A DNA stretch of 64,000 nt. Origin: Flagellimonas beolgyonensis (lineage in GTDB: Bacteria > Bacteroidota > Bacteroidia > Flavobacteriales > Flavobacteriaceae). The DNA lies in the NCBI RefSeq assembly GCF_003992615.1, contig NZ_RZMY01000015.1, positions 124,001-188,000 of the forward strand, read 5' to 3'. The notes beneath the pieces are model-generated. The model searched no databases. It was given only the letters and a program-made list of their open reading frames with translations, and was not told where the DNA came from. Shown here piece by piece: positions 1 through 64,000 of the stretch. Numbering within the stretch: the stretch's first letter is position 1; every line of letters begins with the position of its first letter. The translations under genes and the position numbers were made by a program.

Positions 1-1358
1 ACATCACTGATAAACTGAATGCCTTCGGTTCCTTTTTGGTCCAAAGTAAGTTCCTGGTCTTCGGAAAGGTATAGGGTCTGTTTCACGGCATTCTGAGGAG
101 GCCAGGTATCGTACATTTTCCATTCTTTTTTGCCCGTATCGAATACATAGGCTTCGGGCAATCCGGAATCCATACTACCATCTCCTTTGAGGAAATGGTT
201 GAAAAATTTGGTCTCTATTTTTTCCTGGAAAAACAACGAAATAGAATCTCCAAAATAGTAGTTGCCCACTACATTTCGTTCCCGGTCACGGGCCCACCCC
301 CCGTGATCCCAAGGGCCGAACACCATGGTGTTGTAATTGCCTTCGTTGTATTTTTCAATGTTCTTGTAGGTTTCCAGCGGCCCGTACAGGTCTTCCGCAT
401 CGAACCAACCACCCACGATCATGGTAGCCACACTGCTTTTTACATCTTTCAAATGTTGGATCAACCCCTTGCTTTGCCAATGTTCATCATAATTGGGATG
501 CTCTTTCAACTCATTCCAGAAAAAATCATCGGTGACCCCTTCGGGGCGCATGGTCGGGGTATCGGCCGTTTCGTATTCAAAAAAGTGGTCCAAATTCTTC
601 AATGGGCCGTTGTCCAAAAAGAACTGGTATTGATCTTGGGTCGGCAATTCCGGAAGGACATACCAAGCTGTATCAACAGGCTGGTCTCCGTTGGGCCTAG
701 GGGTACCAAACAAACTGGTAGCGCGGAAATAACTCAACAAATAGGCACCGTTATGGTGGAAATCATCAAAAAAGAAATCGCCGATACATGCCTGGGGCGA
801 AGCAGCTTTTAAAGCTGGGTGCGCATCCACCGTAGCGTAGGTGGCATAGTATCCGGGATAGGAAATTCCCCAAATTCCCACATTGCCATTGTTGTTCTCC
901 ACATTGTTCACCAACCACTCAATGGTATCGTAAGTATCCGAGCTTTCATCTACTTGATCATTGGACGTTTTGTTGGGAATATAGGCCCGCATGTTTTCAT
1001 AATGGCCTTCACTCATCCACCTGCCCCGAACATCTTGATAAACGATGATGTTCCCCTCTTTCATCAAATGTTCGTTGGGTCCAATTTTGGTCCTCATATT
1101 GCCTTCGCCATAAGGTCTGGAGCTATAGGGCGTCCGCTGCATAATGATGGGATATTTTTTCGAGGTATCCTTTGGCGAATAGATTGTGGTATGCAATGTA
1201 ACGCCGTCCCGCATTTCAATGTCAACTTCCTTTTTGGTATAATGGTCCACCACGTAGGTGTCGACCACTTCGGTTTCTGTTTTGACGGTTTTTTTGCAGC
1301 TTACTGCCAACACCATAAAACCAAGACTAAACAATAGGATTTTGACCGAACTTCTCAT
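1..1358 (-). CDS. CocE/NonD family hydrolase (lipoprotein), C-terminus cut by window edge
   Basis: An alpha/beta-hydrolase of the CocE/X-Pro dipeptidyl-peptidase family, likely cleaving acyl or aminoacyl esters or peptides in the envelope. The reverse strand reads open from the ATG at 1358 to base 1, about 452 residues, and the end lies outside the window. The N-terminus is a lipoprotein signal, a hydrophobic stretch ending in LAVSC with Cys near residue 21. The nucleophile motif GISYPG (Ser near 166) and later GGWFDAED and GPWDHGG segments supply the expected Ser, Asp and His. It lies downstream of metK but is separated from it by a terminator, so it is probably its own unit. The substrate cannot be inferred from sequence. 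The family assignment is firm. Confidence 0.88.
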   Translation of the reverse strand, partial: MRSSVKILLFSLGFMVLAVSCKKTVKTETEVVDTYVVDHYTKKEVDIEMRDGVTLHTTIYSPKDTSKKYPIIMQRTPYSSRPYGEGNMRTKIGPNEHLMKEGNIIVYQDVRGRWMSEGHYENMRAYIPNKTSNDQVDESSDTYDTIEWLVNNVENNNGNVGIWGISYPGYYATYATVDAHPALKAASPQACIGDFFFDDFHHNGAYLLSYFRATSLFGTPRPNGDQPVDTAWYVLPELPTQDQYQFFLDNGPLKNLDHFFEYETADTPTMRPEGVTDDFFWNELKEHPNYDEHWQSKGLIQHLKDVKSSVATMIVGGWFDAEDLYGPLETYKNIEKYNEGNYNTMVFGPWDHGGWARDRERNVVGNYYFGDSISLFFQEKIETKFFNHFLKGDGSMDSGLPEAYVFDTGKKEWKMYDTWPPQNAVKQTLYLSEDQELTLDQKGTEGIQFISD

Positions 1359-1416
1359 GGATTGAATTTTTTGATTCCCTAAAGCTACTAAAGATCATGG
1401 GAGTATCCCAACAAAA

Positions 1417-1443
1417 AAAGGGAGTCCTTGTTAGACTCCCTTC
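1417..1443 (-). terminator. Rho-independent terminator after metK
   Basis: An 8-bp stem (AGGGAGTC with GACTCCCT, 7-nt loop) is followed on the minus strand by a run of T residues, 20 bp past the metK stop. It separates metK from the downstream hydrolase gene. Confidence 0.8.
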
Positions 1444-1463
1444 TTCCCAATTGTAATTCAGTA

Positions 1464-2717
1464 TTATAGCCCGAAAGCTTCCTTTACCTTGTCCACCATG
1501 TCCAATTTTTCCCAGGTGAACAACTCCACTTCCTTCTCGATTCTTCCGTTGTAGGGCGACTCGAAAATCTTGGTCACCGTTTGGGGCTGTTTACCCAAAT
1601 GGCCATAGGCCGCTGTTTCCAGATAGATCGGATTGCGGAGTTTTAAACGTTCTTCAATGGCAAAGGGGCGCATATCGAACAATTCGGATGCTTTTTTGGC
1701 AATGGCTCCATCGCTCAGACCTACTTTTGAGGTGCCGTACGTATCAACATAAATAGAGGTGGGCTCCACTACTCCGATGGCATAGCTTACCTGTACCAAC
1801 ATCTCATCGGCCACACCAGCGGCCACCAAATTTTTGGCAATGTGTCGTGCTGCATAGGCCGCACTTCGGTCCACCTTGCTAGGGTCTTTTCCACTAAAGG
1901 CTCCACCACCGTGGGCACCTTTGCCCCCATAGGTATCCACAATGATCTTACGACCTGTCAAGCCGGTATCGCCATGCGGACCTCCGATCACAAACTTTCC
2001 GGTGGGGTTGATGTGGTATTTAATATGGTCGGTAAACAATTTTTGAATGTTCTCCGGCAACAATTTCTTGACTTCTGGAATCAATATATTGATGATATCC
2101 GCCTTGATCTTGGCCAACATGTTGGCGTCAGTGTCAAATTCATCGTGCTGGGTAGAAACCACTATGGTATCGATGCGCTGTGGCACATTGTCATCGGAAT
2201 ATTCAATGGTCACCTGGGCCTTGGCATCGGGTCTTAGGTAGGGAATTCGGGTTCCCTCCCTTCTCAAAACAGCCAATTGCTGAAGAATCTTGTGTGAAAT
2301 ATCCAAGGCCAACGGCATGTAGTTTTCGGTCTCCTTGGTGGCATAACCGAACATCATCCCTTGATCCCCGGCACCTTGCTCTTCCTTACTGCCGCGATCT
2401 ACCCCTTGGTTGATATCTTGTGATTGTTCGTGGATCAATGAAATCACCCCACAGGAATCCCCACTGAACTTGTATTCGCCCTTGGTATAGCCTATGTTGT
2501 TGATCACTTCGCGAGCAATGCTCTGTAAATCCACATAGGTGTGACTTTTCACCTCTCCGGCCAATACCACTTGCCCAGTGGTCACCAAAGTCTCGCAGGC
2601 CACTTTGCTCTCGGGATCAAAAGCCAAAAAATTGTCCAATAGGGCGTCGCTGATCTGATCGGCAATCTTATCTGGGTGTCCTTCGCTTACGGACTCGGAC
2701 GTAAATAAATATGACAT
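1464..2717 (-). CDS. metK: S-adenosylmethionine synthetase
   Basis: Makes S-adenosylmethionine from methionine and ATP in the cytoplasm. The 417 residues carry the family signatures: [13 protein letters not shown] near the N-terminus (residues 14-26), [12 protein letters not shown] in the middle (the hexapeptide ATP-binding motif) and [16 protein letters not shown] near residue 265. It is slightly longer than the roughly 385-residue bacterial norm and has no broken motif. The ATG at 2717 fits the conserved [17 protein letters not shown] start. The gene is monocistronic: its own promoter and a probable SAM-II riboswitch lie upstream and a terminator downstream. The expected regulation is feedback repression by its product through the leader RNA. 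Confidence 0.97.
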
Positions 2718-2735
2718 TGTACTAATTTAAGCGAG

Positions 2736-2746
2736 AAGGATTTGAC
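2736..2746 (-). promoter_or_regulatory. Possible expression-platform strand complementary to the riboswitch
   Basis: On the minus strand this reads GTCAAATCCTT and is the exact 11-nt complement of the AAGGATTTGAC arm inside the aptamer (2805-2815). The pairing extends through CTCG on the other side with one bulge. It lies 18 nt before the metK start codon. The two pairings are mutually exclusive with aptamer folding, which suggests a switch; the direction of control is inference. Confidence 0.55.
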
Positions 2747-2770
2747 GGAGAATGGACCGGGAAATGGCCA

Positions 2771-2826
2771 ACTGCTTTAGCATTTTTTAATGAGGTTGCA
2801 ATCAGTCAAATCCTTCCTCGGTTCGC
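2771..2826 (-). promoter_or_regulatory. Probable SAM-II riboswitch aptamer in the metK leader
   Basis: The minus-strand leader contains, in order, the elements I recall for SAM-II (metA-type) aptamers: a short P1 (GAGG pairing with CCTC), a GATTTGA loop segment, GATTGCAA, and after P1 an A-rich linker running into ATGCTAAAGC, whose TGC can pair with GCA of GATTGCAA to close the pseudoknot. It begins within a few bases of the predicted transcription start and sits about 50 nt ahead of metK, a gene such riboswitches are known to control. The assignment is from memory of the consensus, not a covariance-model hit. Confidence 0.7.
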
Positions 2827-2830
2827 GGAG

Positions 2831-2860
2831 CAAAATTATGGGAAAACCTTTTATTTCCAA
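2831..2860 (-). promoter_or_regulatory. metK promoter, Bacteroidetes type
   Basis: On the minus strand TTTTTG (TTG at 2860-2858) and TAATTTTG (2838-2831) are separated by exactly 19 bp, matching the TTG / TAnnTTTG consensus of the Bacteroidetes primary sigma factor. Transcription would start near 2826, giving a leader of about 108 nt that opens with the aptamer. Confidence 0.75.
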
Positions 2861-2882
2861 AAAGATTTCCAAAAACTTAAAA

Positions 2883-5573
2883 CTACAGCTCATACTTTAT
2901 TTTGAATACCACGTATCGGGGCTGCACCCTATAGGCCGAAGTACTAAAAAAGAGATCATTGTAATTGTCCCGATTCAAGTCTTGATTATTGGCAATATTG
3001 GTAGCGTTGATGCTGTATTCCCATTTGCTGTCCGTTTTTTGATAAGACAAGCTTGCGTTTAAAAAACCATATTTGTTTTCAATACTGCCCGCTTTGTCCC
3101 TGTAATAGTAGTGATTGTAGTCGGCCAAAAAGATGAAATTTTTCAAGAGGACCATATCCATTTTCACAAAGGGCCTATCCGTATAAAACGTGGAGGAAGC
3201 GGTTCCTGTCCTGTACTGATTGATTGCATAGCGGTAGCCCATTTCCACATTTGGGGCATTCGCAAAACTGGTTCCCACCGAAGCCGAATATTCCTGCGTG
3301 AAAGAGGTGGATTTTCGAGGAGCATCGTTCACCACGTTGTTGGTAATGGTTTGGGACAGCACGGCACCACTTGTTATTTTAACCTTGCCAAAGGTGCGTT
3401 GGAAATTTCCGGTTGCGTTCAGGGTTTCATCCTCTAGGTCGGAATTGATCGTGGTATTGACCTGATTAATACCGGCAATGGACGTGTTGCTCTTGAAAGC
3501 ATCCACCCGTTTGCTATAGCTCAATTGGGCAAAAATGTTTTGCATATTGAACATGCTGAAACTAAAAAAATTTAGGGATAGATTATGGTACAGTGCACTT
3601 TCAAGGTTTCGATTGCCCTGGTACAGTGAATTGTAATTGTTGAACACATAGCCCCGAGCCAAATTGGTGATATTGGTAAAACCGCGGTCAATATTGTAAT
3701 TGAAACGGAGGCTCTCCGATCTTTTCATTTGGAAGTTCACAAAAAAGTCGGGCACCAAATTGAAGCGTTTGTCCTGCACCGTGGTCCCCAATTGCTGATT
3801 GGTCGCAACATAATTATGAATGTGAAAACCGGGGTTGAAGGTAAATTTTCCGGTCACCATTTTGTAGTGCAGGCCCATGAACACATCAGAGAAACCAAAA
3901 TCAACGGTGTTGTTCAACTCATCCGAATCGAAATCCAGGTTGGAGCCATTGTCCAGGATCTGAAAAATCCCGGAATTGAACTTTTGTCCGCTCTGTAGGG
4001 TTCCCAAAGTGAAATTGAGGTTGCTCTTGGGACCTGTCACCCAAAAATAGTTGAGCTTCAAATCTAATCGGTTGGTGATCACACGTTGCTCTTGGTTCAC
4101 ATTGAACCTATTTTGGTTCTCATCCAAAGGCACAAGGCCCACAAAAGGTTGTTGTTCCCGAATGGCCTGATAAAAGGGATTTTCGTTGGCATACTCGTAT
4201 TGGGTCTCCAAGGCAAAAATATGCTTCTCGTTTAGGGTGTAGTAAAGGTTCGAATTTTGTCTGATACTGCTTGGGGTCTGCTCCCGGTTTTGAACAATAT
4301 TGTCGGTAACATCAGAAACGGAAAGGGTGTTCACCGCCTCGGTCTCATCAGACATTTTCAACAGCACATCGTGGTTCCATTGCAAACGTTGCGAGGGTTT
4401 ATAGTTTGAAGAAAACTTGACCAATCCCAAGTGCGAAATTTGATCCGTGTTGGTACTGGCCGTTTCCGTTTGGTTGCTTACAATATAGGTTTTGCGGGCC
4501 TCCGTTTCCATCAGGGTATTGGTATAGGAATAAATTCCGAAACCGCTCAAGCGCCATGTACTGGTGGGCTTATAGCCAAAATTTACCGCGCCGAATCCCG
4601 TATTGATCTCCTTGGCGCGATTGTTCTGCAAAAGGGTAAGTCCCAGACCACCAGAGCCCGTATTAAAATTTGTGCCCGTACCTCTGGTTGCCCCGCCAAA
4701 ACCTCCGGTAAAGTTCCAGTAATCCATTGTGGTAAAGGGTACCTCACCAATGTTGTTCAGATCGGTCAACACATTTAAACTAAACTCGGGACTATAATAA
4801 AACAATTTGGGGTGGGCCACATAGCGTTCATCAAGACCCGCTCCCCCTGTTATTTCACCAAACCAAAACTTCTTTTTGCCTTCCTTCAGTTTTATGTTCA
4901 GGGCAATATTGTCCTGATTGTTGGTGACCCCACTCAACTGGGACACTTCGCTGTAGTTTCGGAGTACTTCTACCTTATCCAGGGCATTGGCCGGGATATT
5001 TTTGGAAGCCAGTTTGGAATCGCCATCAAAAAAATCTTCCCCTTCCACCATTACTTTGGACACCTTCTTGCCCTCTACCTTGATTTCACCCTGGTCGTTG
5101 ACTTCAATACCGGGCAACTTGCTAAGTACATCTGCCAATTTCCGTTCGGTGCCGCTTACAAAGGAATCGGTATCATAAACAATGGTATCCCCTTTTATGG
5201 AAATTGGAATGTCGTACACTACCTCTACCCCTTCCAGATTGGCAATTTGGGGCTCCAACACCACATCTTGAACCATATCCGCTTCTTTGGTCTGCAAGGA
5301 CAGCTCCTTGGTCACAAAACCAAGGTAGCTCACTTTTAAAATATAGTTGCTATTGGCCTTGACCTTGATACTATACCGACCATTATCATCGGTAATACCA
5401 AACCCATCCAAGGCTTGGTTTTCTTGGTTGATTACGACAACGTTTGCTACATCCAATGGTTGTTGGAGTGTATCCCTAACCGTACCCGTAAGTGTTAACT
5501 GTTGGGCAAATACCCTTCCATTGCCTCCCCAAAAAAGGCAGACAAACAGTATCCAGAACAATACCCTTCGCAT
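2883..5573 (-). CDS. Outer-membrane beta-barrel receptor with carboxypeptidase-like N-terminal domain
   Basis: A TonB-dependent-receptor-like outer-membrane protein of 896 residues. It has a signal peptide ending near VFAQ (residue 24), then a carboxypeptidase-like regulatory domain (LTGTVRDTLQQPLDVANVVV to about 100), a plug-like domain with a DVLSKLPGIEV segment near 150, and a long barrel region of alternating aromatic strands ending in FKIKYEL. No TonB box was identified. Its ATG overlaps the stop of the GLPGLI gene upstream by 1 bp, so the two are translationally coupled, a pairing often seen in this phylum. The transported substrate is unknown. The operon is divergent from a two-component system that probably controls it. 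Confidence 0.88.
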   Translation of the reverse strand: MRRVLFWILFVCLFWGGNGRVFAQQLTLTGTVRDTLQQPLDVANVVVINQENQALDGFGITDDNGRYSIKVKANSNYILKVSYLGFVTKELSLQTKEADMVQDVVLEPQIANLEGVEVVYDIPISIKGDTIVYDTDSFVSGTERKLADVLSKLPGIEVNDQGEIKVEGKKVSKVMVEGEDFFDGDSKLASKNIPANALDKVEVLRNYSEVSQLSGVTNNQDNIALNIKLKEGKKKFWFGEITGGAGLDERYVAHPKLFYYSPEFSLNVLTDLNNIGEVPFTTMDYWNFTGGFGGATRGTGTNFNTGSGGLGLTLLQNNRAKEINTGFGAVNFGYKPTSTWRLSGFGIYSYTNTLMETEARKTYIVSNQTETASTNTDQISHLGLVKFSSNYKPSQRLQWNHDVLLKMSDETEAVNTLSVSDVTDNIVQNREQTPSSIRQNSNLYYTLNEKHIFALETQYEYANENPFYQAIREQQPFVGLVPLDENQNRFNVNQEQRVITNRLDLKLNYFWVTGPKSNLNFTLGTLQSGQKFNSGIFQILDNGSNLDFDSDELNNTVDFGFSDVFMGLHYKMVTGKFTFNPGFHIHNYVATNQQLGTTVQDKRFNLVPDFFVNFQMKRSESLRFNYNIDRGFTNITNLARGYVFNNYNSLYQGNRNLESALYHNLSLNFFSFSMFNMQNIFAQLSYSKRVDAFKSNTSIAGINQVNTTINSDLEDETLNATGNFQRTFGKVKITSGAVLSQTITNNVVNDAPRKSTSFTQEYSASVGTSFANAPNVEMGYRYAINQYRTGTASSTFYTDRPFVKMDMVLLKNFIFLADYNHYYYRDKAGSIENKYGFLNASLSYQKTDSKWEYSINATNIANNQDLNRDNYNDLFFSTSAYRVQPRYVVFKIKYEL

Positions 5574-6469
5574 TAACCCTTAATTTCAATACTGATGGAT
5601 TGACCATCTTTTCTGTGGCTATTGGATTGCCACCTTTCTTGCATTTCCTCCATTTTCTTGGCCAAGATCTCATCATACTCTGCCTGAGATACTTTTTTGC
5701 CCTTTGATGGCGGCTCCACGGCTTCCTTTTTATCGGGATTAAGAATGAGCTTACTGCAAAGAATAGCTGTTCTTTCGGTGGTCACTTCCAAAATCAAACC
5801 CGGTAGACCCCAGTACGGGCCAGGACCCTGACTGATGGGAATTTCCGGCGTATACCAAGCGGTAATGAGCTGGTCCTTCGGTTTTTCTATGCGGGAAAGC
5901 AAAGAGTTGTTTGCAGTGGAATCCTGCGCAACACTATCTTTGCCCATTTCGTTGTCCTGGTTATTGTCAAGTCTTTTTAAGCGCCTAACCAAGGTCGTAT
6001 CCGGTTTTTTTATGGCGGTTGCCTTATAACAAGTATAATTCCCAATCTTCTTGGTTTCTGAAGTCAACTTCCATTCCCAAGGTTGTAAACTGTCCTTCAC
6101 CAAAAATAACTTCCCGAACATATCGGTCTCGTTCACATAGGTCTGGGTTTGGACGTTCTTATAATATTTTCCCTGACCGCTTCCGGCAATTACCATGGTA
6201 AACCCACTTTGGGTCGCCCCTGGGGTTCCCAAACGCTCTTCCTCTTGGTATATGGAACCGGAACGATCGAAGGTAAGCTCAAAAGACTTTTCCATGCTTT
6301 TTTTCATGCTTTCCATGATCTGTTCCCTTTGGGCATCGGAAATGCCTTGGCCATCCAACTTAATGTCCATTGATGTTTTACTTTGGTAAATGGCCTTACC
6401 TTGAAAATCTTGGGCCATCAATGGCGCCACTAAAAACAATAATACCCATGTTATTTGTGCTTTCATCAT
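5573..6469 (-). CDS. GLPGLI family protein
   Basis: A secreted or periplasmic protein of 298 residues named for its motif, seen here as WGLPGLILEV near residue 222. The signal peptide is MMKAQITWVLLFLVAPLMAQ; a start at the second Met is equally possible. The C-terminal part is rich in Lys and Glu. The molecular function of the family is unknown; members usually lie beside TonB-dependent receptors, as here, where the receptor gene follows with a 1-bp overlap. Upstream on the minus strand lie a TATTTG-like element (about 6490-6498) and three phased repeats, so it is the first gene of a regulated two-gene operon. Confidence 0.88.
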   Translation of the reverse strand: MMKAQITWVLLFLVAPLMAQDFQGKAIYQSKTSMDIKLDGQGISDAQREQIMESMKKSMEKSFELTFDRSGSIYQEEERLGTPGATQSGFTMVIAGSGQGKYYKNVQTQTYVNETDMFGKLFLVKDSLQPWEWKLTSETKKIGNYTCYKATAIKKPDTTLVRRLKRLDNNQDNEMGKDSVAQDSTANNSLLSRIEKPKDQLITAWYTPEIPISQGPGPYWGLPGLILEVTTERTAILCSKLILNPDKKEAVEPPSKGKKVSQAEYDEILAKKMEEMQERWQSNSHRKDGQSISIEIKG

Positions 6470-6515
6470 CTTTGATTTTTGGTTTGTCCAAATATCATTT
6501 TTTAAGCTGCATGGT

Positions 6516-6544
6516 AGTGTTAACCAGTGTTAACGAGTGTTAAC
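6516..6544. promoter_or_regulatory. Three tandem 10-bp operator repeats
   Basis: AGTGTTAAC occurs at 6516-6524, 6526-6534 and 6536-6544, each copy exactly one helical turn from the next. Each contains the palindrome GTTAAC. The array sits 20-50 bp upstream of a TATTTG element on the minus strand and 39 bp before the histidine kinase start. Phased direct repeats of this kind are typical binding sites for OmpR/PhoB-type regulators, such as the one encoded at 8081-8764. Confidence 0.7.
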
Positions 6545-6582
6545 CGATTGGTTTTACCATATTTAAGCACGTAATTTGGCGT

Positions 6583-8088
6583 ATGGGAAAGTTCAATTAC
6601 CGATGGATGGTCTATCTGATTGCCACTGTAATCTTGGCCACCATCTGCATTCAGGTATATTGGAACTACAACAACTATTTGGTCAACAAACAGCAACTCA
6701 TCAACGAAGTACAAATAGGATTGGACAATGCGGTGAATTCCTATTATGAAAACTTGGCCCAGCGCAATACCGTTGCAGTTGCTTTGAATTCTGAGGGCAC
6801 CAGGGATTTTTTGAAAGGCGATGGGGAGTTCGACAGTTTGATGCATCGGATCGATATTTCCAGTAAGGGTATTCGCGGGTTGGATTCGCTCACCAGGGAC
6901 AGCACCAAAAAATTTACGGTAATCAGGGGTGTTGCCTCGGATTCTTTGCCCATTTTTCAGGTACCAACATCAAGAGATCATAGCCGATTCAGAAGAGGCT
7001 GGACCATTGACTCCCTTGCCGAAAATGACACTCTTAGACCCTTGAATTTTGAATTGTTGACCTCCAAAGTCATCATATCCATAACCCAAGACACCCTCGA
7101 GTTGGGCAGTTTGGACACCTTGCTCGCCAATGAGCTGCACCGTAAAAACATTGAAATGCCTTACGGATTGGTATTTCGTCCCGAAAATGGGGAAACCAAG
7201 GAACTCCATTCAGAAGTTGTACAAAGCGCAGCCCTATCCACCACCTCGAAATCCAGTTTTTTGCCCAGGGCCAGTACCTTGGAGGTGTTTTTTCCCGATG
7301 TGCAGGCCATTGTATTACAACGTATCCTTGGTGGCATACTGCTATCCACCCTATTGGTACTTGCCGTAATCGGCTCGTTGTTCTACCTATTGGCCACCAT
7401 AAAAAGACAAAAACAATTGGCCGAGCTTAAAAATGATTTTATATCCAACATAACCCATGAGTTCAAAACACCCATTGCCACCATACATGCGGCTCTCGAA
7501 GGGATTACCGGTTTTGATGTACTCAACAATCCTGAAAAGGCCAAATCCTATATTGGCATATCGCAAGACCAATTGGCCAAATTGGACCATATGGTGGAAA
7601 AACTGCTCGAAACCGCATCTTTTGACCAGCAGGGGCCGATATTGAACAAAAAACGGGTGGACCTTGTACCCATTTTAGCGCAATTGGTGGAAAGGCACCA
7701 ACTGAATACCGAAAAGAGTATTGCATTTAAGTCCGAGGTAAAAGAGGCCTTTGCCACCATTGATGCCCTGCTTTTGGAGAATGCCATCAACAATGTACTG
7801 GATAATGCCGTTAAGTATGGGGGCGATACCATTGAGGTTGTTCTGAACGCCACCGCTTCGTCCTTGGAAATCATCGTGGAGGACAATGGCACTTCGCTTT
7901 CTCCTGCGGACAAAGACGCCATTTTTGAAAAATTCCATCGGGTTCCCAAAGGGAATGTTCATGATGTGAAGGGCTATGGCATAGGCCTGTACCACACTAA
8001 AAAGATAGTCACCTCCCATGGCGGACAGGTCACCTTGCAACTGGGCAAGCACAAAACCTCCTTTAAAATTTCCATACCCCATGCCTGA
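6583..8088 (+). CDS. Sensor histidine kinase
   Basis: Membrane sensor kinase of 501 residues. TM1 covers about residues 8-28 and TM2 about 248-271; between them is a periplasmic sensor region of about 215 residues that I do not recognise. The HisKA box is NDFISNITHEFKTP with phospho-acceptor His292. The catalytic domain has an N box (NVLDNAVKYGG, 404-414), VEDNG (432-436) and GYGIGLY (464-470). It overlaps the response regulator by 8 bp, so the two are co-translated. It is divergent from the GLPGLI/receptor operon, which suggests that it senses an envelope signal tied to that system. No residue needed for kinase activity appears to be missing. Confidence 0.95.
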   Translation: MGKFNYRWMVYLIATVILATICIQVYWNYNNYLVNKQQLINEVQIGLDNAVNSYYENLAQRNTVAVALNSEGTRDFLKGDGEFDSLMHRIDISSKGIRGLDSLTRDSTKKFTVIRGVASDSLPIFQVPTSRDHSRFRRGWTIDSLAENDTLRPLNFELLTSKVIISITQDTLELGSLDTLLANELHRKNIEMPYGLVFRPENGETKELHSEVVQSAALSTTSKSSFLPRASTLEVFFPDVQAIVLQRILGGILLSTLLVLAVIGSLFYLLATIKRQKQLAELKNDFISNITHEFKTPIATIHAALEGITGFDVLNNPEKAKSYIGISQDQLAKLDHMVEKLLETASFDQQGPILNKKRVDLVPILAQLVERHQLNTEKSIAFKSEVKEAFATIDALLLENAINNVLDNAVKYGGDTIEVVLNATASSLEIIVEDNGTSLSPADKDAIFEKFHRVPKGNVHDVKGYGIGLYHTKKIVTSHGGQVTLQLGKHKTSFKISIPHA

Positions 8089-8764
8089 GCCCATTACCAT
8101 ACTTTTGGCGGAAGATGAACCATCATTGGGTCTCATCATAAAGGAAAGTCTGGAAACACGGGACTTCAACATTCTTTTGTGCAAAAATGGCCAAGAAGCC
8201 CTTGCCGTTTTTCAAAACGAAAAACCACAATTGTTGGTGTTGGATGTGATGATGCCCATGAAAGATGGATTTACCCTGGCCAAAGAAATAAGGGCAATGG
8301 ACCAAAACATCCCTATTATTTTCCTAACGGCCAAAACCCAGACACAAGATGTAGTGGAAGGGTTTTCCATAGGTGGAAACGATTATCTGAAAAAACCTTT
8401 CAGCATGGAAGAGCTCATCGCCCGCATACACAATCTTTTGCGGAGCGCTTCCCAAACAACATCCGGCCCGGTATCCATTGGCAATTACCAATTCGATTTT
8501 ACAAGGCAAACATTACAATACAAAACCGAGGAAAAAGTGCAGCTCACCCATCGTGAAGCACACTTGTTGCAATTATTGGTGCAGCAGAGCAATACGTTGG
8601 TGGAGCGATCGGAAATATTGAAAAAGTTGTGGGGAACGGATGATTTTTTTAACGGGAGAAGTATGGACGTATTTATTACCAAACTCCGCAAGAAGTTGCA
8701 AAAAGACCCTTCCGTTGAGATCATCAATGTACGTGGTTTTGGATATAAATTGGTTTTCGATTAG
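8081..8764 (+). CDS. OmpR-family response regulator
   Basis: DNA-binding response regulator of 227 residues. The receiver domain carries the acidic pair E11/D12, phospho-acceptor D55 in LVLDVMMP, T83 in FLTAK and K105 before P106. The winged-helix effector domain spans about residues 130-227 and ends with INVRGFGYKLVF, typical of the OmpR/PhoB class. The ATG at 8081 was chosen because the protein then starts MPEPITILLAEDEP, directly at the receiver fold; it overlaps the kinase stop by 8 bp. It is the likely ligand of the three AGTGTTAAC repeats upstream of the kinase and, if so, would control both the GLPGLI/receptor operon and its own. Confidence 0.95.
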   Translation: MPEPITILLAEDEPSLGLIIKESLETRDFNILLCKNGQEALAVFQNEKPQLLVLDVMMPMKDGFTLAKEIRAMDQNIPIIFLTAKTQTQDVVEGFSIGGNDYLKKPFSMEELIARIHNLLRSASQTTSGPVSIGNYQFDFTRQTLQYKTEEKVQLTHREAHLLQLLVQQSNTLVERSEILKKLWGTDDFFNGRSMDVFITKLRKKLQKDPSVEIINVRGFGYKLVFD

Positions 8765-8894
8765 GGTTTTAGGCGCACGACAAAACAAACGTTCCTTTTA
8801 TCCAATTCCTTTTTCACATCCCGTAATACTTTGTATATTGCGGCGATTAGAAATCCCCTGATCAACAAACACCAACTTAAAACACAATCACCCT

Positions 8895-9509
8895 ATGCAT
8901 ATTGCGGTAGCTGGAAACATTGGCGCTGGAAAAACCACTTTAACCAACTTACTTGCAAAACATTACAAGTGGGAAGCCCATTTTGAGGATGTGGTGGACA
9001 ATCCCTATTTGGATGACTTTTACACCCAAATGGAACGTTGGAGCTTTAACCTGCAAATCTACTTTTTGAACAGCCGGTACCGCCAAATTCTTAAGATCCG
9101 AGAAACGGGAAAAAATGTGATCCAGGACCGTACCATTTATGAGGATGCGCACATTTTTGCACCCAACCTGCATGCCATGGGTTTAATGACCAACCGGGAT
9201 TACGAAAACTACAAAAGCTTGTTCGAATTGATGGAAAGTTTGGTGCAACCACCAGATTTGTTGATCTATTTGCGCAGTTCCATCCCCAATTTGGTCAGTC
9301 AGATTCACAAACGCGGGCGGGATTACGAAAACTCCATTTCCATTGATTACCTCAGCCGATTGAACGAGCGTTACGAAGCTTGGGCCAATACCTACGAAAA
9401 AGGGAAATTGCTCATTTTTGATGTGGACAACCTCGATTTCGTATCCGATCCCGAGGATTTGGGTACGGTAATCAACCGTATCGATGCCGAGATCCACGGT
9501 TTGTTTTAA
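8895..9509 (+). CDS. Deoxynucleoside kinase
   Basis: Phosphorylates deoxynucleosides for salvage, in the cytoplasm. The 204 residues start MHIAVAGNIGAGKTTL with the P-loop at 7-15. Next come the FED-like acidic segment near 32, the DRTIYEDAHIF motif near 80 (the DRS-type substrate-binding element) and the lid RGRDYE near 142. Full length for the bacterial dCK/dGK family. The specific nucleoside cannot be read from sequence. A second, more divergent copy of this domain is fused to FolK at 58772-59917. It stands alone, about 130 bp after the response regulator. Confidence 0.92.
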   Translation: MHIAVAGNIGAGKTTLTNLLAKHYKWEAHFEDVVDNPYLDDFYTQMERWSFNLQIYFLNSRYRQILKIRETGKNVIQDRTIYEDAHIFAPNLHAMGLMTNRDYENYKSLFELMESLVQPPDLLIYLRSSIPNLVSQIHKRGRDYENSISIDYLSRLNERYEAWANTYEKGKLLIFDVDNLDFVSDPEDLGTVINRIDAEIHGLF

Positions 9510-9638
9510 AAAATTTACGCCAGAAATATGTAATTTGTTCAATATCCTTCTTTTTGAAGAGATATAACTATATTTAATTGTGTTAATCTGGGATGGACCG
9601 TAACCCCTCCATCAAAATAGAATCTTAAGAAAGAGAGC

Positions 9639-9851
9639 ATGAACTCAGACATTTTGAAGCTTTACAAGCAACTGGAAAGTATGGAGCAAACCAAGGAAGT
9701 GGTTCAATTACAAAAACAAATCAAGGAAACATTGTACCAAAACCTAAGAACACATTTTCTTGAATACACTAGCATTGGGCGAATTATTGGTTATGACGAA
9801 CTTCAAGAAGAACTAAAGAAAGCCATGGAACTCCTTGAACTTCAGAAATAA
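9639..9851 (+). CDS. Small conserved-looking protein, unknown function
   Basis: I do not recognise this 70-residue protein. It is highly charged and predicted to be largely helical, with a coiled-coil-like first half (LYKQLESMEQTKEVVQLQKQ) and a second helix ending in MELLELQK. It has no signal peptide, membrane segment or cysteines. An upstream gap of 128 bp and a downstream gap of nearly 200 bp make it a single-gene unit. Codon use resembles that of its neighbours and there is no competing frame, which supports it being real. Confidence 0.6.
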   Translation: MNSDILKLYKQLESMEQTKEVVQLQKQIKETLYQNLRTHFLEYTSIGRIIGYDELQEELKKAMELLELQK

Positions 9852-10049
9852 AAACAACCAACTGGGGTGAGTTTACCAAATATCTTTTCCAAATCATCCA
9901 ATGAATAAAACAATGAGAGGGTATTTCCCTCACCCAAACTACCCGTTCCCTCATTATTGCTTTTAAACATTTGATTTTCAAACTAGTTTCGGATTGGGAC
10001 TATTCCCACAACCAGTAACTACGCCCTTGCGGCCAAAAATTTGAAAATC

Positions 10050-10766
10050 ATGGAAACAAAAAAGAACCCAAAATCCGATCTACGAAAAAACAGCATCCTT
10101 TACTTTTTTGTGGGGATGACCGTAGTCCTCTTTGCCACTTGGTTGGCTTTGGAATGGAAAAGTTATAACGAAACCATCGCTTGTGACTTCGGACAACTTG
10201 ATCCTGATCTACTGCCTGATGAAGAAGCCCCCATTACCATCCAAAAACTGCCCGAACCTCCAAAGCCAAAAATTCAAGCACCACCAATAATTGAAATCGC
10301 TCCCGATGATTCGGACTTTGACGAAACTCCAATTGAAGCTAATGAACCAAATCCAGACACAGAAATAGCCGAAGTGGATGATATTGAAGTTGCCGAAGAA
10401 GACATTCCAGATACCGTACCCTTCATTTTGATTGAAAATGCACCCATTTTTCCGGGCTGTGAAAATCAGTCCACCGAAAAAGAAAAAAGGGACTGTTTTC
10501 AGGAGATGATGCTCAAACACATCAAGAAAAATTTCAACTATCCTGAAATGGCCATGGAAATGGGATTACAAGGAAAGGTAAATGTAATTTTCACTGTGCA
10601 AAAAGATGGCAGCATTGGCGATGTTCGTTTGCGAGGTCCGCACGAGAGCTTGGAGAAGGAAGCCGCCCGGATCATCTCTAAATTGCCCAAAATGATTCCT
10701 GGTAAACAACGGGGAACCCCAGTGAAAGTACCGTATGCCATTCCGATTACTTTTGTATTGAACTAA
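10050..10766 (+). CDS. TonB-family energy transducer
   Basis: Couples the proton-motive force to outer-membrane receptors. With the ATG at 10050 (preferred to the TTG nine bases earlier) it has 238 residues: a cytoplasmic basic N-terminus, one TM near 16-36 (ILYFFVGMTVVLFATW), an acidic proline-rich periplasmic linker (EPPKPKIQAPP, then many Glu and Asp) and a C-terminal TonB domain from about 140 with FNYPEMAMEMGLQGKVNV and a final PYAIPITFVLN. No exbB/exbD genes lie nearby. Several TonB paralogues per genome are usual in this family, so its receptor partner is unknown. Confidence 0.9.
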   Translation: METKKNPKSDLRKNSILYFFVGMTVVLFATWLALEWKSYNETIACDFGQLDPDLLPDEEAPITIQKLPEPPKPKIQAPPIIEIAPDDSDFDETPIEANEPNPDTEIAEVDDIEVAEEDIPDTVPFILIENAPIFPGCENQSTEKEKRDCFQEMMLKHIKKNFNYPEMAMEMGLQGKVNVIFTVQKDGSIGDVRLRGPHESLEKEAARIISKLPKMIPGKQRGTPVKVPYAIPITFVLN

Positions 10767-10773
10767 AATGGCA

Positions 10774-10864
10774 TCTCGACTGCGATCGATGTGACAACTA
10801 TTAGCTTTCTCAAGCTCCCAAAGGTCGGTTCGAAATGACAAATTATCGGAACAGTCATTTCGAA
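10774..10864. repeat. Degenerate REP-like palindromic repeat
   Basis: Perfect 11-bp inverted arms, TTCGAAATGAC at 10829-10839 and GTCATTTCGAA at 10854-10864, preceded by CTCGACTGCGATCGATGTG. The wording resembles dispersed intergenic palindromes common in flavobacterial genomes. Repetition elsewhere cannot be shown from one window. Confidence 0.4.
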
Positions 10865-10914
10865 ATGAGGATTGTAAAGACGATTTAGAAATCTTAATTC
10901 TTACATTGAAAAAT

Positions 10915-10946
10915 AAAAAAACCACGCCAATTGGCGTGGTTTTTCC
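10915..10946. terminator. Bidirectional terminator
   Basis: A perfect 20-bp palindrome (ACCACGCCAA and its complement, 10921-10940) flanked by a run of A on the left and a run of T on the right. It can end both the TonB-family gene (plus) and hppA (minus). Confidence 0.85.
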
Positions 10947-10967
10947 AGCTTTGCAGAAAAGCAAGCG

Positions 10968-13370
10968 CTAATTCTTTGCCTCAGCACTTTTATATTCTTG
11001 GATCTTTTGCTCCAATTCTTCTTTGGTGGCAGCAGTAAACTCTTCGGTTTCTTCCACTACCTCACCATTGTTTGTGGTACTTGAAGTAACCACGGCTTTA
11101 AATGTTCCTTCATCGGTATTGCTCACCTCCACACGGATTTGTTTTTCCATGGCTTGGGTGGTTTGCATACCTTCCTCGGTAACATTGATGGTTTTGGTTT
11201 CCTCATGCAACATGCCCATTTCATCGGCTGGAGCAAGGCTTACCAAACTTGGCGCGATTACCAAGGCCACCACGGACATCAATTTCAACAAGATGTTCAA
11301 AGAAGGACCTGAAGTATCCTTAAAAGGATCTCCAACGGTATCCCCAACAACGGCTGCCTTGTGGGCATCGCTACCTTTTCTTCCTTGGCTTTCAATGGTC
11401 TTTTTGGCATTGTCCCATGCACCACCGGCATTGGATTGGAAAATCGCCATCAACACACCTGCTGTGGTTACACCGGCCAATAGACCACCCAACATTTCAG
11501 CACCGCCGATAAAACCAACGGCAACAGGAACGGCAATGGCCAACAATCCTGGGAATACCATCTCTTTAATGGACGCCTGGGTTGAAATGGCCACACATTT
11601 TTCATATTCGGCCACCCCATCGGCAGCTTCAAAAATTTCCATATCCTCCTTGGTCGCTTTGGAAAGGTCTGAATCGTATTTACGCATTACTTCCAAAGCC
11701 GCTTTCAATTGTGGGATTTCCTTAAACTGACGACGCACTTCCTCAATCATGGACATGGCCGCTCTACCCACCGCATTCATGGAAAGGGCCGAGAACACGA
11801 ACGGCAACATACCACCGATCAACAAACCAGCCATAATATCAGGTTGGGACACATCGATGGATTGTACGCCGGCTGTTTTCATAAACGCGGCAAACAAGGC
11901 CAAAGCTGTCAAGGCAGCAGAAGCAATCGCAAATCCTTTTCCGATGGCAGCTGTAGTGTTACCCACCGCATCCAATTTATCGGTGCGCTCACGAACCTCC
12001 CTTGGCAACTCGGCCATCTCGGCAATACCACCAGCGTTATCCGAAATAGGACCGTAGGCATCAACCGCCAACTGGATTCCTGTATTCGCCAACATCCCTA
12101 CGGCAGCGATTGCGATTCCGTAAAGTCCAGCAAAATGATGGGACACCAAGATAGCAGCAGCAATCAAAATAATTGGAATGGCAGTGGACATCATACCCAC
12201 ACCCAAACCTGCAATAATATTTGTAGCAGAACCGGTTTCTGACTGGCGAACAATCGAGTTCACCGGTTTTGTACCTGTTCCGGTATAGTACTCGGTTACT
12301 TTACCTACCAAAAGGCCAGCTACCAAACCTGCAATGGTCGCCCAAAAAACACCCATGGCAGAATATTCTTTTCCGCCCTCTACCCAAGAGTCTGGAAGCA
12401 TTCCGGTAATGATAAAATAAGAGGCTACCAACATGAGTCCAGCAGAACCAAATTCACCAATGTTCAATGCGGTCTGTGGGTTGCCACCATCTTTCACCTT
12501 TACAAAGAAGGTTCCAATGATGGACATCACGATTCCCACAGCGGCCAATGCCAAAGGTAAGTATACCGCTCCAAGGCCATCAAAGGAAGCTTGGAATTCG
12601 GGAAGGGTTGCAAAAATAGCACCCAATACCATGGTACCGATGATCGATCCCACATAGGATTCAAAAAGGTCGGCACCCATACCGGCCACATCCCCTACGT
12701 TGTCACCAACGTTATCGGCAATGGTTGCAGGGTTCAACGGGTGATCTTCTGGGATACCGGCTTCCACCTTACCCACAAGGTCAGCACCAACGTCGGCTGC
12801 TTTGGTGTAGATACCACCACCCACACGGGCAAATAGTGCAATGGATGAGGCTCCAAGAGAGAACCCGGAAAGTACGTTAAGCACCTCGGCCAATTCCCAA
12901 CCTTGTCCGCTGTAAATCATAAAGAGTCCACTCAATCCCAAAACACCAAGGCCCACAACACCAAGACCCATAACGGCTCCACCGGCGAAGGCTACTTCCA
13001 AGGCTTTGCCCAAAGACGTTCTAGCCGCCTGTGTGGTTCTAACATTGGCTTTGGTGGCAACTTTCATTCCAATGAAACCTGCCAATGCGGAACAGATGGC
13101 CCCTACAACGAAGGAAACGGCCACCATACCGTTGGAACCGGCTTCGTTACTTCCTTTGAAGAACAATAGCACGGCAACGGCCACAACGAATATGCTCAAA
13201 ATTTTATACTCTGCCTTTAGGAATGACATGGCCCCATCGGCAATATTCTTGGCAATCCTTGCCATTTTTTCGTCTCCAACCTCTTGTTTGGAGATCCATA
13301 CGTTCTTAATGAAAACGTACAACAGGCCCAGGATACCAAAAACGGGCAAAAACTTTACGATTAAATCCAT
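10968..13370 (-). CDS. hppA: Membrane-bound ion-pumping pyrophosphatase, K+-dependent type, with C-terminal tail
   Basis: Hydrolyses pyrophosphate and pumps H+ or Na+ out of the cytoplasm. About 16 membrane segments are visible in 800 residues. The substrate site includes [13 protein letters not shown] and [15 protein letters not shown] near 195-235. [10 protein letters not shown] carries Ala where K+-independent enzymes have Lys, so this is a K+-dependent type, the group that includes Na+ pumps and dual Na+/H+ pumps; the ion cannot be decided here. After the last TM ([15 protein letters not shown]) comes an unusual acidic tail of about 87 residues, which by family topology should lie in the periplasm. 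The soluble pyrophosphatase gene lies directly upstream, beyond a terminator. Confidence 0.95.
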
Positions 13371-13431
13371 AGATTGAGTTGTTTAGATTTTTTTAACGGC
13401 TGCTAATGTAGTAAAATACGAAGTAATAAAA

Positions 13432-13468
13432 AAAATGCGCCTTTGTTTATAAAAGGCGCATTTTTTCA
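13432..13468 (-). terminator. Terminator after the soluble pyrophosphatase gene
   Basis: A stem of AATGCGCCTTT with AAAGGCGCATT around a short loop, with T runs on both sides. On the minus strand it lies about 15 bp after the inorganic pyrophosphatase stop and before hppA. Confidence 0.8.
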
Positions 13469-13481
13469 ATGCTATTCTTAC

Positions 13482-14009
13482 CTATATGGTGAAGGTACGT
13501 TTCTTTTTGTGGTCGCTGTTATCATAACGTTTCACACACTCATGGTAAATCTGGATGGCTTCGTTCACATCGCCCCAGCCTCCGGTATCCACCTTCTTTT
13601 CCTCCAAATCCTTGTACACTTGAAAAAAGTGCTCGATTTCCTTCAATCGGTGGGGGTTCAGTTCGCTAATGTCATCACGTTGGCTCCAAATAGGGTCGGA
13701 AACCGGAACACAGATCAATTTTTCATCAGGTCCCTTCTCATCCGTCATGTGGAAAACGCCCACTGGCTTTACTTCCACCACAACCATTGGGTAGGTTGGT
13801 TCGGTACAAAGTACCAGAACATCCAAGGGATCACCGTCCAAAGCCAACGTTTCAGGAATGAACCCATAATCACCCGGGTACATCATTGAAGAGAACAACG
13901 TCCTATCAAATCGGATTTTGTTCAACGTAAAATCGTATTCGTATTTGTTTCGGCTTCCTTTTGGAATTTCTACTAGAACATCAAAGGTTATCTGTGGTTT
14001 CTTAGCCAT
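13482..14009 (-). CDS. ppa: Soluble inorganic pyrophosphatase
   Basis: Family I cytoplasmic pyrophosphatase, hydrolysing PPi to two phosphates. The start at 14009 (MAKKPQITFDVLVEIPKGSRNKYEYD) gives 175 residues, the normal family size; an ATG seven codons upstream is possible but adds only MQKIKRK. The family signature DGDPLDVLVL (Asp residues binding Mg2+) is near residue 72, and YPGDYGFIPETL lies before it. A terminator and about 110 bp separate it from hppA, so the two pyrophosphatases are neighbours but probably not co-transcribed. Confidence 0.95.
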   Translation of the reverse strand: MAKKPQITFDVLVEIPKGSRNKYEYDFTLNKIRFDRTLFSSMMYPGDYGFIPETLALDGDPLDVLVLCTEPTYPMVVVEVKPVGVFHMTDEKGPDEKLICVPVSDPIWSQRDDISELNPHRLKEIEHFFQVYKDLEEKKVDTGGWGDVNEAIQIYHECVKRYDNSDHKKKRTFTI

Positions 14010-14082
14010 TTTTCGTTTTATTTTCTGCAAAAATAACCAGTATTGCTGGATTTACAGGTAAAAACGGGCTTTTTAGTATGAA

Positions 14083-16578
14083 TTAAAAGTTAAATCCGAA
14101 AGTTCCGGTGATACCAAATCTGCGTGCATCGGGATTATCCAAGTAATTCCCCCTAAAGTTGAAGTCGATTCGCAATATTTTAAAGATGTTGCCCACACCA
14201 AAGGAATACTCCCAATAAATTTGGTCGGTAGGGGCCATCAATGGGATATTGGTCGGGGCACTCAAGGCAATATTCTCATCGGACAATTGCCCCCAGGCTC
14301 CACGTAGGCCTACAATTTCCCTTAAGTTCAACTTTCGTAACACGGGTATCCGTGAAAACAATCGCCCGTTGAAATTGTGCTCCAAATGGACCGTGGCATA
14401 GGTATCGGTCACAAATTCATAAAAATCCAAATTGGGGAACACGTTGTACAGCGAGAACAGGGTCTGGTTGCCCGGTATCACACTCAACAGCCCCAATGGC
14501 ACCGTACCGAAGGTCTTGCCCAGTTCCACACTGCTGGTCAATCGGCCAAAACCACCAATCTGCCAAGGTTGACGATAGGAAAATTGCAGTTTCTCATAAT
14601 CGAAATCACTTTCCAAAAAACCACTGAATCCTTTGGTATAGTTCAGCACCAAGGTGCTATAATTGTCATTGATATTGGCCCGTTCCACCCCATAGCCAAT
14701 GGTTCGCTTTCCGGGAGTATAGACGATGGTGGTATTGACATCGAACTGTTTTATTTCCGATGCAATACCCGTAAGCGAAGTCGGGTCCACATAATCGAGG
14801 CTAAAGGCATCGGGCAGAGCGGAACTCAACGTACGGAACGAGCTGCCCACACTAAACCGAAAATTCTTCACCGGTTCCATTTCCACATTGAAAGTGGACA
14901 GGTTTATGTTCGTTAACCGGTTATTGGAACCGACCGTAACCAAGGATGACGACGCGATGCTTCGCCCCAATACATCATTTGTACTGGTTAGGCTGAGTCC
15001 CAATTGTTCAATATCCCTTCGATTGCCCCCGGAAACGATCAATCTGCTTTTTCGGTCCAACAGGAATTTACCGGAAAAACCATGTTTGAACTTTCTATCC
15101 TCAAATCCATAGGCCATATACCCTTCCAAACGCCAAGTATCATTTTGGCCGAAATAGGTCCGCGCCCCCGCCCTTAGTCGAATACCCTCTGCATCGTTAA
15201 AACCGAAGGTGCTGTAGATATCCCCAATATCGATGTTCCACTTATCGATTTCCACATAACCGGAACCCAAAATACTGACAATGTCGTAATAGGTCCGGAA
15301 CTTGGGAACGGTCTTCAGGGTATCCAACAATTTGAAAATACCCGATTCATCGTCGTTCAAGCTTTCCAAGCGAGCATTCTTCCAAAAAACACTGTCCTGC
15401 GAGAACACTCGTGGGTCATACGGGTCGGAAACGGCCTTGTAGAAAGCTTCGGGTCGGTTGGTATCGAATTGGTAATTGTCAAAAACCGTGGTGCGTTTGC
15501 CATATACCCCCCGTGATTCTTCCTTTTTGGAGAAGCTGAAATCACTCAACATGTAATCCCGTTTCAGTAAAAAGACCGAATCGCTCACCACATCGAAGTC
15601 CTGTTCAATGTATATTTCCTTCACCCAGTTGATGTTGGCACTCTTGGTGACCTGCATGTTGATTTTCTTGATGGCGAAGGTGGTATCGTTCACCCAAAAG
15701 TCCCCTTTGAAGGTCAACTCGTTTTTGCGTCGGGGATAATAGATAATGTTATAGCACCATTTATTGTCGATAAACGTACTGTCGGACAACACATAATTAT
15801 AAACATCCACCCCCGTTTTGGACAAGGGACTGGTAAAGCTCTTGTCGAAAAATTTGAGGTAATTGTCGTAAATATCATAATCGGAATAAAGGTCCTCCAC
15901 AAACGCAGTGATGGCCTGATTGCCGCTAAAGCCTGAATTTTTGTTGCCCAATACATCCTCCTTTTCCTTATCGATGATATTGTCCCCATATACTTTGGAA
16001 AAGGTTTCGTTCAAAAAGATGGGCAGGTAGGTTTTACCAGTTATCCTAGAAGTATCGAGATCTTCGAACATAAATTCCAACCCCTTGAAAAGCTTGCTCT
16101 TGATCAGGGCACTGTCGATGGTATTCAGGTCGAACTCGATTTTCTCGTATTTGTCGTACTGGTATTGTTTAAACATCCGCACCCCGTTTTGGCGCTTTTT
16201 GGCCCATATTTTTTTAAGGATATCAATGGCCGGATTGTTCTTTTTGGATTGTTTTCCAGTGTAAACGATCACCTCCCTCAATTGCTCCGCGGATTCGGGC
16301 AAAACAATCTCCATTCCGTAATTTACCTTTTGTGGCAATGGGATCTCCTTGGTCTCATAGCCAATGAAGGACACCTTAATGGCACTGTAGGTTTCATCGG
16401 ATTCCATATAGAAACGACCATTGTCGTTGGTGATGGTTCCTTCGGAGGAGTTCACAAAGATGATATTGGCAAAAGCAATGGGCATGCCGGTCTCATCGGT
16501 CACAATACCTTCCACCTTGGTCTGTGCGGAAACCGACAAAAAGATCAAAAAGAAAACGAAAGAAAGGAATTTGTTCAT
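14083..16578 (-). CDS. DUF5686 and carboxypeptidase-like regulatory domain protein
   Basis: Predicted outer-membrane protein of 831 residues. The signal peptide ends at SVSAQ (residue 19). A carboxypeptidase-like beta-sandwich follows (VEGIVTDETGMPIAFANIIF to about 95), then a DUF5686 region with mixed alpha/beta sequence (KIWAKKRQNGVRMFKQYQYDKYEKIE) and a C-terminal half rich in aromatic beta-strands ending in RRFGITGTFGFNF, as in porin-like barrels. The function of DUF5686 is not established. It follows pdhB on the same strand, but a strong terminator lies between them. Confidence 0.88.
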   Translation of the reverse strand: MNKFLSFVFFLIFLSVSAQTKVEGIVTDETGMPIAFANIIFVNSSEGTITNDNGRFYMESDETYSAIKVSFIGYETKEIPLPQKVNYGMEIVLPESAEQLREVIVYTGKQSKKNNPAIDILKKIWAKKRQNGVRMFKQYQYDKYEKIEFDLNTIDSALIKSKLFKGLEFMFEDLDTSRITGKTYLPIFLNETFSKVYGDNIIDKEKEDVLGNKNSGFSGNQAITAFVEDLYSDYDIYDNYLKFFDKSFTSPLSKTGVDVYNYVLSDSTFIDNKWCYNIIYYPRRKNELTFKGDFWVNDTTFAIKKINMQVTKSANINWVKEIYIEQDFDVVSDSVFLLKRDYMLSDFSFSKKEESRGVYGKRTTVFDNYQFDTNRPEAFYKAVSDPYDPRVFSQDSVFWKNARLESLNDDESGIFKLLDTLKTVPKFRTYYDIVSILGSGYVEIDKWNIDIGDIYSTFGFNDAEGIRLRAGARTYFGQNDTWRLEGYMAYGFEDRKFKHGFSGKFLLDRKSRLIVSGGNRRDIEQLGLSLTSTNDVLGRSIASSSLVTVGSNNRLTNINLSTFNVEMEPVKNFRFSVGSSFRTLSSALPDAFSLDYVDPTSLTGIASEIKQFDVNTTIVYTPGKRTIGYGVERANINDNYSTLVLNYTKGFSGFLESDFDYEKLQFSYRQPWQIGGFGRLTSSVELGKTFGTVPLGLLSVIPGNQTLFSLYNVFPNLDFYEFVTDTYATVHLEHNFNGRLFSRIPVLRKLNLREIVGLRGAWGQLSDENIALSAPTNIPLMAPTDQIYWEYSFGVGNIFKILRIDFNFRGNYLDNPDARRFGITGTFGFNF

Positions 16579-16681
16579 GAGCAGCTATAAAGGACATGAA
16601 GAACAGCTGGAAAGCGATTCCACATATCAACTTAGGTCAAATTTGGTTTAAAAGTAATGTCTTATCAAAAACTGTTCCCTA

Positions 16682-16716
16682 AAAAATAGCCCCGGCAACC
16701 ATGTTGTCGGGGCTAA
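16682..16716 (-). terminator. Terminator after pdhB
   Basis: A long GC-rich hairpin (AGCCCCG with CGGGGCT, extended by GCAAC/GTTG inside, 16688-16714) is followed on the minus strand by ATTTTTTAG. It lies just past the pdhB stop. Confidence 0.85.
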
Positions 16717-16736
16717 TATACCTTACTTACAAGTTT

Positions 16737-17717
16737 CTATAACTTATATAACACTTTCTTAACAGCCTTGATCACATCTTCGTGGTTTGGCAACCATTCG
16801 GCCAAAAGCACTGGTGAATAAGGAGCTGGCGTATCAGCGGTGTTCAATTTTACAATGGGTGCATCCAAATAATCGAATGCTTTGTCCTGCACATGGTAAA
16901 TGATTTCGGTAGCCACGTTGCCAAATGGCCAGGCTTCTTCCAAAATCACCAACCTATTGGTTTTTTTGACCGATGTTAGAATGGTATTGATATCCATCGG
17001 GCGAACGGTGCGTAAATCAATGATCTCACAACTGATGCCCTCTTTTTCCAGTTCCTCGGCAGCTTTGTAAGCTTCTTTTATGATTTTTCCAAAGGAAACG
17101 ATGGTTACATCCGTACCTTCCCTTTTAATATCGGCCACACCCAACGGAATGGTGTACTCGCCTTCGGGCACTTCCCCTTTGTCTCCATACATTTGCTCGG
17201 ACTCCATAAAGATAACGGGGTCGTTGTCACGGATGGCAGACTTCAACAATCCTTTGGCGTCAGCAGGATTCGAAGGTACCACTACCTTTAGACCTGGACA
17301 GTTGGCATACCAACTTTCAAAAGCCTGGGAGTGCGTTGCTGCCAATTGCCCTGCAGATGCGGTTGGGCCCCTAAATACGATGGGGCAGTTAAACTGCCCA
17401 CCGGACATTTGACGGATCTTTGCCGCGTTGTTTATGATTTGGTCAATTCCTACCAAGGAAAAGTTGAACGTCATAAATTCTATAATGGGCCTATTGCCGA
17501 TCATCGCAGAACCTACGCCTATACCAGCAAAACCCAACTCAGAAATCGGGGTATCCAATACACGTTCCGGTCCAAACTCATCAAGCATGCCCTTGGATGC
17601 TTTATAGGCTCCATTGTATTCTGCAACTTCCTCACCCATCAAATAAATGGATTCATCCCTTCGCATCTCTTCGGACATGGCCTCGGCGATGGCCTCCCTA
17701 AACTGTAGTGTTTTCAT
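16737..17717 (-). CDS. pdhB: Pyruvate dehydrogenase E1 component, beta subunit
   Basis: Beta subunit of the thiamine-diphosphate E1 component that decarboxylates pyruvate to feed acetyl-CoA. The 326 residues match the family throughout: MKTLQFREAIAEAMSEEMRRDESI, GEEVAEYNGAYKASKGM (with the Glu that activates the cofactor), IGNRPIIEFMTFNF and a C-terminal transketolase domain with DLRTVRPMDINTILTSV. The alpha subunit and E2 are not in this window. It is divergent from etfBA across a 171-bp region holding a long palindrome, so it could share the regulator of etfBA, although the palindrome is nearer to etfB. Confidence 0.95.
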   Translation of the reverse strand: MKTLQFREAIAEAMSEEMRRDESIYLMGEEVAEYNGAYKASKGMLDEFGPERVLDTPISELGFAGIGVGSAMIGNRPIIEFMTFNFSLVGIDQIINNAAKIRQMSGGQFNCPIVFRGPTASAGQLAATHSQAFESWYANCPGLKVVVPSNPADAKGLLKSAIRDNDPVIFMESEQMYGDKGEVPEGEYTIPLGVADIKREGTDVTIVSFGKIIKEAYKAAEELEKEGISCEIIDLRTVRPMDINTILTSVKKTNRLVILEEAWPFGNVATEIIYHVQDKAFDYLDAPIVKLNTADTPAPYSPVLLAEWLPNHEDVIKAVKKVLYKL

Positions 17718-17817
17718 TAAATCGAACTAAAGAATTTCGTTAGTGTGCTTAAAAACGCAAGCAAAAATAGCAAAAACTACACGAACATCACTTGGGCATT
17801 CATCAAAAAAAAGAACA

Positions 17818-17845
17818 AAATTTATTATGCATGCATAATAAATTT
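17818..17845. promoter_or_regulatory. 28-bp perfect palindrome, probable operator of etfBA
   Basis: A perfect inverted repeat centred between 17831 and 17832 with core TTATGCATGCATAA and A/T arms. It overlaps the expected -33 region of the etfB promoter. The 16-bp core recurs upstream of the GDSL lipoprotein gene (38559-38574). The size and symmetry fit a dimeric regulator of MarR or TetR type; no such gene is in the window. Confidence 0.7.
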
Positions 17846-17858
17846 CATAATTATTAGC

Positions 17859-17866
17859 TATATTTG
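17859..17866 (+). promoter_or_regulatory. -7 element of the etfB promoter
   Basis: TATATTTG matches TAnnTTTG. The usual TTG about 19-20 bp upstream is absent; that position is occupied by the palindrome, as would be expected if an activator replaces the -33 contact. The start site would be near 17872. Confidence 0.55.
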
Positions 17867-17888
17867 ATGCGATAAACCTAAAGTATAT

Positions 17889-18635
17889 ATGAAGATTTTA
17901 ATTTGCATAAGCAACGTACCGGATACTACTTCCAAAATCAATTTTACGGAAGGCGATACCAAGTTTGATACAAACGGGGTACAATTTGTGATTAATCCCA
18001 ATGATGAATTTGGGCTAACACGTGCCATGTGGTTCAAAGAAAAGCAGGGAGCTACCGTTCATGTGGCCACTGTGGGTGGTGCCCAAACGGAGCCCACCAT
18101 CCGAAAGGCATTGGCGATTGGCGCCGATGAGGCCATTCGGGTGAATGCAGAACCAACCGATGGTTTTTATGTAGCCAAGCAGTTGGCCGAAGTAGTTAAA
18201 AATGGTGGTTACGACCTTGTCATTGCAGGCAGGGAGTCCATCGACTACAATGGGGGCATGGTTCCCGGCATGTTGGCCACGTTGTTGGACATGAACTTTG
18301 TAAACACCTGTATCGGTTTGGAAATTGACGGAACCAACGTTACCGCAATGCGTGAAATCGATGGTGGAAAGGAAAAACTAAGCACCTCTTTGCCCCTGGT
18401 GATCGGAGGTCAAAAAGGGTTGGTGGAAGAAAGCGACCTGCGCATCCCCAATATGCGTGGCATTATGATGGCGCGCCAAAAAGCCCTTAATGTGGTGGAG
18501 CCAGTTGAGGCTGCCAAACCCACACAAGACCAAAAATTCGATAAACCAGCGGCCAAAGGTCCCGTTAAACTGGTGGACGCCGACAATGTGGGAGAACTGG
18601 TAGACCTATTGCACAACGAAGCTAAAGTGATTTAA
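17889..18635 (+). CDS. etfB: Electron transfer flavoprotein, beta subunit
   Basis: Forms with the alpha subunit the soluble FAD-containing carrier that takes electrons from acyl-CoA dehydrogenases and passes them to the quinone pool. The 248 residues show the ETF beta pattern: MKILICISNVPDTTSKI, INPNDEFGLTRAM, VATVGGAQTEPTIRKALAIGADEAIRV, then DLVIAGRESIDYNGG and GLVEESDLRIPNMRGIM (AMP-binding region). Full length. It is the first gene of the etfBA pair, behind the 28-bp palindrome, which suggests control with fatty-acid or amino-acid oxidation. Confidence 0.95.
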   Translation: MKILICISNVPDTTSKINFTEGDTKFDTNGVQFVINPNDEFGLTRAMWFKEKQGATVHVATVGGAQTEPTIRKALAIGADEAIRVNAEPTDGFYVAKQLAEVVKNGGYDLVIAGRESIDYNGGMVPGMLATLLDMNFVNTCIGLEIDGTNVTAMREIDGGKEKLSTSLPLVIGGQKGLVEESDLRIPNMRGIMMARQKALNVVEPVEAAKPTQDQKFDKPAAKGPVKLVDADNVGELVDLLHNEAKVI

Positions 18636-18648
18636 ATAAAAAATTCAG

Positions 18649-18690
18649 AATTCCAAACTCCAAAAAAACAACTTGGAATTTGAGGTTTGA
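18649..18690. repeat. Intergenic inverted repeat between etfB and etfA
   Basis: AATTCCAA at 18649-18656 and TTGGAATT at 18673-18680, extended imperfectly by CAAACTC and GAGGTTTG. It resembles short A/T-rich spacer repeats common in flavobacterial genomes. There is no T run, so it is not a clear terminator; it could act as an RNA stem tuning the ratio of the two subunits. Confidence 0.4.
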
Positions 18691-18711
18691 ATATTGAAAT
18701 TTCAAAAAATT

Positions 18712-19680
18712 ATGTCAGTATTAGTATATACAGAATCCTTCAAGGGAAAATTCAAAAAAAATGCATTTGAGGTTGTATCCTATGCCTACAAAGTGGCCCA
18801 GGACCTAGGCACAAGCGTTACTGCGGTGACCTTCAATGCGGAAAACGATGCCGAATTGGGAACCTACGGGGTTTCCAAAGTGTTGAAAATAGTGGACGAT
18901 CAATTGGCTACCTTTAATGCAAAAGCCTATGCTGATGCCTTGGCGCAAGCGGCCCAAGCCGAAGGAGCAAAAGTGATTGTTCTGAGCACCTCGGCCGATT
19001 CCAAATATTTGGCCCCGATATTGGCCACAAAATTGAACGCTGGTTTCGTACCCAACGTGGTTGCTGCACCCGATAGCACTTCCCCATTTGTGGTAAAACG
19101 AACCGCATTCAGTAATAAAGGCTTTGCGCACACAGAAATTTCCTCGGACATCAAGGTCATTGGCGTTTCCAACAATGCTTTTGGCGTAGTGGAAAACAAC
19201 ACTTCTGCCAATGTCGAAAGTTTTAGCCCTTCTTTAAGTGAAGGTGATTTTGCGGTTAAATCCGTAGAGGTGGATCGCGTGGCCGGAAAAGTGACCATTG
19301 CCGATGCCGATATTGTGGTATCCGGTGGTCGTGGATTGAAAGGTCCTGAGAATTGGGGTATGATCGAGGAACTCGCCGATGTTTTGGGCGCAGCCACCGC
19401 ATGTTCCAAACCTGTATCCGATTTGGGATGGCGTCCGCATGGCGAGCACGTGGGCCAAACTGGAAAACCAGTGGCGAGCAACCTATACATTGCGGTTGGT
19501 ATTTCTGGCGCCATTCAGCATTTGGCCGGTGTTAGCGCTTCAAAAGTAAAAGTGGTGATCAACAACGACCCCGAAGCACCTTTCTTTAAGGCTGCAGATT
19601 ATGGTATCGTTGGGGATGCCTTCGAGGTAGTGCCCAAACTCATCGAAAAATTAAAGGAATTTAAAGCCCAAAACGCTTAA
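18712..19680 (+). CDS. etfA: Electron transfer flavoprotein, alpha subunit
   Basis: Alpha subunit of ETF, holding FAD. The start at 18712 (MSVLVYTESFKGKFKK) gives 322 residues; a TTG six codons earlier is less likely. The C-terminal FAD-binding signature is clear: VSGGRGLKGPENWGMIEELA, then SKPVSDLGWRPHGEHVGQTG and LYIAVGISGAIQHLAGV, ending in DYGIVGDAFEVVPKLIEKL. It follows etfB after 76 bp containing a small inverted repeat, and a terminator follows it, so the operon is etfBA only. Confidence 0.95.
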   Translation: MSVLVYTESFKGKFKKNAFEVVSYAYKVAQDLGTSVTAVTFNAENDAELGTYGVSKVLKIVDDQLATFNAKAYADALAQAAQAEGAKVIVLSTSADSKYLAPILATKLNAGFVPNVVAAPDSTSPFVVKRTAFSNKGFAHTEISSDIKVIGVSNNAFGVVENNTSANVESFSPSLSEGDFAVKSVEVDRVAGKVTIADADIVVSGGRGLKGPENWGMIEELADVLGAATACSKPVSDLGWRPHGEHVGQTGKPVASNLYIAVGISGAIQHLAGVSASKVKVVINNDPEAPFFKAADYGIVGDAFEVVPKLIEKLKEFKAQNA

Positions 19681-19704
19681 ATTTTGTTAATTTGCCCATT
19701 GCAA

Positions 19705-19755
19705 GGGGCTGTTCAGATAACTGGTTACGCCACTTATTTGAACAGCCTTTTTGGC
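19705..19755 (+). terminator. Terminator after etfA
   Basis: GGCTGTTCA and TGAACAGCC arms (about 19708-19716 and 19738-19747), extended by ATAA/TTAT, are followed by TTTTT. They close the etfBA unit 27 bp past the stop. Confidence 0.75.
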
Positions 19756-19769
19756 TTTAGGAGGATAAT

Positions 19770-20399
19770 ATGAGTTTAGTACGATTAAAAATAAAGGGAA
19801 TATCATACAGCCAAACCCAAAATGGTGCGTACGCCCTTATTTTGAATGAAGTGGAAGGGGACAGAAAACTCCCCATCGTTATAGGCGCTTTTGAAGCACA
19901 GTCCATTGCCATTGCATTGGAAAAAGAAATAAAGCCGCCACGGCCCTTGACGCATGACCTTTTCAAGAATTTCGCCGACCGGTTCCAGATTGTGGTCAAG
20001 CAGGTCATCATCCATAAATTGGTGGATGGCGTGTTCTATTCCAGCATAATTTCTGAACGGGATGGGGTTGAAGAGATCATCGATGCACGCACCAGTGATG
20101 CCATTGCTCTCGCCTTGCGTTTCAATGCACCCATCTTTACCTACAAGACCATTTTGGATAAAGCAGGTATATTCTTGAAATTTTCAACCAAGGAGGAAGA
20201 GGAAAAGGAAGATGATAGCATTGTGGTGGACGAAATTTTACAGGAAGGCGAAACCGTGGAAATAGAATCCGGGGCTGAAGCCCACGGCTATCGCGAGCTA
20301 TCCCTCGAAGAGCTCCATAAAGAATTGGATAAGGCAGTAGCCAATGAAGACTACGAAAAGGCTGCCAAGTTACGGGACGAAATTTCCAAGCGCAAATAA
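19770..20399 (+). CDS. Bifunctional nuclease family protein (DUF151) with UvrB/UvrC motif
   Basis: The 209 residues have an N-terminal DUF151/BFN domain (IKGISYSQTQNGAYALIL, then LPIVIGAFEAQSIAIAL) covering about 1-135, an acidic linker (KEEEEKEDDS) and a C-terminal UVR motif (ELDKAVANEDYEKAAKLRDEI). Plant and some bacterial members have been reported to have DNase/RNase activity; the bacterial role is not settled. The UVR segment suggests protein contacts like those of UvrB, UvrC or McsA. The nucleoside transporter gene starts 6 bp after its stop, so they form an operon. Confidence 0.88.
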   Translation: MSLVRLKIKGISYSQTQNGAYALILNEVEGDRKLPIVIGAFEAQSIAIALEKEIKPPRPLTHDLFKNFADRFQIVVKQVIIHKLVDGVFYSSIISERDGVEEIIDARTSDAIALALRFNAPIFTYKTILDKAGIFLKFSTKEEEEKEDDSIVVDEILQEGETVEIESGAEAHGYRELSLEELHKELDKAVANEDYEKAAKLRDEISKRK

Positions 20400-20405
20400 A
20401 CATAC

Positions 20406-21863
20406 ATGGCAAAAAAGTACTCTGGATTACTGATCCTTCTGCTCCTTTGTTCGGTCGCATTCGGCCAAAATTCAGTACCAGCGGATTCCTTGAACGTTGC
20501 CATCGATGCAACCGTTGAAAATGTGGTCACCCAAGCATCACCCGACATTATTCCCAATCAAGGATTTACCATAACCACCTTATTGCGTGGCGCGTTGGGT
20601 ATGGCCGTTTTGATTTTGATCTCCTTTTTGTTCAGTGCCAATCGCAGGGCCATCAACTGGAAAACCGTGGGTATCGGACTTTCACTACAAGTTTTAATAG
20701 CCATTGGTGTACTCAAAGTACCCTTCGTACAATATGCCTTTGAAAAGGTAGGCGGAATTTTTGTGAGTATTTTGGAATTCACCAGGGCAGGAAGCCAGTT
20801 TTTGTTCGAGGGCCTTGTAGTAGATATGGATACCTTTGGGTACATCTTCGCCTTTCAGGTATTGCCCACCATTGTCTTCTTTTCCGCATTGACTTCGGTG
20901 CTTTATTATTTAGGGGTCATCCAATGGGTAGTAAAAGGTATGGCTTGGTTGCTATCGAAAACTTTGGGCATATCCGGAGCAGAAAGTTTGTCTGTGGCCG
21001 GTAATATCTTTTTGGGCCAGACCGAAGCTCCCCTATTGATCAAAGCTTATCTCGAAAAAATGAACCGGTCCGAAATCCTTTTGGTGATGATCGGGGGCAT
21101 GGCCACTGTGGCAGGAGCCGTTTTGGCTGCGTATATTGGATTTTTGGGAGGAGATGACCCGGTTTTACGACTGGTTTTTGCCAAGCACTTATTGGCAGCA
21201 TCTGTAATGGCCGCACCGGGTGCCATTGTTATTTCAAAAATATTATATCCACAGACGGAAGCCGTAAATACGGATGTTCAGGTATCCACAGAAAAAATAG
21301 GTTCCAATTTATTGGATGCCATTGCCAATGGTACCACTGAGGGCTTAAAATTGGCCCTGAACGTAGGCGCCATGCTATTGGTTTTCGTGGCCTTTATTGC
21401 CATGATCAATGGTATTTTGGGATGGATCGGAGACATCACCACCTTTAATACTTGGATAGCAGCCAACTCACCCTACCAAAGCTTTTCGCTCGAAGCCATT
21501 TTGGGAACCGTTTTTGCCCCGCTTATGTGGTTGATCGGGGTAGCCAATGAAGATGTGATGCTCATGGGGCAGTTGCTCGGTATCAAATTGGCCGCCAGTG
21601 AATTTATCGGGTACATTCAATTGGCCGACCTTAAAAACGTAGCCAATGGAGTGCATTTCACCTACAACAAATCGGTAATTATGGCCACTTACATGCTGTG
21701 TGGCTTTGCCAATTTCGCTTCCATCGGCATCCAAATCGGTGGTATCGGTTCCTTGGCACCAGGTCAGCGCAAAAACTTATCCGAATTTGGCATGAAAGCC
21801 GTTTTGGGCGGTTCTTTGGCCTCTTTGCTTTCCGCGACCATTGCGGGGATGATACTTGGGTGA
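20406..21863 (+). CDS. Nucleoside transporter, NupC/CNT family
   Basis: Concentrative nucleoside importer driven by H+ or Na+, in the inner membrane. The 485 residues begin with a cleavable-looking hydrophobic segment (LLILLLLCSVAFGQ) and a short periplasmic stretch, then about ten membrane segments. The CNT signatures are present: GAESLSVAGNIFLGQTEAPL and, near the C-terminus, VMLMGQLLGIKLAASEFIGY and CGFANFASIGIQIGGIGSLAP. The extra N-terminal signal-like segment is common in flavobacterial homologues. It fits the nucleotide-salvage genes nearby (thyA downstream). Confidence 0.92.
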   Translation: MAKKYSGLLILLLLCSVAFGQNSVPADSLNVAIDATVENVVTQASPDIIPNQGFTITTLLRGALGMAVLILISFLFSANRRAINWKTVGIGLSLQVLIAIGVLKVPFVQYAFEKVGGIFVSILEFTRAGSQFLFEGLVVDMDTFGYIFAFQVLPTIVFFSALTSVLYYLGVIQWVVKGMAWLLSKTLGISGAESLSVAGNIFLGQTEAPLLIKAYLEKMNRSEILLVMIGGMATVAGAVLAAYIGFLGGDDPVLRLVFAKHLLAASVMAAPGAIVISKILYPQTEAVNTDVQVSTEKIGSNLLDAIANGTTEGLKLALNVGAMLLVFVAFIAMINGILGWIGDITTFNTWIAANSPYQSFSLEAILGTVFAPLMWLIGVANEDVMLMGQLLGIKLAASEFIGYIQLADLKNVANGVHFTYNKSVIMATYMLCGFANFASIGIQIGGIGSLAPGQRKNLSEFGMKAVLGGSLASLLSATIAGMILG

Positions 21864-21871
21864 AAGGTCAA

Positions 21872-21902
21872 GGGTTAAAGGTGAAGGGTTAAAGGCAAAA
21901 GG
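21872..21902. repeat. Left inverted repeat flanking the four-helix-bundle gene
   Basis: G-rich segment with GGGTTAAAGGTGAAGG, internally a 13-bp direct repeat. It matches the complement of 22383-22412 with about three mismatches and a 1-nt indel over 31 bp. It begins 9 bp after the transporter stop. Confidence 0.6.
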
Positions 21903-21951
21903 TATAATGTCAAATTTAGTTCAATCTCAAAATTTTTAAAGATGCAGTACT

Positions 21952-22314
21952 ATGCGAAATTTTCGAGAATTGGAAGTCTGGAAAGAAGCCAGAATGTTGG
22001 TGAAAGACATCTACAACACTACCAAACGACTCCCTAGTTCAGAGCAATACGGCCTAATTTCCCAAATCAACAGGTGTGTTGTTTCTATTCCTGCCAATAT
22101 AGCTGAGGGTTGCAGCAAATATTCCCAGAAGGACTTTGTCCGATTTTTACAAATCAGTTTAGGCTCAGCCTTCGAGTTGGAAACCCATCTATTACTTTGT
22201 GAAGATTTGAACTTTCTATCTCCCGAAGTAACGAAGTCCTCCATCAAAAAACTTCAAAGACTGCAACGAAGGATTGCTTCACTTATAAAATTCAACTTAT
22301 CCAACCACCACTAA
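21952..22314 (+). CDS. Four-helix-bundle protein (S23/IVS-like)
   Basis: Small helical protein of 120 residues of the four-helix-bundle family related to the proteins encoded in 23S rRNA intervening sequences. Recognisable elements are MRNFRELEVWKEARMLVKDIY, SSEQYGLISQINRCVVSIPANIAEG and FLQISLGSAFELETHLLLCEDL. Members form pentameric barrels in known structures; the cellular role is unclear. It interrupts the spacing between a nucleoside transporter and thyA and is bracketed by G-rich inverted repeats, so it looks like an inserted cassette rather than part of the operon. The reading frame is intact. Confidence 0.9.
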   Translation: MRNFRELEVWKEARMLVKDIYNTTKRLPSSEQYGLISQINRCVVSIPANIAEGCSKYSQKDFVRFLQISLGSAFELETHLLLCEDLNFLSPEVTKSSIKKLQRLQRRIASLIKFNLSNHH

Positions 22315-22382
22315 CCCTTCACCCTTGACCCAATCTTACCCGTTAATAAAGTTTTCATAAATCTGCTTCCAGCCCTATTGTC

Positions 22383-22412
22383 CCTTTTCCCTTAACCATT
22401 TACCTTTAACCC
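22383..22412. repeat. Right inverted repeat flanking the four-helix-bundle gene
   Basis: Complement of the left repeat at 21872-21902 (about 27 of 31 positions); it ends 3 bp before the thyA start codon. A second C-rich partner, CCCTTCACCCTTGACCC at 22315-22331, lies right after the stop of the enclosed gene. Confidence 0.6.
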
Positions 22413-22415
22413 ATT

Positions 22416-23240
22416 ATGAAACAATACCACGACCTTCTTAAACACGTGTTGGAACACGGGAACCAAAAAGCCGACCGCACGGGAACAGGAACCTTGAGCG
22501 TTTTTGGCTATCAAATGCGCTTCGACCTTTCGGATGGATTCCCCATGGTGACCACTAAAAAACTGCATTTAAAGTCCATTATTTATGAACTGCTGTGGTT
22601 TTTGAAAGGGGACACCAATATCGAATACCTGCAAGAGAACGGGGTTCGTATTTGGAACGAATGGGCCGATGAAAATGGCGACCTCGGTCCGGTGTACGGT
22701 CACCAATGGCGCAATTGGAACGGCGAGGAAATCGACCAGATCCAGGAAGTGGTGGATACCTTGAAAAACAATCCCAACAGTCGTCGTATGCTGGTCTCCG
22801 CCTGGAACCCCAGCGTACTGCCAGACACTTCCGTTTCGTTCGCAGAAAATGTGGCCAACGGAAAGGCGGCCCTCCCCCCTTGTCATGCCTTTTTCCAATT
22901 TTATGTGGCGGACGGTAAATTGTCGTGCCAGCTGTACCAGCGCAGTGCCGATATCTTTTTGGGGGTACCGTTCAACATAGCATCATACGCCCTGTTCACC
23001 ATGATGATGGCCCAAGTTTGTGGCTACCAACCCGGGGAATTCATCCACACCTTTGGTGATGCCCATATATACAACAACCACTTGGAGCAGGTACAATTGC
23101 AATTGAGCCGTGACCCCCGACCCTTGCCCACTATGAAAATCAACCCCGAAGTGAAGGACATCTTTGCTTTCACTTTTGATGATTTTGAACTACTTAACTA
23201 CGACCCGCATCCACATATTAAAGGGGTGGTTGCGGTGTAA
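22416..23240 (+). CDS. thyA: Thymidylate synthase
   Basis: Methylates dUMP to dTMP using methylenetetrahydrofolate, in the cytoplasm. The 274 residues contain [35 protein letters not shown], the active-site [11 protein letters not shown] (catalytic Cys) and the [16 protein letters not shown] and [12 protein letters not shown]-type substrate segments. Full length. It oxidises folate to dihydrofolate, which the DHFR encoded at 28392 recycles. The start codon abuts the right inverted repeat of the four-helix-bundle cassette, so its leader is unusual. The HAD gene follows after about 15 bp. Confidence 0.97.
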
Positions 23241-23255
23241 ATCTTAATGTTGCTT

Positions 23256-23918
23256 ATGCAAAAAAATGGAGTAATCTTTGACTTTAACGGTACGCTGTTT
23301 TGGGATTCCGAATACCAGGAAAAGTCTTGGGATGAATATTTGGCGGCGCACCATATTTTTTTGACCGAACAGCAAAAACGGGATTACATTCATGGCCGCA
23401 ACGGGAAAGATACGCTTGAAATCCTTTTCAAACGGCCTTTTAGCGACGAGGAAGTGCATCAGTATTCCGAGGAAAAAGAGGTGCTGTACCGCAATGAATG
23501 CCTGAAACACAATATGGAACTGGCACCCGGTGCGCTGGATCTATTGGACTATCTAAAAGCCAATAACATTCCTAGGGCCATCGCCACGGCCTCCGGGAAA
23601 TCCAACGTGGACTTTTTTATAGATAAATTCAATTTGTTGGACTATTTTGAAGAGGAGCATATTGTGTTCGACGATGGCACCGTACGGGGAAAACCACACC
23701 CCGACCTATTTGATAGGGCCATCCAACGATTGGGTGTGGACAAAACAGGCTCCATCATTTTTGAGGACTCTCACTCCGGGGTACAGGCGGCGCTCAACTG
23801 CCAAGTGGGCCATGTGGTCATCGTGAACTCCACCAACTCGGATTATTCGGATTTTGACCTGCCCATCATTTCCCACTTTGATGGGTTTGATAGGGGGTTG
23901 ATAAATTTTAGCTATTAA
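23256..23918 (+). CDS. HAD-family phosphatase (beta-phosphoglucomutase-like)
   Basis: Haloacid-dehalogenase-fold hydrolase of about 220 residues. Motif I is VIFDFNGTLFWD (catalytic Asp pair, here DFN rather than DxD), motif II ATASGK, motif III the Lys in GKPHPDLFDRA and motif IV FEDSHSGVQAA. A cap domain fills residues 18-85. The DFNGT form of motif I is a recurrent HAD variant; since the second residue usually acts as acid/base, substitution by Asn favours phosphonatase- or dehalogenase-like chemistry or a weak phosphatase. An ATG three codons upstream (23247) is also possible. It probably shares the thyA transcript. Confidence 0.88.
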   Translation: MQKNGVIFDFNGTLFWDSEYQEKSWDEYLAAHHIFLTEQQKRDYIHGRNGKDTLEILFKRPFSDEEVHQYSEEKEVLYRNECLKHNMELAPGALDLLDYLKANNIPRAIATASGKSNVDFFIDKFNLLDYFEEEHIVFDDGTVRGKPHPDLFDRAIQRLGVDKTGSIIFEDSHSGVQAALNCQVGHVVIVNSTNSDYSDFDLPIISHFDGFDRGLINFSY

Positions 23919-23937
23919 TTTATTAGTGTTACTCCCA

Positions 23938-23967
23938 CAATTAAGATGGGAATTGTAGCTTTTTTAT
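23938..23967 (+). terminator. Possible weak terminator after the HAD gene
   Basis: ACAATT and AATTGT arms around an 8-nt loop, followed by AGCTTTTTT. The short A/T-rich stem makes this uncertain. Confidence 0.4.
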
Positions 23968-24029
23968 CTAATTTGGTGACGGTAGTAAAATTCCTTTTAC
24001 CATTACTAACAAACTAGTTTACTTTTTAG

Positions 24030-24758
24030 ATGAAAAATATTCTTCCAATTTTCATATTACTTATTTTTTCATGTAATAGAAGTAACGTAAAAGAGAATTC
24101 TAAACAAGATTTAATTCTTAACGGCAAAACTTTCATCTTATATCCTGAAGATGATGATGAAAATCTAACCATTCAGTTTCTGGACTCTACATGCAATTTA
24201 TTTGAATTCCATGCGTACAATCAGCCATGGAAATTGATCAAATTTGAAGACTCTAACGCGTTGGTTTTAGGTCATTTGATTATTTTATTACATCAACAAA
24301 ATGATTCAACAATAACCGGGTATAGTATTGGAGAAAAAGAAACCAAATTGATATTGAAAGAACAACATCCTAAGTGGAAACTAGAAAATATTTTGGGAAA
24401 ATGGACTGAAGAACCATGGATAGGGATTGAAAACTCCAAAATACCACCTCCACCAGCCCGTATACCTGATCATGATACTCTATGGCCGCCATACTATGAA
24501 ATTTTCGAAAACAAAATCATGAGTTATTGCCTAGGCATCGATTCCACCGAGATTCGATTTGATAATTCCCTGGTTTATTTTAACATGAAACAACACCTTC
24601 ATACTGATTTTGTGGGATATCAAAATGATTGGAAGATATTGGACATTAACGATAGTGTTATGACCATAGAACGCAGGTATACCAAAGAATTTTTCGATGC
24701 TAACACCTTACAATATCTTGACAACGTTGAAATTGTTAGGTTAATAAAAAATCGTTAG
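24030..24758 (+). CDS. Hypothetical lipoprotein
   Basis: I do not recognise this 242-residue protein. It begins MKNILPIFILLIFSC, a lipoprotein signal with Cys near residue 15, followed by NRSN. The mature part has many short beta-like segments and a proline-rich piece (IPPPPARIPDHDTLWPP) near 145, with no known motif. The gene and its flanks are clearly more A/T-rich than the neighbours and use many ATT, AAA and GAA codons, a sign of possible acquisition or of weak selection. It is a single-gene unit. Confidence 0.65.
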   Translation: MKNILPIFILLIFSCNRSNVKENSKQDLILNGKTFILYPEDDDENLTIQFLDSTCNLFEFHAYNQPWKLIKFEDSNALVLGHLIILLHQQNDSTITGYSIGEKETKLILKEQHPKWKLENILGKWTEEPWIGIENSKIPPPPARIPDHDTLWPPYYEIFENKIMSYCLGIDSTEIRFDNSLVYFNMKQHLHTDFVGYQNDWKILDINDSVMTIERRYTKEFFDANTLQYLDNVEIVRLIKNR

Positions 24759-24802
24759 TCCTCATTTTATAATCAAAATCGTTTTTTAAACTGATTTGTC
24801 CG

Positions 24803-24991
24803 TCAAGCCTTCAAAACCCCATTGATATCCCGCAACGCCCCCGCCACCCGTTGCAGTTCCCTTTGGGAAAAGGCACCTTCCTCCACATAAAAGAGCATTT
24901 CCAAACCCAAGTCCAATATATTGGCCAGTTCGGCTGGAGAGCCGTAGGCATCTTCGAACAAAGCCATGAATTTTTGTGCTTTTTGGGTCAT
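24803..24991 (-). CDS. Small conserved-looking protein, unknown function
   Basis: A 62-residue acidic protein, MTQKAQKFMALFEDAYGSP and on to INGVLKA, predicted to be all helical, with no signal peptide. I do not recognise a family. The frame is preferred over the overlapping minus-strand frame at 24786-24998, which encodes a Gly/Arg/Cys-rich sequence unlike a folded protein. It is divergent from the membrane protein gene at 25106, with paired repeats between them. Confidence 0.55.
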   Translation of the reverse strand: MTQKAQKFMALFEDAYGSPAELANILDLGLEMLFYVEEGAFSQRELQRVAGALRDINGVLKA

Positions 24992-25063
24992 GTTTCAAAT
25001 GTAACCACCTTTAACAGATAAAGGGTCATAACAGATTATGACAAAGTTTCATTTGTAACAACC
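24992..25063. promoter_or_regulatory. Paired direct repeats and a palindrome in a divergent intergenic region
   Basis: GTTTCAAATGTAACCACC (24992-25009) and GTTTCATTTGTAACAACC (25046-25063) are an 18-bp direct repeat with three mismatches, 54 bp apart. Between them lies GTCATAA-CAGA-TTATGAC (25025-25042). The arrangement suggests binding sites for a regulator of one or both flanking genes. Confidence 0.45.
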
Positions 25064-25105
25064 TGTGCATTCCGCATACCAATATTTAGAATTGAATTAT
25101 TCAAA

Positions 25106-25741
25106 ATGGCAGGCGAAGGAAGCATACAAAGTATGATAACAATTCTTCGGAACAACCAAAAATTGCTCCGAAAACGAAATCCTTTTCAACGTGGGTTTGG
25201 TTTTGAAAAACTCAGAAAGGAGTACCGAACGTATGCCCAAGGAAAATTGGATTCCCGACCACTTTCAAAAAGGGAACGACAAGCCATTCGAGAAAAAATA
25301 GAAGCCGAAAACCAAAAGCATTTTGTTAAAATGTGTATTGCAGCATCCATCATTTTAATAGTTGTATTGGGATTAGGTATTCAACTCAACGATTCCTTTA
25401 AAAGGAATGAAAAACTTTATGCTCAAAAGGAGTTGGAATCAAAAACCGAACAATACCTTTTTTACGTCAATGATGGTGACAAATGGTTGCAAAAGCGACA
25501 CTGGCATAATGCCATTTTTCAATATTTATTGGCCAAAAAAATATTCCCGAATGAGTACGCTGTGAATTACCGATTGGCCTTGGCATATGGCAGTTACTGC
25601 AAATTTGAAGGCTCCGGATGTATTGAGGGTCATCAACTTTTGACCGACTTGAAACTTCAATTTCCAAATAAGGAAGAATTGCATACCTTGGAGAAAATGT
25701 ATGTTTCGAAACTCACCAATGAACAGAAAACCAATCATTGA
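25106..25741 (+). CDS. Membrane-anchored protein with TPR-like C-terminus, unknown function
   Basis: Unrecognised protein of 211 residues. A strongly basic, probably cytoplasmic N-terminus (LLRKRNPFQRGF) and a helical charged segment precede one TM at about 75-95 (CIAASIILIVVLGLGIQL). The remainder has a TPR-like repeat pattern (DKWLQKRHWHNAIFQYLLAKKIFPNEYAVNYRLALAYGSYC). Its last 23 bases overlap the DinB gene, so they are co-translated. The N-terminal Gln/Asn-rich part and the TPR suggest a scaffold; no function is assigned. Confidence 0.7.
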   Translation: MAGEGSIQSMITILRNNQKLLRKRNPFQRGFGFEKLRKEYRTYAQGKLDSRPLSKRERQAIREKIEAENQKHFVKMCIAASIILIVVLGLGIQLNDSFKRNEKLYAQKELESKTEQYLFYVNDGDKWLQKRHWHNAIFQYLLAKKIFPNEYAVNYRLALAYGSYCKFEGSGCIEGHQLLTDLKLQFPNKEELHTLEKMYVSKLTNEQKTNH

Positions 25742-26216
25742 ATATATCATCCAACAACTCAAGGAAATCCGTGCAGGTAAACCTTGGATGGGCAATTCCT
25801 TTGCCGATAAGCTGAATGATTTGGATGAAACCCTTGTCTTTCAACGTCCACTGGAGAACCTACACAGTGTAGCGGAGATCATTTCGCACCTTACCTTTTG
25901 GCGCCGGGAGGCCCTGTTGAAAATTAAAACCGGCCAAGGCAGCAAAACGGACGATGACCCAGAAAATTGGTTGTCGAACGATATTTTACAACTAAAAGGG
26001 TGGGACCACATCAAAAAAGAATATGACGACACCTTGTCCGAACTTATCGCCTTGCTAGAGGACAAGGAGGATGTTTTTCTTTCCCAAACGTATTACGATA
26101 CCGATTTTAAGGGCGATTATCCGTATAGTTTCCTAGTCAATGGAATGCTCCACCACGATGTGTATCATTTGGGACAGTTGGGCATCGTCATCAAACTTTT
26201 GGAAAAAAAGAAGTAG
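25719..26216 (+). CDS. DinB-superfamily protein
   Basis: DinB/YfiT-like four-helix metalloprotein of 165 residues. The metal-binding pattern is visible: a His in LHSVAEIISHLTFW near residue 45 and HHDVYHLGQLGIV near residue 145. Family members are metal-dependent thiol transferases (bacillithiol or similar) or of unknown function. The start at 25719 (MNRKPIIEYIIQQL) was chosen over one six codons upstream because it gives the usual N-terminus and a smaller overlap with the preceding gene. Confidence 0.85.
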   Translation: MNRKPIIEYIIQQLKEIRAGKPWMGNSFADKLNDLDETLVFQRPLENLHSVAEIISHLTFWRREALLKIKTGQGSKTDDDPENWLSNDILQLKGWDHIKKEYDDTLSELIALLEDKEDVFLSQTYYDTDFKGDYPYSFLVNGMLHHDVYHLGQLGIVIKLLEKKK

Positions 26217-26354
26217 TAGATTTAGGGCCCTTCTGCGGGCACGATTGGGCACTGCTTTGCAGGTAAAACATGATTACTTCGAGCAGGAAACCACCGCACG
26301 GCACCCTACCGACACTTTAGGAAGGATTGAAATACTTGAACGGCGCCAAAGAAT

Positions 26355-26392
26355 AAAAAAACCGCCATCGGAGCGATCCAATGGCGGTACAT
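26355..26392 (-). terminator. Terminator after the glycan-binding-domain gene
   Basis: CCGCCAT and ATGGCGG arms (26362-26387 overall) with an inner GG/CC pair. On the minus strand they are followed by a run of seven T. They lie about 30 bp after the stop at 26416. Confidence 0.8.
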
Positions 26393-26415
26393 TAAAATTA
26401 TTTTTTTCTAATAAG

Positions 26416-26712
26416 TTACACTTCCAAAACGGCATTCTCAGCGCCGGCGTAGTCGTTCCACTGGAAACGATCGGCCTCGGCCTCGTTGGTGTAGCTACCG
26501 TCGATCAAATATCTAAATTCATAGCTGTTCTCAACAGGAAGTTCGAACGTTCCTTTGAAGGTTCCGTTCTTCAATTTCTTCAAGGTGCTGCCTTTAGGGT
26601 TCCATTTATTGAAATCCCCCACTACTGCAACGGTCTTTGCCTCTTCTGCAGGAACTGAAAAAGTTACTTTGCAAACAGGCTTGCTCTTTAGGTATTGTTT
26701 TTTAATTGCCAT
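26416..26712 (-). CDS. Isoamylase early-set / AMPK-type glycogen-binding domain protein
   Basis: A stand-alone beta-sandwich domain of 98 residues, MAIKKQYLKSKPVCKVTFSV, VAVVGDFNKWNPKGSTLKKL, then YEFRYLIDGSYTNEAEADRF. GDFNKW and the tryptophan pattern match the CBM48-like domains of glycogen-branching enzymes and AMPK beta, so it probably binds alpha-glucan or acts as a protein adaptor in the cytoplasm (no signal peptide). The start at 26712 is chosen over an upstream ATG that would add an unrelated MLCTGIKIFGT. Such single-domain proteins are common in Flavobacteriia. It has its own terminator. Confidence 0.85.
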   Translation of the reverse strand: MAIKKQYLKSKPVCKVTFSVPAEEAKTVAVVGDFNKWNPKGSTLKKLKNGTFKGTFELPVENSYEFRYLIDGSYTNEAEADRFQWNDYAGAENAVLEV

Positions 26713-26868
26713 GGTACCAAAAATTTTAATTCCGGTACAAAGCAAGAGATAAAACCATTAATTTACAATTAGTTAGGTGCGATTTGTCATTTTGATAAAA
26801 TGCGCCTAACAATAGGATTACTTTATCAAAATTGAATTGCGTATTTTCCCAATACGGTATTTATAACC

Positions 26869-27948
26869 TTACCGCTTTAGGAGTTTGGCAATGGCATCGA
26901 TTTCTTCTTCGGTGTTGTAAAAGTGAAAACTCAATCGAATTCCACCTCCTCGGGGAGAAGCCACCACCTCTTCCGCTGCCAATTTTTGAAATAGGGCCTT
27001 ATCTCCTTTTATGTTGAATATGGTACTGTGCTGTTTGCGTTCGGGCACAAAGGACTCCAACAGTCCCATACCATTAAAGGTTTCCATGGCTTTTTTGGAC
27101 AATTTGTTCAAATGGGCCTGAATGTGCTCGAGGCCGATCTCGTCCAAAAAATTGAGGGCAAATTCGAGGCTGCCAAAGTTGAAGGAATCCAAGTGGCCGG
27201 GTTCCAAATATTTGCAGAACGATATATTGTTCCGTTGGGAGGCATCATTGTTCACCGATCCATTGCCGATGCCCTTCAGCTCGAACTGGTCCATAACCCC
27301 TTCCTTTACCAAATAAAATCCGTTGCCATACCCTGCCAATAACCATTTGTAGGCACTGGCTCCCAAGATATCGATTCCCGAGTCTTCAAAATGGAAGGGC
27401 TCCATCCCCAAAAACTGGGTGCCGTCCGCAATAATGATCAGGTTGGGAAAGTCCATTTTCAGTTGCTTTAAAAAATCAAGGTCGATCCGAACGCCGTTTA
27501 CCCATTGTACCAAACTCAAGGCGAGGACATCTATGTTGCCCGATTTCACCTTCTCATGAATTTGTTCCTCCATATTACGGTCAATGGTCACATACTCCCG
27601 TTTGAAATTGCGGGTTTCGAAGGGCCAATTCAGCGAAGGATAATCGTTCTCCAACAACAATACGGTTTTGTCCTTGGCCAGTCCTTCCAATAACAGGTTC
27701 AAACCCAAACTAAAGTTGGGTACCAATGCCACATGCTCAGGCTGGCAACCAAAAAAGCGACCGACCGTTTTCTTGATCTCGGGCATGTGTGCAAAACCCT
27801 TGTTCTTCATATCGCTGCCACCGATCAGGTAATCGAGGTCATGGCCTTGTCGCCACTCCATCAAATCTTCGCTGAGCAGTCCGGCCGATGCGGTATTGGC
27901 ATAGATACATTGGTTGAGAACAGGGAACTTTTTTCTGAGATTTTGCAT
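26869..27948 (-). CDS. Class V aminotransferase-fold PLP enzyme
   Basis: PLP-dependent enzyme of 359 residues in the class V (cysteine desulfurase/kynureninase-like) fold. The cofactor lysine lies in GASAYKWLLAGYGNG, and the Asp binding the pyridine nitrogen in LIIIADGTQFLG. Start MQNLRKKFPVLNQCIYANTAS at 27948; an upstream ATG at 27999 adds a hydrophilic stretch unlike homologues. The final RGGGIRLSFHFYNTEEEID is typical of small aminotransferases of this class. No cysteine equivalent to a desulfurase loop was seen, so desulfurase activity is unlikely; the substrate is unknown. It is divergent from the 2TM gene. Confidence 0.88.
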   Translation of the reverse strand: MQNLRKKFPVLNQCIYANTASAGLLSEDLMEWRQGHDLDYLIGGSDMKNKGFAHMPEIKKTVGRFFGCQPEHVALVPNFSLGLNLLLEGLAKDKTVLLLENDYPSLNWPFETRNFKREYVTIDRNMEEQIHEKVKSGNIDVLALSLVQWVNGVRIDLDFLKQLKMDFPNLIIIADGTQFLGMEPFHFEDSGIDILGASAYKWLLAGYGNGFYLVKEGVMDQFELKGIGNGSVNNDASQRNNISFCKYLEPGHLDSFNFGSLEFALNFLDEIGLEHIQAHLNKLSKKAMETFNGMGLLESFVPERKQHSTIFNIKGDKALFQKLAAEEVVASPRGGGIRLSFHFYNTEEEIDAIAKLLKR

Positions 27949-28002
27949 TACGGGAAATTTGGATACAATTGCGTTATCTTTGTGTATAAAGATAGCCATT
28001 CC

Positions 28003-28395
28003 ATGTTGTCATTCGGAAAAAAGAAAACACCGGAAATTGATTTGGAGCAGCACGAACTTTTGGAACATGCGCAAAAACGCATCAAACAAAAGAAACGGTT
28101 GTTCACCCACTTTGTGGTTTTTTTGATCGGCAGTATTTTTTTGATCTTGATCAACAAGATCTTCAAATATGGCGATACCTACAATTGGTTTGTTTGGGCC
28201 ATTACCATTTGGGCCTTTTTGTTCGCACTGCATGCCTTCAATGTGTTTGTTACGCAAAAGTTCATGGGCCAGGAATGGGAACGGCAACAGCGGGAAAAAT
28301 TGGTGGCCAAGCAAAAGCAGCGGATTGCCGAAATCCAAAAGGAAATCGAAACGGAATTCCCCATTTCCAACATCAATAAAAAAAAAGAGGATTGA
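28003..28395 (+). CDS. 2TM domain protein
   Basis: Small membrane protein of 130 residues with the 2TM domain: a charged helix (LEQHELLEHAQKRIKQKKR), two TM segments (FTHFVVFLIGSIFLILINKI and WFVWAITIWAFLFALHAFNV) and a long charged cytoplasmic helix. The domain is often found attached to LytTR or kinase regulators in Bacteroidetes, but here it stands alone. The start at 28003 (MLSFGKKKTPEID) is the first ATG giving the family N-terminus. Its stop overlaps the TTG start of folA by 4 bp, so the two are translationally coupled. Confidence 0.88.
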   Translation: MLSFGKKKTPEIDLEQHELLEHAQKRIKQKKRLFTHFVVFLIGSIFLILINKIFKYGDTYNWFVWAITIWAFLFALHAFNVFVTQKFMGQEWERQQREKLVAKQKQRIAEIQKEIETEFPISNINKKKED

Positions 28396-28883
28396 AACGA
28401 TTGATCGTGATTGCCGCCGCGGCGGAAAACAATGCACTGGGCAAAGACAACGACTTGGTTTGGCACCTACCGGACGATTTTAAGCGTTTCAAATCCATTA
28501 CCTCGGGCCATAAGATCATTATGGGTCGCAAAACCTTGGAAAGTTTTCCGAAACCATTGCCCAATCGGGAACACATCGCCATTACCCGGGATACGGACTA
28601 CGTACCAAAATTCCCCTGTACCATTGTCCACTCCCTTGATGAAGCCATTGCTTTGGTGGAAAATGGGGAAACCGCCTTTATTATCGGTGGCGGGGAAATT
28701 TATAAACAGTCTATGGCCATTGCCACCGATATTGAATTGACCCGTGTACACGGTGTTTTTGAGGCAGATGCCTTTTTTCCGGAAATTGATAAAAATGAAT
28801 GGGAATTGGTGAACGAGGAGCGCCATCCAAAGGATGAGCGACATAATTATGCCTTCACCTATCTCACGTATCGTCGAAAATAA
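28392..28883 (+). CDS. folA: Dihydrofolate reductase
   Basis: Reduces dihydrofolate to tetrahydrofolate with NADPH. The 163 residues contain IAAAAENNALGKDNDLVWHLPDDFKRF (Asp in the active site, here LPDDF), the GRKTLESFPKPLPNR cofactor loop and GGGEIYKQSM. The initiator is TTG at 28392, overlapping the stop of the 2TM gene in ATTGA; no ATG gives the complete first beta-strand, so the non-ATG start is well supported. It works with thyA 5 kb upstream. The stop is 3 bp from the end of the convergent murI. Confidence 0.95.
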   Translation: MKRLIVIAAAAENNALGKDNDLVWHLPDDFKRFKSITSGHKIIMGRKTLESFPKPLPNREHIAITRDTDYVPKFPCTIVHSLDEAIALVENGETAFIIGGGEIYKQSMAIATDIELTRVHGVFEADAFFPEIDKNEWELVNEERHPKDERHNYAFTYLTYRRK

Positions 28884-28886
28884 CTT

Positions 28887-29666
28887 TTAAAAGTTCAAGT
28901 ACGCCACTTGAACGTTTGGACCATTCACCAAGCTTTTTAAGACTTCCGTGCCTTTGTTGGTATAGAATCGGTGCATAGTAACCTTTCCATCAACAGAAAG
29001 CAATTTATTCGCCTGTAATACCGCTTTGGTCTGACGTGCGACTGCCTCACCCGAATCGATGATTGTAACGTTGTTGGGCAACAGCTCCTTCAAGACCGGA
29101 ATCAAATAAGGATAATGGGTGCAGCCCAATACCAGGCAGTCGATTTGTTGTTCCAGCATGGGTTGCAAAAAGCCCATTAACAGGTTGCGCATTTCGGGTG
29201 ATCGGGTTTTGCCGGCCTCAATCAACTCCACGAGTCCCTTTCCTTCTTGTTCTATTACAGTGATGCCTTCGGCAAACAATTTGGACGTGCTGTGGAACAA
29301 ACTGCTTGACAATGTACCCTTGGTAGCCAACACCCCCACTTTCTTGGTCTTGGTTTGCAATGCCGCGGGTTTGATCGCTGGCTCTATTCCGATAAAGGGA
29401 ACGGGATAATTGGCCCTTAAATAATCGATGGCATTGGTGGTTGCCGTATTACAGGCCACGATGATGAGTTTGCACCCCTGTTCCAGCAAGTACTCGGTAT
29501 TCTTTATACTGAGCTGCAGAATCGCTTGCTTGGATTTTTCACCATAAGGCGCATTGGCACTATCGGCCAAATATAGGGTATCCTCATCCGGAAGTAATTT
29601 TACAACTTCCTTCCAAATAGAGGTTCCTCCAACTCCCGAGTCAAAAATGCCGATGGGTCTGTGCAT
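28887..29666 (-). CDS. murI: Glutamate racemase
   Basis: Makes D-glutamate for peptidoglycan. The 259 residues have both catalytic cysteines in family motifs: ACNTATT near 71 and GCTHYPY near 181, plus FDSGVGGTSI at the N-terminus and the GEAVARQT C-terminal segment. Full length. It is the last gene of the envelope cluster on the minus strand, but a terminator separates it from ompH, so it may be transcribed separately. Confidence 0.97.
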   Translation of the reverse strand: MHRPIGIFDSGVGGTSIWKEVVKLLPDEDTLYLADSANAPYGEKSKQAILQLSIKNTEYLLEQGCKLIIVACNTATTNAIDYLRANYPVPFIGIEPAIKPAALQTKTKKVGVLATKGTLSSSLFHSTSKLFAEGITVIEQEGKGLVELIEAGKTRSPEMRNLLMGFLQPMLEQQIDCLVLGCTHYPYLIPVLKELLPNNVTIIDSGEAVARQTKAVLQANKLLSVDGKVTMHRFYTNKGTEVLKSLVNGPNVQVAYLNF

Positions 29667-29699
29667 GATCTAAAAATAGAGACTTCTGATTTTATGGCA

Positions 29700-29741
29700 T
29701 AAAAAAACCGCTTTTTCGTGACGAGAAAGCGGTTTTGATTT
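29700..29741 (-). terminator. Terminator after the second ompH gene
   Basis: Arms AAACCGCTTTTTCG and CGAGAAAGCGGTTT (about 29705-29735) with one mismatch and flanking A/T runs. On the minus strand it lies 15 bp after the stop at 29756. Confidence 0.8.
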
Positions 29742-29755
29742 TATCATGGATCGGT

Positions 29756-30265
29756 TTAGAAACCGAGTTCCTTTTTTACATCGGGCAAAAGATCTTTTCC
29801 TTTTGCTACGATCAAGCTCAAACCTGGGGTTGCATCGATTACGTAGTCGAAACCTTGGGCTGCGGCCACTTTTTCGATAGCAGCTTTTGCTTTATCTGAA
29901 ATGGGAGCGAACAGTTCCTGTTGCTTTTTTTGCATATCCTGCATAGCAGCGTTACGGGCCTCGTCAATGTTCTTTTCGAAACCTTGAAGCTCTTGGGCCC
30001 TTTTTTCGTTCTCCTCATTGGTTTTGGAAGTAGCCTCATTTTGATATTGGGTCAATTTGTTTTGAAGCTCCTGCATGGATCCTTGCAATTCTGCGGTGTA
30101 GGTTTCCTGCAGTTTCTTCAGCTCAGCCTGTGCAGCCTTCATCTCCGGCATTTCAGACAAAAGTTGCTGTACGTTGATATGGGCAACCTTGCTCTGTGCA
30201 TTTACAAAACCTGTAGCCGCTACAAACAAAACCAGGGCTACTACAATCCTTTTAACATTTTTCAT
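29756..30265 (-). CDS. OmpH/Skp family periplasmic chaperone (short paralogue)
   Basis: Skp-like chaperone for outer-membrane proteins, 169 residues. The signal peptide ends at GFVNAQ. Then comes KVAHINVQQLLSEMPEMKAA, a long alpha-helical coiled coil (residues 45-120, heptads rich in Glu, Gln and Lys) and a C-terminal body domain with KVAAAQGFDYVIDATPG. This is the classical Skp tentacle-and-body plan. It follows a longer paralogue by 45 bp in the bamA cluster. Confidence 0.93.
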   Translation of the reverse strand: MKNVKRIVVALVLFVAATGFVNAQSKVAHINVQQLLSEMPEMKAAQAELKKLQETYTAELQGSMQELQNKLTQYQNEATSKTNEENEKRAQELQGFEKNIDEARNAAMQDMQKKQQELFAPISDKAKAAIEKVAAAQGFDYVIDATPGLSLIVAKGKDLLPDVKKELGF

Positions 30266-30310
30266 GATTCTTAGTTACTTATTTTGACGTTAAATTTAGT
30301 GTTTCAATAT

Positions 30311-31150
30311 TCAGTATGGTATTGAATCCTTTTGTTCCTCTTGCGCTTTTTTCCGCTCTTCCAATTTGGCCTGGCGTTTGGCCTCGCGCTCTTCCAATAA
30401 TTTTTTTCTTCGTTCTTCGTAGGCTTTCTTGCGTTCCTCGCGCAATTTTAACTGTTCAGCCCGTTTGTCTTCGGCGGCCTTTGCATTCGCTTGCTGGATG
30501 GAATCCGTCCGCTCTTGTCGTTCCCTCAGTGCCTCACTGATCTCTTCATCTGCATTTTCCTCATCGGCCTGGAACTTCTCCAATCGGCTCTGCAGTTCCT
30601 GGTTTTTATTGGAAGCACTTACCTTTCTGGTCCGTCCTATCTCCCTCAACACCAAGTCACTGATATCGTGCCTTTTTTCGGAGTACAACATTACAACATC
30701 TGCTGATTTATCAAAAATAAAATCGTATCTTTTATTGGCACCGATTTTTTGGACTTCGTTGAATACTTGGTCCTGAATCGGCTGAATCAGCAATTGCTTC
30801 TGCAACACCAAATCTCCTTTTGGCCCGAAACGGTCTTGCTGGTAATCCAACATTTCCTTTTCCAAAATCTGGATCTCTTCTTCACGCTCCGTGATCAGTT
30901 CATCGGTCAAGAGCACTTTCTCTGCCATCAAATCTTTTTTCATTTGATCGATGGCACTTTGTTTGAGCTCTATTTCCTGTTTCCATTTTTGGGCCTTGGC
31001 ATTCAATTGTTCGGACGCATCCCTATACTCCTCTACGTTTTCCAGGATATACTCCATATCCACGTAGCCGATGCGCACCCCTCTTTGGGAAAACCCATAT
31101 AGGGAGGTCATCAAAACAACCAATGACAACAGAAATTTAGTTTTCATCAT
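30311..31150 (-). CDS. OmpH/Skp family periplasmic chaperone (long paralogue)
   Basis: Skp-like protein of 279 residues. The signal peptide ends at GFSQ. The body segment RVGIGYVDMEYILEN-like start (RIGYVDMEYILENVEEYRD) is followed by a coiled coil and a KRYDFIFDKSADVVMLYSEK body strand. Beyond residue 190 it carries an extra highly charged helix of Glu, Arg, Gln and Lys repeats (LEERKKAQEEQ at the end), which is absent from the short paralogue. Such tails are usual in flavobacterial members; the charged helix could contact BamA or peptidoglycan. It lies between bamA and the short paralogue. Confidence 0.92.
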   Translation of the reverse strand: MMKTKFLLSLVVLMTSLYGFSQRGVRIGYVDMEYILENVEEYRDASEQLNAKAQKWKQEIELKQSAIDQMKKDLMAEKVLLTDELITEREEEIQILEKEMLDYQQDRFGPKGDLVLQKQLLIQPIQDQVFNEVQKIGANKRYDFIFDKSADVVMLYSEKRHDISDLVLREIGRTRKVSASNKNQELQSRLEKFQADEENADEEISEALRERQERTDSIQQANAKAAEDKRAEQLKLREERKKAYEERRKKLLEEREAKRQAKLEERKKAQEEQKDSIPY

Positions 31151-31245
31151 TACTTCCGCATTTTATACAGAAAATATCGTGCCAAAATAACTAATTAATT
31201 TAAAATGAGTTATTTATAATTTAGCACAATTGTATTTTCCTTTGA

Positions 31246-33924
31246 TTAAAATTGCTGCCCGATGATGAAGTGCGTTTGCCAGCCGCTTGGTCCGGTAGAT
31301 CCTGGCCTGGCATCGGTATCGAAACCATAACCAAAATCAATCCCCAAGAGTCCGAATGCCGGCATAAAAATACGTAGCCCCACTCCGGCAGATCTTTTTA
31401 ATTCAAACGGATTATAGTCATTAAAATTGTTGAAGGCATTACCTGCTTCCAAAAATGACAGTGCATAAATGGATGCCGTAGGTTTTAACGTAAGCGGATA
31501 GCGGAGTTCCATGGAGAATTTATTGTAAATGGTTCCCCCATCCTGTTCCAAACGGCCTGTAATGGCATTGGTGATATAAGGTGTCAACGATTGGTTCTCA
31601 TAACCCCGTAGCTGAATCACGTCCCTACCGTCCAAGGTAAAGTTACCGAGACCATCGCCCCCTACATAAAAACGTTCAAAAGGCACATCCCCAATATCAT
31701 GGTTGTAGGCTCCCAGGAATCCAAATTCGGCATTGGTGCGCAACACCAATTTATCCACCAATTGGGTGTACCAATCTCCTTTGAACTTAATTTTATAGTA
31801 TTCCAATAATTTAAAACGTTCCTCTTCCAAACGCTCCAAATCCCTACTCAACTGATCGGCTTCCAATTGCTCCTCAGCAGATCCCGGGGTTTGGCCAATT
31901 TCCAACAAACGCTCTGTGGTGGATTCAATGTCGCTCTTCAATTGTTTGAAATCCTTGGATCCGAACAAAGAATATGGAGGGGTAAACTTGGCTGTTAATT
32001 CAAAATTAGATCCCGACAATGGGAAAATCCTACTGGGACCTTGGGAACTCCTTGATATTCCAAAGGTATAGCTCAAGGAATTGGAGCTACCATTACCAAA
32101 GTTGAAAAGTCCACTGTTATAATTATTGAAATCGTACAACTGATAGCTAACCGAATGCGAAATGGTGAAGAAATCATCGGGCCATTGCACTCGTTTGGCC
32201 AATCCGGCAGAAACACCCGTAATGGCAAATCCTCTTGATTTGTCCACATCAATTCTGTTTCTACTATCAAAAGAGGTCCCAAACTGTTGGGTACGGGACA
32301 ACGACAAATTAAATCGTACCGGCTTTTTGCCCCCCAACCAAGGTTCGGAGAAGTTTAAACTGTACACGCGGAAGGTTCTACTGGCCTGTAAACGCAGGGC
32401 AAAAGTTTGTCCGTCACCCATGGGTACCGGCTTGTAGGCCTCACCGTTAAATATATTTTTAATGGAGAAGTTATTGAAGGACAGACCCAAGGTACCGATG
32501 AAACCACCACCACCAAAACCACCTTGTAGTTCAATTTGGCTGGAACCGGACTCCACAAGGCTGTATTCAATATCCACCGTACCTTCATTAGGGTTCGGGT
32601 TTTGGATATCCGGAACAATTTGCTCCGCATCAAAGAAGCCCAACTGGCCCAATTCGCGAATGGTCCTCACAATATTTTCCTTGCTGTAGCGCTGACCTGG
32701 TCTGGTGTAGAGTTCCCTAAAGATTACATGGTCATTGGTCTTGTCGTTTCCTTTCACCGTTACGTGATCCAAGAACGTCTCCTTACCCTCTATGATCCTG
32801 ATTTCAAAATCGATGGTATCGTTGACAGCGGAAACTTCCACGGGGTTGATACTTGAAAACAAGTATCCATTGTTTTGATACAGGTTTGTCAAATCCTGGG
32901 CGTCGGGTTTGGAATTATCGGCAACCCTTTCCTTAAGCAAAACACCATTATAAGTATCTCCTTTTTTGATGCCAAGCACCTGGCTGAGTACACGATCATT
33001 GTACACCGTATTCCCTACGAAGTCAATATTTCCGAAGTAGTACTTATTGCCTTCTTCAACTTTAATCTTTAGATCGATATTGTTTTCGTTCACCTTTATG
33101 AACGTATCTGAAATGACACGGGCATCCCTATAACCTCTTTCCGCATATGTATCCACCAAATTGGATAGATCCTCTTTATAATCCTCTGCGATGTATTTTG
33201 ATTTTTTCCAGAAGCGGTAAAATTTCTTCTTTTTGGTCTTTTTCAACGACTTGCGCAAACGTTTGTTCGAAAGTTTTTCATTCCCCTCAAAAACGATGCT
33301 TCGAATTTTGACCTTATCGCCCTTTTTTACATTGATGACCATGTTCTGCACATTGGTCCCTGAAGTATCGGCCGCGGTAGCAATATTTACGTTGGCATTG
33401 AGATATCCCTGCTTTTTGTATTTATTCTGAAGGTAGTTCTTGGTATTGGCAATCAAACTTTCGGTAATTTTTTTACCTTTTTTAAGGTCGGTATCGTTAA
33501 TGATATCCTCCACCTTACGTTTTTTGACGCCATAAACGGTAACATTGTTCAAGGTGGGACGCTCTAAGATATTAAGCTCCAAATAGATTTTATCGCCCTC
33601 GATTTTGGTGTAGTACATCTCCACATTACTGAAGAGCTCCAAACTCCACAACTTTTTGATAACGGCACTGATCTCATCGCCTGGCACTTTTATGGGCTGG
33701 CCTACCCGCAATCCCGTATAGGTTACTACCGTTTGCTCGTTGTAGCTCTGCAGACCGGTAACCGATAATCCACCCAAGATGTACTGCTTGCCATCCTCAA
33801 AAGAAGTTTCCTGCGCAAAACCTTGCCCAGACAAAACCAAAAATGCTGCGGAAAGAAATAGTCGGAGATATATGCTAATTAGGTTTTCGGTAACCTTAGT
33901 TGAGTTGTTCGCTTGTTTTTCCAA
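31246..33924 (-). CDS. bamA: Outer-membrane assembly factor BamA
   Basis: Central insertase for beta-barrel outer-membrane proteins. The 892 residues have an N-terminal signal-like segment (LRLFLSAAFLVLSGQGFAQ, about 20-38), five POTRA-like repeats (GLSVTGLQSYNEQTV, NNVTVYGVKKRKVEDI, RSIVFEGNEKLSNKRL, YFGNIDFVGNTVYND, FLDHVTVKGNDKTND) to about 440, and a 16-strand barrel ending in HFIIGQQF with the terminal Phe of the beta signal. A charged insert of about 60 residues (EDLERLEEERFKLLEYYKIK region, near 690) interrupts the barrel. The start overlaps the uppS stop by 29 bp. It is followed by two ompH chaperone genes, its usual partners. Confidence 0.96.
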   Translation of the reverse strand: MEKQANNSTKVTENLISIYLRLFLSAAFLVLSGQGFAQETSFEDGKQYILGGLSVTGLQSYNEQTVVTYTGLRVGQPIKVPGDEISAVIKKLWSLELFSNVEMYYTKIEGDKIYLELNILERPTLNNVTVYGVKKRKVEDIINDTDLKKGKKITESLIANTKNYLQNKYKKQGYLNANVNIATAADTSGTNVQNMVINVKKGDKVKIRSIVFEGNEKLSNKRLRKSLKKTKKKKFYRFWKKSKYIAEDYKEDLSNLVDTYAERGYRDARVISDTFIKVNENNIDLKIKVEEGNKYYFGNIDFVGNTVYNDRVLSQVLGIKKGDTYNGVLLKERVADNSKPDAQDLTNLYQNNGYLFSSINPVEVSAVNDTIDFEIRIIEGKETFLDHVTVKGNDKTNDHVIFRELYTRPGQRYSKENIVRTIRELGQLGFFDAEQIVPDIQNPNPNEGTVDIEYSLVESGSSQIELQGGFGGGGFIGTLGLSFNNFSIKNIFNGEAYKPVPMGDGQTFALRLQASRTFRVYSLNFSEPWLGGKKPVRFNLSLSRTQQFGTSFDSRNRIDVDKSRGFAITGVSAGLAKRVQWPDDFFTISHSVSYQLYDFNNYNSGLFNFGNGSSNSLSYTFGISRSSQGPSRIFPLSGSNFELTAKFTPPYSLFGSKDFKQLKSDIESTTERLLEIGQTPGSAEEQLEADQLSRDLERLEEERFKLLEYYKIKFKGDWYTQLVDKLVLRTNAEFGFLGAYNHDIGDVPFERFYVGGDGLGNFTLDGRDVIQLRGYENQSLTPYITNAITGRLEQDGGTIYNKFSMELRYPLTLKPTASIYALSFLEAGNAFNNFNDYNPFELKRSAGVGLRIFMPAFGLLGIDFGYGFDTDARPGSTGPSGWQTHFIIGQQF

Positions 33925-34636
33925 ATCGTCGTTCTCTATTTTGGTAACTTAATATGGCCTCTACCAAATGCTGCTCATTAAAATCGGGCCAAAATACATC
34001 AATAAAATATAATTCCGCGTATGCAATCTGCCATAATAAAAAATTGCTGATTCTACATTCCCCACTGGTACGGATAAGTAGGTCAACATCAGGCAAAAAG
34101 TGCGCGTAAAGATGTGTATTTATAACGTCTTCATCAATATTTTCGGGCGAAATTATGTTATTTTTAACTTTGACCGCAATCTCTTGTACCGCTGTTTTTA
34201 TCTCTTCCCTAGAACCGTAGCTCAAGGCAAGGGTAACGGTCATCCCGGTATTGTTTGCCGTTTTTGAAATAACTTCGTTTAGTTCCTTGTAAACTTTTGG
34301 TGGCAAGGATTCTATTTTTCCAATGGCCTTTAGCCGGATGTTCTTTTCCTTTAGGTTTTTGAGTTCCTTTTTCAACGCAGTCACCAAAAGTTTCATCAAA
34401 GTATCCACCTCGACCTTGGGACGGTTCCAGTTTTCGGTTGAAAATGCATAAAGGGTAAGAAAGGGCAAATTGAGTTTCACACAGGTTTCCACGGTCCGCC
34501 TAACGGCTTCGGCCCCGTTTTCATGTCCAAACACACGAAGCTTGCCGCGTTCTTTGGCCCATCGGCCATTGCCATCCATAATGATGGCGATATGTTTTGG
34601 AAGTTTGTCCTTGTTTAGGTCCTCTAGCGTGTGCAT
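33896..34636 (-). CDS. uppS: Isoprenyl transferase (undecaprenyl diphosphate synthase)
   Basis: Condenses isopentenyl units onto farnesyl diphosphate to make the lipid carrier for cell-wall synthesis. The start at 34636 (MHTLEDLNKDKLPKHIAIIM) gives 246 residues. The catalytic DGNGRWA box is near 25, followed by ENWNRPKVEV, SYGSREEI and the RTSGECRISNFLLWQ motif near 195. It begins 1 bp after the DUF6089 stop and overlaps bamA by 29 bp, so all three are tightly coupled. An upstream ATG at 34672 lies inside the DUF6089 gene and is unlikely. Confidence 0.96.
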   Translation of the reverse strand: MHTLEDLNKDKLPKHIAIIMDGNGRWAKERGKLRVFGHENGAEAVRRTVETCVKLNLPFLTLYAFSTENWNRPKVEVDTLMKLLVTALKKELKNLKEKNIRLKAIGKIESLPPKVYKELNEVISKTANNTGMTVTLALSYGSREEIKTAVQEIAVKVKNNIISPENIDEDVINTHLYAHFLPDVDLLIRTSGECRISNFLLWQIAYAELYFIDVFWPDFNEQHLVEAILSYQNRERRFGKTSEQLN

Positions 34637-34637
34637 T

Positions 34638-35321
34638 TTATTGAAAACAATCCTGGCAGGGCTTGCGTCCAAAGGTATACGTCAACGTAAAACCTGTGAA
34701 CACATACCAGTCATCGCTCAAAATGTTCCCAAACCTGAATTCCTCAAAATTGGAGCCCTCGGGATTACTTGCGTCCAAATTGTCCGTAAAAGTATACCTG
34801 GCCCCAATTTCGGCTCCGAGAATCAGGAACTGACTCAACCGGTATTTTGCCCCAACCGTCATTGGAATTGCAAAACTACCGTCTTTTTGGTTAATATCCT
34901 GCACTTGAAGGGCATCAAAATAATTAAAATCGTACCTAAAGTAGGTAATTCCCGTGTAGAGGTAGGGTGTAAAGGCAGGTCCGAGCTTGTGCAAGTTGTA
35001 TTCCACAAAGTTAATTTCCAATCCGGCAGAAAATTCCAAAATGGAATTATCGACCACATATCCCCGCTGTTGACGGGATTGCATATGGGATTTGGAATCG
35101 TCAGCGGTTACTTGTCCATAAATGACACTTCCGCGCCAAGCATAGCGTTTTCCCTTGTTCCATTTAAAGATTCCCCCAAAGGCAGGTCCCGAGGGCAAGA
35201 GATAATTCGTTCGCCCCACATCACCAATCATATTGGCACCGCCCGCGAACAATCCAATTTCATAGGTCTGCGCGGTCATCTTGAACATACAGCATAGAAA
35301 AACAGCCAATACTATTCGCAT
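34638..35321 (-). CDS. DUF6089 family outer-membrane beta-barrel protein
   Basis: Predicted small outer-membrane barrel of 227 residues. The signal peptide ends near KMTAQ, and alternating beta-strands with aromatic residues follow (YEIGLFAGGANMIGDVGRTNY, GTGKRYAWRGSVIYGQVTA-like pieces) to FTGFTLTYTFGRKPCQDCFQ. The last residues, CQDC, are unusual and may form a disulfide. It is always found with uppS-bamA in this family of bacteria, which hints at a role in envelope assembly, but the function is unknown. It is transcribed ahead of uppS. Confidence 0.88.
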   Translation of the reverse strand: MRIVLAVFLCCMFKMTAQTYEIGLFAGGANMIGDVGRTNYLLPSGPAFGGIFKWNKGKRYAWRGSVIYGQVTADDSKSHMQSRQQRGYVVDNSILEFSAGLEINFVEYNLHKLGPAFTPYLYTGITYFRYDFNYFDALQVQDINQKDGSFAIPMTVGAKYRLSQFLILGAEIGARYTFTDNLDASNPEGSNFEEFRFGNILSDDWYVFTGFTLTYTFGRKPCQDCFQ

Positions 35322-35432
35322 ACGATCAAAAAAAATTACGAATTAAGGGTAAAGGAAGGTCAATAGATATTGCTTTTGGTTTGTTCTCCCTTGTTAAACA
35401 GATTTTCGCCCCTTTTATTGTTTTGAACCGGT

Positions 35433-36314
35433 TCAATTCCTTTTATCCTCCCCCCAAAGCAATTTATTGCGAAGCGTTTTCAAAAAGCTTTCAGATGTAT
35501 ACTCGATCATTTTAATGGTCACATCCGATTTTTTGACACGAATCTCCTTTCCGTTGGGAATATCGGCGATACGCGAATCCAAAGAGACCAAATGGGTTTT
35601 TTCCCGGCCTGATACTTTTAAACGAATCTCGGTATCATCTGAAATTACCAAGGGTCTGGCGTTCAGGTTGTGGGGTGCAATGGGCGTAAGCACCAAAGAT
35701 TTTGCCGAAGGCGCGATCACTGGCCCTCCACAGCTCAGGGAATATCCCGTGGAACCTGTGGGAGTCGAAACAATTAGGCCATCGGACCAATACGAAGTGA
35801 GGTACTCATCGTTCAAATAGGTTTCCACGGTGATCATGGAAGTGGTATCCTTACGGCTTACGGTAACCTCATTCAAGGCAAAGTTGAGCCCATTGAAGGC
35901 ATCCACGTCGGAGTTCAGGTCCACCTCGACCAAGGTGCGTTCTTCAATGGTATAATGTCCGGCCACAAATTCTGTGACCAACTTACGTACATTCTCTTTT
36001 TTAAAGGTGGACAAAAATCCCAACCTTCCCGTATTCACCCCAACAATGGGAATACCGTAATCCTTGATGTAGGTTACAGCCCGCAGCATGGTACCGTCGC
36101 CACCAAAGCTTACGAACATATCAAAAGTGGAGTCCAATCCTTTGGATTGATTGAACGTACCTTTAATATGATTGCTTGTTATCCCGGAAATGAGTGAATT
36201 GAAATTTTCCTCGACAAATATCTGGGCATCCAACTTTTCGAGCTCCTCCAATAACTCCTCCACACATCGCTTATCCTCCTCTTGAAAAGCTTGACCGTAA
36301 ATGGCTACCTTCAT
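35433..36314 (-). CDS. nadK: NAD kinase
   Basis: Phosphorylates NAD to NADP. The 293 residues have the GGDGT motif (FGGDGTMLRAV near 72), NTGRLGFLS near 98, the NE/D segment (NEVTVSR) and TPTGSTGYSLSCGGP near 185. It lacks any signal. It starts 1 bp after the CBS-domain gene, which implies co-transcription, and is followed by DUF6089-uppS after about 110 bp. The association with a CBS protein suggests coupling to adenine-nucleotide sensing. Confidence 0.96.
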   Translation of the reverse strand: MKVAIYGQAFQEEDKRCVEELLEELEKLDAQIFVEENFNSLISGITSNHIKGTFNQSKGLDSTFDMFVSFGGDGTMLRAVTYIKDYGIPIVGVNTGRLGFLSTFKKENVRKLVTEFVAGHYTIEERTLVEVDLNSDVDAFNGLNFALNEVTVSRKDTTSMITVETYLNDEYLTSYWSDGLIVSTPTGSTGYSLSCGGPVIAPSAKSLVLTPIAPHNLNARPLVISDDTEIRLKVSGREKTHLVSLDSRIADIPNGKEIRVKKSDVTIKMIEYTSESFLKTLRNKLLWGEDKRN

Positions 36315-36315
36315 G

Positions 36316-36972
36316 TTATACGTTGAGATATTTTTCCAGATAATCCGATCGTTGCTTCAAATCTTCGAGGAACTGATCGTCACTGTTTCCAAAAATGATG
36401 GTGTAGTTATAGCGTCTGAAGGTCTGTGCCACCTCGTTCATATTCTGTGTACCGATTTTTAGGGTGATCTGCACCACATCGTTTTCCGAACCAGTGATAA
36501 AGGCACCCAACAATCGAGCATTATTGCTCTCGACGATTTGGGCTATTTCACTGAACGAATAATCCTTTATACCTGTAGAGATGACCAAAATAGCCCCTGG
36601 CTCCCTAAAAAAGGGAGTGTCAATAAAGACCCCAACGATATCTTCCAAGTCGTAATAACCCAAAACCAATTGCGCCTCATCCAAAATGGGTAATATATTG
36701 GCCTCGTTCCTGGAAAACATTTCCAACACATCCAACCACGCCGTTTCCTTGGTCACAAAGAAATTCTCCAACTCATATCGAAATTCCTCTATGGACTTTT
36801 CAGGTTCGAAACAAGCCAAATCCATTTCCGATAAAAGCCCTAAAAAGACACCATTCTCTGTTACGGCCACATGGGAATACGTGGTCTCCTCAAAAAACTG
36901 GATCACCTCCTTCAACGTTTCGGAAACTTCAAAAACGGGTACGGTCGTTATTATTTGGTCTTGAATGTACAT
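36316..36972 (-). CDS. CBS-domain protein
   Basis: Protein of 218 residues with a tandem pair of CBS domains in the first two-thirds (VFEVSETLKEVIQFFEETTYSHVAV, then AWLDVLEMFSRNEANILPIL) and a C-terminal ACT-like part (GAILVISTGIKDYSFSEIAQIVESNNARLLGAF). CBS pairs bind adenosine nucleotides. No fused enzyme or channel domain is present, so it is probably a regulatory subunit, perhaps for NadK encoded 1 bp downstream. It is the first gene of the minus-strand run and is divergent from pdxJ. Confidence 0.9.
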   Translation of the reverse strand: MYIQDQIITTVPVFEVSETLKEVIQFFEETTYSHVAVTENGVFLGLLSEMDLACFEPEKSIEEFRYELENFFVTKETAWLDVLEMFSRNEANILPILDEAQLVLGYYDLEDIVGVFIDTPFFREPGAILVISTGIKDYSFSEIAQIVESNNARLLGAFITGSENDVVQITLKIGTQNMNEVAQTFRRYNYTIIFGNSDDQFLEDLKQRSDYLEKYLNV

Positions 36973-37030
36973 ATCGCTTCAATTAGGTGCAAATTACTAA
37001 TTTTTCATGGCAAAAGGCGTGCCTAATTCT

Positions 37031-37038
37031 TATTTTTG
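37031..37038 (+). promoter_or_regulatory. -7 element of the pdxJ promoter
   Basis: TATTTTTG matches TAnnTTTG; the start site would be near 37045, leaving about a 12-nt leader. The -33 region has only T-rich sequence, so the match is partial. Confidence 0.5.
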
Positions 37039-37056
37039 CACATCTAAATGGACTCC

Positions 37057-37773
37057 ATGACAAAGCTTAGCGTCAATATAAATAAACTGGCCACCCTTCG
37101 GAATTCACGCGGGGGCAATGTACCCAACCTGATTACCTCGGCACAGGATATCGAATCTTTTGGGGCCGAGGGGATTACCATCCACCCCAGGCCAGATGAA
37201 CGACATATCCGCTATCAAGATGCCCGAGATCTGAAAAAGGTGGTCACCACTGAATTCAATATCGAAGGGAATCCGGTTCCAAAATTCATCGATTTGGTAT
37301 TGGAGGTGAAGCCGACCCAGGTAACCTTGGTACCCGATGCCGAAGATGCCATAACCTCGAATGCAGGCTGGGACACCATTAAACACAAAGATTTTTTGGT
37401 AGATGTGATCCAAACCATTAAGGAAAATGGCATACGAACTTCCATTTTTGTGGATCCAAGCGAAAAGATGGTGGAAGGTGCCGCGGCCACGGGGACTGAC
37501 CGAGTGGAATTATATACCGAAAGTTTTGCCCATTTGTTTGCACTAGGAAAGAAGGAAGAAAGCATAGCCTCGTTTATCAAGGCCGCTGAAATGGCAGATA
37601 AAGTTGGTCTTGGATTAAATGCCGGACACGACCTAAGTTTGGACAATATCAAATTTTTTAAAGAGCACATCCCCAACCTTTTGGAAGTATCCATCGGACA
37701 TGCCTTGATTTGTGAATCGATATATTTGGGACTGGAGAATGTCATCAACATGTATTTACACCGATTGAAATGA
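37057..37773 (+). CDS. pdxJ: Pyridoxine 5'-phosphate synthase
   Basis: Last enzyme of the DXP-dependent vitamin B6 route; it condenses 1-deoxyxylulose 5-phosphate and aminoacetone 3-phosphate. The 238 residues start MTKLSVNINKLATLRNSRGGN (an ATG three codons earlier is possible) and carry GITIHPRPDERHI, VTLVPDAEDAITS, RVELYTESFA and GLNAGHDLSL. It overlaps the next gene in ATGA, so a PLP precursor enzyme is coupled to an alpha/beta hydrolase. A Bacteroidetes -7 element lies just upstream. Confidence 0.96.
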   Translation: MTKLSVNINKLATLRNSRGGNVPNLITSAQDIESFGAEGITIHPRPDERHIRYQDARDLKKVVTTEFNIEGNPVPKFIDLVLEVKPTQVTLVPDAEDAITSNAGWDTIKHKDFLVDVIQTIKENGIRTSIFVDPSEKMVEGAAATGTDRVELYTESFAHLFALGKKEESIASFIKAAEMADKVGLGLNAGHDLSLDNIKFFKEHIPNLLEVSIGHALICESIYLGLENVINMYLHRLK

Positions 37774-38543
37774 TGGAAATTTTGCATTCCAAAATACTGG
37801 GCGAAGGGCAACCCTTTCTCATCCTTCATGGCTTTTTGGGCATGTCGGACAATTGGAAGACCTTGGGTACCGAATATGCCGAGAAAGGCTACCAGGTGCA
37901 CTTGATCGACCAACGCAATCATGGTAAAAGTTTCCATTCCCCCGATTTTGACTACCAGTTGTTGGCAGAGGATGTTGTCCGGTACATGAACCATCATCAT
38001 ATCCCCTCTGCAATTGTATTGGGCCATTCCATGGGCGGCAAGACCGCCATGCAGTTGGCCACATCCGAACCTGATCGGGTAAGCAAATTGATCGTTGCGG
38101 ATATTGCCCCTAAATTTTATCCGCCCCATCACGATTTCATTTTTAATGGACTTTCCCATTTGGATTTCGACCAAATCGCAAGCAGACGGGAAGCCGACGA
38201 GGAACTTTCCAAATACATCAAGGATTTTGGCATTAGGGCCTTTTTATTGAAAAACCTGTACTGGGTGGAACAAGGCAAGTTGGGATTTCGCTTCAATTTT
38301 GAAGTGCTTCGAAACAAAATGGATGAAATCGGAGACAACATTTCCGCCACTGCAGTCTACGAGGGCCCTACCCTATTTTTAAGGGGTGATCGGTCGGAAT
38401 ACATCATGCCCACAGACGCTTCGGACATCAAAAAACACTTCCCCAATGCCCAAATAGAAACCATTGATCGGGCTGGTCATTGGTTACATGCGGAAAACCC
38501 GGAGCAATTCTTTGAAAAGAGCATGGCATTTTTAAATTCATAA
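37770..38543 (+). CDS. Alpha/beta hydrolase (esterase YbfF-like)
   Basis: Hydrolase of 257 residues. The nucleophile elbow is GHSMGG near residue 92, preceded by the oxyanion segment LHGFLGMSDNW; the acid is likely Asp in LFLRGDRSEYI and the catalytic His is in GHWLHAENPEQF. Resembles YbfF/acyl-ester hydrolases acting on small or acyl-CoA-type esters. It overlaps pdxJ by 4 bp in ATGA. The T-rich palindrome at 38559 lies 16 bp after its stop and may also act as a weak terminator. Confidence 0.9.
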   Translation: MMEILHSKILGEGQPFLILHGFLGMSDNWKTLGTEYAEKGYQVHLIDQRNHGKSFHSPDFDYQLLAEDVVRYMNHHHIPSAIVLGHSMGGKTAMQLATSEPDRVSKLIVADIAPKFYPPHHDFIFNGLSHLDFDQIASRREADEELSKYIKDFGIRAFLLKNLYWVEQGKLGFRFNFEVLRNKMDEIGDNISATAVYEGPTLFLRGDRSEYIMPTDASDIKKHFPNAQIETIDRAGHWLHAENPEQFFEKSMAFLNS

Positions 38544-38558
38544 AATTTACCTGTTTTT

Positions 38559-38574
38559 ATTATGCATGCATAAT
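38559..38574. promoter_or_regulatory. Second copy of the etf-type palindrome
   Basis: ATTATGCATGCATAAT, identical to the inner 16 bp of the palindrome before etfB. It sits 17 bp upstream of the -33 element of the GDSL-lipoprotein promoter. The T run immediately after it means weak terminator activity for the preceding gene is an alternative. Confidence 0.65.
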
Positions 38575-38590
38575 TTTTTTGTGCTTTTAA

Positions 38591-38621
38591 TTGTCTGTAT
38601 AACAAATTTGATATAGATTTG
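38591..38621 (+). promoter_or_regulatory. Promoter of the GDSL lipoprotein gene
   Basis: TTG at 38591-38593 and TAGATTTG at 38614-38621, 20 bp apart, match the Bacteroidetes primary promoter consensus. The start site would be near 38627, giving a leader of about 53 nt. Confidence 0.65.
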
Positions 38622-38679
38622 GTTTATTCTGGTTTTACCATAACGATTAACATAAACTAACTCTAACAGATTTTTAGAT

Positions 38680-40179
38680 ATGAAAAAGTTGTATGCCTTA
38701 CTTCCTTTTTTAGGCCTATTCTTGATTGCATGCGAAGACGACACCGTAGTGGAAACTCCGGAACCCACGCCGGTTGAATATACATCAGGTACTGCTGATT
38801 TCTCCAACTATGTTGCCATCGGGAACTCATTGACCGCTGGTTATTCTGACAACGCCCTTTTTGAGGCCGGACAAGAGGCTTCTTTTCCAAATATGTTGGC
38901 AGCCAACTTTGCACTGGCCGGTGGAGGATCTTTTGAAATTCCTTTTATGGCAGACAACTTGGGAGGTATGACACTTGGTGGAACACCCATTTCAGGTAAC
39001 AGATTGATTTTGGCTTTCCTTCCAAGTGGTGCGGCACCAACTCCGGTTGCAGGGCAAGGAAGTACTGAAGTATCCAATAAATTGGCTGGCCCTTTTAACA
39101 ATATGGGAGTCCCCGGCGCAAAAAGTTATGAATTGTTGGCAGATGGCTATGGTAGTGTGGCCGGTGTGGCCATGGGTACTGCGAATCCTTATTTTGCAAG
39201 GTTCTCTTCTTCTGAATCCGCTTCGGTGATTACCGATGCCGCTGCCCAAGGCGCATCATTCTTTTCCTTGTGGGCAGGCAACAACGACATTTTATTGTAT
39301 GCCACTGGTGGCGGAACTGGAGTGGATCAAACTGGAAACATTAATCCAGCCACTTATTCTAGAAACGACATTACCGACCCCAATGTTTTTGCCAATGCGT
39401 TAAATCTTATGCTACAGGCCATGACGGCCAATGGGGCCGGGGGTGTTATTGCCAATTTGCCCAATGTTACCGATATTCCTTATTTCACCACGGTACCCCA
39501 CAATCCAATTCCTTTGGATGCCGCTACTGCCGAATTCTTGAACAGTATGTCCGCATATGGTGCCTACAATGCAGGGTTGGCCCAACTTCAAGGTTTGGGA
39601 CTAATTTCCGCTGAGGAATTGGCCAAACGTACCATCTCTTTTTCCGCAGGTGAAGGCAACGCCGTTGTGATCATCGATGAAGATTTGACTGATTTGACTG
39701 GCTTTAATCCAGCATTGATCAATATGAGACAGGCCACTGCTGACGATCTTATGGTTTTGACCTCAAGGAGTTTTATCGGCACACTGGCAGATCCAAACAA
39801 TCCAGCCTCTGTGAATGGAGTTGGAGTTCCTTTGGGCGACCAATGGGTATTGACCCCGGAGGAACAAGCCGCAGTAGAAACCGCATTGACAGCTTATAAC
39901 CAAACCATTGCTGCTTTGGCCGCATCTTATGACCTAGCCTTTGTGGATGCCAATACCTTGCTTAACGATCTTAAAAATGGTGGTTTCCCACAAGCCGATG
40001 GTAGTGTGGTGACCGCAACTTTCGCAACAGGGGGTGGATTCTCGTTGGACGGTGTGCACCCTTCTCCAAGGGGCTATGCCATATTGGCCAATGCCTTCGT
40101 TGCAGCGATCAACGCCAAATATGGTTCTAATCTTCCCGGTGTAAATCCTTTGGATTATACCGGCTTGTATATTAACTAG
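38680..40179 (+). CDS. SGNH/GDSL-family hydrolase, surface lipoprotein
   Basis: Lipolytic-type ester hydrolase of 499 residues. The lipobox LIAC puts the lipid-modified Cys at 18, followed by EDD, which resembles the surface-export signal of Bacteroidetes lipoproteins. Block I is AIGNSLTAGY with Ser50, the oxyanion residues are in AGNNDIL (block III), and block V is LDGVHPSPRG with the Asp/His pair near 456-459. It is larger than minimal SGNH enzymes. In related genomes an OmpP1/FadL-type transporter often follows; here it does not. An operator shared with etfBA suggests a role in fatty-acid acquisition. Confidence 0.88.
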   Translation: MKKLYALLPFLGLFLIACEDDTVVETPEPTPVEYTSGTADFSNYVAIGNSLTAGYSDNALFEAGQEASFPNMLAANFALAGGGSFEIPFMADNLGGMTLGGTPISGNRLILAFLPSGAAPTPVAGQGSTEVSNKLAGPFNNMGVPGAKSYELLADGYGSVAGVAMGTANPYFARFSSSESASVITDAAAQGASFFSLWAGNNDILLYATGGGTGVDQTGNINPATYSRNDITDPNVFANALNLMLQAMTANGAGGVIANLPNVTDIPYFTTVPHNPIPLDAATAEFLNSMSAYGAYNAGLAQLQGLGLISAEELAKRTISFSAGEGNAVVIIDEDLTDLTGFNPALINMRQATADDLMVLTSRSFIGTLADPNNPASVNGVGVPLGDQWVLTPEEQAAVETALTAYNQTIAALAASYDLAFVDANTLLNDLKNGGFPQADGSVVTATFATGGGFSLDGVHPSPRGYAILANAFVAAINAKYGSNLPGVNPLDYTGLYIN

Positions 40180-40200
40180 ACAAACTTAATTTAGTATCTT

Positions 40201-40228
40201 AAAGGCACCGTTTAGCGGTGCCTTTTTT
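40201..40228 (+). terminator. Terminator after the GDSL gene
   Basis: AAAGGCACCG and CGGTGCCTTT arms with a 5-nt loop, then a T run. It lies 22 bp past the stop. Confidence 0.85.
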
Positions 40229-40256
40229 ATGTACAGAACATTAAATTCGTTATTAT

Positions 40257-40601
40257 ATGAAACTAATCATGCGTCTTTTACTCAACGCCATTGCCGTGGT
40301 CATACTGTCCTATATTCTTCCAGGTGTAGGGGTCGATTCCATGCTTACCGCCATTATTGTCGCCGTGGTGCTCAGTATTCTGAACTTTTTGGTGAAACCG
40401 CTATTGGTCATTTTGACCTTGCCGATCACCGTGCTCACCTTGGGGCTTTTTCTTTTGGTGATCAATGCGATCATCATTTTGATCGCTGCCGACCTTATTG
40501 ATGGTTTTCAGGTTGCCAGCTTTTGGTGGGCCATAATCTTCAGTTTGTTACTGGCCTTTTTACAGGCCATTTTGCACTCCGTTTTAAAGGAAGACCAATA
40601 G
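40257..40601 (+). CDS. Holin-superfamily-IV-like small membrane protein
   Basis: Four-TM protein of 114 residues matching the family named after mycobacteriophage holins (PF04020 type): MRLLLNAIAVVILSYILPGV, TAIIVAVVLSILNFLVKPLL, LGLFLLVINAIIILIAADLI and FWWAIIFSLLLAFLQAIL. Despite the name, bacterial members are chromosomal and of unknown function, and nothing phage-like lies nearby. It sits between a terminator and the tig promoter, so it is a single-gene unit. Confidence 0.88.
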   Translation: MKLIMRLLLNAIAVVILSYILPGVGVDSMLTAIIVAVVLSILNFLVKPLLVILTLPITVLTLGLFLLVINAIIILIAADLIDGFQVASFWWAIIFSLLLAFLQAILHSVLKEDQ

Positions 40602-40636
40602 AATTCGTTTTGTTTGACATTCAAGGGGTTAAAAAG

Positions 40637-40667
40637 TTGTCGACAAACCAAAAATGCATTACTTTTG
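40637..40667 (+). promoter_or_regulatory. tig promoter
   Basis: TTG at 40637-40639 and TACTTTTG at 40660-40667 with 20 bp between, a very good match to the Bacteroidetes consensus. The start site would be near 40674, leaving a 27-nt leader before the trigger factor ATG. Confidence 0.75.
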
Positions 40668-40700
40668 CATCCCATTTTTGAATAGCAAATTAGGCAGTAG

Positions 40701-42023
40701 ATGAATATTACAAAAGAGCAGATTGACGACCTTAATGCAGTTGTAAAAGTCGCCATTAGCAAAGAAGACTATCAAGACAAGGTAGATCAGATCCTAAAAG
40801 ATTATAGAAAACAAGCCAACATTCCCGGTTTTAGAAAAGGCCAGGTTCCTATGGGCTTGATCAAAAAACAATACGGAAAGGCAGTTTTGGTGGACGAAGT
40901 GAACAAACTGCTCCAAGACAACCTAAACAAATACCTTACCGAGGAAAAATTGGATGTTTTGGGCAATCCGCTGCCAAAACAACAAGACAACTTCGATTGG
41001 GAAAATGACAATCTTGCCTTTGAGTTTGAATTGGGCCTCGCCCCTAGCTTTGAGGTAAACCTGAAGACCAAAAAGGCGGTAACCCAATATAAAATCGTAG
41101 CCGACAAAAAAATGATCGACGAGCAAGTGGAACGTATTCAAAAACAATACGGAAAACTGGTTTCCAAGACAGAGGTTGGCAAGAACGATGAAGTAACCGG
41201 TACTTTTGTAAATGAAACAGAGGACATCAACAACAAGACCACCATCGAGGTAAGCAAACTAAAGGCCAAAAAAGCCATCGATGCCCTTCTTGGAAAAAAA
41301 GTTGGGGATGCCGTGTCGATTTCCACGAAAGGTTTGTTCAAGGAAGATTATCTGTTGTCCAGCGCCTTGGGCATTAGCCGTGACAAGGCCGACAAATTGA
41401 ACGCAGAGGTCACCTTTACCATTGAGGAAATCAACGAAAGGGAACCTGCCAAATTGGACCAGGAACTTTTCGATAAATTGTTCGGCAAGGACAATGTAAA
41501 ATCCGAAAAGGAACTTAAGGAACGTATCAAAGAAGATTCAGAAAAACAGTTCGAGCAGCAATCCGACCAAAAATTGTTGAACGACATCACCGAAAAATTG
41601 ATCGATGAGACCAAGTTTGACCTTCCTGCGGAATTCCTTAGAAAATGGATTCAGGTAAGTGGTGAAAAAATGTTGTCCGATGATGAGGCCAAAGAAGAGT
41701 TCGAAAGATCTGAAAAAGGACTTAGGTACCAATTGATCGAAGGAAAGATCATCCAAGAAAACAACCTACAAGTTCAATTTGAAGAGCTGAAGGAATTCGC
41801 CAAGGGCTTCATCAAGTCCCAAATGGCACAATATGGCCACATGGATCCAAAAGATGAAGAGTTGGAAGGCATTGCAGCACGGGTTTTGGGCAATCAGGAT
41901 GAAGTAAGAAGACTTTCGGAACAATTGATGAGCCAAAAGCTTTTGGACCTCTACAAGGAAAAAGCAAACCTCAAGGTGAAGGAAGTATCCTATGATGACT
42001 TCATCAAGGAGGCCTATAGCTAG
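40701..42023 (+). CDS. tig: Trigger factor
   Basis: Ribosome-bound chaperone for nascent chains. The 440 residues have the ribosome-binding domain with the GFRKGQVP signature near 35-42 (IPGFRKGQVPMGLIKKQYG), a middle domain from about 155 to 240 where the FKBP-type PPIase signature is weak, as usual in Bacteroidetes, and the C-terminal helical arm domain rich in Glu and Lys. Its unit ends at a terminator, but clpP and clpX follow on the same strand, the classical arrangement in bacteria. Confidence 0.96.
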   Translation: MNITKEQIDDLNAVVKVAISKEDYQDKVDQILKDYRKQANIPGFRKGQVPMGLIKKQYGKAVLVDEVNKLLQDNLNKYLTEEKLDVLGNPLPKQQDNFDWENDNLAFEFELGLAPSFEVNLKTKKAVTQYKIVADKKMIDEQVERIQKQYGKLVSKTEVGKNDEVTGTFVNETEDINNKTTIEVSKLKAKKAIDALLGKKVGDAVSISTKGLFKEDYLLSSALGISRDKADKLNAEVTFTIEEINEREPAKLDQELFDKLFGKDNVKSEKELKERIKEDSEKQFEQQSDQKLLNDITEKLIDETKFDLPAEFLRKWIQVSGEKMLSDDEAKEEFERSEKGLRYQLIEGKIIQENNLQVQFEELKEFAKGFIKSQMAQYGHMDPKDEELEGIAARVLGNQDEVRRLSEQLMSQKLLDLYKEKANLKVKEVSYDDFIKEAYS

Positions 42024-42052
42024 TCGGCTAAAAGAAAATTAAGTATCTTTAC

Positions 42053-42088
42053 GGTGCCGAAAAGCTAATTTTTCGGCACCTTTTTTTT
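42053..42088 (+). terminator. Terminator after tig
   Basis: GGTGCCGAAAA and TTTCGGCACC arms followed by eight T residues. It lies about 30 bp after the tig stop and 22 bp before clpP, so clpP depends on read-through or a short promoter of its own. Confidence 0.85.
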
Positions 42089-42110
42089 AAGATAAATCGA
42101 GCAAGATCCT

Positions 42111-42788
42111 ATGGATTACGGAAAAGAATTCAAAAAATATGCTACCCAGCACCATGGGGTGAACAGCATGTACTATGATCAGATCATGAGCAGCATGTAC
42201 CCCATGAACATGACCCCAAACATCATTGAAGAACGACAATTGAATGCTGTTGCGATGGATGTTTTTTCAAGGTTGATGATGGACCGTATCATCTTCCTGG
42301 GCACGGGAATCAACGATCAGGTGGCCAACATTGTCCAGGCACAGCTACTGTTCCTCGAAAGTGCTGATGCATCAAAAGATATCCAGATATACATCAACTC
42401 GCCTGGAGGAAGTGTTTATGCCGGATTGGGCATTTACGACACCATGCAGTTCATTAAACCGGATGTTGCGACCATTTGTACCGGCATTGCCGCATCCATG
42501 GCCGCTGTTTTGCTCTGTGCCGGAGAGGCCGGCAAAAGAAGTGGTCTTACCCACTCCAGGGTCATGATCCACCAGCCATTGTCCGGAGCACAAGGCCAGG
42601 CCAGCGATATCGAGATTGCAGCCAAAGAGGTTTTGAAAATCAAGGATGAGCTGTATGAAATCATTTCCAAGCATTCCGGCCAGACCTTCGAAAAGGTGTA
42701 TGACGACAGTGATCGCGATTACTGGATGAAGGCGGAAGAAGCCAAGGAATACGGAATGATCGATGAGGTTTTACGCAGGGAAAAATAA
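42111..42788 (+). CDS. clpP: ATP-dependent Clp protease proteolytic subunit
   Basis: Serine protease forming the barrel that degrades substrates unfolded by ClpX. The 225 residues have catalytic Ser129 ([10 protein letters not shown]) and His154 (HSRVMIHQP); the Asp is in the [16 protein letters not shown] region. The N-terminal 40 residues ([20 protein letters not shown]) form an extension longer than in Escherichia coli, likely a propeptide. It lies between tig and clpX. Confidence 0.97.
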
Positions 42789-42841
42789 GAAACACCCGGC
42801 AATTAATTAAAAAACAAGCTTTTAGCATAGACCAAACGCAT

Positions 42842-42849
42842 TATTTTTG
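42842..42849 (+). promoter_or_regulatory. -7 element before clpX
   Basis: TATTTTTG matches TAnnTTTG, 30 bp before the clpX start. The upstream region has only TTTAG at the -33 position, so support is partial. Confidence 0.45.
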
Positions 42850-42879
42850 CGTTTATAATGGTCGAATAGTACAAATTAT

Positions 42880-44115
42880 ATGGCAAAAGAAAATTTGGAA
42901 TGTTCTTTTTGCGGTAGAAAAAAACCGGAGACCAATTTATTGATTGCCGGTTTGGACGCTCACATTTGTGATCGATGCATAGAACAGGCCCACAGTATAG
43001 TAGCCGAAGAGTCCAAACAATCCAAAACCCAGGACCTTTCCTCAGAGTTGGTGCTTAAAAAGCCGCTGGAGATCATGGACTTTCTGGATACCTTCGTAAT
43101 AGGACAGGAAAGGACCAAAAAAGTGATGTCGGTTGCGGTGTATAACCACTACAAACGACTATTACAGCCCAAAAGCAAGGAAGATGATGTGGAGATCCAA
43201 AAGAGTAACATCATCATGGTTGGGCAAACCGGCACCGGTAAAACCCTGATAGCCAAGACTATTGCAAAAATGCTCAACGTGCCTTTGGCCATAGTGGATG
43301 CGACGGTGTTGACCGAGGCAGGTTACGTTGGTGAAGATGTGGAAAGTATTTTGACCCGTTTGCTTCAAGCTGCGGACTATAATTTGGAAAAGGCCGAAAG
43401 AGGCATCGTTTTTATCGATGAGATAGACAAGATTGCCAGGAAAAGCGACAACCCTTCCATTACACGCGATGTTTCAGGTGAAGGGGTACAGCAAGGCTTG
43501 TTGAAGCTTTTGGAAGGAACCGTTGTGAATGTACCGCCAAAAGGAGGTCGTAAGCACCCCGATCAAAAGTTTATCGAGGTGAATACCGAAAATATTCTAT
43601 TTGTGGCCGGTGGAGCATTTGATGGTATCGAACGCATCATCACCAAGCGATTGAACATGCAGGCCGTCGGATACAGCGCTTCTAAGGCGGACGAGCAATT
43701 GGACAACGAAAATATCCTTCAATACATCATCCCAAAAGACCTTAAGGAATTTGGTTTGATTCCGGAAATCATTGGTAGGCTTCCAGTTTTGACCCACATG
43801 AATCCTTTGGATTCCAAAACCTTGCGTGCCATTCTAACGGAGCCGAAAAACGCCATCATCAAACAATATGAAAAATTGTTTGCCATGGACGGTATCGAGT
43901 TTTCCATTACCGATCAGGCTTTGGATTACATCGTGGAAAAAGCCGTGGAATACAAATTGGGTGCACGGGGATTACGATCGCTTTGTGAAGCCATTTTCAC
44001 CGATGCCATGTTTGAATTACCCAGTTCGGAAGAAACCGAATTTAAGGTGAACAAAGCCTATGCGGAGAAAAAGCTTTCCTACGAGACCATCAAAAAATTG
44101 AAGGTAGTTTCTTAA
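42880..44115 (+). CDS. clpX: ATP-dependent Clp protease ATP-binding subunit ClpX
   Basis: AAA+ unfoldase that feeds ClpP. The 411 residues begin with a zinc-binding domain ([10 protein letters not shown] and CDRCIEQAH), then Walker A GQTGTGKT near 115, pore loop GYVGEDVES, Walker B FIDEIDKI, the RKH loop (GGRKHPDQ), sensor segments and a C-terminal domain. The ClpP-contact loop (IGF-type) is not clearly seen in the region before LPVLTHM, where the sequence reads [11 protein letters not shown], as expected for ClpX. It ends 4 bp inside the convergent hydrolase gene. Confidence 0.97.
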
Positions 44116-44660
44116 TGGGACCTTACCATATTTTTAGTCACTTGCTCCAATAGGTTCAGGCAAACCTCCGAAATAATTTTTTCGTCGGAATACATATCAT
44201 GACCAAAATTGGGTACAATATTTAGGTCAATACCTAATTGTTGTGCCCATTTTTCGCAGGGTTTAAATGCATCGCTTTCACCATAAATCAAATTCAGCTG
44301 GGTATTGGGTCGCTGCTCTTCAAAACGGATTCTTGTTGCTGAAATCGCCGTTAACGATTTCATGGGCAATCCCTGCAAACCTGCTTTATAGGCTATGGTA
44401 CCGCCAGTGCTAAAGGCCAAATAGTGGGCCGGTTCAGTTTCCTTCTTCAACAAATTGGCAACCGCCCTATCAATTCCTCCGTTCAAAAAAGCGTTATGGA
44501 TATTCTCCTCTGTACAAATGGGCACATCGATATCTCCCAACTGTTGACAATCGTAAAAGTCGATGTTATAGTACTGCTGTAAATACCCGAAATAAGAAGT
44601 GATCCAAAGTCCTTTTTTAGCCCCCCACATATCGGAAAGGACAACAAGTTTTTCTGCCAT
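44112..44660 (-). CDS. Alpha/beta-hydrolase-like protein
   Basis: Protein of 182 residues with a hydrolase-like core: [20 protein letters not shown], the elbow-like [13 protein letters not shown] (Ser in FSTGG, near 82), [20 protein letters not shown] (Asp) and [10 protein letters not shown] (His). It is shorter than full alpha/beta hydrolases and may be a minimal member. It ends tail-to-tail with clpX, overlapping by 4 bp. A LacI-type palindrome lies 117 bp upstream of its start. Substrate unknown. Confidence 0.72.
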
Positions 44661-44776
44661 GATTTTAATGGTTTTGTGTTTTTCAAGTGATTTGAGATGG
44701 GGAATTTCATCATTAAACGCAAAAAATCCGCTTTTATTTGTTCAAAGGAACCGTTTGCCCGATAAAGGGTTTCTAT

Positions 44777-44798
44777 TTTACGAAAACGTTTTCGTAAA
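44777..44798. promoter_or_regulatory. LacI-type 22-bp palindrome
   Basis: A perfect inverted repeat with core CGAAAACGTTTTCG, arms of 11 bp and the central CG typical of LacI/GalR-family operators. It lies between the minus-strand genes at 44112 and 44860, upstream of the former. No LacI-family gene is present in the window. Confidence 0.6.
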
Positions 44799-44859
44799 TT
44801 CCATTATGTCGATACATCCACTACAATTATCCCCAAATGCGCTGCTTGCCTTTATGAAT

Positions 44860-45312
44860 TTAAAACCGGGTCCCAAATGAAATGCCGCCCCAAGGCAAAA
44901 GGTCAAAGGGCTCGTCATTGTCAAAAAAGATTGGATTAAAGGTTATCTTGAAAAAGGTTTTTCTGTTCGTGGAATACTTTCTATAACCAATGGCAGGAAG
45001 AAAAAATCCGCCCGTTTCATTATCATCCCATCCGGTAAGCAACACCGTATAGGTCATGCCCAATTCCAGGTAATTGCCTTTATTTAAATCCTGTAGATAG
45101 TAGAGCCCCAATGGAGCACTTAGTCCACTATACCAACCCGTGTAAAAACCAAGTCCGGCCCGCAAGTTCAAATGGGATTCCTGGAAGAACTGTCGTTCAT
45201 AATTGATCGATACAATGGGACCTGCACCACCCAATTCCCCATAAATCAGGTTTTCTTGTGCATTGCTAATACCACTTGTAATTAGCATTCCAATTAGAAT
45301 AATTCGTTTCAT
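44860..45312 (-). CDS. Hypothetical secreted outer-membrane-type protein
   Basis: Unrecognised protein of 150 residues. The signal peptide is MKRIILIGMLITSGISNAQ; the mature part alternates beta-strands with aromatic and polar residues (ENLIYGELGGAGPIVSINYERQF, NYLELGMTYTVLLTGW) and ends in PWGGISFGTRF, with a terminal Phe as in barrel proteins. Probably a small outer-membrane beta-barrel of about eight strands. It is not clearly linked to its neighbours. Confidence 0.7.
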   Translation of the reverse strand: MKRIILIGMLITSGISNAQENLIYGELGGAGPIVSINYERQFFQESHLNLRAGLGFYTGWYSGLSAPLGLYYLQDLNKGNYLELGMTYTVLLTGWDDNETGGFFLPAIGYRKYSTNRKTFFKITFNPIFFDNDEPFDLLPWGGISFGTRF

Positions 45313-45391
45313 GTTCAGTTGATTTTGGTTACTGAACGCAAACTACCCATGCCTGAATTAAAAAAGTCCCAAATCTTCCAATTTGGATATA

Positions 45392-46528
45392 TCAGGACAC
45401 CTTAAGTCGCCTTTGATTACGGAATTTTTGGGGAGATAACCCAGCTATTTTATTGAATGAGGCATAAAATGCCGATTTGGAATTGAAACCACACTCCAAG
45501 CCGATGGAAACAATAGTATAGTGGTCATATTCCGGGTCGACCAAAATGTCCTGTGCCTTGGCCACTCGCTTCCGGTTGATGTAATCCGTAAAACTTTCCC
45601 CGGCATGATCATTGATGATTTTGGAAAGCTTGCTTGTCCCCATATTCAGTTCATCAGCCAAACCGTTCAGCCCGATCAAAGAATCCAAATACCTTTCGTT
45701 GGAACGCACATATTCGTCCACAGTGTCGAATGCAGTACGTAGGCCCGGTTCGGTCTCCCTCTTGTACTCCAGCACTCCAGCCCTGGCATTTTTTGCCAAG
45801 TGGGCCCTTAAACCGATCCTATCCTTCATAACCACATAATGGAAAAAGGCTTGGTAACCCACCCAATAAATGAGCAGGGAAGAAAAAAACCTGAGGGGAT
45901 AATAACTGTAGAACGGATTTTGCTCTACCGCCATGGTATTCACAACAACGGCAAACAACCAAAAAAAGAATACCGCACCACCCAGTCGCAAAAACCATTT
46001 GATCCAATTGAGATTATCCATCTTCAATATTTCCGGGTAGAGATTTTGGTATTTAAAGACCAATCGGATTGACTTGACATACAGAAAAATGGAATAGCTC
46101 AATGCGATGATATCCTCAGCCAGATTATAGTTCCGCACCAATGCCAAAGGCGCCAATTCCCTTTTTACCAGAAATATGACGATCAGCCTGGCCACAATGG
46201 CCAAAAGAAAGAGCGCCAATGAGATTCGCACAAAGGGCCATCGCTTTTTTTCAATCTGCAGGTAATAGACCAAGAAAGCATAAAATGCAGGTACTATCAA
46301 CAAATACCAGGGAAAAATAAAATGCCCGTCCAGAAAATCAGCTAAAATCAATTGCTTTTGTTGCAACCAGGTCTGAAAATTGTTCAGGGACAGAAACAGC
46401 ACGAACATATTCAGGAAAAAGACCTGCAATTCGACCTTTTTGCGAGAGAGAAAGGTGCCAATAACAAAAAGAAATCCGTGAACGGCCCCGATAATCAGAA
46501 AAAAATCAAAGATCCGTTCAAAATTCAT
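45392..46528 (-). CDS. AraC-family regulator with multi-TM N-terminal domain
   Basis: Membrane-bound transcription factor of 378 residues. Seven or so TM segments fill residues 8-235 (for example FFLIIGAVHGFLFVIGTFLS and FVRISLALFLLAIVARLIVI). The C-terminal AraC domain from about 270 has helix-turn-helix segments (LADELNMGTSKLSKIINDH and SIGLECGFNSKSAFYASFNKIAGLSPQKFR). The design suits direct sensing of a membrane-derived signal. The target is not evident; the GH3 gene lies next to it on the same strand, 11 bp away, and the outer-membrane-protein gene follows it. Confidence 0.93.
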   Translation of the reverse strand: MNFERIFDFFLIIGAVHGFLFVIGTFLSRKKVELQVFFLNMFVLFLSLNNFQTWLQQKQLILADFLDGHFIFPWYLLIVPAFYAFLVYYLQIEKKRWPFVRISLALFLLAIVARLIVIFLVKRELAPLALVRNYNLAEDIIALSYSIFLYVKSIRLVFKYQNLYPEILKMDNLNWIKWFLRLGGAVFFFWLFAVVVNTMAVEQNPFYSYYPLRFFSSLLIYWVGYQAFFHYVVMKDRIGLRAHLAKNARAGVLEYKRETEPGLRTAFDTVDEYVRSNERYLDSLIGLNGLADELNMGTSKLSKIINDHAGESFTDYINRKRVAKAQDILVDPEYDHYTIVSIGLECGFNSKSAFYASFNKIAGLSPQKFRNQRRLKVS

Positions 46529-46539
46529 AGTTCGGGTTT

Positions 46540-48051
46540 TTATACGTTCATCCGCAGTAGTTCGTCAATATATTCCCGATTGTTGGACAATCTTGGAATT
46601 TTGTGTTGTCCACCCAGTTTGTTTTTCGATTTCAGCCAATCGTGGAACAGGTTTTTTCGGGCTACATGCACCTTTGGCATTTTCAAGGTAATGTTGTTAT
46701 ACCGTTTTGCTTCATAATCCGAATTCAAGGCTTTTAGCGCATTGTCCAACACTTCGGTAAAGTAATTCACATCTTTTGGCGGCTTGCGAAACTCGATGAT
46801 CCATTCGTGGGCTCCCTTTTCCTTTCCGGTCATAAAAACTGGCGCTGCGGTATAATCCATGATCTCTGCCTCTGTTTTTTGACAAATTTGCTTCAAGGCT
46901 TCCTCCGCGTTTTCAATGATTAGCTCCTCACCAAACACATTGATATGGTGCTTGGTCCTTCCCGTAATTTTAATCCGATACGGATTTTTTGAAGTGAAAC
47001 GCACCGTATCCCCGATCTTATACCGCCACAATCCGGCGTTGGTCGTAATCACAATGGCATAGTTGACCCCGATTTCCACATCCCAAAGGGGAATGGCCTT
47101 TTCGTGGTCTTCGCCGGCATCCATAGGTATAAACTCGTAAAAGATGCCGTAATCCAGCATCAACAAAAGATCATCCGCATTGTTTCGATCTTGGATGCCA
47201 AAAAAGCCTTCCGACGCATTATAGGTTTCATAATAATTGAAACGCTTTCTAGGCAGTAATTTTTTGTATTGATCTCGATAAGGTATAAAACTGACTCCCC
47301 CATGAAAATAAACTTCCAGGTTCTCCCAAATTTCGAACAAATGGTTCTTCCCTGTTTTTTGGATCACTTGGTTAAGCAATACCAACATCCACGAAGGCAC
47401 TCCGGCCAAACTGGTCACATTTTCTTGAATACTTTCCTCAATGATGGCCTCCAATTTGGATTCCCATTCACTCATCAGTGACACTTTGTTGCTGGGCGTA
47501 CTGCTGTATTCTGCCCAAAGTGGCATATTATCGATCAAAATGGCGGAGAGATCGCCAAAAAAAGTCCCATTGTCCTCGTACAACTCCTTGCTGCCGCCCA
47601 ACCGGAGGCTCTTACCTGTAAAAAGTTGCGAGTTTTCATTGTTGTTCAGGTAAAGGCACAACAGATCTTTGCTCGATTTGTAATGGCAATCCTCCAAGGC
47701 TTCGTTGCTCACGGGTATAAACTTGCTCTTGGCATTCGTGGTGCCACTGCTTTTGGCAAACCACTTGATATTCGTGGGCCAGAACAGGTTCTGTTCGCCC
47801 CTTCGGGTTCGTTCGATAAGAGGCGCAATGTCTTCGTAACTCACAATGGGCACCCTGTTTCGAAACTCATCATATTTAGGCATGTCCCGAAATCCATATT
47901 GCTTGCCGATCATGGTGTCCTCGGCAAAATCCATCAGTTGTCGCAATACCTCATCCTGCACATCCAGCGGATATTTTAGAAAAAGCTCGATCTGATGATA
48001 GCGCTTTCTCAATAACCAAGAAGCAATGGAGTTGAATAAAGGTATTGGCAT
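46540..48051 (-). CDS. GH3-family (auxin-responsive GH3-like) acyl-adenylate protein
   Basis: Protein of 503 residues related to plant GH3 acyl-acid amido synthetases. Adenylation-type signatures seen are FAKSSGTTNAKSKFIP near 105, the YNASEGFFGIQ region near 275 and GLWRYKIGDTVRF near 325, with KITGRTKHHINVFGE after it. In plants GH3 joins amino acids to acyl acids; the bacterial substrate is unknown. It is divergent from the DUF2797 gene and shares its strand with the AraC regulator 11 bp downstream. Confidence 0.92.
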   Translation of the reverse strand: MPIPLFNSIASWLLRKRYHQIELFLKYPLDVQDEVLRQLMDFAEDTMIGKQYGFRDMPKYDEFRNRVPIVSYEDIAPLIERTRRGEQNLFWPTNIKWFAKSSGTTNAKSKFIPVSNEALEDCHYKSSKDLLCLYLNNNENSQLFTGKSLRLGGSKELYEDNGTFFGDLSAILIDNMPLWAEYSSTPSNKVSLMSEWESKLEAIIEESIQENVTSLAGVPSWMLVLLNQVIQKTGKNHLFEIWENLEVYFHGGVSFIPYRDQYKKLLPRKRFNYYETYNASEGFFGIQDRNNADDLLLMLDYGIFYEFIPMDAGEDHEKAIPLWDVEIGVNYAIVITTNAGLWRYKIGDTVRFTSKNPYRIKITGRTKHHINVFGEELIIENAEEALKQICQKTEAEIMDYTAAPVFMTGKEKGAHEWIIEFRKPPKDVNYFTEVLDNALKALNSDYEAKRYNNITLKMPKVHVARKNLFHDWLKSKNKLGGQHKIPRLSNNREYIDELLRMNV

Positions 48052-48148
48052 TTTAGGTATCTTTAACCAAGAAATTTAGTTGGGTGCAATAGCTAAAATA
48101 GCTTTTCTGGCATTCATTTTCAAATTCGAACCAAACATTCATTTCAAC

Positions 48149-48943
48149 ATGTTGTACGAAGGAGTCCTCCGTAAAATGCGGACCGAAAACGGTCATCCCA
48201 TTCAGTATTTTCTGGTATTTAAAAACGATTATTTAAACTTGAACCAGGCATTGGACAAGGAAATACGAATACAGTTCATCAAACACCAATGTTTAAATTG
48301 TGGTGAAGATAAGCCTATTTACAGACAGGGTTTTTGTCAATCCTGCTTTTTTGAGACCCCATTGGCGGGCGATTGGATCATGAAACCGGAATTGAGCACG
48401 GCCCATTTGGACAAGGAAGACCGTGACCTGGACTATGAAAAACAGATGCAATTGCAGCCCCATATCGTGTATTTGGCCAATTCGAGTAATATTAAGGTTG
48501 GGGTCACCCGAAAGTCGCAAGTACCCACCCGATGGATCGACCAAGGCGCACACGAAGCCATTGAGATTGTGGAGGCGCCCAATCGATACTTGGCCGGCAT
48601 CACGGAAGTTGCCCTTAAAGATCATGTAAGTGACAAGACAAGTTGGCAAAAAATGCTCACCAACCGCATTGAGGATGTAGATCTTGTGGAATGGCGCAAC
48701 AAATTGAAAGCCTACATCCCCGACGAAGCAGCTGACTACTTTATCGATACCAATGATGAGACCCATCTGGATTTTCCCGTATTGCAGTATCCTGAAAAAG
48801 TGAAAAGTTTGAACTTGGACAAAACACCGGACTACCAAGGCGTACTAAAGGGCATTAAGGGGCAATACCTCATTTTTGAGGACAGTACCGTTTTTAATGT
48901 GCGGGGGAACGAAGGGTATTATGTAGGGATAGATTTCAGCTAA
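48149..48943 (+). CDS. DUF2797 domain protein
   Basis: Protein of 264 residues with the DUF2797 family layout. The start at 48149 (MLYEGVLRKMRTENGHPIQY) was preferred to an upstream TTG at 48080 because it gives the usual N-terminus. Two CxxC pairs (CLNCGEDKPIYRQGFCQSC) indicate zinc binding near residue 50, followed by a segment with KVGVTRKSQVPTRWIDQGA, like a GIY-YIG-type or nucleic-acid-binding motif. The family function is not established. The APC permease gene follows after 21 bp, so the two probably share a transcript. Confidence 0.9.
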   Translation: MLYEGVLRKMRTENGHPIQYFLVFKNDYLNLNQALDKEIRIQFIKHQCLNCGEDKPIYRQGFCQSCFFETPLAGDWIMKPELSTAHLDKEDRDLDYEKQMQLQPHIVYLANSSNIKVGVTRKSQVPTRWIDQGAHEAIEIVEAPNRYLAGITEVALKDHVSDKTSWQKMLTNRIEDVDLVEWRNKLKAYIPDEAADYFIDTNDETHLDFPVLQYPEKVKSLNLDKTPDYQGVLKGIKGQYLIFEDSTVFNVRGNEGYYVGIDFS

Positions 48944-48964
48944 AGCATTGGAACATCTTTTAAA

Positions 48965-50254
48965 ATGAGCGAAAAAATAGGCCTTAAGGAAGCCATTTCC
49001 ATCGGAATCGGTGGTATGGTGGGCGGCGGTATTTTTGCCGTTCTCGGGTTGGCCGTTTCCCTATCCAAAGGAGGAACCCCATTGGCCTTTTTGTTTGCAG
49101 GAGGCATTGCCTTGATCACATCGTACAGTTATGTAAAGCTTTCCAAAACCTACCCTGACCGGGGTGGTACGGTGAAATTCATCAACCAAGGATTTGGACA
49201 AACCATTTTCAGTGGTGGCATCAACAACCTGCTTTGGATCAGTTACATCATTATGCTATCGCTCTATGCTTCGGCCTTTGGTTCCTATGCCCCAAACTTG
49301 TTTGCGATAACTGGCGGTCAGCTGGATTTTCATATCTACGCCAGCGGCATTATCATCCTCGCTTCGGCCATCAACTATTACAGCATCAAGGTCGTTGGGG
49401 TGATTGAATCCTATGCCGTGATCATCAAATTGGTGATCTTGATCTGTTTCATCGGGGTTGGAATTTATGGATTGATGGGCAACCCGAATCTGGATCAACT
49501 TGCCCCATCGAACTGGGAGGCTCCTCTCCAATTATTGACCGGCGGTATGGTCATCTTTGTGGCCTACGAAGGGTTTGAACTGATCGCGAATGCCGCGCCG
49601 GACATCAAAGACCCAGAAAAGAACATTCCAAGGGCGTATTACAGTTCCATAATTTTTGTCATTTGTCTGTACATCATTATTGCTGTGGTGACTGTTGGTT
49701 CCCTTCCCTTTAAAGAAATTGCCACTGCCCAGGATTATGTGTTGGCCGAGGCTGCCAAGCCCATGTTGGGCAAAGTGGGATTTACCATCATTACCATAGC
49801 CGCGCTGATCTCTACTTTTTCAGCCATCAATGCTTCTTTATATGGCGGCAGCAGGGTAAGTTATGAGATAGCGGAGGATGACGAACTGCCCAGCGAGTTT
49901 ACCTATCAACTTTGGAACCAGCCCATCGGTTTGCTGATTACTGCCATACTTACTTTGACACTTACAAATACTTTGGAATTGGAAAGCATATCCACAGCAG
50001 GTAGTGTTGGTTTCCTATTGATTTTTGCCATGGTAAATTTTGTTGGATTCAAATTGGCCGCAGAAACGGGCAGCACCAAATGGATTCCAATGGTGGGAGG
50101 TGTACTTTGCTGCATCGCCCTATTGGCCTTGTTGCAACAGCAATTCAGTTCCAATGCAATGGGGGTCATCATTGCTGTTTCCTTGATTGCATTCTGTTTT
50201 CTTATAGAAATGGTCTATAAAAAAATGGAAAAGAGCCGTTCCCGAACCAAATAG
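48965..50254 (+). CDS. APC-family amino acid permease
   Basis: Inner-membrane transporter of 429 residues with about 12 TM segments. The APC signature is GIGGMVGGGIFAVLGLAV near the N-terminus (TM1 unwound region) and the TM6-like GGMVIFVAYEGFELIANAA. It ends with a basic tail. The amino acid carried cannot be read; the lack of a basic or acidic selectivity motif leaves a neutral or aromatic substrate most likely. It is 21 bp after DUF2797. Confidence 0.92.
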   Translation: MSEKIGLKEAISIGIGGMVGGGIFAVLGLAVSLSKGGTPLAFLFAGGIALITSYSYVKLSKTYPDRGGTVKFINQGFGQTIFSGGINNLLWISYIIMLSLYASAFGSYAPNLFAITGGQLDFHIYASGIIILASAINYYSIKVVGVIESYAVIIKLVILICFIGVGIYGLMGNPNLDQLAPSNWEAPLQLLTGGMVIFVAYEGFELIANAAPDIKDPEKNIPRAYYSSIIFVICLYIIIAVVTVGSLPFKEIATAQDYVLAEAAKPMLGKVGFTIITIAALISTFSAINASLYGGSRVSYEIAEDDELPSEFTYQLWNQPIGLLITAILTLTLTNTLELESISTAGSVGFLLIFAMVNFVGFKLAAETGSTKWIPMVGGVLCCIALLALLQQQFSSNAMGVIIAVSLIAFCFLIEMVYKKMEKSRSRTK

Positions 50255-50407
50255 CTTCTTAAATGTTTTTGCGGATTGGATGAACACCGATTCAGCATCA
50301 TCAAACCAAACCACATAATTATAAATCGACAAGTTGTATCCATTAAGTCAGGTGGTATAACTAACAGCAAATACCATAATTTTAGTCGATACGATTCAAA
50401 TTTAACA

Positions 50408-51085
50408 ATGATCAAGCTAAAGCTCAATTGGAGATACCTACTGGCCTTCTACTGTATTATAATGTTGTATTCCTCCTTGCATGAACTTGTTCACCATTTT
50501 GTCGGTTACCTTATTTGTGGAGAATGGGGCACAAAAAGTTTCAATAGCTTTTCAACGGCTTGCAATGTGGGCAAAGTAACCTACCTAGCCACATACGCAG
50601 GACCGTTGTTTAGTTTTATCATGATGTATGTCGGGGCTTATTTAATGAAAAATCACACCTCGGATTATAAAAAACATTTGGGTTTTGCCATGATATTTGC
50701 ACAATTACCGCTGCAACGAATGGTAATGCCAATGTTCGGGATGAATGATGAACTATTTGCTTCTACCTATATTTTCGGAAATACCTACGCAACCTATGCC
50801 GTTGTCACTATTGTCATTTGGGTCATTTGCATTCCACCATTGATAGTTGCCTACAAATCAATCGCCAACAAGTACAAAACCTTGTGGTTTTTATTGTATC
50901 TCATCCTATTGCCCTACATCATATGGGGACCTATTTTTGGGCTTTTGGAATATTTAATGGTACAGAAACAAATATTGTCACGTGCAGTTATTGGTATTGG
51001 GCTATTGTTTATCATTAACGAAGGTGTAACCATAATCGGCTATTTTTTCGTGAAAAAATATATCAATCCCAATTGGGACAAATAA
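50408..51085 (+). CDS. Membrane protein with an HExxH motif, possible metalloprotease
   Basis: Protein of 225 residues with about six TM segments. HELVH at residues 25-29 (His25, Glu26, His29) lies inside the first hydrophobic segment, as in site-2-type intramembrane zinc proteases (M50 family), and a glycine-proline segment (ATYAGPLFSFIMMYVGAYLM) follows. I do not recognise a clear second metal ligand. The start at 50408 (MIKLKLNWRYLLAF) is preferred to an in-frame start 44 codons upstream in A/T-rich, non-conserved sequence. It stands alone between two transporter genes. Confidence 0.65.
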   Translation: MIKLKLNWRYLLAFYCIIMLYSSLHELVHHFVGYLICGEWGTKSFNSFSTACNVGKVTYLATYAGPLFSFIMMYVGAYLMKNHTSDYKKHLGFAMIFAQLPLQRMVMPMFGMNDELFASTYIFGNTYATYAVVTIVIWVICIPPLIVAYKSIANKYKTLWFLLYLILLPYIIWGPIFGLLEYLMVQKQILSRAVIGIGLLFIINEGVTIIGYFFVKKYINPNWDK

Positions 51086-51332
51086 TAATCCGTTGTTATC
51101 CCCAAATACTACTCTTTAAACACCAAGGCAACCCCGTCTCAAAATAAATTGTATCTTTCTATCAATGTGTTAATTGGGTCTTTTATATAATATGATATTT
51201 TTAACTTCATTTGGAATAAGCATCAGATTTAATGAGGAAGATTTCATGAATGGGTGATTGGGAATACAACCTTCAGTAAAAGGTATCAATTTCGATGCGT
51301 TCTCCATTATTTTATTTGAAAACCAACCTTAA

Positions 51333-52667
51333 ATGAAAAAATTTCCCAACGCCTTCGTAATCCTCCTTGGAGTTATTTTACTTTCCTGGGTTTTCACTTA
51401 CCTTATTCCACAAGGCTCCTACGAGCGAATTACCGATGAAGTTACGGGAGTGACCCGGGTGGTGAACGATTCCTACCAATCCGTTAGTGCTGAAAGTCCA
51501 AGTTTTTTTGACCTTTTGGTGGCCATTCCAAATGGCATTGCGGGCCGATCGGATCTTATCGTTCTCATTTTTTTGATCGGAGGCTGCTTCTATATCATTG
51601 AAAAAACCGGGGCCCTCAACGATGGGCTATCCAAGTTGGTATCCGCACTTCAGGGTAAGGAGTCGGTTGCATTGGTCATATTGGCCACATTGTTCACCAC
51701 GGCAGGGGTTACGATTGGCATGCAGGAGGAAGTGGTTGCCATGACGCCCATACTGTTACTGTTCGGTAAAAGTTTGGGCTACAATGCATTTACCATGCTC
51801 TATGCCAGTTATGGCTCTACCGTTTTGGGCAGTTCCTTTAGTCCGTCCAACCCGTTTGCGGTGCTTATTGCCCAAAAAGAAGCTTCGTTGCAACTTCTAT
51901 CTGGCAGTACTTTACGATTGATAGTCTTGTTGATCGCTTTTGTTTTATGGCTAATGTATTTGTTGTATTACGCCCGAAACCATCGGATCGAGAAAACGAT
52001 AATGGCCCCATCCGATGAAAAAATGGGTGTTCGGAGTACCATCATCCTATGGCTATTGGGCCTCACCTTTGGTGTCACGGTGTATGGTATCCTCAAATTT
52101 GATTGGGGTTTCAACCAAATGTCGGCCTGTTTTTTTGGTTTGGGCATCGTTGCTGCCTTGCTAGCCAAAATGAGTTTGAACGAAACCAGCGAAACCTATA
52201 TTGCCGGTATGAAGGAAATGTTGTTCGCGGCCATTATTATGGGGCTGGCCAACAGCATCTCCATTGTGTTGACCGATGGCATGATCATGGATACGATCGT
52301 GTATGGCCTTTTTGGTCCGCTGCAAAACTTTTCCCCGGCCACTTCGGGCATTCTCATGATGGTTTCCCATGCCGTGCTGCATTTTCCGGTACCCAGTTAC
52401 TCCGGTCAGGCCATATTGACCATGCCCGTATTGGTGCCCTTATCCGATTTGATCGGCCTATCGCGGCAAACCTGTGTACTGGCCTACCAATATGGAGCGG
52501 TAATGGCCGATATGCTCGTGCCCACCAATGGCGCCCTCATGGCGGTTTTGGCGATTGCCAATGTACCTTATAACAAATGGCTTAAATTTGCTTGGAAACC
52601 AACGTTGTTCATGCTCCTGATCGGTGCCTTGGCCATCATTTTTGCAGTGGCCACTGGGTATCAATAA
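51333..52667 (+). CDS. YfcC-family (DcuC/AbgT-like) transporter
   Basis: Inner-membrane transporter of 444 residues with about 12 TM segments, of the YfcC/DcuC superfamily that includes arginine-ornithine antiporters and C4-dicarboxylate carriers. Family features are VILLGVILLSWVFTYLIPQGSYER at the N-terminus, GMQEEVVAMTPILLLFGKSLGY and SFSPSNPFAVLIAQ in the middle and QYGAVMADMLVPTNGALMAVLA near the end. Substrate unresolved. DUF6090 follows after 33 bp. Confidence 0.9.
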   Translation: MKKFPNAFVILLGVILLSWVFTYLIPQGSYERITDEVTGVTRVVNDSYQSVSAESPSFFDLLVAIPNGIAGRSDLIVLIFLIGGCFYIIEKTGALNDGLSKLVSALQGKESVALVILATLFTTAGVTIGMQEEVVAMTPILLLFGKSLGYNAFTMLYASYGSTVLGSSFSPSNPFAVLIAQKEASLQLLSGSTLRLIVLLIAFVLWLMYLLYYARNHRIEKTIMAPSDEKMGVRSTIILWLLGLTFGVTVYGILKFDWGFNQMSACFFGLGIVAALLAKMSLNETSETYIAGMKEMLFAAIIMGLANSISIVLTDGMIMDTIVYGLFGPLQNFSPATSGILMMVSHAVLHFPVPSYSGQAILTMPVLVPLSDLIGLSRQTCVLAYQYGAVMADMLVPTNGALMAVLAIANVPYNKWLKFAWKPTLFMLLIGALAIIFAVATGYQ

Positions 52668-52700
52668 GCGATAGAGCGGGCAAAACCAAACCATCCAAAA

Positions 52701-53468
52701 ATGCTCAAGTTTTTTAGAAGAATCAGAAAAGGATTCATCGAAGAGAAAAAATTCAGCAATTACCTGCTCTATGCAATCGGGGAAATTGTACTGGTGGTCA
52801 TCGGGATCTTGATTGCCCTTGCCATCAACAATGCCAATGAAACCCAGGTCAAACGTGAAAAGGAACAGGTATATCTAAAGGGGTTGCAAGCTGAGTTTGA
52901 GACCAGTCGGTTAAAATTGAAGGAATTGATAGCGTACAACAAGCAAAGCTATGAGGATTCCAAGAAAATTGTCGCTTACATGGTGAACAACAACACCCAA
53001 CCTGATGAAATGGAGCTGTCCAACCTGTTGTACAATGCCTTTGCTTTCGATATATCCTTCCATCCCAATAGTTCTTTGTTGAATGAAATGGTCAATTCCG
53101 GAAGTTTAAAGGATATTTCGAATCCGCAGTTGCGCATTTTACTGACCAATTGGCTATCAAACTTGGAAGACATCAAGGAACAGGAAAACATGCTGAACCA
53201 CGAAAGAAACAACGTCATCAATATGTTCCGGTCCAACAAGAATAGCATCAAAACCATTTATGACCAAACCGGGGTTTCCAGTGAATTGAATCTCCCTGTT
53301 GGAACGGAACCTATCAGCAACTTATCGCTATTGCAGTCCACGGAATTTGAAAACAATATGCTCATGTTCATTCTTACGAGCATTACCACCGAAACACTGC
53401 ATTATGCCCCTTTGATGCAAAACATGGATACCATCCTTCAAGTGATCACCAGCGAAATCAAAGAATAA
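52701..53468 (+). CDS. DUF6090 family protein
   Basis: Protein of 255 residues with one N-terminal TM (YLLYAIGEIVLVVIGILIALAIN, about 24-46) after the family-typical MLKFFRRIRKGFIEEKKFS, and a long helical periplasmic region with coiled-coil potential. DUF6090 proteins are abundant in Flavobacteriaceae, often in several paralogues; the function is unknown. It is next to a YfcC transporter and ends at a terminator. Confidence 0.88.
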   Translation: MLKFFRRIRKGFIEEKKFSNYLLYAIGEIVLVVIGILIALAINNANETQVKREKEQVYLKGLQAEFETSRLKLKELIAYNKQSYEDSKKIVAYMVNNNTQPDEMELSNLLYNAFAFDISFHPNSSLLNEMVNSGSLKDISNPQLRILLTNWLSNLEDIKEQENMLNHERNNVINMFRSNKNSIKTIYDQTGVSSELNLPVGTEPISNLSLLQSTEFENNMLMFILTSITTETLHYAPLMQNMDTILQVITSEIKE

Positions 53469-53499
53469 AAAAAGGGCGATTTTCCATCGCCCTTTTTGT
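53469..53499. terminator. Bidirectional terminator between DUF6090 and AsmA genes
   Basis: AAAAGGGCGA and TCGCCCTTTT arms with a 7-nt loop and A and T runs on either side, so it can end both convergent genes. Confidence 0.85.
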
Positions 53500-56192
53500 T
53501 AGTTAACGGTATCCTTTTTCTTTTTCAATAATCCGCCCAATACGGATTTGGCAGTTTTCTTCACCTGGTCTTCGGCTGTAGGTGTCTTGGTGGTATCGGT
53601 TTCCTGGGTCTTGTCACCACCCAAAATGGTACCGATGGCATCTTTGACCCCAGTATTTTTGGTAGCAGTGGAATCTCCTTCGTTCTTTTTGAACACGTCC
53701 GAAAGCAAATCCTTGGCGGTATCCTTACCCTTATTGACGAGCTTCTGTTTTTGGATTTCCACTAACTTGGTGGTCAGTGTCTTTACTCCAGAAGTTAAAT
53801 CCGTGGATACGGATGGATCGGTAAAACTGCCCCCGATGTTGGCCGTAACCGGCACGGTAACTTCCTTCAAACTTTCGTCGTTCATTTGTGCGATCAACTT
53901 GTTCACTTCTGGACCCAAATATTTGGCGGGCACATCCAAAGTAGCAGTGTACTTCATTTGCTTGTCGAAGGTATGGCTACCATCCACATTGATGGCGATA
54001 TCTTTATACTTCAATGCAAATGGCTTCACTTGTACGGTGCCGTTGTCAAAGTTCAACACGGTCTTTAGTCCATCCAAATTGATTTCCTTCGTGTCCAAGA
54101 AATTCAATTTACTGTCCAAGGAAGATACCAAAGGTGCCTTTTGGGCATCCAATTTGGGGGATAACAGTTCTGCCAACAATTTCCCGGATATAGTAGCTAA
54201 ATTGGGTGTAAAATCCTCGTTTAGGTTACCGGAAAGGTTAATATCGGAATTCAACTTACCTTCCAAGGCTGCGGCCAAAGGCGTAAGCACTTTTAATAGT
54301 TCCAAGCCCGCAAAGGATTCCCCAATATTGAAATTGTTCATACCCAAATCCATATCGAAAGTGGAAGTATCACCTTTGGTGGACACATACCCATCTACCC
54401 CCAAGGTACCCCCGAACAAATCGGATGTCAAATTTTTAACGGTAGCCGTTTCATCTTTAATGATCAAGGTGCCCTTTACATTTTTAAGTTTTAGGTCGTC
54501 ATACAGCACCGTATTGGCGGTTGCCTCAACGGTACAATCCAAAAAGGAAGGAATTTTGATACGTTCGTCGCCTGTGGATGTTGTTTCTCCTTCGGTTCCA
54601 CCCTCGGTGGGCTCCGCATCTTCCATCATAAAATCGTTCAAGGCAAACTGGTTGGAAGCCAACTTGAAATTTCCCTCCACATTTTCATCGTTGAACATAA
54701 AGCCCAATAGATTGGTCAGAGTTCCGGTGGCATTGAAATCGGTCGATCCAGTTTTCCCTTCAAAGGCATTCAGGGTCACCGTTTGCGGGTTAAAGGTCAT
54801 GGCCGCTTTGTCGATCACCACAGGATGCTTCATTTCCTCGGAGTTGTACTCAAAACCGGTCAACTGCATGGTACCACTGGTCCGGGTATTCTGGTATTGT
54901 TTTTTCTCCAAGGAAGCCATATCAAAACTGGTGGTCACATCTGCATTCAACATGCCTTTCAGGTTAAAGCCCGATGGAACGGGATAGGCTTGTGAAATAT
55001 TGGCCAGGTTGATCTTGCCATCCATATGCCCGTTCACCTTGGTATTGCCCATCAGTTCCCTGATATTGGCATTCATGTTGAACTTGTCCTGATCAATGGT
55101 AAAGGACAATTTGTTGATGTTGACATAGGTATCCTCCGTGATTCCGGTTTCGTTGTTGATCTCGGTATCGATGAACACATTGCGTACCGCTTTGGGCAGG
55201 TCCGGATATTTGAAAGAGGCATTATCCGAGTTGATGGCAATCTTGAACGTCGGGATATGCTCATCGTCCACAATGCCCTTAAACTGGCCGTTCACTTCAA
55301 AGTTGCCCGTGGTTTCCACAGTTTCGATGTTCTTGGAATAGGCTTCGGGAATTACGGCCAAAAAGTTCTTGAAATCGGAAGAGGGTGTTTTAAAGGTGAT
55401 ATCCACCTCTTGGTTGTCCTCGTTCACTTTTACAAAACCATCGAATACCAACGGCAATTGGTTTACCATGGCCTTGTTCTCCAAAAAGGAATATTTGCTC
55501 TCCGCGAGGTCTATACCGATAAGCGCATCCAAATTGATCTTGTTCTTGTTCAAGTATTGGGTGCTGTCCATTTCGAAGGAAACCAAGGCATCCGTCAAAG
55601 TCTTTAGCTCCGATTTTTCCAAGGACAGATCCCCGGTTCCGGAGTGGTTCATTTCAGAAATGACCAATCGCATGCCCCCTGCCCTATCATCATAAACAAT
55701 CTCCGAATTGGTAATGGCATAGGAATCCATGGCCAGGGTAAAATTGTCATCAGACCCCTCTGCAGCATCTGATGGGGTGCCTTCTTCTTCCTTGGCGATA
55801 TCGTAATTGGCATTTTCATCTGCATCCACCAAAATGTTCAATTTGGCCTTATCGATGTTCAACCGCTTGATTACAATCGGCTCATCGGCGGATTTGAACA
55901 ATTCCTTAATGGACATGGAAAGGGCAATTTCATCCGAGGCAAAAAGAGTGTCGCCTTCAAAAGGGGCCTTGTTCACCAAGGTGATTTTGGTGAGTTCCAC
56001 ATGGGCATTTGGGAAGCTTTTGAGCAAGCTTAAATTAGCATCCTCAAAATCCAAGGTGGCATTGATGCTGTTGTTGACTTTATTCTTGATGATCTGTTCA
56101 ATCTTGCCTTGCAGGAAAAAGGGAACCGCGATGATCAGAACAAGTAGGATAAGTAGGGTTATGCTGGTAATCTTTAGGACTTTTTTCTTCAT
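53499..56192 (-). CDS. AsmA-like C-terminal-domain envelope protein
   Basis: Large envelope protein of 897 residues with an N-terminal TM (ITLLILLVLIIAVPFFLQGK, about 12-31) and a long periplasmic region of beta-strands, of the AsmA/TamB-like family involved in outer-membrane lipid or protein homeostasis. A linker of acidic residues (EEEGTPSDAAEGSDD) is near 150 and a Lys-rich tail (LLKKKKDTVN) ends the protein. The family is thought to form lipid-transfer bridges; the exact role here is inferred. It is last in the sppA-transporter-asmA run on the minus strand. Confidence 0.85.
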   Translation of the reverse strand: MKKKVLKITSITLLILLVLIIAVPFFLQGKIEQIIKNKVNNSINATLDFEDANLSLLKSFPNAHVELTKITLVNKAPFEGDTLFASDEIALSMSIKELFKSADEPIVIKRLNIDKAKLNILVDADENANYDIAKEEEGTPSDAAEGSDDNFTLAMDSYAITNSEIVYDDRAGGMRLVISEMNHSGTGDLSLEKSELKTLTDALVSFEMDSTQYLNKNKINLDALIGIDLAESKYSFLENKAMVNQLPLVFDGFVKVNEDNQEVDITFKTPSSDFKNFLAVIPEAYSKNIETVETTGNFEVNGQFKGIVDDEHIPTFKIAINSDNASFKYPDLPKAVRNVFIDTEINNETGITEDTYVNINKLSFTIDQDKFNMNANIRELMGNTKVNGHMDGKINLANISQAYPVPSGFNLKGMLNADVTTSFDMASLEKKQYQNTRTSGTMQLTGFEYNSEEMKHPVVIDKAAMTFNPQTVTLNAFEGKTGSTDFNATGTLTNLLGFMFNDENVEGNFKLASNQFALNDFMMEDAEPTEGGTEGETTSTGDERIKIPSFLDCTVEATANTVLYDDLKLKNVKGTLIIKDETATVKNLTSDLFGGTLGVDGYVSTKGDTSTFDMDLGMNNFNIGESFAGLELLKVLTPLAAALEGKLNSDINLSGNLNEDFTPNLATISGKLLAELLSPKLDAQKAPLVSSLDSKLNFLDTKEINLDGLKTVLNFDNGTVQVKPFALKYKDIAINVDGSHTFDKQMKYTATLDVPAKYLGPEVNKLIAQMNDESLKEVTVPVTANIGGSFTDPSVSTDLTSGVKTLTTKLVEIQKQKLVNKGKDTAKDLLSDVFKKNEGDSTATKNTGVKDAIGTILGGDKTQETDTTKTPTAEDQVKKTAKSVLGGLLKKKKDTVN

Positions 56193-56228
56193 ACTTACAT
56201 GTTTTACAACAAATTAAAGGAGAAGATA

Positions 56229-56936
56229 TCAATCCAAAGAAATTTCTTCCCCTATTTTTAAGTTAAATCTTTTACGCATTAGATATACGAGCAAATACAG
56301 GAAAGGGGTGTCGAAAAGGGCAATTATTATTTTAAAAATGAAACCGCTGATCAGCAGCCCATAAAATTTATCCCATGGAAGCACTCCAAACAAACACAAC
56401 AAGGTGATTACGGTCAACGTATCGATGAACTGGGAGGAGAAGGTGGAAAAATTGTTTCGTAGCCACAACATTCTGCCCTCCGTAATCCGTTTCCAAAAGT
56501 GATAAATGGTGATGTCGATGTACTGTGCGGCCAAATAGGCCAACATGGATGCCAACACTCCCAATGGCGACAGACCGAACACTTTGGTGAACGTTTCATT
56601 GTCCACTGGAGATGAGGGAATGGCATCGGAGTATACCGCCAATAAAATGATGCCCATGGAAAAAAACGAAGCGAAAATTCCGGCCGTGACCACTTGGTTG
56701 GCCTTTTTTTGTCCATAGATCTCGGAAATCAAGTCCGTGATCAAAAAGGTGATGGGATAGGGCAAAATACCCACTGACAATTCAAATAGCGGTGCCCCAA
56801 AAACGGTGACATCACCAAATGGGTACCAATGAAAAAACTTTTGAAAGATCAGGTTGGACACCACCAAGGAGGTGATGAACAGTGCCCCGAGATAGAGATA
56901 AATGGTAAACGCTTTTCTTTTGTCGCCCTGCGTCAT
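56229..56936 (-). CDS. Queuosine precursor transporter (YhhQ/VUT family)
   Basis: Membrane protein of 235 residues with about six TM segments in the YhhQ/VUT-1 family, which imports queuosine precursors such as preQ0 or preQ1 for tRNA modification. Signatures: LYLGALFITSLVVSNLIFQK, LITDLISEIYGQKKANQVV and FSSQFIDTLTVITLLCLFGV. The Asp/Glu in DLISEIYG fits known members. It is 3 bp downstream of sppA on the same strand, and its start MTQGDKRKAFTIYLYL is hydrophilic, then hydrophobic. Confidence 0.9.
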   Translation of the reverse strand: MTQGDKRKAFTIYLYLGALFITSLVVSNLIFQKFFHWYPFGDVTVFGAPLFELSVGILPYPITFLITDLISEIYGQKKANQVVTAGIFASFFSMGIILLAVYSDAIPSSPVDNETFTKVFGLSPLGVLASMLAYLAAQYIDITIYHFWKRITEGRMLWLRNNFSTFSSQFIDTLTVITLLCLFGVLPWDKFYGLLISGFIFKIIIALFDTPFLYLLVYLMRKRFNLKIGEEISLD

Positions 56937-56939
56937 ACG

Positions 56940-58700
56940 TTATTTAATGTTCAAATTGAACGGCATCTTGGCCTGAATCCCCTCCTGTTTGCCCAACTCC
57001 TTGAATTCTTTCAATAACTTATAGGCTTCCGTTCCGATTTCTTCTTCAATGACCGAAGCACCCAATTTGCTTTTCATGCCGCCCAAATCTTCCATAAAAC
57101 GTTCAAAATCGGTTTTATACCTTGGATATTTTCGGATACCATAATCCGACAGGTTGGCCATTTCGGCAGCAGCGGCAATGGCATCGTCCAAATCGCCGAG
57201 CTCGTCCACCAAACCGTTCGCTTTGGCATCCACTCCGCTCCATACACGTCCTTGGGCAAGGGCATCTACCTGCTCCACGGTCATGTTGCGACCTTGGGCC
57301 ACCCGACTTAAAAAGGTGGTATACACATCTTCTATCCCTTCCTGCACCACATCGCGGAAACTATCGGTCATAGGTTCAAAAACGGAATAATCCACCGAAT
57401 TTTTATTGGTCCCGACCTGTTCGGCATTGATCCCAACAGTGCCTGCCAATTCATTGATGTTGGGAATGGTCCCAAACACTCCAATGGAGCCTGTAATGGT
57501 GGTCGGTTCGGCAAAAATCTTGTCGCCCCCCACCCCAATATAGTAGCCACCGGATGCGGCCACGTTTCCAAAGGAAACGACCAAGGGCTTTTCTTTTTTG
57601 GCCAGTTGCATTTCGCGCCAAATAATGTCGGACACCAAGGCACTTCCGCCAGGAGAATCCACTCGAAACACAATGGCTTTGATGTTTTCGTTTTTTACCG
57701 CTTTCTTCAAGGCATCCACAATGAGTCCTTGGCCAATATAATCCTTACCGCCCTCCCCGAAGAAAATCTCGCCCTGGGCATAGATCACCGCTATTTTATC
57801 GGAACCGGTCTCCAACTTTCTTGTTTTGGCCTTATCTACATAATCGGTTAGGGATACATAATTGAGTTCGTCGTCTTCGCCAACTCCTATTTTGCTTTTG
57901 AGCAGGTCCTCATATTCATCAAAATACAATGTCCCATCCAACAGGCCGGAAGCCACCGCATATTTGGGCAGTCGGCCTCCCAAAGTATCGGCAATGGTGT
58001 TCAGGTTTTCAGGGGCTATTTGACGTGACTCCGAAATATCATCCACCATTACATCCCAAATGGAAGTCAGCAATTCTTGGATCTGGGTACGGTTTTCATC
58101 ACTCATGGTATTGGATAAAAAAGGTTCCACGGCACTTTTATATTTGCCATGGCGTATCACTTCCATTTTGATCCCTGATTTTTCCTGAAGGTCCTTATAG
58201 TACAACACTTCCGTGGCCAAACCCTTAAAATCCAAACTACCGACCGGATTTAGGTACACCTCATCGGCCACACTGGCCAAATAATAGTCTTTTTGTGCAT
58301 AAAAGTCGGAATGGGAGGTTATAAACTTCCCAGATTCCTTAAAGTCCAATAAGGCCTTGCGAATTTCACGGGTCTGCGCCATGCCGGCCTGTAAAAAACC
58401 AGTGGTCAGGCTAATGCCTTTTATATGCTCATCTTCCTTGGCCACTTTAATGGCGTGAATGATCTCGTCCAACCCCATCTCTGGTCCCCAAAAGCCTGCA
58501 AAGGGATCTGCCTCATCCTTACCCACATAATCCTTGATGGGTGCCAAGAACTCTATTTCCAAAACGGAGTTCTTTTTGACCACTACACCATCATCCCCAC
58601 TGCCCATTAAGGCCAAAAAGAAAAAGAACATGACCATAATGATTCCAAAAGCCACCAAACTACCCAATATCGAGGCCAAAAAATTTCTCAAAAAGTTCAT
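56940..58700 (-). CDS. sppA: Signal peptide peptidase SppA (67K type)
   Basis: Membrane-bound serine protease of 586 residues that degrades signal peptides, made of two tandem S49 domains. An N-terminal TM (IMVMFFFFLALMG, about 20-32) is followed by the first domain with the catalytic Lys region (RHGKYKSAVEPFLSNTMS near 205) and the second with the nucleophile Ser in FGNVAASGGYYIGVGGDKI (near 400). Both catalytic residues are present. It is first in the sppA-transporter-asmA run and divergent from the folK fusion gene. Confidence 0.95.
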   Translation of the reverse strand: MNFLRNFLASILGSLVAFGIIMVMFFFFLALMGSGDDGVVVKKNSVLEIEFLAPIKDYVGKDEADPFAGFWGPEMGLDEIIHAIKVAKEDEHIKGISLTTGFLQAGMAQTREIRKALLDFKESGKFITSHSDFYAQKDYYLASVADEVYLNPVGSLDFKGLATEVLYYKDLQEKSGIKMEVIRHGKYKSAVEPFLSNTMSDENRTQIQELLTSIWDVMVDDISESRQIAPENLNTIADTLGGRLPKYAVASGLLDGTLYFDEYEDLLKSKIGVGEDDELNYVSLTDYVDKAKTRKLETGSDKIAVIYAQGEIFFGEGGKDYIGQGLIVDALKKAVKNENIKAIVFRVDSPGGSALVSDIIWREMQLAKKEKPLVVSFGNVAASGGYYIGVGGDKIFAEPTTITGSIGVFGTIPNINELAGTVGINAEQVGTNKNSVDYSVFEPMTDSFRDVVQEGIEDVYTTFLSRVAQGRNMTVEQVDALAQGRVWSGVDAKANGLVDELGDLDDAIAAAAEMANLSDYGIRKYPRYKTDFERFMEDLGGMKSKLGASVIEEEIGTEAYKLLKEFKELGKQEGIQAKMPFNLNIK

Positions 58701-58771
58701 TCAATAAAAAATTTATTACTCCCCAAATATAACCATTGTAGTATTGTTTTGTTTACTTTGTTTCTTCGATT

Positions 58772-59917
58772 ATGATCCGAAAACAAAAGGTATATCTTTC
58801 CCTGGGAAGCAACTTGGGCCATCGGCTGGCAACCCTTCAAAAAGCCATTTTTCGCATTCAAAAGGATGTGGGAACAGTGCTCGACATCTCGTCGGTGTAT
58901 GAAAATCCGGCTGTTGGTTTTGAGGGCGATCCCTTTTTAAACATTTGCATTTCCCTACTCACTGAACTGAAGCCCAACGAACTGCTGCAACAACTACTGG
59001 AAATTGAAAAGGCATTCGGGCGGGTGCGTTCGGAAACGGAAGGCTATTCCTCCCGTACCTTGGATATCGACATTATCTATTACGGGAACGAGGTAATCCA
59101 CACAGAAGATTTGGTCATCCCCCATCCACAAATGCAAAACCGAAACTTTGTTTTGCGACCCTTGGCAGATATTGCACCCCAATTCTACCATCCGGTATTT
59201 CAAAAAGATACCCGCAACCTTTTACAGGAATGCAAGGACCGCAGCCAACTGACGAAGACCAAATACAAATTGTTCAAGGATCGTGCGGGACTGTTTTCCC
59301 AGTTGCAACTGATTTCCATCGAAGGCAACATTGGCGCAGGAAAGACCACACTTTCCACCATGATCGCCGAGGACTTCAATGCCAAATTGATCTTGGAACG
59401 GTTTGCCGACAACCCCTTTCTCCCCAAATTTTATGAGGATCAGGCGCGGTATGCCTTTCCTTTGGAAATGTCCTTTTTGGCGGACCGCTACCAACAATTT
59501 ATGGACGATACCTCCCAGTTTGATCTGTTCAAGAACTTTATGGTGAGTGATTACGACATTTTTAAATCGTTGATCTTTGCCAAGGTCACTTTACAACCGG
59601 AAGAATATAATCTATACCGAAAGGTCTTCAACTTTATGTACCGGGAGGTTAAAAAACCTGAAATTTACCTGTACCTCTATCAAAATACGGAACGCTTGTT
59701 GGCCAATATCAAAAAAAGAGGAAGGGATTATGAACAAAATATTGACCCTGAATACCTTGAAAAAATCAACCGGGGCTATCTGGATTTTATCAAGAGCCAC
59801 CAGGACCAGAACAGCCTAATCATCGACATTAGCGAGTTGGATTTTGTGCACCGTCCCGAGGATTACGAATTTATCCTGTCCAAACTGGAAGACGATATAC
59901 TTTCATCAGAGTTTTAA
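58772..59917 (+). CDS. folK: FolK-deoxynucleoside kinase fusion protein
   Basis: Two-domain protein of 381 residues. Residues 1-155 form the hydroxymethyl-dihydropterin pyrophosphokinase of folate synthesis (SLGSNLGHRLATLQKAI, GRVRSETEGYSSRTLDIDII at about 84-102). Residues 178-381 form a deoxynucleoside kinase with P-loop GNIGAGKTT at 185-193 and a lid-type RGRDYEQNID segment near 315. The fusion is not a frameshift artefact: the linker RSQLTKTKYKLFKDRAG is continuous and both domains are intact. Related Bacteroidetes carry the same fusion. The kinase is paralogous to the one at 8895. Divergent from sppA, with a strong terminator after it. Confidence 0.93.
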   Translation: MIRKQKVYLSLGSNLGHRLATLQKAIFRIQKDVGTVLDISSVYENPAVGFEGDPFLNICISLLTELKPNELLQQLLEIEKAFGRVRSETEGYSSRTLDIDIIYYGNEVIHTEDLVIPHPQMQNRNFVLRPLADIAPQFYHPVFQKDTRNLLQECKDRSQLTKTKYKLFKDRAGLFSQLQLISIEGNIGAGKTTLSTMIAEDFNAKLILERFADNPFLPKFYEDQARYAFPLEMSFLADRYQQFMDDTSQFDLFKNFMVSDYDIFKSLIFAKVTLQPEEYNLYRKVFNFMYREVKKPEIYLYLYQNTERLLANIKKRGRDYEQNIDPEYLEKINRGYLDFIKSHQDQNSLIIDISELDFVHRPEDYEFILSKLEDDILSSEF

Positions 59918-60009
59918 GAGAATTTTTGGAAAATGTTTGGATATAACGAATGGTTTTATTTTCTTAGAGCCCTCTTAAAAAGAAACTAACTAACTCAAGC
60001 TTTATATGG

Positions 60010-60036
60010 AGCCCCGTTCATTCGGGGCTTTTTTTA
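60010..60036 (+). terminator. Terminator after the folK fusion gene
   Basis: AGCCCC and GGGGCT arms with an 8-nt loop followed by seven T residues, about 90 bp past the stop. The reverse direction lacks a T run, so it works for the plus strand only. Confidence 0.85.
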
Positions 60037-60573
60037 TTTTAGGGCCTTCCACTTGGACCATACATCCCACACCACAATGCCAGCGCTTACCGAAATGTTC
60101 AGGGAATGCTTGGTACCAAATTGGGGAATTTCCAACACCTGATCGCAAGCGGAAACCACTTCCTGATCCACCCCTTTTACTTCGTTGCCAAAAATCAGCG
60201 CTACGGTTTCTTTAGGATTAATGGCAAAATCATGGAGCTGGGTCGCGTTCTCGGCCTGTTCCACGGCAATGGTTTTTATACCGTTCCGTTTCAAATCTTG
60301 AACGAGTTCCAACGTATCCTTGCGATATTCCCAGTCCACGCTTTCTGTGGCCCCGAGTGCCGTTTTGCGGATGTCCTTGTGTGGCGGGGTGGCCGTAATG
60401 CCGCACAGATAGATTTTTTCCACCAAAAAGGCATCGGCGGTCCGGAAGACCGAGCCAATATTGTTCAGGCTACGAATATTGTCCAATACCACAATAATGG
60501 GCGACTTTTCCGCTGCCTTAAAACCTTCCACATCCAAGCGTTCCAACTCGCTATTCTCCAGTTTTCGATTCAT
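60034..60573 (-). CDS. TrmH-family RNA 2'-O-methyltransferase
   Basis: SPOUT-class RNA methyltransferase of 179 residues. The three family motifs are visible: RSLNNIGSVFRTADAF, VALIFGNEVKGV and IPQFGTKHSLNISVSAGIVV (the trefoil knot that binds S-adenosylmethionine). The start at 60573 (MNRKLENSELERLDVEGFKA) was chosen; upstream in-frame starts at 60585 and 60705 would overlap or approach mutS. No N-terminal L30-like RNA-binding domain is present, so it is the short type; tRNA or rRNA target unknown. Divergent from mutS. Confidence 0.9.
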   Translation of the reverse strand: MNRKLENSELERLDVEGFKAAEKSPIIVVLDNIRSLNNIGSVFRTADAFLVEKIYLCGITATPPHKDIRKTALGATESVDWEYRKDTLELVQDLKRNGIKTIAVEQAENATQLHDFAINPKETVALIFGNEVKGVDQEVVSACDQVLEIPQFGTKHSLNISVSAGIVVWDVWSKWKALK

Positions 60574-60683
60574 TTTTTTAACCATTGGGGTGAAAATATC
60601 AACAAAAATTTTCGTTGGCCCGCGAAAACAATATATTCGTTTCCCTGCCTGTTGCAGGGCAAAAGTAACAGAATAAAATCGCT

Positions 60684-63305
60684 TTGGCAGCCAATAAAAA
60701 GACAAAGAAAGTAACCCCGTTGATGCAACAGTACAACGCCATCAAGGTAAAGCATCCTGATGCCCTGTTGTTGTTCCGCGTTGGGGATTTTTATGAAACC
60801 TTTGGCGAAGATGCTGTAAAGGCCGCCAAAATATTGGGCATTATCCTTACGCACCGGAACAATGGGGGCAACCAAACCGAATTGGCCGGTTTTCCGCACC
60901 ATTCCCTGAACACCTATTTACCAAAATTGGTAAAAGCGGGGCAACGCGTGGCCATTTGCGATCAATTGGAAGACCCCAAACAAACCAAGAGCATTGTAAA
61001 GCGTGGTGTAACCGAACTGGTTACACCGGGGGTAGCCCTTAACGACGATATTCTTTCGGCCAAGAACAACAACTTTTTATGTGCTGTCCATTTTGGGCGC
61101 AACAAATTGGGGATTGCCTTTTTGGATATTTCCACAGGTGAGTTTTTAACGTCCGAAGGGTCGGTGGAACAGGTGGACAAACTGCTGCAGAATTTTGCCC
61201 CCAACGAAGTATTGGTTTCCAAGTCGCACAGAAAAGAGTTTGTGGAGCAATTCGGCAACCAACTCCATACTTTTTTCATGGAAGATTGGATTTTTCAGGA
61301 AGATTATGCCGATGAAAGTCTGAACAACCATTTTGGCACCAAGACCTTAAAAGGTTTTGGCATCGACCACCTCAACCAAGGTATCATTGCCTCCGGCGCC
61401 GTATTGCATTACCTATCGGAAACACAGCATAGCCGGTTACAGCACATCAATCGTATCCAGCGTATTGCGGAAGAAGAGTATGTGTGGATGGACCGTTTTA
61501 CCATCCGAAATCTGGAACTGTACCACTCTCCCAATCAGAATGCGGTGACCTTGTTGGACATCATCGACAAGACCCTGTCCCCCATGGGCGGGCGTTTATT
61601 GAAACGTTGGCTGGCCCTTCCCTTAAAAAACAAGGAAAAGATACAGGAACGCCATCAAGTGGTGGCCTTTTTGAAGGCGACTACCGAATCCTTGGAAAAA
61701 ATGCAGCATTGGATCAAACAGATGGGTGACCTGGAACGTTTGATCTCCAAACTGGCCACAGGCAAAATCAATCCGAAGGAAGTGATTCAGCTTAAAAATT
61801 CGATGGAGGCGTTGGTACCCATCAAACAATTGGCCGAACAGAGCACCAATGCATCCCTACAGAATATTGGTCAACGTTTGGATGGTTGTGAACCACTTCG
61901 TTCAAAAATCAAGGAGGTATTGAACGAGGAGGCCCCGGTAAACATTGCCAAAGGCAACACCATTGCCCAAGGGTACTCCCAGGAACTGGATGAACTCCGC
62001 AACCTGGCCTTTTCCGGAAAGGACTATTTGGACCAAATGCTGGAACGCGAATCGAAGGAAACGGGCATTACCTCCCTCAAAATTGCGTCCAACAACGTAT
62101 TTGGCTATTATATCGAAGTACGTAATACCCACAAGGATAAAGTTCCTGAAACCTGGATCCGCAAACAGACCTTGGTGAATGCCGAACGGTACATTACCGA
62201 GGAACTGAAAGAATACGAATCCAAGATCTTGGGCGCTGAGGAACGCATTTACCAGTTGGAGCAGCAATTGTTCGAACGGCTATTGGTCTGGATGCAAGAG
62301 TATATCCGTCCGGTACAGCAGAATGCCCATTTGGTCGCCCAACTCGACTGTTTGTGTGGTTTTGCCCAACTCGCTATCGAAAACAATTATGTGCAGCCTG
62401 AGGTAAACGACTCCACCGTGCTTGACATTAAGGAAGGGCGCCATCCGGTAATCGAAAAACAATTGCCCTTGGGCGAAAGTTATGTGACCAACGATGTGTG
62501 CCTGAACCGGGAGGACCAGCAAATTATTATGATCACAGGTCCGAACATGAGTGGTAAATCGGCCATTTTACGGCAAACGGCCTTGATTGTGCTATTGGCT
62601 CAAATGGGCAGTTTTGTACCCGCTTCGGAAGCGAACATTGGTTTGGTGGACAAGATTTTTACCCGAGTTGGGGCCAGCGACAATATTTCGATGGGGGAAT
62701 CGACCTTTATGGTGGAAATGAACGAAACCGCCTCGATTTTGAACAACCTTTCCGAACGCAGTTTGGTGTTGTTGGATGAGATCGGTCGGGGAACCAGCAC
62801 CTATGATGGTATTTCCATTGCTTGGGCCATTTCCGAATATTTGCACGAGCACCCTGCCAGGGCCAAGACCCTGTTTGCCACCCATTACCACGAGCTGAAC
62901 GAAATGACCACGACGTTTCCACGCATTAAGAATTTTAATGTTTCGGTAAAGGAGTTGGAAGACAATGTGTTATTCTTACGCAAACTGGTTCCGGGGGGCA
63001 GCGAGCACAGTTTTGGTATCCATGTGGCGAAAATGTCGGGCATGCCCCAACAAGTCATCCAAAAGGCAAATAAAATCCTGAAAAAACTCGAAAAATCGCA
63101 TTCAAGCGAAGAAATGACAGATAAATTGCAGGCGACCCAGAACGAGATGCAGTTGAGTTTTTTCAACTTGGACGACCCGTTGTTGGAAGAAATCAAGGAG
63201 GAAATCTTGCATTTGGACATCGACACACTGACTCCGGTTGAGGCACTTATGAAATTGAACGAGATCAAACGCATGTTGAGCAAAAAGAAAAAAGCTTCTT
63301 CCTAA
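60684..63305 (+). CDS. mutS: DNA mismatch repair protein MutS
   Basis: Recognises mismatches and starts repair. The 873 residues have the mismatch-contact FYE motif ([11 protein letters not shown], Phe36 and Glu38), the connector, lever and clamp regions, and the ATPase with Walker A GPNMSGKS near 620, then [18 protein letters not shown] (Walker B and signature) and HYHELNEM. The start is TTG at 60684, which gives the conserved [22 protein letters not shown]-terminus; the next ATG would remove the first 13 residues. The tRNA genes follow after about 75 bp. Confidence 0.97.
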
Positions 63306-63335
63306 AAAAATTCTTTCTTTTTTGCAGAAATGTAT

Positions 63336-63343
63336 TAAATTTG
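63336..63343 (+). promoter_or_regulatory. -7 element before the tRNA genes
   Basis: TAAATTTG matches TAnnTTTG, and a start near 63349 would leave a 31-nt 5' leader before tRNA-Gly. The upstream T-rich sequence gives no clear TTG at the right distance. Confidence 0.5.
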
Positions 63344-63379
63344 CATCCGCGCTTAGAAAAAGAGCGGGTTCTTTACAAT

Positions 63380-63452
63380 GCGAAAATAGCTCAGTTGGTA
63401 GAGCATCACCTTGCCAAGGTGGAGGTCGCGGGTTCGAATCCCGTTTTTCGCT
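63380..63452 (+). tRNA. tRNA-Gly (GCC)
   Basis: A complete cloverleaf of 73 nt. The acceptor stem is GCGAAAA with TTTTCGC, the D arm GCTC/GAGC, the anticodon stem TCACC/GGTGG around loop TTGCCAA (anticodon GCC) and the T arm GCGGG/CCCGT with TTCGAAT. Discriminator T; CCA is not encoded. Confidence 0.95.
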
Positions 63453-63455
63453 CAA

Positions 63456-63479
63456 AAACGCTGCTTGCAGCGTTTTTTT
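63456..63479 (+). terminator. Terminator-like hairpin between two tRNA genes
   Basis: AACGCTGC and GCAGCGTT arms with a tight loop, followed by a T run. It lies right after tRNA-Gly and only about 13 bp before tRNA-Leu. Confidence 0.7.
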
Positions 63480-63492
63480 GTTTCAAGTCCAG

Positions 63493-63577
63493 GCTCGAGT
63501 GGTGGAATTGGTAGACACGCCGGACTTAAAATCCTGTGGGCATTATGCCCGTGCGGGTTCAAGTCCCGCCTCGAGTA
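63493..63577 (+). tRNA. tRNA-Leu (UAA)
   Basis: A class II tRNA of 85 nt. The acceptor stem is GCTCGAG with CTCGAGT (G-T at the end), D-arm region GGTGGAATTGGTAGACAC, anticodon loop with TAA (GACTTAAAATCC), a long variable arm (GTGGGCATTATGCCCGT) and T arm GCGGGTTCAAGTCCCGC. Discriminator A; CCA is not encoded. Confidence 0.95.
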
Positions 63578-63580
63578 CGC

Positions 63581-63616
63581 AAAAACCCCGAAGATCAATT
63601 GATCTTCGGGGTTTTT
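63581..63616. terminator. Bidirectional terminator after tRNA-Leu
   Basis: A perfect 36-bp palindrome with AAAAACCCCGAAGATCAA as its left half; A and T runs flank the GC-rich centre. It can end the tRNA unit (plus) and the serine-hydrolase gene (minus). Confidence 0.85.
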
Positions 63617-63640
63617 CTTTGGCGTTATTATGTATCAGGT

Positions 63641-64000
63641 TTACTGCCGTTTCCCCTCCACAGTAATTCCCTTCCACCCCATAAGGGCATCATACGTTCC
63701 TTCTTCATTTTTTACAAATTCAAAGGACTCCCGTGCCTTGGGGTCTTCAAAAAATACGGTGAGAGACTCGGCCTTCAGTTCGGCATTGAACTCCCCATTC
63801 TGCAATATTACCAATCCCCCATCCTGGATGGCGACTTCCAAAACCAACCCATCAAAGTCGTGGAAGGTGTAGAAACCAACATAGTTTTCCAAAACAGCTA
63901 TCGGAACTTCGATGGCTTGTCTGTTGATTTCCTTGGGATACTCCACTGGTTCCGATTTCATCATTTTAGCCATGTCTTCCACAGTTTGGAAAAAGGGCAT
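63641..64000 (-). CDS. C-terminal part of a probable serine hydrolase, N-terminus cut by window edge
   Basis: The minus-strand frame is open to the right edge of the window, so the ATG at 64000 is likely an internal Met. The 119 visible residues look like the lipocalin-like C-terminal domain (DUF3471 type) that follows beta-lactamase-fold serine hydrolases: VLENYVGFYTFHDFDGLVLE, then GGLVILQNGEF and ESLTVFFEDPKARESFEFVK. The catalytic domain is outside the window, so the family call is tentative. It is convergent with the tRNA pair and ends at a shared terminator. Confidence 0.6.
   Translation of the reverse strand: MPFFQTVEDMAKMMKSEPVEYPKEINRQAIEVPIAVLENYVGFYTFHDFDGLVLEVAIQDGGLVILQNGEFNAELKAESLTVFFEDPKARESFEFVKNEEGTYDALMGWKGITVEGKRQ

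Follow-up and report, generated by a model that had tools for sequence, protein, structure and literature searches.

What does a palindrome do that is found, letter for letter, in front of both a lipase-like gene and the genes for an electron transfer flavoprotein? In the window, by which we mean the whole 64,000-nucleotide stretch of DNA analysed here, the 16-mer ATTATGCATGCATAAT occurs exactly at positions 38,559–38,574, upstream of a gene for a GDSL lipase-like lipoprotein, and at 17,824–17,839, upstream of etfB. The initial annotation had read this recurrence as the mark of a lipid-use regulon under an activator. As judged from sequence comparison, the GDSL-side palindrome is most probably the binding site of a MarR-type switch for fat-breakdown and uptake genes in marine Flavobacteriaceae.

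At the GDSL locus, the palindromic, strandless operator core (38,559–38,574) lies within a weight-matrix match spanning 38,554–38,579 and runs on its promoter side into seven T (38,574–38,580, forward strand); a TTG at 38,591–38,593 (forward strand), a possible −33 element by its sequence, stands 20 nt upstream of the −7 box TAGATTTG (38,614–38,621, forward strand), from which a start near 38,626 is predicted. The GDSL gene itself (38,680–40,179, forward strand) encodes a 499-aa lipoprotein that matches PF13472 at 34.3 bits, the cut-off being 32.9. It is preceded on the same strand by pdxJ (37,048–37,773) and an alpha/beta hydrolase gene (37,770–38,543), neighbours of conserved context, giving the order pdxJ-hydrolase-site-GDSL with no FadL gene in between. 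A G+C-rich hairpin with a T-run, read by eye at 40,203–40,229, follows the GDSL gene, which is therefore probably transcribed alone here; further on, a small membrane protein with a match to PF04020 (phage holin superfamily IV) is encoded at 40,257–40,601. At the second locus, the core (17,824–17,839, likewise strandless) sits inside a 26-bp perfect palindrome (17,819–17,844) and is followed on the forward strand by the −7 box TATATTTG (17,859–17,866), by etfB (17,889–18,635; electron transfer flavoprotein beta subunit) and by etfA (18,694–19,680; alpha subunit, start codon uncertain). The divergent gene at this locus, transketolase-type and pyruvate dehydrogenase E1 beta-like, was judged an unlikely target because in all 14 loci its strict box is 61.5–62.5 bp away from the site.

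Within the window, the 16-mer has no further match at up to three mismatches besides the two exact copies. At this tolerance shuffled windows averaged 0.44 matches, and 8 of 100 shuffles reached the two-copy count; at three mismatches alone the pair is thus weakly unusual, and its exactness is the improbable part. Across the whole genome (3.77 Mb, 18 contigs), the 16-mer occurs five times exactly, once with a single mismatch, never with two and three times with three, compared to no exact copy and six matches at up to three mismatches for the reversed 16-mer used as a control. A first-order Markov model predicts 0.0024 exact 16-mers and 0.030 exact 14-mers, where five and six were observed. 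The palindrome is real, chance being ruled far out, and the recurrence reported in the initial annotation extends well beyond the window. A weight matrix derived from the family's marR promoters (86 of them, this genome's own included; consensus AATTTATTATGCATGCATAATAAATT) scores the two window sites at 43.6 and 31.2 bits, with the next best window position at −3.9 bits and a maximum of 9.1 bits in ten simulated 64-kb sequences.

The genome's six sites (the five exact copies and the one with a single mismatch) all lie upstream of genes, and four of the six loci are plainly lipid-related. Besides the two sites in the window, one (C12:542281) lies 37 bp upstream of a MarR gene (G000 C12:542333–542779) that opens the operon marR-fadJ-thiolase-four-helix-bundle gene-FadE; another precedes a gene for a 919-aa TonB-dependent receptor, itself preceded by glmS; a third stands before a KAS III-like enzyme; and the last is shared by divergent genes for a 4HBT-type thioesterase and a nitronate-monooxygenase (NMO)/FabK-like enzyme. 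The lipid-use regulon postulated earlier is thus supported, since a site heads the marR-fadJ-thiolase-FadE operon here, and the MarR protein is its likely regulator. The FadE of this operon passes the NCBIfam cut-off for Bacillus FadE (730.1 bits against 600), and the 801-aa fadJ product (3-hydroxyacyl-CoA dehydrogenase/enoyl-CoA hydratase) has its best match in Staphylococcus FadB at 608.8, below the cut-off of 999. Upstream of this locus, on the same strand and ending 432 bp away, lies an AMP-binding (FadD-like) gene, and the four-helix-bundle gene between thiolase and FadE (L006:11508–11861) is of the 23S rRNA-intervening-sequence type. Of this genome's own FadL homologues (four PF03349 matches, two above the cut-off), none has the palindrome. 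A block resembling TTGGACATTGTA lies just upstream of the KAS III-like gene's site (L007:7164–7250) and recurs at the KAS III loci of the genus.

The 149-aa MarR protein contains a MarR winged-helix domain (PF01047, 43.3 bits; cut-off 24.6), and a Pfam search at E 0.001 returned MarR models and no GntR model. No NCBIfam MarR equivalogue (e.g., Saro_0803, BilQ, HpaR) reaches its cut-off, the best score being 40.7 bits against 200, and the best named matches are from Allomuricauda, Muricauda and Flagellimonas. Its structure model (pLDDT 91.5) matches PDB entries that include MarR, MepR-DNA, HcaR and RovA-DNA; among the residues invariant in 26 aligned sequences are E59, S62, L63, R65, D84 and R86, which the modelled fold suggests as DNA contacts.

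An orthologue of this protein, a single match each time, is present in 141 of 149 Flavobacteriaceae genomes (one per genus). Of these 141, we read 86 marR promoters, the 30 best-ranked plus 56 sampled from the remainder at roughly every other position, and 85 of them hold a site within three mismatches of the 14-mer (none in 33, one in 24, two in 23, three in 5, four in 1). Among 80 named genomes, the marR promoter site has no mismatch in 76 and one in 4. The fadJ gene directly follows marR in 82 of the 86 family loci, in all 80 named genomes and in 26 of 27 loci. In a sample of the phylum, the MarR protein was found in 36 of 198 genomes, 17 of them outside the family; 11 of these 17 loci were read, of which 10 have a site within three mismatches and 10 an adjoining fadJ. 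The site is kept in the marR promoter even at 40–49% MarR protein identity. In 74 of the 86 family loci, a box lies 17.5 or 18.5 bp from the centre of the marR site, and at the starts predicted from it the operator overlaps the core promoter of acyl-CoA degradation genes (marR-fadJ), as that of a BadR-like repressor would. MarR-family dimers bind palindromes, often in their own promoters, and the palindrome conserved in the marR promoter is a candidate for such a site. In four marR promoters (L069, L245, L270, L317) a pair of operators stands 29 bp apart; a T-run follows the upper one, while the lower one covers the −33 region. A fifth promoter (L264) may share this arrangement.

Throughout the genus of the window, exact 14-mers occur at 2–7 per genome in 60 of 60 genomes, with no control matches. 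Among the matches listed, which cover 30 of the 60 genomes, all 83 distinct sites, each counted once, fall at the same six loci (TonB 13, marR 20, etfB 14, GDSL 14, KAS III 9, thioesterase/NMO 13). In the family sample of 149 genomes, the exact 14-mer was found in 75 and the control in 2; the other 74 are without it partly because the sites vary. The etfB operator is present in 30 of 30 of the closest MarR-bearing genera, these being the 30 best-ranked loci. The 29 site loci read in other genera (one per genome) comprise 11 marR-fadJ, 7 FabK-like/NMO, 2 TonB, 1 GDSL, 1 etfB and 1 KAS III locus, along with 6 that have no obvious lipid target. These six, namely an M3 peptidase (L017), a TetR-like gene (L034) and secreted-looking or unidentified proteins (L019, L022, L038, L041), count against a MarR regulator of fatty-acid genes. 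The FabK-like/NMO gene behind the site in seven loci (L015, L016, L021, L025, L027, L031, L037) is about 30% identical to ours. One genome of another genus (G086) has seven sites, six of them read and including marR, KAS III, GDSL, etfB and thioesterase/NMO; its TetR-like gene (L034:1605–2255) lies about 100 bp from one of the seven.

Among the 30 best-ranked GDSL loci, 11 (this genome counted) have the site immediately in front of the GDSL gene, with six or seven T after it in 9 of the 11. For 20 loci, the stretch further upstream was read as well. The order pdxJ-hydrolase-FadL-GDSL was found in 11 of the 20, with the operator before FadL in seven (L396, L397, L400, L401, L402, L404, L407) and none before the FadL-type gene in the other four (L391, L392, L398, L403); all four FadL-type proteins tested match PF03349 (E 1.5e-49 to 2.7e-66). 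A TonB receptor precedes GDSL in 8 of the 20, with an operator in L395, L408 and L409 and none in L390, L393, L394 and L399 (four of the seven readable, L406 starting inside the gene). The window's gene order occurs without a site in one locus (L405; genome G117). This partnership of GDSL with outer-membrane transporters of FadL and TonB type supports a lipid role, and the search for further sites near acyl-CoA dehydrogenase, thiolase and FadL-type genes, proposed in the initial annotation, proved positive, the FadL-type instances (7 of 11 loci) lying in other genera.

The site also follows the regulator through its losses. In the eight genomes in which MarR is absent even at E 0.1, no exact site was found, and the etfB operator is absent in six of the seven of them that have etfB. 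The exception (G138; L410) keeps its etfB operator at 22.7 bits with both MarR and fadJ absent, perhaps owing to an assembly gap or a recent loss. Four MarR-less genomes keep fadJ, and the five loci scanned in them hold no site above 4.4 bits. Conversely, the etfB operator was found in four of five divergent MarR-bearing genomes (12.9–24.0 bits) and was absent in G020.

The position of the sites relative to their promoters bears on whether the regulator represses or activates. Offsets were measured from the site centre to the start of a strict TAnnTTTG box, relaxed boxes being used for GDSL across genera. The offsets of 47.5 (GDSL) and 27.5 (etfB) given in the initial annotation are right for this genome, because such boxes lie at 38,614–38,621 and 17,859–17,866, and their 20-bp difference does amount to two helical turns here; as a rule, however, it is conserved neither within the genus nor across genera. 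Within the genus, the GDSL offset is 47.5 in 14 of 14 loci, while etfB is divided between 27.5 and 28.5 (seven loci each), marR lies at 17.5 in 19 loci and 18.5 in one, and NMO lies at 24.5 in 8 of 13, with no strict box in the remaining five. Outside the genus, etfB offsets, scorable in 24 of the 30 loci, are 27.5 in 23 and 26.5 in one. Across 11 genera, this genome's included, the 11 GDSL loci range over 44.5 (1), 45.5 (3), 46.5 (5) and 47.5 (2). This range, together with NMO at 24.5, rules out strict class I/II activator phasing. No strict TAnnTTTG box was found downstream of the site in the TonB and KAS III promoters of the genus, where relaxed boxes read by eye give offsets of about 45.5 and 26.5, respectively. 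In TonB promoters the usual box is replaced by TATCTTCC or TATATTGC (L005; L395, L408), the latter resembling the TAnnTTGY motif (SM5) of Flavobacterium psychrophilum (PMC9723704). With the box at −12 to −5, as in F. psychrophilum (PMC9723704), the centres are predicted near −30 for marR, −37 for NMO, −40 for etfB and −60 for GDSL. For the thioesterase, all 13 genus loci have the site centred 19–21 bp ahead of the start codon; a strict box is present in one of them, 21.5 bp upstream of the centre, and the centre is placed, less surely, near +10 from the predicted start. A T-run follows the −60 sites of the genus throughout (GDSL 14 of 14, TonB 13 of 13), and none of at least five T follows any of 75 marR −30 sites.

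In our best reading, to which we assign a probability of roughly three-quarters, the palindrome is the operator of an autoregulated MarR repressor of fatty-acid genes that is probably released by acyl-CoA. The protein, encoded elsewhere in the genome as the first gene of the marR-fadJ-thiolase-FadE operon, would bind the two-fold symmetric site as a dimer and block RNA polymerase at marR, where the −33 region is covered, and at the thioesterase gene, where the site comes just after the predicted start; these positions suit a repressor, and on the same grounds the activator of the initial annotation finds no support. The rest of the regulon would comprise etfBA, the GDSL lipoprotein, the TonB receptor, the KAS III-like enzyme, the thioesterase and the FabK-like enzyme. 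Acyl-CoA-sensing MarR repressors offer the analogy for the inducer: on the arrival of lipids, a fatty acyl-CoA probably releases the MarR protein. In F. psychrophilum, mucus and plasma induce beta-oxidation genes (PMC9723704), the outcome that derepression would produce. Against this reading stand the 74 family genomes that lack the exact 14-mer, the operator kept in G138, its absence in G020 and the GDSL operons in which no site was found. The case for repression is weakest at the −60 sites of GDSL and TonB; at such a distance a simple repressor would not be looked for. Such a site may be an auxiliary operator, because four marR promoters pair a −60 T-run site with a −30 site; activation from the −60 sites may also occur.

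Among the alternatives, the one that survives best is a dual regulator, which we consider unlikely: the same MarR protein would repress from −30 and +10 and activate from −40 (etfB) and/or −60 (GDSL, TonB). Centres near −40 and −60 do resemble class II and class I activator positions, the GDSL offset is constant within the genus and the etfB offset nearly so outside it, TTG at −33 is absent from etfB, the T-run is common to the −60 sites, and repression and activation are combined in E. coli FadR (PMC9329746). However, at GDSL the distance varies by 3 bp from genus to genus, which contact on one helix face would tolerate poorly, the NMO sites are out of phase, and the four two-operator marR promoters, with a −60 T-run site above a blocking −30 site, suit an auxiliary operator instead. 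Equally doubtful is the idea that sign or strength is read from operator architecture, with −30/−40 sites silencing beta-oxidation and −60 T-run sites activating or co-operatively tuning the TonB receptor and GDSL genes; if true, Bacteroidota would have their own counterpart of FadR, its two operator architectures maintained from genus to genus. It is highly improbable that the palindrome serves another DNA-binding protein, with marR just one of that protein's targets: MarR binding is itself inferred, and the TetR-like gene of another genus is also near a site, but the site tracks the presence of marR, persists in its promoter at the low protein identities given above, and has marR as the only regulator among the annotated site-adjacent proteins of this genome. 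The chance that the palindrome before GDSL acts as an intrinsic terminator for the hydrolase gene upstream is negligible, for although it lies 15 bp after the hydrolase stop codon and the seven T pointed out in the initial annotation are indeed there, its hairpin is weak (−2.0 kcal/mol, z +0.73, no stronger than in shuffled sequences, whereas the glmS terminator reaches −13.2), a terminator scan detected none at this site, and a site with a T-run also lies inside marR promoters and, at TonB, after a separate glmS terminator. The longer etfB palindrome folds at −8.2 kcal/mol and has no T-run.

With an autoregulated MarR repressor, most of the Flavobacteriaceae genera sampled (141 of 149 have MarR) would gain a candidate fatty-acid regulator together with its operator and targets, the GDSL lipoprotein would be linked with outer-membrane genes of FadL and TonB type, and lipid use by abundant marine bacteria would become testable. 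In the open-licence literature searched, we found no account of a MarR regulator of Bacteroidota fatty-acid genes and no text containing TTATGCATGCATAA; nor did that literature yield any fatty-acid regulator for Bacteroidota, those of E. coli being well described.

As regards known systems, the modelled fold is close to MepR-DNA (4lln, TMq up to 0.83), RovA-DNA (4aij, 0.82) and HcaR (4rgr, 0.71), although HcaR, MepR, MarR and RovA differ in sequence (14–24% identity), ligands and targets. The enzymes of the marR operon (FadE, fadJ product) resemble those of the Bacillus fadNAE operon, and the Bacillus FadR regulator belongs to the TetR family. E. coli FadR likewise places beta-oxidation enzymes and outer-membrane uptake under one regulator, some of its sites lying puzzlingly far upstream (fadD, −100), but it is a GntR-family protein that is not autoregulated and has another operator, unlike the MarR-type protein with a site in its own promoter described here (PMC9329746). 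BadR of Rhodopseudomonas palustris and Aromatoleum is an acyl-CoA-responsive MarR repressor of acyl-CoA degradation genes whose operators overlap predicted −35 boxes (PMC9795900). It is released by an acyl-CoA (cyclohexane carboxylate-CoA), a release that for the Flavobacteriaceae protein is drawn by analogy, and it differs in its operator (CAAN4TTG versus TATGCRYGCATA), its alicyclic acid pathway and its proteobacterial hosts (PMC9795900). The nearest parallels are BadR in mechanism and the E. coli FadR regulon in scope.
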